Positions 1 through 10,012 of a stretch of DNA of 10,012 bases are shown one piece after another (within the stretch, counting starts at the first letter, position 1; every line of letters begins with the position of its first letter). Location: positions 1-10,012 of the forward strand of contig CAMEMX010000046.1 of NCBI GenBank assembly GCA_945927915.1. The letters run 5' to 3'. The notes below the pieces were generated by a model, which worked only from the letters and a program-made list of their open reading frames with translations, had not been told where the DNA came from and made no database searches. A program made the translations under genes and the position numbers. The stretch comes from an uncultured Clostridia bacterium (GTDB taxonomy: Bacteria > Bacillota > Clostridia > Oscillospirales > Oscillospiraceae).

Positions 1-228
1 CCCTATGAATTTCGCACGACCGTGGTCGACGAGCTGCATGAGCCGGAGGATTTTTCCGCCATCGGGCGGTGGCTCTCCGGCGCACAGGCATATTATTTGC
101 AGGCCTTCGTGGATTCCGGCAGCCTGCTCGGCACGGGAATGCACGCCGCTTCCAAAGAGAAAATGGAGCTTTGCCGCGCGGAAGCCGCAAAGCATCTTTC
201 CAATGTTCAGATCCGAGGATTATCGTAA
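1..228 (+). CDS. nrdG: Anaerobic ribonucleotide reductase activating protein, C-terminal fragment
   Basis: This is the end of a gene that enters from the left edge; 75 codons and a TAA stop are visible. NrdG enzymes are radical-SAM proteins that use S-adenosylmethionine and a [4Fe-4S] cluster to install the glycyl radical on NrdD. The CxxxCxxC cluster motif would lie upstream, outside the window, so the call rests on the tail. The YEFRTTVV strand, the LHEPEDF segment, and the IGRWLSGAQAYYLQAF helix/strand are typical of the NrdG2-type activases. The position 18 nt upstream of nrdD, in the same direction, strongly supports the assignment. The open frame starts at base 1; any ATG or GTG inside the visible part is internal. 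Confidence 0.88.
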   Translation, partial: PYEFRTTVVDELHEPEDFSAIGRWLSGAQAYYLQAFVDSGSLLGTGMHAASKEKMELCRAEAAKHLSNVQIRGLS

Positions 229-232
229 AAAA

Positions 233-238
233 GAGGAG
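233..238 (+). promoter_or_regulatory. Ribosome binding site of nrdD
   Basis: GAGGAG lies 8 nt before the ATG at 247, in the short gap after nrdG. It fixes the nrdD start and implies cotranscription with nrdG, because no promoter or terminator is visible between the two genes. Confidence 0.8.
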
Positions 239-246
239 AATTCATC

Positions 247-2631
247 ATGTACCAGGTAGTAAAGCGAAATGATAAGGTCGTGGATTTCGATCTCGGCAAG
301 ATCGCCGCGGCCATCCGCAAGGCGTTCGTCGCGCAGGAGAAGCAGTATAACGACAGCGTGATCGACTTCCTCGCGCTGAAGGTCACGGCGGATTTCGAGC
401 CGAAGATCAAGGACGGCAAGATCGCCGTCGAGGACATTCAGGACAGCGTCGAATCCGTCCTCATCCGCGCCGGCTATGACGACGTGGCAAAGGCATATAT
501 CCTTTACCGCCGCCAGCGCGAAAAGCTGCGCAACATGAAGTCTACCCTGCTCGACTATAAGGAGCTGGTAGACAGCTATGTCAAGGAGCAGGACTGGCGC
601 GTCAAGGAGAATTCTACCGTCACCTACTCCGTCGGCGGTCTGATCCTCTCCAACTCCGGCGCGATCACGGCAAACTACTGGCTCAGCGAGATCTATGACG
701 ACGAGATCGCCAACGCGCACAAAAACTGCGACCTGCACATCCATGATATGTCCATGCTGACGGGCTACTGCGCCGGCTGGTCGCTGCGCCAGCTCATTCA
801 GGAGGGCCTGGGAGGCGTGCCCGGTAAGATCACCTCCGCGCCCGCGAAGCATCTTTCCTCGCTGTGCAACCAGATGGTCAACTTCCTCGGCATCATGCAG
901 AACGAATGGGCAGGCGCACAGGCCTTCTCCTCGTTCGACACCTATCTTGCACCCTTCGTCAAAGTGGACAACCTTACCTTCGATCAGGTGAAAAAGTGCG
1001 TCGAATCCTTCGTCTACGGCGTGAATACGCCCTCCCGCTGGGGCACGCAGGCGCCGTTCTCCAACATCACCCTCGACTGGACCGTCCCGGACGACATGGC
1101 AGAGCTGCCCGCAATCGTCGGCGGCAAGGAGATGCCCTTCAAGTATAAGGACTGTAAAAAAGAGATGGACATGGTCAACCGCGCCTTCATCGAGGTCATG
1201 ATTGAGGGCGACGCCAACGGCCGCGGCTTCCAGTACCCCATCCCCACCTATTCCATCACGCGCGACTTCGACTGGTCGGAGACTGAGAACAACAAGCTGC
1301 TCTTCGAGATGACCGCGAAGTACGGCACGCCCTATTTCTCCAACTACGTCAACAGCGATATGCAGCCGAGCGACGTGCGCTCGATGTGCTGCCGTCTGCG
1401 CCTTGACCTGCGCGAGCTGCGCAAAAAATCCGGCGGCTTCTTCGGCAGCGGCGAGTCTACCGGCTCGGTCGGCGTCGTGACGATCAATATGCCGAAGATC
1501 GCCTACCTCTCGGCAACGCCCGAGGAATTCTATAAGCGGCTCGACCACCTGATGGACATCGCTGCCCGCAGCCTCAAGATCAAGCGCACGGTCATCACGC
1601 GCCTGATGGCAGAGGGCCTCTACCCCTACACCAAGCGCTATCTCGGCACGTTCGACAACCACTTCTCTACCCTCGGCCTGATCGGCATGAACGAGGTCGG
1701 CCTGAACGCGAAGTGGCTGCGCAAGGACATGACGCATAAAGAAACGCAGGACTTCACCATCGAGGTTCTCAACCATATGCGCGAGCGTCTGTCCGACTAT
1801 CAGGAGCAGTACGGCGACCTGTACAACCTCGAAGCGACGCCTGCCGAGTCCACCACCTACCGCCTTGCCAAGCACGACAAAAAGGACTTCCCCGACATCA
1901 TCACCGCCGCCAAGGAGGGCGAGACGCCCTATTATACCAACTCCTCTCACCTGCCCGTCGGCTATACCGAGGACATCTTCTCCGCGCTCGACGTGCAGGA
2001 TGAGCTGCAAACGCTCTACACCTCCGGCACGGTCTTCCATGCCTTCCTCGGCGAGAAGCTGCCGGACTGGAAGGCCGCGGCAAACCTCGTGCGCAAGATC
2101 GCAGAAAACTACCGTCTGCCCTATTACACCCTCTCGCCGACCTATTCCGTCTGCCGCGAGCACGGCTATCTCGCCGGCGAGCAGTACACCTGCCCCATCT
2201 GCGGCAAGACGACCGAGGTCTACAGCCGCATCACCGGCTATTACCGCCCCGTGCAGAACTTCAACGACGGCAAGGCGCAGGAATTCAAGGATCGCAAGGT
2301 CTACGACATTGGCCTTTCCATGGATCGCCGCTTCGGACAGGCTGCTGACGAAAACATCTGCGCCTCCGAAACACCCGCACAGCACGATGCGCAGGGACGG
2401 CTCGTCCTCTTCACGACCAGCACCTGCCCGAAGTGCGTCATGGCGAAGAAGTTCCTCGCCGATGCCGGTCTTTCCTATGAGACGGTCATCGTCGATGTCG
2501 ACCCGGAGGCCGCCCGGAAGTTCGGCGTGCGTCAGGCGCCGACCCTTCTTGTGCTCGACGGCGAGCAGGAGGTCGACCGCGTGGAGAATCCCTCCAACAT
2601 CCGCGCCTTTGCTGAACGCCATAGTAAATAG
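247..2631 (+). CDS. nrdD: Class III anaerobic ribonucleoside-triphosphate reductase with C-terminal redoxin domain
   Basis: This glycyl-radical enzyme reduces ribonucleoside triphosphates to deoxynucleotides without oxygen, in the cytoplasm. The product is 794 residues. Residues 1 to about 93 form an ATP-cone allosteric domain. The catalytic barrel follows, with C175 in the CAGWSL segment and a C381-C382 pair in SMCCRLRLD, matching the two active-site cysteines of E. coli NrdD (C175 and C384). A zinc site is formed by C636, probably H639, and C649/C652 (CPIC). The radical glycine is G664 in RITGYYRP. Beyond the usual end, residues about 718-794 form a glutaredoxin/thioredoxin-like domain with C727-P-K-C730 and a cis-proline motif APT at 764-766. 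This suggests that an in-built dithiol, rather than formate, could supply electrons; that is inference. The start is fixed by GAGGAG at 233-238, and a terminator follows directly. Confidence 0.97.
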   Translation: MYQVVKRNDKVVDFDLGKIAAAIRKAFVAQEKQYNDSVIDFLALKVTADFEPKIKDGKIAVEDIQDSVESVLIRAGYDDVAKAYILYRRQREKLRNMKSTLLDYKELVDSYVKEQDWRVKENSTVTYSVGGLILSNSGAITANYWLSEIYDDEIANAHKNCDLHIHDMSMLTGYCAGWSLRQLIQEGLGGVPGKITSAPAKHLSSLCNQMVNFLGIMQNEWAGAQAFSSFDTYLAPFVKVDNLTFDQVKKCVESFVYGVNTPSRWGTQAPFSNITLDWTVPDDMAELPAIVGGKEMPFKYKDCKKEMDMVNRAFIEVMIEGDANGRGFQYPIPTYSITRDFDWSETENNKLLFEMTAKYGTPYFSNYVNSDMQPSDVRSMCCRLRLDLRELRKKSGGFFGSGESTGSVGVVTINMPKIAYLSATPEEFYKRLDHLMDIAARSLKIKRTVITRLMAEGLYPYTKRYLGTFDNHFSTLGLIGMNEVGLNAKWLRKDMTHKETQDFTIEVLNHMRERLSDYQEQYGDLYNLEATPAESTTYRLAKHDKKDFPDIITAAKEGETPYYTNSSHLPVGYTEDIFSALDVQDELQTLYTSGTVFHAFLGEKLPDWKAAANLVRKIAENYRLPYYTLSPTYSVCREHGYLAGEQYTCPICGKTTEVYSRITGYYRPVQNFNDGKAQEFKDRKVYDIGLSMDRRFGQAADENICASETPAQHDAQGRLVLFTTSTCPKCVMAKKFLADAGLSYETVIVDVDPEAARKFGVRQAPTLLVLDGEQEVDRVENPSNIRAFAERHSK

Positions 2632-2644
2632 ATTGTAATCAATC

Positions 2645-2690
2645 GTTTTCAGCGTGCCAACTAAGTTTGACACGCTGAAAACAATTTTTT
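2645..2690 (+). terminator. Rho-independent terminator after nrdD
   Basis: A 12-bp perfect stem (2645-2656 with 2671-2682) begins 13 nt after the nrdD stop. It extends inward by three more pairs past one C-A mismatch, leaving a 6-nt loop. A run of six T follows at 2685-2690. It closes the nrdG-nrdD unit and separates it from the promoter just downstream. Confidence 0.9.
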
Positions 2691-2691
2691 G

Positions 2692-2720
2692 TAGACTTCC
2701 GCAAAAGCAAATGTTATAAT
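2692..2720 (+). promoter_or_regulatory. Sigma-A-type promoter with extended -10
   Basis: TATAAT at 2715-2720 is a perfect -10 box, preceded by TG at 2712-2713 (the extended -10 pattern TGnTATAAT). A 17-bp spacer separates it from TAGACT at 2692-2697, which matches four of six positions of TTGACA. It sits immediately after the terminator and about 33 nt before the next start codon, so it probably drives the zinc-ribbon gene and the reductase gene behind it. Confidence 0.78.
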
Positions 2721-2737
2721 ACTTTTATATCAAAAAA

Positions 2738-2745
2738 GGAAGGAG
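2738..2745 (+). promoter_or_regulatory. Ribosome binding site of the zinc-ribbon membrane protein gene
   Basis: GGAAGGAG lies 8 nt before the ATG at 2754. It supports the chosen start, which places the zinc ribbon at the very N-terminus. Confidence 0.8.
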
Positions 2746-2753
2746 CAATCACA

Positions 2754-3695
2754 ATGGTATGTCCGAATTGCGGTACACAATGTGCAGACGGGAACAAGTT
2801 TTGTACCAGTTGCGGCACTGTACTTGCAGCACCCGAGGCCGCCTCTGCTTACGAAGCGCCACTTTACTCCGAACAGCGCTTTGAGGAGCCTGCGAAAGAG
2901 GAACCCATCGAAGAACCTGCCGCACCGGAGGCACCTGCTGCACCGGAAGCACCTGCCGCGCAGAGCGCGCAATGGCCGGCAGCACAGGTGTACGCATCGG
3001 AGCAGCTTCCCGCAGACCCTCCCGCAAAGCCCAAAAAGGAAAAGCGCGGCACCTTTGGGAAGCTTCTGCCGTGGCTGATTGTCGGTGTATTGGTAATTGG
3101 TATTGCGGTTGCCGGTTTCTTTGCTTATCAGGAATACGAGAAGCTCACGGCGCAGTGTGATGAGCTTACGCTGGAGCTTAAAGACAGAGACGCAGAGCTT
3201 TCCAGAATGGATCGTGCGCTCACCGAAAAGGAGCAGGAGCTCGCCGAGAAAAATCAGGCGCTTACACAGAAGGATCAGGCCCTTGCCGAGAAGGAGCAAG
3301 AGCTCGCCGCAAAGGACGAGGAGCTTGCCGCTCTGACGGAGGAGAATGCCACGGAGCATGTGTATAAAACCTATTATGACGATATCGTAACCTATGCGGG
3401 CTATGGCAGCTTTGGCGGAGACAACACATTCGGCGTCGACAGCGCGGTAGTCACCTTAAGCCTTTCCGGCAGTTCTACATACCAAGGGCATCTCAAAACC
3501 GCTTTTAATGGGAAAACGATCTCTTGGTATCGCAGCAACTCGTGCGCTGACCTGCAGATCATGGCTGACAGTTGGGGCGAAGAGGGTGTCGATTTCACGA
3601 TCAAGGCAGAGCAACCCGGTATCACAGTCCTCAACTTTTCAGTCGATGACGGTTCCCTGCCTGAATTCAACATTCTTGTTGTCATCACAGAATAA
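2754..3695 (+). CDS. Zinc-ribbon, single-pass membrane protein with leucine-heptad coiled coil
   Basis: The product has 313 residues; its function is not known. Order of parts: an N-terminal zinc ribbon with C3-P-N-C6 and C17-T-S-C20 (plus C10), as in many small zinc_ribbon_2-type domains; a low-complexity linker rich in Ala, Pro and Glu (about 25-100) containing an AAPEAP repeat; a transmembrane helix at about 104-125 flanked by a KPKKEKR stretch on its N-terminal side; a coiled coil at about 127-200 with leucine every seventh residue from 142 to 191; and a beta-rich C-terminal domain (about 203-313) whose final strands resemble bacterial Ig-like domains. The positive-inside rule places the zinc ribbon in the cytoplasm and the coiled coil and beta domain outside. 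The gene has its own promoter and lies 18 nt before the reductase gene. A sensor or scaffold role is possible but unproven. Confidence 0.9.
   Translation: MVCPNCGTQCADGNKFCTSCGTVLAAPEAASAYEAPLYSEQRFEEPAKEEPIEEPAAPEAPAAPEAPAAQSAQWPAAQVYASEQLPADPPAKPKKEKRGTFGKLLPWLIVGVLVIGIAVAGFFAYQEYEKLTAQCDELTLELKDRDAELSRMDRALTEKEQELAEKNQALTQKDQALAEKEQELAAKDEELAALTEENATEHVYKTYYDDIVTYAGYGSFGGDNTFGVDSAVVTLSLSGSSTYQGHLKTAFNGKTISWYRSNSCADLQIMADSWGEEGVDFTIKAEQPGITVLNFSVDDGSLPEFNILVVITE
2919..2954 (+). repeat. Two 18-bp tandem units coding for AAPEAP
   Basis: Units 2919-2936 and 2937-2954 differ at only two third-codon positions and encode AAPEAP twice. They form part of the flexible cytoplasmic linker between zinc ribbon and membrane helix. 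Confidence 0.75.
3219..3344 (+). repeat. Degenerate 21-bp repeats coding for leucine heptads
   Basis: Six consecutive 21-bp units start at the leucine codons 3219, 3240, 3261, 3282, 3303 and 3324. They encode heptads such as LTEKEQE, LAEKNQA, LAEKEQE and LAAKDEE. The DNA units are similar but not identical, as expected for a coiled coil grown by heptad duplication and then diverged. Confidence 0.8.
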
Positions 3696-3713
3696 TCATC
3701 CGGAGAGATCACT

Positions 3714-4619
3714 ATGTACGATATTCTCATCGTCGGCGCAGGCCCGGCCGGTCTCACCGCCGCGATTTATGCCCGCCGCGCCGGAAAAACCGTCCTCGTG
3801 CTGGAAAAGGACACCTTCGGCGGTCAGGTCACTTTCTCCCCGAAGCTCGAAAACTATCCCGGTTTTCAGGAGATCAGCGGCAACGAGCTTGCCCAGCGGA
3901 TGCTGGAGCAGGCGCTGGCGCTGGGCGCGGACATCGACATGGACACCGTCACAGGCGTCTGCGGCGGTGACGTCAAGACCGTCATAGGCGAGTCCGGCAG
4001 CTATGAAGCAAGATGCGTCATCATCGCCGCCGGTGCAAGGCACCGCAGATTGCATCTGCCGAATGAGGAAGCGCTGATCGGCAACGGCATTTCCTTCTGC
4101 GCGGTCTGTGACGGCGCGTTCTATCAAGGGCAGCACGTCGCCGTCATCGGCGGCGGCAATACCGCCCTGCAGGAGATCGCCCTGCTGTCCGAGGTCTGCT
4201 CCCGCGTGACCGTTGTGCAAAATCTCGCGGCTCTGACCGGCGAAGAAAAGATGGTCCGCTCCCTTGAGGCAAAAAGCAACATAGATTACCTCTACCAAAC
4301 GGTCGTCACCGGCTATGAGGGGGAGAATGCGCTGACCGCCCTGCGGCTTCTGAACACGGAGACGAACGAGACATCCCGCCTCGCGGTCGACGGCGCGTTC
4401 CTCGCCATCGGCACAGCCCCGGATAACGGTGCTTTTGCGGACGTTGCCGAATTGGACGCCGCAGGCTATGTCGTCGCCGGAGAATCCGGGGAAACAAAAA
4501 CGCCCGGCGTCTTTGTCGCGGGCGACTGCAGAACCAAGACCTACCGTCAGGTCGCGACCGCGATCTCTGACGGCGCAGCCGCCGCTCTGAACGCCTGCCG
4601 CTATCTTGATCGGATTTGA
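3714..4619 (+). CDS. trxB: Thioredoxin reductase-like FAD-dependent oxidoreductase
   Basis: The 301-residue product is close to the usual length of low-molecular-weight thioredoxin reductases, which pass electrons through FAD to a redox-active dithiol and on to thioredoxin-like proteins in the cytoplasm. Visible motifs are the FAD-binding GAGPAG at 8-13, the FGGQ segment, the dithiol C129-A-V-C132 followed by D133 and G134, a second nucleotide-binding loop GGGNTA at 146-151 (GxGDSA in classical enzymes), and the C-terminal VFVAGDC/RQVATA signature that contacts FAD. The HRRxxxR motif that holds the NADPH phosphate is absent: the corresponding place reads VVQNLAALTGEE (about 167-178). The electron donor may therefore be NADH or ferredoxin rather than NADPH, which is inference. 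The start has a GGAGAG site at 3702-3707, and the gene follows its neighbour by 18 nt. Confidence 0.88.
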   Translation: MYDILIVGAGPAGLTAAIYARRAGKTVLVLEKDTFGGQVTFSPKLENYPGFQEISGNELAQRMLEQALALGADIDMDTVTGVCGGDVKTVIGESGSYEARCVIIAAGARHRRLHLPNEEALIGNGISFCAVCDGAFYQGQHVAVIGGGNTALQEIALLSEVCSRVTVVQNLAALTGEEKMVRSLEAKSNIDYLYQTVVTGYEGENALTALRLLNTETNETSRLAVDGAFLAIGTAPDNGAFADVAELDAAGYVVAGESGETKTPGVFVAGDCRTKTYRQVATAISDGAAAALNACRYLDRI

Positions 4620-4655
4620 TCGTAATTGATTTCTTTTGAGCGTTTATGATTGATC

Positions 4656-4675
4656 ATGCGCGATAATGCGCGATA
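4656..4675. repeat. Two 10-bp direct repeats in the intergenic region
   Basis: The unit atgcgcgata occurs twice back to back (4656-4665 and 4666-4675), and the next bases begin a third copy. An imperfect palindrome, ATGAT-TG-ATCAT, lies just before, at 4646-4657. No gene or known element was recognised here; this is probably decayed intergenic sequence. Confidence 0.6.
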
Positions 4676-4714
4676 ATGATCGTCTCCGTCGTCACAATTC
4701 ATGTCGATTTCTTT

Positions 4715-4763
4715 AAAGCCAGCCGCAAGCATCTGCAGATAACAGATGCTTGCGGCTGGCTTT
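4715..4763. terminator. Bidirectional terminator between convergent operons
   Basis: A perfect 21-bp inverted repeat (4715-4735 with 4743-4763) encloses a 7-nt loop. Read rightward it ends in TTTT after the reductase gene; read leftward it ends in TTT, 20 nt after the stop of the minus-strand operon. Its place between two converging units and its perfect symmetry support use on both strands. The T runs are short, so efficiency is uncertain, especially leftward. Confidence 0.85.
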
Positions 4764-4783
4764 TATAAAAAAATCATCAAGGG

Positions 4784-5515
4784 TCAGTTCTCTTTGTGAT
4801 TTGTCATGTTGAAGTGGAGCGCTTTCATGCCCTCCACTTCTTCGCAGACCTTCTGGAGACTACAGCTTTCGCAGTCCGTCATGCCGTTTTTCAGGATATG
4901 ATCCATCGCCTTTGTGATTCTCTCTGTCTCGCGGACTGCATCCTTCAGCGCCGGAAACGGGAAAGTGGGGTCTGTAATAAAAATCAGCTTCACACTGACG
5001 ATCCGCGCATTCTTGTGGAATTGCCGCAGCATCAGGTTGCCCACTTTCGTAAAGGTCAGACCTTTTTCCAGCGCCTGCTTGCTGACGCGGGCGCTCTCTG
5101 TGCCGTTGATTAGAGAAACGCGTGTCATGAAGCCCTCGGGACTTACATGATAACGGACAAACTCCATCTGTTTTACCGCGTTGTACAGGGCGTTTCCCTC
5201 GCCCAGGGTATCCGGCGCCACCCGAACCAGCGCGATCCGGGCATAGGAGGTATCCGCTGTCAGCTCCGGCAGGTCCTTGCCGATCAGCACGATCTCATCT
5301 TCCGTCACCAAAGCGGGGTCATCCGTTACCGCGGTTGCGCCCAATGCGAATAAACGGTCGCCGTTTCCCCCCAGCTCATACGCCATGTCCTGCCGGAAAA
5401 TCAGATTCTCCTTGCCCAGATCCCGCCAATCCACATCGCAGACCGGCAGCTCCCTGACCGACGCCTGCCGGCAAAGCGACAAAATGCGGGAAATAATCGG
5501 ATCATACAGTTTCAT
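4784..5515 (-). CDS. Acetyl-CoA synthase (AcsB/CdhC) middle-domain-like protein with C-terminal cysteine motif
   Basis: The product has 243 residues. Residues about 40-183 resemble, in order, the middle domain of the acetyl-CoA synthase/CdhC beta subunit as I remember it: RQDMAYELGG, then an EIVLIGKDLPEL segment like the family's VTVIGPDIDE, then SARVSKQALEKGLTFTKVGN like RISKDAxxKGxRxKHxG, then VSVKLIFITDP like the family's VQVTIYTD. The end carries C215-x2-C218-x5-C224, reminiscent of the start of the A-cluster motif CTxCQSFAPxHVC, plus a possible H235. Full acetyl-CoA synthases are about 730 residues (archaeal CdhC about 470). The later A-cluster cysteines, including CGCFEC, are missing here, so acetyl-CoA synthesis itself is unlikely. 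It may bind an iron-sulfur or nickel centre and serve the dehydratase-like enzyme of this operon. The ATG overlaps the upstream stop by one base; a GTG one codon earlier (5518) is possible. Confidence 0.65.
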   Translation of the reverse strand: MKLYDPIISRILSLCRQASVRELPVCDVDWRDLGKENLIFRQDMAYELGGNGDRLFALGATAVTDDPALVTEDEIVLIGKDLPELTADTSYARIALVRVAPDTLGEGNALYNAVKQMEFVRYHVSPEGFMTRVSLINGTESARVSKQALEKGLTFTKVGNLMLRQFHKNARIVSVKLIFITDPTFPFPALKDAVRETERITKAMDHILKNGMTDCESCSLQKVCEEVEGMKALHFNMTNHKEN

Positions 5516-5679
5516 CACAGGTGCTTATCCCGCTTGATCTTGTCATAGTGTTTCAGGAACAGAGGCTCCAGCGCTGCCGTGAGCTTCATATCCAGATTGA
5601 AGAAGTAAACAACAAACGTGACCACGAAAAAGGTCACCACGACCAGCGCCGCAATGGCGAGAATTTTCAGAACGATCAT
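5515..5679 (-). CDS. 54-residue single-span membrane peptide
   Basis: This is a short gene of 54 codons and a TGA stop. It starts with ATG at 5679 behind a strong GAGGAGGG site (5686-5693), 6 nt away, which overlaps the stop of the activator gene. Its stop shares one base with the ATG of the next gene (TGATG). The peptide begins MIVLKILAIAALVVVTFFVV and continues hydrophobic to about residue 28, a clear transmembrane helix. A tail follows with FLKHYDKIKRDKHL, rich in lysine. The basic tail suggests a cytoplasmic C-terminus and an outside N-terminus. No family is recognised. It may tether or stabilise the operon's soluble enzyme at the membrane, which is inference from position alone. Confidence 0.75.
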   Translation of the reverse strand: MIVLKILAIAALVVVTFFVVTFVVYFFNLDMKLTAALEPLFLKHYDKIKRDKHL

Positions 5680-5691
5680 AAGCAGCCCTCC

Positions 5692-6486
5692 TCAGCGTGC
5701 CATTGCCTTCTGGCGGGCAAATTCTGCCGCACCCAGAGCGCCGATCAACTGGGGATCAACAGGGAGATCGATGACCTTCAGCTTCAAAACCTTTTCAATG
5801 GCGGCTTTCAGGCCGTCATTTTTTGCGCATCCGCCCGTCAGAGTGATCCTGTCCGTAGCACCCGCCTTTTTGGACATCACGAAACAGCGCTTTGCCACCG
5901 AAAGCTCTATACCTGCGGCGATCTCATCCATGGGCTTCCCCTCGCCTACCAGAGAGATCACCTCGGATTCCGCAAACACCGTACACTGCGCGGTAATGGG
6001 GATCACATTCTTTGCCTTCAGGGACAGCCGGGAGAACTCCGTCAGATCCATTTCAAAGGCTCTTGCCATCGCCTCAAAAAACCGTCCGGTTCCCGCGGCG
6101 CATTTGTCATTCATGGCAAAGTCCAGCACCGTGCCATCCTTGTCTACCGCGATGCCTTTGACGTCCTGACCGCCGATATCGATGATGGCCTTGACGCTGG
6201 GATCCGCCACATGGACGCCCATGGCATGACAGCTGATCTCGGAGATATTCTCGTCGGCCGCGGGGACCTTGTTTCTTCCGTAGCCTGTGCCCACCAGATA
6301 GGCTAGCTCCTTGGGACTATGCAGCTCGGGAACCTGTGCGACCGCCTGATCCAGGGCAGCTTCGCAGCTGAGTACCGCGTTGATCCGGCTTCTCAGCGTA
6401 ACATTCGCCACCATCTTTCCGTTCTCATCAAGGATCACGCATTTTGTGTAAGTGCTGCCGGAATCACATCCGCCATAATACTTCAT
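5692..6486 (-). CDS. 2-hydroxyacyl-CoA dehydratase activator / BcrA-BadF-type ATPase
   Basis: The product has 264 residues, the normal size for HgdC-type activators. These homodimeric ASKHA-fold ATPases hold one [4Fe-4S] cluster between subunits and use ATP hydrolysis to push an electron at very low potential into their partner enzyme. Visible motifs are the phosphate-1 loop CDSGSTYTK at 7-15, IDIGGQD at 102-108, the cluster ligand C129 in DKCAAGTGRF, the second ligand C168 in QCTVFAESEV, and the adenosine-loop glycines in LTGGCAKN. The 39-residue spacing of the two cysteines equals that of HgdC from Acidaminococcus as I recall it (C127/C166). The start is ATG at 6486 behind AAGGAGG (6494-6500, 7 nt spacing). 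A TTG seven codons upstream lacks such a site. It lies 14 nt after the 520-residue subunit gene. Confidence 0.93.
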   Translation of the reverse strand: MKYYGGCDSGSTYTKCVILDENGKMVANVTLRSRINAVLSCEAALDQAVAQVPELHSPKELAYLVGTGYGRNKVPAADENISEISCHAMGVHVADPSVKAIIDIGGQDVKGIAVDKDGTVLDFAMNDKCAAGTGRFFEAMARAFEMDLTEFSRLSLKAKNVIPITAQCTVFAESEVISLVGEGKPMDEIAAGIELSVAKRCFVMSKKAGATDRITLTGGCAKNDGLKAAIEKVLKLKVIDLPVDPQLIGALGAAEFARQKAMAR

Positions 6487-6493
6487 ACGATTG

Positions 6494-6500
6494 CCTCCTT
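6494..6500 (-). promoter_or_regulatory. Ribosome binding site of the activator gene
   Basis: AAGGAGG on the minus strand, 7 nt before the ATG at 6486. It decides that start over the in-frame TTG at 6507, which would overlap the preceding gene. Confidence 0.8.
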
Positions 6501-8063
6501 TTACCAAGAGTGCTCGTCATGGAGGATCTCCAGAGACGGATCCAGAGGTTCCTCCTGCATGACGGCACGCATATAGCGGTTGATCTGATCTCGAACCCCC
6601 TGACGGGAAATGACACGGGGGTCAAACAGGTCATGGGTGACCCAGACCAGATGGATGCCCTTTTCTCTTGCCTTTTCCTCAAACTGGCCGTGCATGCCGT
6701 TGAGGGCTTTGCAGCTCATATGCTCCCAGAGGATGACCATATCGGCATGGAATTCCTCCACATACTCCCACAGCTCATCCAAAAGGACCTTGTAGCCGCC
6801 ATGGGTGCGGTTGCGCATGATCATGTTCTCCGTCAGCCAAGCAATATCATAGATCGCCTGCTCTCTGCCCTCAGGGGTATTGTCCTCGCAGAGCGTCTTG
6901 GTGGAGACCATGGAAAGCATATCGGTCAGCGGCACAATACCCCAGCAGTTTACCAGCCACAGCAGGAAGTCGAAGTAGAAGTGGGACTGCACGCCCCAGA
7001 TGATGGCGCGGTGGCGGTATTCCTTCGCCATCTTCTTTTTTGCCTTGTATGCCTTTTGTGCCAGAGCATCGATTTTCCGGTCCGCTTCCACGAATTCGGG
7101 GATCTTGCCGCAGATGGCCATGTAATTGGTCTCAGTATACAGCGCCAGATTGGAGCCAAAGACCTGCGGATAGTCGGTCTTGTTCATATCCAGCCAATCC
7201 ATGCGGTATCGGGTGGAAATATTCACACGCTTGGCGCACTCGAAATAGTAATCCCAGTCCCACTTTTCGCCGGTATGCTCCTCAATGAAAGCGATCGCAT
7301 TGCGGATCTCCTGCGCCGCATACTCCTGCACATCCGCCTCTCTGTGACGCAGCGGAGCAGCCAACTGGAACACGGGGATGCCGTCCTCCAACTCCAGGCG
7401 CTTGGAAATGACGCCGTTGCTCATCAGAGAGCCGTCGCAGGTGGTGTTGCATTGAATGGCGCAGGCGCCCAAAACAGGAGCATCATCGTCAATGGACACG
7501 CCGGCCTCAGCCTCCGGCATGGGGCAGACATCGCCTGCCAGACCATACTCCTGGGCGACATCGATGTAGTGCACCGCGGCGTTCTGGTTCAGCAGCACAG
7601 AAACATATGTGGAGGGTGTTTCCCGGCTAAGGCCCTTCAGCGTGGGGAAGCCCATCATGACGGCAGTCATCTCATTTTCGTCCACCAGAACCACTTTCTT
7701 GGAAAACTCCGTGTCGTTGCCGATGCGCCGGTCGCCCCGGAACAGATTGTTCAGCAGCTTCGCCACATCCGACACGACCAGATCCTGCTCCGTGTGGCAG
7801 ATGCGCAGGTATTCCCCCCGCAGGCCCTGGGTATGCCTGTCCAGCATCATCGGCACCGCCAGATAATTTGCCATCCAGCGGTAGCGGAGCATTGCCTTGA
7901 TGTTCCGGGGCTTCATGATGAATCCGGCAAGAATGCCCATAATATGCAGCCAGCGCCAGTAATCGTACAAGGTATCCGCGAAGCCGCGCCATTCCCGGCG
8001 CTTGCGCACTTTGCCGTTGGTATACAAATCGCCCAAGCGGTCTTTTCCCACTTCCTTAGCCAC
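6501..8063 (-). CDS. 2-hydroxyacyl-CoA dehydratase / benzoyl-CoA reductase family protein, large subunit
   Basis: The product has 520 residues from the GTG at 8063. It belongs to the HgdA/HgdB/BcrB/BcrC family, whose members bind a [4Fe-4S] cluster with cysteines and accept electrons from the ATP-driven activator to dehydrate or reduce an acyl-CoA, or another small molecule in double-cubane relatives. Probable ligands are C180 (DVCPMPEAE), C209 in CNTTCDGSLMSN, and C451 in ILWEHMSCKALNGMHGQ; the last is followed by the family's typical tail with a THDLFDPR segment. It is longer than most relatives (about 380-480), mainly by an N-terminal region before C180. The start was chosen because GGGAGGT lies 8 nt upstream and GTG overlaps the previous stop (GTGGCTAA); an ATG at 8153 is in frame but lies deep in the upstream gene. 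The substrate is unknown. Confidence 0.88.
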   Translation of the reverse strand: MAKEVGKDRLGDLYTNGKVRKRREWRGFADTLYDYWRWLHIMGILAGFIMKPRNIKAMLRYRWMANYLAVPMMLDRHTQGLRGEYLRICHTEQDLVVSDVAKLLNNLFRGDRRIGNDTEFSKKVVLVDENEMTAVMMGFPTLKGLSRETPSTYVSVLLNQNAAVHYIDVAQEYGLAGDVCPMPEAEAGVSIDDDAPVLGACAIQCNTTCDGSLMSNGVISKRLELEDGIPVFQLAAPLRHREADVQEYAAQEIRNAIAFIEEHTGEKWDWDYYFECAKRVNISTRYRMDWLDMNKTDYPQVFGSNLALYTETNYMAICGKIPEFVEADRKIDALAQKAYKAKKKMAKEYRHRAIIWGVQSHFYFDFLLWLVNCWGIVPLTDMLSMVSTKTLCEDNTPEGREQAIYDIAWLTENMIMRNRTHGGYKVLLDELWEYVEEFHADMVILWEHMSCKALNGMHGQFEEKAREKGIHLVWVTHDLFDPRVISRQGVRDQINRYMRAVMQEEPLDPSLEILHDEHSW

Positions 8064-9252
8064 GCTTCGCACCTCCCTGTATCTTCTTGATCTCGATGCT
8101 CTCCACAAACGCCTGCACGCGGGTGCGCATCTGACCGGAAACACCGATGGCATAGGGGCGGTCTACCGCCAAAACGGGGTAGCCGTAATCCTCCCGCAGC
8201 ACATGGGCGCCCACCATTTTTTCGTACGCCCAGGGGTCGCAGAACTTCACCTGTTCGTAAATAATGCCATCCGCCCTGTATTCCTCCGCCAGAGACGCAA
8301 CATAGCGCCGCCGCTCCTGTATTTTTGCCTGATTCATAAATCGCGGACACTGTCCCCGGTACATATACTGCCGGCAGATCTGGGTCAGGGCGTCCTCATC
8401 GTCGGTAAGCACGAGGGGGTCTCTGCCGGGGAAGGAGCCGTAGCAGAACCGGTCGGCGCAGACATAGGCGCCGGAATCTTCGATCAGCCGCACCACATCC
8501 ACATCATCCACCTCAGACCCGACCAGGACCACTCTCGCCCGGAACCGGTTTTTGGCATCCGGCTGGCACGTTTTCAGCTCCTCCAACGTTTCTTCCAGCT
8601 TGTCGATCAGCAGATACTTGGGAGCAGCGTAGGTCACCATGGTAATGATATGATACTCATAACCGGTGATCCGCGGCATATCCCCCTTGCGGAACTCGCC
8701 GATGGCGCGGATCAGCTCGCAAACCCGGTTGTGTTCCTGCACAGCCTTACGGATGGCGGCATCGGAAACATCAATGCCGTAGTGCTCCTGCAAGGGCTTC
8801 AGAATATGATTCCTGCATTGCAGCACATAGAGATTCAGGCCGTTATCGTCGGCTTTCATGGGAACCTCCATGTATTCATAGAAGAATTTCTCCTTCTCGT
8901 TGGTCTTCAGCAGTTCCATATTCTCCACGCAGCGGTTCATCATGGTGCAGCCGTCCGGCGTGATCATGCAGTCGGCAAAATTGAAGCCGCCTTCGATTGC
9001 CCGCTCCAGCAGCGCCCGGGAATACTCGCACAGGAAGCTCGTCATATAGTAAGTTCCCATCTCCATCGAGCCGGTACGCGGCGCACGCAGCCGTGCGGAA
9101 AATGCCCCCTCCAGATTCAGCAGGGGTTCGGGCACATTCTCGCAGGTGTAGGCAACGCAGATCTTGCCGTCATTTTGCGCCTGACGGATCAGGTCATTGT
9201 TGGCGTCCTCCAGCAGCCGCTCAAAGTAGTACAGATGCTTCAAGTCCTTCAT
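8056..9252 (-). CDS. 2-hydroxyacyl-CoA dehydratase / benzoyl-CoA reductase family protein, small subunit
   Basis: The product has 398 residues, close to HgdB and BcrB-type subunits (about 380-430). It should pair with the 520-residue product to form a heterodimer holding iron-sulfur clusters near the substrate site. Candidate cluster cysteines follow the family order: C75 in SFLCEYSRALLE, C102 in PDGCTMMNR (where the family has a cysteine-aspartate pair, here C-T), and C338 in YEQVKFCDPWAYEK, a strong match to the conserved FC motif before the last alpha/beta unit. Another cysteine, in DRFCYGSFPG, lies at the usual middle position. The last region has PVLAVDRPY where many relatives have a (L/Y)xxEIDQ strand. 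The start is ATG at 9252 with a GAGGTG site about 7 nt upstream; it lies 16 nt after the CooC-like gene. The substrate cannot be assigned. Confidence 0.88.
   Translation of the reverse strand: MKDLKHLYYFERLLEDANNDLIRQAQNDGKICVAYTCENVPEPLLNLEGAFSARLRAPRTGSMEMGTYYMTSFLCEYSRALLERAIEGGFNFADCMITPDGCTMMNRCVENMELLKTNEKEKFFYEYMEVPMKADDNGLNLYVLQCRNHILKPLQEHYGIDVSDAAIRKAVQEHNRVCELIRAIGEFRKGDMPRITGYEYHIITMVTYAAPKYLLIDKLEETLEELKTCQPDAKNRFRARVVLVGSEVDDVDVVRLIEDSGAYVCADRFCYGSFPGRDPLVLTDDEDALTQICRQYMYRGQCPRFMNQAKIQERRRYVASLAEEYRADGIIYEQVKFCDPWAYEKMVGAHVLREDYGYPVLAVDRPYAIGVSGQMRTRVQAFVESIEIKKIQGGAKRG
8071..8077 (-). promoter_or_regulatory. Ribosome binding site that selects a GTG start
   Basis: GGGAGGT lies inside the last codons of the upstream subunit gene, 8 nt before the GTG at 8063. 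The GTG overlaps the upstream TAA within GTGGCTAA, an 8-nt coding overlap typical of translational coupling, which would help keep the two subunits in equal amounts. Confidence 0.75.
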
Positions 9253-9268
9253 TCAAACCCACCTCTTT

Positions 9269-10012
9269 TTATAGAATCTGCATCCCGGTCAGGCCCTTTT
9301 CCACGCCCCGAAGGATCTCGGCATCCTCCGCCAGCGAGAAAACGCTGTTGCCCAGCATATCGCTCATAGCCATTGCCCGATCCTCTCCGATGCAGGCAAG
9401 CAGCGGGATTTCTCCCGTGTCCAGTTGTCCCTGCAGGCGCATATCCGGCATCCGGTTGACGATCAGGCCAACTTTTTCAAACATTACCAGTTCCTTTGCC
9501 ACAGTATGGATGGTTTTCACCACCTGCAGACCCTTGCGGCTGGCATCGGAGACCAGGATCAGATGGGTCACCTTCTCCATGACCCGCCGGTTAATCTGCT
9601 CAATGCCCGCCTCACCGTCGATCACAACATAGTCAAAGCTCCCGGCGATCAGGGTGATGATCTGCTTCAGATAGGCATTTACCTTGCAGTAGCAGCCCGC
9701 TGCCTCCGGCCTGCCGATGGCAAGGAAGGAGATGCTCTTCTGCTCTGTCAGGGCATCCATCAAACGGTACCTGGCCTCTCCCAGCATCTCAATGGCGGCG
9801 GCGGTGTTGCCCTCCTCCGCGCTGTGGACAAAGGCCTTGCGGATGTCATCCACAGTGGAACAGACCTCCACCCCAAGCGCCGTCGCCAGACCCACAGCCG
9901 GGTCGGCGTCAATGGCCAGAATTCTTTTATCCGGATATTTCTGCGCCAGCAGCCGGACGGTGAGTGCGGAAACGGAAGTTTTCCCCACGCCGCCCTTGCC
10001 CACCAGCGCAAT
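9269..10012 (-). CDS. CooC-type P-loop ATPase (metal-centre maturation family), 5' end missing
   Basis: The frame runs off the right edge; the visible part reads I-A-L-V then GKGGVGKTS. Since this family normally begins M-K-I-A-V/L, only about two codons are missing, and the GTG at 10003 is an internal valine. CooC proteins are dimeric SIMIBI-class NTPases that help insert nickel into carbon monoxide dehydrogenase; relatives such as AcsF serve acetyl-CoA synthase. Visible motifs are the deviant Walker A (KGGVGKT), the switch I region IDADPAVGLATALG, the GCYCKVN segment whose C-x-C (codons at 9686-9694) corresponds to the metal-binding C-x-C of CooC, the VVIDGEAGIEQINR switch II region, and ILVSDASRKGLQ. 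About 248 residues fits the family length. No carbon monoxide dehydrogenase is in the window, so its client is probably an enzyme of this operon. Confidence 0.88.
   Translation of the reverse strand: MALVGKGGVGKTSVSALTVRLLAQKYPDKRILAIDADPAVGLATALGVEVCSTVDDIRKAFVHSAEEGNTAAAIEMLGEARYRLMDALTEQKSISFLAIGRPEAAGCYCKVNAYLKQIITLIAGSFDYVVIDGEAGIEQINRRVMEKVTHLILVSDASRKGLQVVKTIHTVAKELVMFEKVGLIVNRMPDMRLQGQLDTGEIPLLACIGEDRAMAMSDMLGNSVFSLAEDAEILRGVEKGLTGMQIL

Follow-up and report, generated by a model that had tools for sequence, protein, structure and literature searches.

The described system close to the locus presented here is the Bzd/Mbd class I benzoyl-CoA reductase, with subunits BzdNO and activator BzdPQ. 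Related features occur in DCCP of Carboxydothermus hydrogenoformans, a homodimer with a six-cysteine double cubane, and its HgdC-like reductase DCCPR; in acetyl-CoA synthase (ACS; AcsB/CdhC), whose A-cluster domain bears the CGC dinickel motif; and in the metal-handling proteins CooC, CooT and CooJ, which insert nickel into carbon monoxide dehydrogenase (CODH), and AcsF, which acts on ACS. Two further systems are relevant, each as described in the available passages of its source: the operon of the putative isoprene reductase of Acetobacterium wieringae, comprising IsrA, two HypA, HypB and a ferredoxin (PMC10134865), and PlsA/PlsR, proteins of the benzoyl-CoA reductase/hydroxyacyl-CoA dehydratase (BCR/HAD) superfamily that act on membrane lipids (PMC12838417).

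The locus analysed here lies in a window of 10,012 nucleotides, the whole stretch of DNA under study, from an uncultured Clostridia bacterium. It differs from Bzd/Mbd in having a single activator gene and additional genes for a CooC-type ATPase, an ACS-like protein (ACSL) and a membrane peptide, and no aromatic pathway was seen. With DCCP/DCCPR it shares the predicted six-cysteine double cubane and the HgdC-like reductase, but it pairs two different subunits, DC and HO. ACSL shares the middle-domain fold of AcsB/CdhC, but lacks the N-terminal domain, the A-cluster domain and the CGC motif. The CxC motif of CooC, and CooT and a small His-rich protein in relatives, are common to the nickel-insertion systems, but here they stand beside a double-cubane-type reductase, in genomes without CODH above the cut-off. 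Many copies are accompanied by a flavoprotein of IsrA-like size and domains with HypA/HypB neighbors, whereas the IsrA operon, in the passages available, contains no DC, HO, CooC or ACSL (PMC10134865). PlsA/PlsR are likened to the locus by description, not by sequence; PlsA runs at about 128 kDa, and the passages available mention no nickel proteins with the pair (PMC12838417). A sequence-only reading of the window knew of no pathway using this gene set, and full-text searches of one open-access library turned up no paper describing it.

Organization and conservation of the operon

All six genes lie on the minus strand: the CooC-type ATPase (9269..10012; 247 codons read, the 5' end being cut by the contig end); DC, a double-cubane type HGD-D subunit of 398 residues (8056..9252); HO, a second HGD-D subunit of 520 residues (6501..8063; the start is taken as the GTG at 8063, the ORF list having 8153); an HgdC/BadF-type ATP-dependent activator (5692..6486); a 54-residue peptide with one hydrophobic stretch and the conserved motifs YFFNLDMK and KHYDK (5515..5679); and ACSL, of 243 residues, comprising an ACS middle domain and a CxxCx5C tail (4784..5515). 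That these genes form a real cluster, as first read from the window, is confirmed by other genomes, in which the set is conserved across Clostridia and some Spirochaetes: where at least 3.7 kb of upstream sequence was available, all five large genes occur together in 50 of 62 loci, linking the CooC-like and ACS-like genes to the reductase genes, and CooC is present in 60 of the 62. DC-HO-activator-ACSL without adjacent CooC was found in two loci (L040 and L076, the latter at a contig edge). The peptide motif occurs in 54 of 62 gaps between activator and ACSL, with three further copies recovered by BLAST (L032, L035, L050).

DC (>500 bits) and ACSL (>200 bits) occur in the identical 14 of 150 genomes of a family sample in which the center genome and G265 were known carriers beforehand (Fisher p 5.6e-20, relatedness ignored), and in the identical 3 of 245 genomes of an order sample, one of the three being the window's own genome. 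This co-occurrence, without exception in either sample, and the cluster's retention in 50 of 62 loci lead us to reject a chance or local gene set. Among 28 chosen ACSL genomes, DC is present in 27; G262 has CooT-CooC-ACSL, and DC was not found in it. Seven of the 28 have two or more copies of DC above 500 bits, whereas never more than one ACSL was found per genome. Some DC-HO pairs lie apart from CooC and ACSL, and in some loci with no DC-HO nearby ACSL forms a pair with CooC or CooT-CooC. The several DC-HO paralogues of some genomes suggest more than one substrate. Plasmid carriage is rejected, the cluster having had no match in a plasmid collection at megablast sensitivity, and so is membership of phage families, none being found for ACSL, the peptide or HO at E 0.001.

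The reductase subunits and their activator

Membership of the BCR/HAD superfamily is clear from PF06050, above its cut-off in both DC (278.8 bits) and HO (118.8 bits), and from TIGR00241 in the activator (215.8 bits against a cut-off of 125.4), which has six invariant cysteines in 64 of 64 aligned sequences. In the PDB, DC matches BzdN best (E 8.5e-22), and the alignment takes in each of the six cluster cysteines: residues 37, 75, 102, 270, 302 and 338 correspond to the BzdN ligands 36, 73, 100, 263, 293 and 327. They are kept in 53 of 53 aligned sequences (C270 in 52 of 53), as in subunits of the BzdN/DCCP type, and we infer from them an [8Fe-9S] double cubane in DC. In HO, cysteines 180, 209 and 451 form a three-cysteine site of the type that would hold a [4Fe-4S] cluster, and Cys373 is likewise conserved in the operon copies; the cysteine sets of DC and HO thus agree with those of BzdN and BzdO. 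The scores stay below the curated equivalog cut-offs: DC reaches 80 bits against a cut-off of 453.8 for BzdN (TIGR03190), and DC and HO reach 128.8 and 36.5 bits against 350 for DCCP (NF040772). The combination of six-cysteine subunit, three-cysteine subunit and activator supports the earlier proposal that the reductase is driven by ATP and has an unusual metal center.

The ACS-like protein

Sequence and structure comparison both identify the middle-domain fold of ACS (PF03598) in ACSL, which scores 23.2 bits against 355.95 for the ACS equivalog (TIGR00316). No N-terminal domain, A-cluster domain or CGC motif was found in it, the protein stopping after its tail; the CGC motif is seen in the true ACS of this genome. 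The only invariant cysteines of ACSL are the three of the CxxCx5C tail behind the middle domain, for which structure is predicted at low confidence. Since the profile comparison with ACS ends at column 193, and the structural one extends no further than residue 217, within the low-confidence stretch, we do not claim that the tail represents the A-cluster cysteines.

CooC and the other metal proteins

The CooC of the window matches the CooC of C. hydrogenoformans (3kje; phmmer E 1.2e-11) and has the two motifs of the family, a deviant Walker A (GKGGVGKT) and a metal motif (GCYC), both in 62 of 62 aligned sequences, the window's included. The GCYC motif corresponds to the zinc/nickel site Cys112/Cys114 of CooC-1, as given in the passages available (PMC6006190); CooC may nevertheless act here as a conformational or Fe-S ATPase instead of a nickel donor. 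In 8 loci the gene of CooT, the nickel chaperone of CODH, precedes that of CooC by 1-6 nt, and in 3 loci CooT stands beside DC-HO together with a His-rich protein; none of the six tested genomes having CooT by CooC or DC-HO has CODH above the cut-off, so that CODH-type nickel chaperones occur in genomes without it. HypA is divergent from DC in L097 and lies close to DC on G266:C47 and G268:C43. In the closest relative of the window locus the order is HypB-FlavoOR-HypA-CooC-DC, where FlavoOR is the IsrA-like flavoprotein; by analogy, HypB-FlavoOR-HypA probably lies to the right of the window, past the contig end.

CooC is the only near-constant metal protein of the set, since the others were not found in some genomes: CooT is present in only 12 of 28, G000 not being one of them, and the searches gave no HypA in G000, G253 and G265 and no full-length FlavoOR in G000, G145, G250 and G265. 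HypA and HypB may serve the flavoprotein, since IsrA-like flavoproteins adjoin them in organisms such as Acetobacterium, in the passages available (PMC10134865).

Relation to CODH/ACS

A standard CODH/ACS cluster probably does not explain the set: in this genome it has the order CooS-CooC-AcsB, sits on another contig and has its own CooC (L004). In the closest relative, HypB-FlavoOR-HypA occupies the place where a CODH/ACS or fermentation cluster might have adjoined the operon. CODH or ACS is present in 10 of 28 carriers tested, this genome among them; in the other 18, which include the near-complete G071 and G145, neither CODH above the cut-off nor ACS besides ACSL was found. A Wood-Ljungdahl role for the whole set is rejected on these counts. 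The sequence-only reading had also offered a machine for reducing or repairing a metallocofactor; the reductase with an unusual metal center is supported, while repair of a corrinoid or of the ACS nickel site is less supported, because carriers without ACS keep the operon. 'Candidatus Galacturonibacter', an acetogenic Lachnospiraceae without canonical CODH/ACS, was considered as a lead and set aside, the available passages naming prismane/CODH-family genes instead of this set (PMC7000372).

Proposed function and alternatives

We propose, with about an even chance of being right, that the product of the operon is an ATP-driven reductase from the BCR/hydroxyacyl-CoA dehydratase superfamily, accompanied by a dedicated CooC/ACSL module that matures a metal site, likely nickel. 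A ferredoxin-like donor (possibly, in many relatives, the neighboring NAD(P)H flavoprotein) would supply an electron to the activator, which on hydrolyzing ATP would drive low-potential electrons into the double cubane of DC, which would hand them to the three-cysteine cluster site of HO, where the substrate would be reduced; the peptide would anchor the complex at the membrane. CooC, in many relatives with CooT and/or HypA/HypB, would deliver the metal, most likely nickel, and ACSL would be the shared partner by which the metal is inserted into the DC-HO reductase or retained there. The consistent company of the reductase with ACSL, and often with nickel-delivery proteins, suggests an undescribed nickel-dependent reductase in anaerobes. 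That it is the first nickel-dependent member of the double-cubane/BCR group, a membrane-attached Ni-Fe-S enzyme of gut and rumen anaerobes, multi-paralogue in some genomes and with its own CooC/CooT/HypA/ACSL maturation, is put forward tentatively, being rather more apt to fail than to stand.

The co-occurrence of DC and ACSL would agree equally with ACSL being a subunit and with its being a maturase. As a subunit, ACSL could bind an acyl-CoA or protein for DC-HO, with CooC as a nickel-free folding or conformational ATPase; its retained fold fits this, since in CODH/ACS the ACS middle domain contacts CoFeSP (in an AlphaFold3 model and map) and CoA, according to the available passages (PMC12289521). 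We consider this unlikely, given that ACSL was never found more than once where DC is multi-copy, can stand with CooC or CooT-CooC where DC-HO is not adjacent, and has its only invariant cysteines in a metal-like tail. It is improbable that the metal proteins and ACSL serve the IsrA-like flavoprotein, DC-HO being only its low-potential partner, for example in hydrogenating an unsaturated compound. FlavoOR occurs in 38 of 81 loci, HypA in 29, and with five candidates scored per genome FlavoOR is found in 11 of 14 ACSL genomes against 20 of 136 others; moreover, IsrA homologues have HypA nearby in 73% of 988 neighborhoods and a Cys6 site compared to cluster A of ACS, in the passages available (PMC10134865). 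Yet those 20 genomes have the flavoprotein without ACSL, ACSL occurs where no full-length FlavoOR was found (also in G278 and G291, besides G145, G250 and G265), and it is DC that ACSL tracks without exception.

The conserved membrane-type peptide would also fit a reductase of membrane lipids or of other ester or enoyl compounds, held at the membrane and with the metal secondary, in the manner of PlsA/PlsR, which make vinyl-ether lipids (available passages of PMC12838417); this is distinctly improbable, as it leaves CooC, CooT and ACSL unexplained and no lipid gene was recognized among the neighbors scanned with Pfam, a partial annotation. ATP-driven reductive activation of the Wood-Ljungdahl ACS or a corrinoid protein would be in keeping with CooS-CooC-AcsB in this genome and true ACS in four further carriers of the 28, but the 18 carriers with neither enzyme make it very improbable. 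Scarcely to be expected, too, is a 2-hydroxyacyl-CoA dehydratase of the ordinary kind, serving amino-acid fermentation: HGD-D subunits and activator are present, but the HadB and HadC models (NF052455 and NF052456) give 18.8 and 63.4 bits against cut-offs of 750 and 700, on which it is rejected, and the six-cysteine DC and CooC/ACSL speak against it as well.

If the tentative reading of a nickel-dependent double-cubane enzyme is correct, ATP-fired electron delivery, with a nitrogenase-like logic, and the nickel machinery of CODH/ACS are joined in one system. In Lachnospiraceae, Oscillospiraceae and Treponemataceae, a widespread form that goes together with a free-standing ACS domain and with a CooC-type ATPase would add a new reductive chemistry, and the operon offers a concrete handle on the separate functions of the ACS middle domain and of CooC. 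Such a system would also account for an observation in Pseudobutyrivibrio, where no true ACS was found in the genomes tested, although a protein there is named as a subunit of CODH or of ACS.

Conservation of the gene set

Open-reading-frame and domain searches recovered all six minus-strand genes that the sequence-only reading had placed in the right half of the window: a CooC-like ATPase, two HGD-D subunits (DC, of the double-cubane type, and HO, with three cysteines), an activator (ACT), a 54-residue peptide (TM), and an ACS-like protein (ACSL, a stand-alone acetyl-CoA synthase middle domain). The window spans all 10012 bases of contig C46, from a genome of 1.47 Mb and 85% completeness; its CooC-like gene is truncated at the contig end, and HO starts at about 8063 rather than 8153. 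The left half carries, on the opposite strand, nrdD (247-2631), whose product is an anaerobic ribonucleotide reductase ending in a glutaredoxin domain at the C-terminus; next come genes for a zinc-ribbon coiled-coil protein and then a thioredoxin-reductase-like protein. Elsewhere in the same genome, on contig C111 (L004), lies a true CODH/ACS cluster, CooS-CooC-AcsB, which includes a separate CooC.

Scanning an ACSL alignment against one genome per species (84,980 species) yielded 233 relatives; the best 80 of these were analysed together with L009, a locus from the order search (n = 81). As named in their records, the best 80 belong mostly to Lachnospiraceae and Oscillospiraceae/Ruminococcaceae, and include Clostridium gasigenes, Eubacterium sp. 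14-2, Pseudobutyrivibrio isolates and four Spirochaete records. Gene order was scored in the 62 of 81 loci where the sequence upstream of ACSL extends for 3.7 kb or more, the remaining 19 ending too early. It reads CooC-DC-HO-ACT-ACSL in 45 loci, DC-HO-ACT-CooC-ACSL, CooC-ACT-ACSL and CooC-ACSL in 5 each, and DC-HO-ACT-ACSL in 2; the proposed set is thus conserved in other genomes, with all five large genes together in 50 of 62 loci. The closest relative (identities to the window: CooC 92%, DC 95%, HO 97%, ACSL 87%) is split over two contigs, HypB-FlavoOR-HypA-CooC-DC and HO-(truncated ACT)-TM-ACSL; judging by the former, HypA, the flavoprotein and HypB probably lie just beyond the window edge. 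Its activator frame (L010, 1556-1813), between HO and the peptide, has just 86 residues, and is either a truncated copy or an assembly artefact.

The peptide (window 5515-5679, minus strand) represents a conserved family with the motifs YFFNLDMK and KHYDK, found by motif in 54 of 62 gaps between activator and ACSL, and by BLAST in three more; it has no Pfam match over cut-off and no NCBIfam match. Every part of the set except this peptide is a member of a known superfamily. The claim that no described pathway uses the set stood up to full-text searches of one open-access library, which found none (the word 'dehydratase' is absent from the main text of an eLife study of CODH contexts); within that library, the combination and the stand-alone ACSL appear undescribed.

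Co-occurrence of DC and ACSL

In 150 genomes from the family of Pseudobutyrivibrio xylanivorans (G246), of which this centre genome and G265 were carriers already known beforehand, ACSL passed E<=0.001 in 15; G282, with 26 bits within a 723-residue frame that is likely a true ACS, was left out. DC passed E<=1e-20 in 19, five of which (75-84 bits) were left out as other HGD-D proteins; retained full-length matches score at least 544 bits. The two genes occur in the identical 14 genomes (Fisher p 5.6e-20, kinship ignored), two of which, G302 and G330, have an additional second ACSL fragment. Among 245 genomes of the window's order, both occur in the same three, including the window's own.

Of 28 chosen ACSL genomes, 27 have DC, G262 being the sole one in which it was not found; where ACSL loci lack DC-HO, the pair sits elsewhere in the genome in the cases fetched. 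Seven of the 28 have at least two DC genes above 500 bits (maximum seven, in G267), and the Pfam search gave at most one ACSL per genome, missing it in G252, G261 and G263, where the species-wide scan shows it. Many reductases with one ACSL is the pattern that would be expected if ACSL were a shared maturase or scaffold.

Nickel-related neighbours

The solved structure closest to the window CooC is that of C. hydrogenoformans CooC (E 1.2e-11), and GKGGVGKT and GCYC are present in 62 of 62 CooC sequences. The CxC pair is described as a zinc/nickel site in CooC-1, nickel binding being known for some CooC proteins, not for all (PMC6006190). Of the 28 ACSL genomes, 5 contain a true ACS and 9 a CODH over cut-off; G245 has in addition a CODH end piece (153 bits). 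In 18, neither was found. These 18 include two near-complete genomes, G071 and G145, as well as records not flagged as metagenome-assembled, such as C. gasigenes and Eubacterium sp. 14-2.

The CODH nickel chaperone CooT starts 1-6 nt ahead of CooC in eight loci, giving CooT-CooC-ACSL, and lies with a His-rich small protein (no Pfam match) beside DC-HO in three. The assignment is backed by PF10133 in 6 of 11 genomes (L064, L071, L088, L094, L110, L113), none of which shows CODH over cut-off; the other five are assigned by likeness. In L094, L110 and L113 the His-rich protein and CooT are divergent from DC-HO, followed in L094 by an MntP-type efflux pump. HypA is found in 29 of 81 loci and HypB in 7. 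DC genes with HypA nearby are also seen in L097, on G266:C47 and on G268:C43, whereas no HypA was found in G253 and G265.

FlavoOR, a 900-residue protein with Pyr_redox_2, Fer4_20 and ferredoxin domains, neighbours 38 of 81 loci. In size, domains and HypA/HypB neighbours, the features on which the likeness is drawn, it resembles IsrA of Acetobacterium wieringae, a putative isoprene reductase. Homologues of IsrA are reported to have HypA nearby in 73% of cases and to carry a Cys6 site (PMC10134865). It occurs in 31 of the 150 family genomes and in 11 of the 14 ACSL carriers (five candidates scored per genome), and is thus associated with the set, not required. Weighing against the nickel link, searches of the incomplete genome from which the window comes found no HypA, FlavoOR or CooT.

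A possible role for ACSL

In this superfamily, ATP-dependent activators are described as supplying electrons, with the BzdN double cubane as the presumed store from which the three-cysteine cluster of BzdO receives them (PMC11971306). By homology, DC and HO would take the same roles. CooC, with CooT and HypA where present, would supply nickel, which ACSL may take up or direct to DC-HO. In the leading rival reading, ACSL would instead bind a partner protein or CoA, the function reported for the ACS middle domain within CODH/ACS (PMC12289521). A precedent is the methyl-CoM reductase activation complex, which is described as delivering electrons to a nickel site, driven by ATP, by way of Fe-S clusters of the nitrogenase-like kind (PMC12176620); its proteins differ from this set.

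Paralogous loci

The seven DC genes above 500 bits in the 2.2 Mb genome G267 (L094-L100) are an unusual expansion of ATP-driven reductases. A like peptide adjoins HO in the paralogous loci L098 and L100; two CobW-family GTPases (PF02492; G267:C23, 6178-8344), a possible further metal-chaperone link, adjoin the DC-HO-peptide-activator locus L100. In L097, also paralogous, a carbonic anhydrase gene (PF00484; 5653-6231) overlaps HO or lies directly 3' of it.
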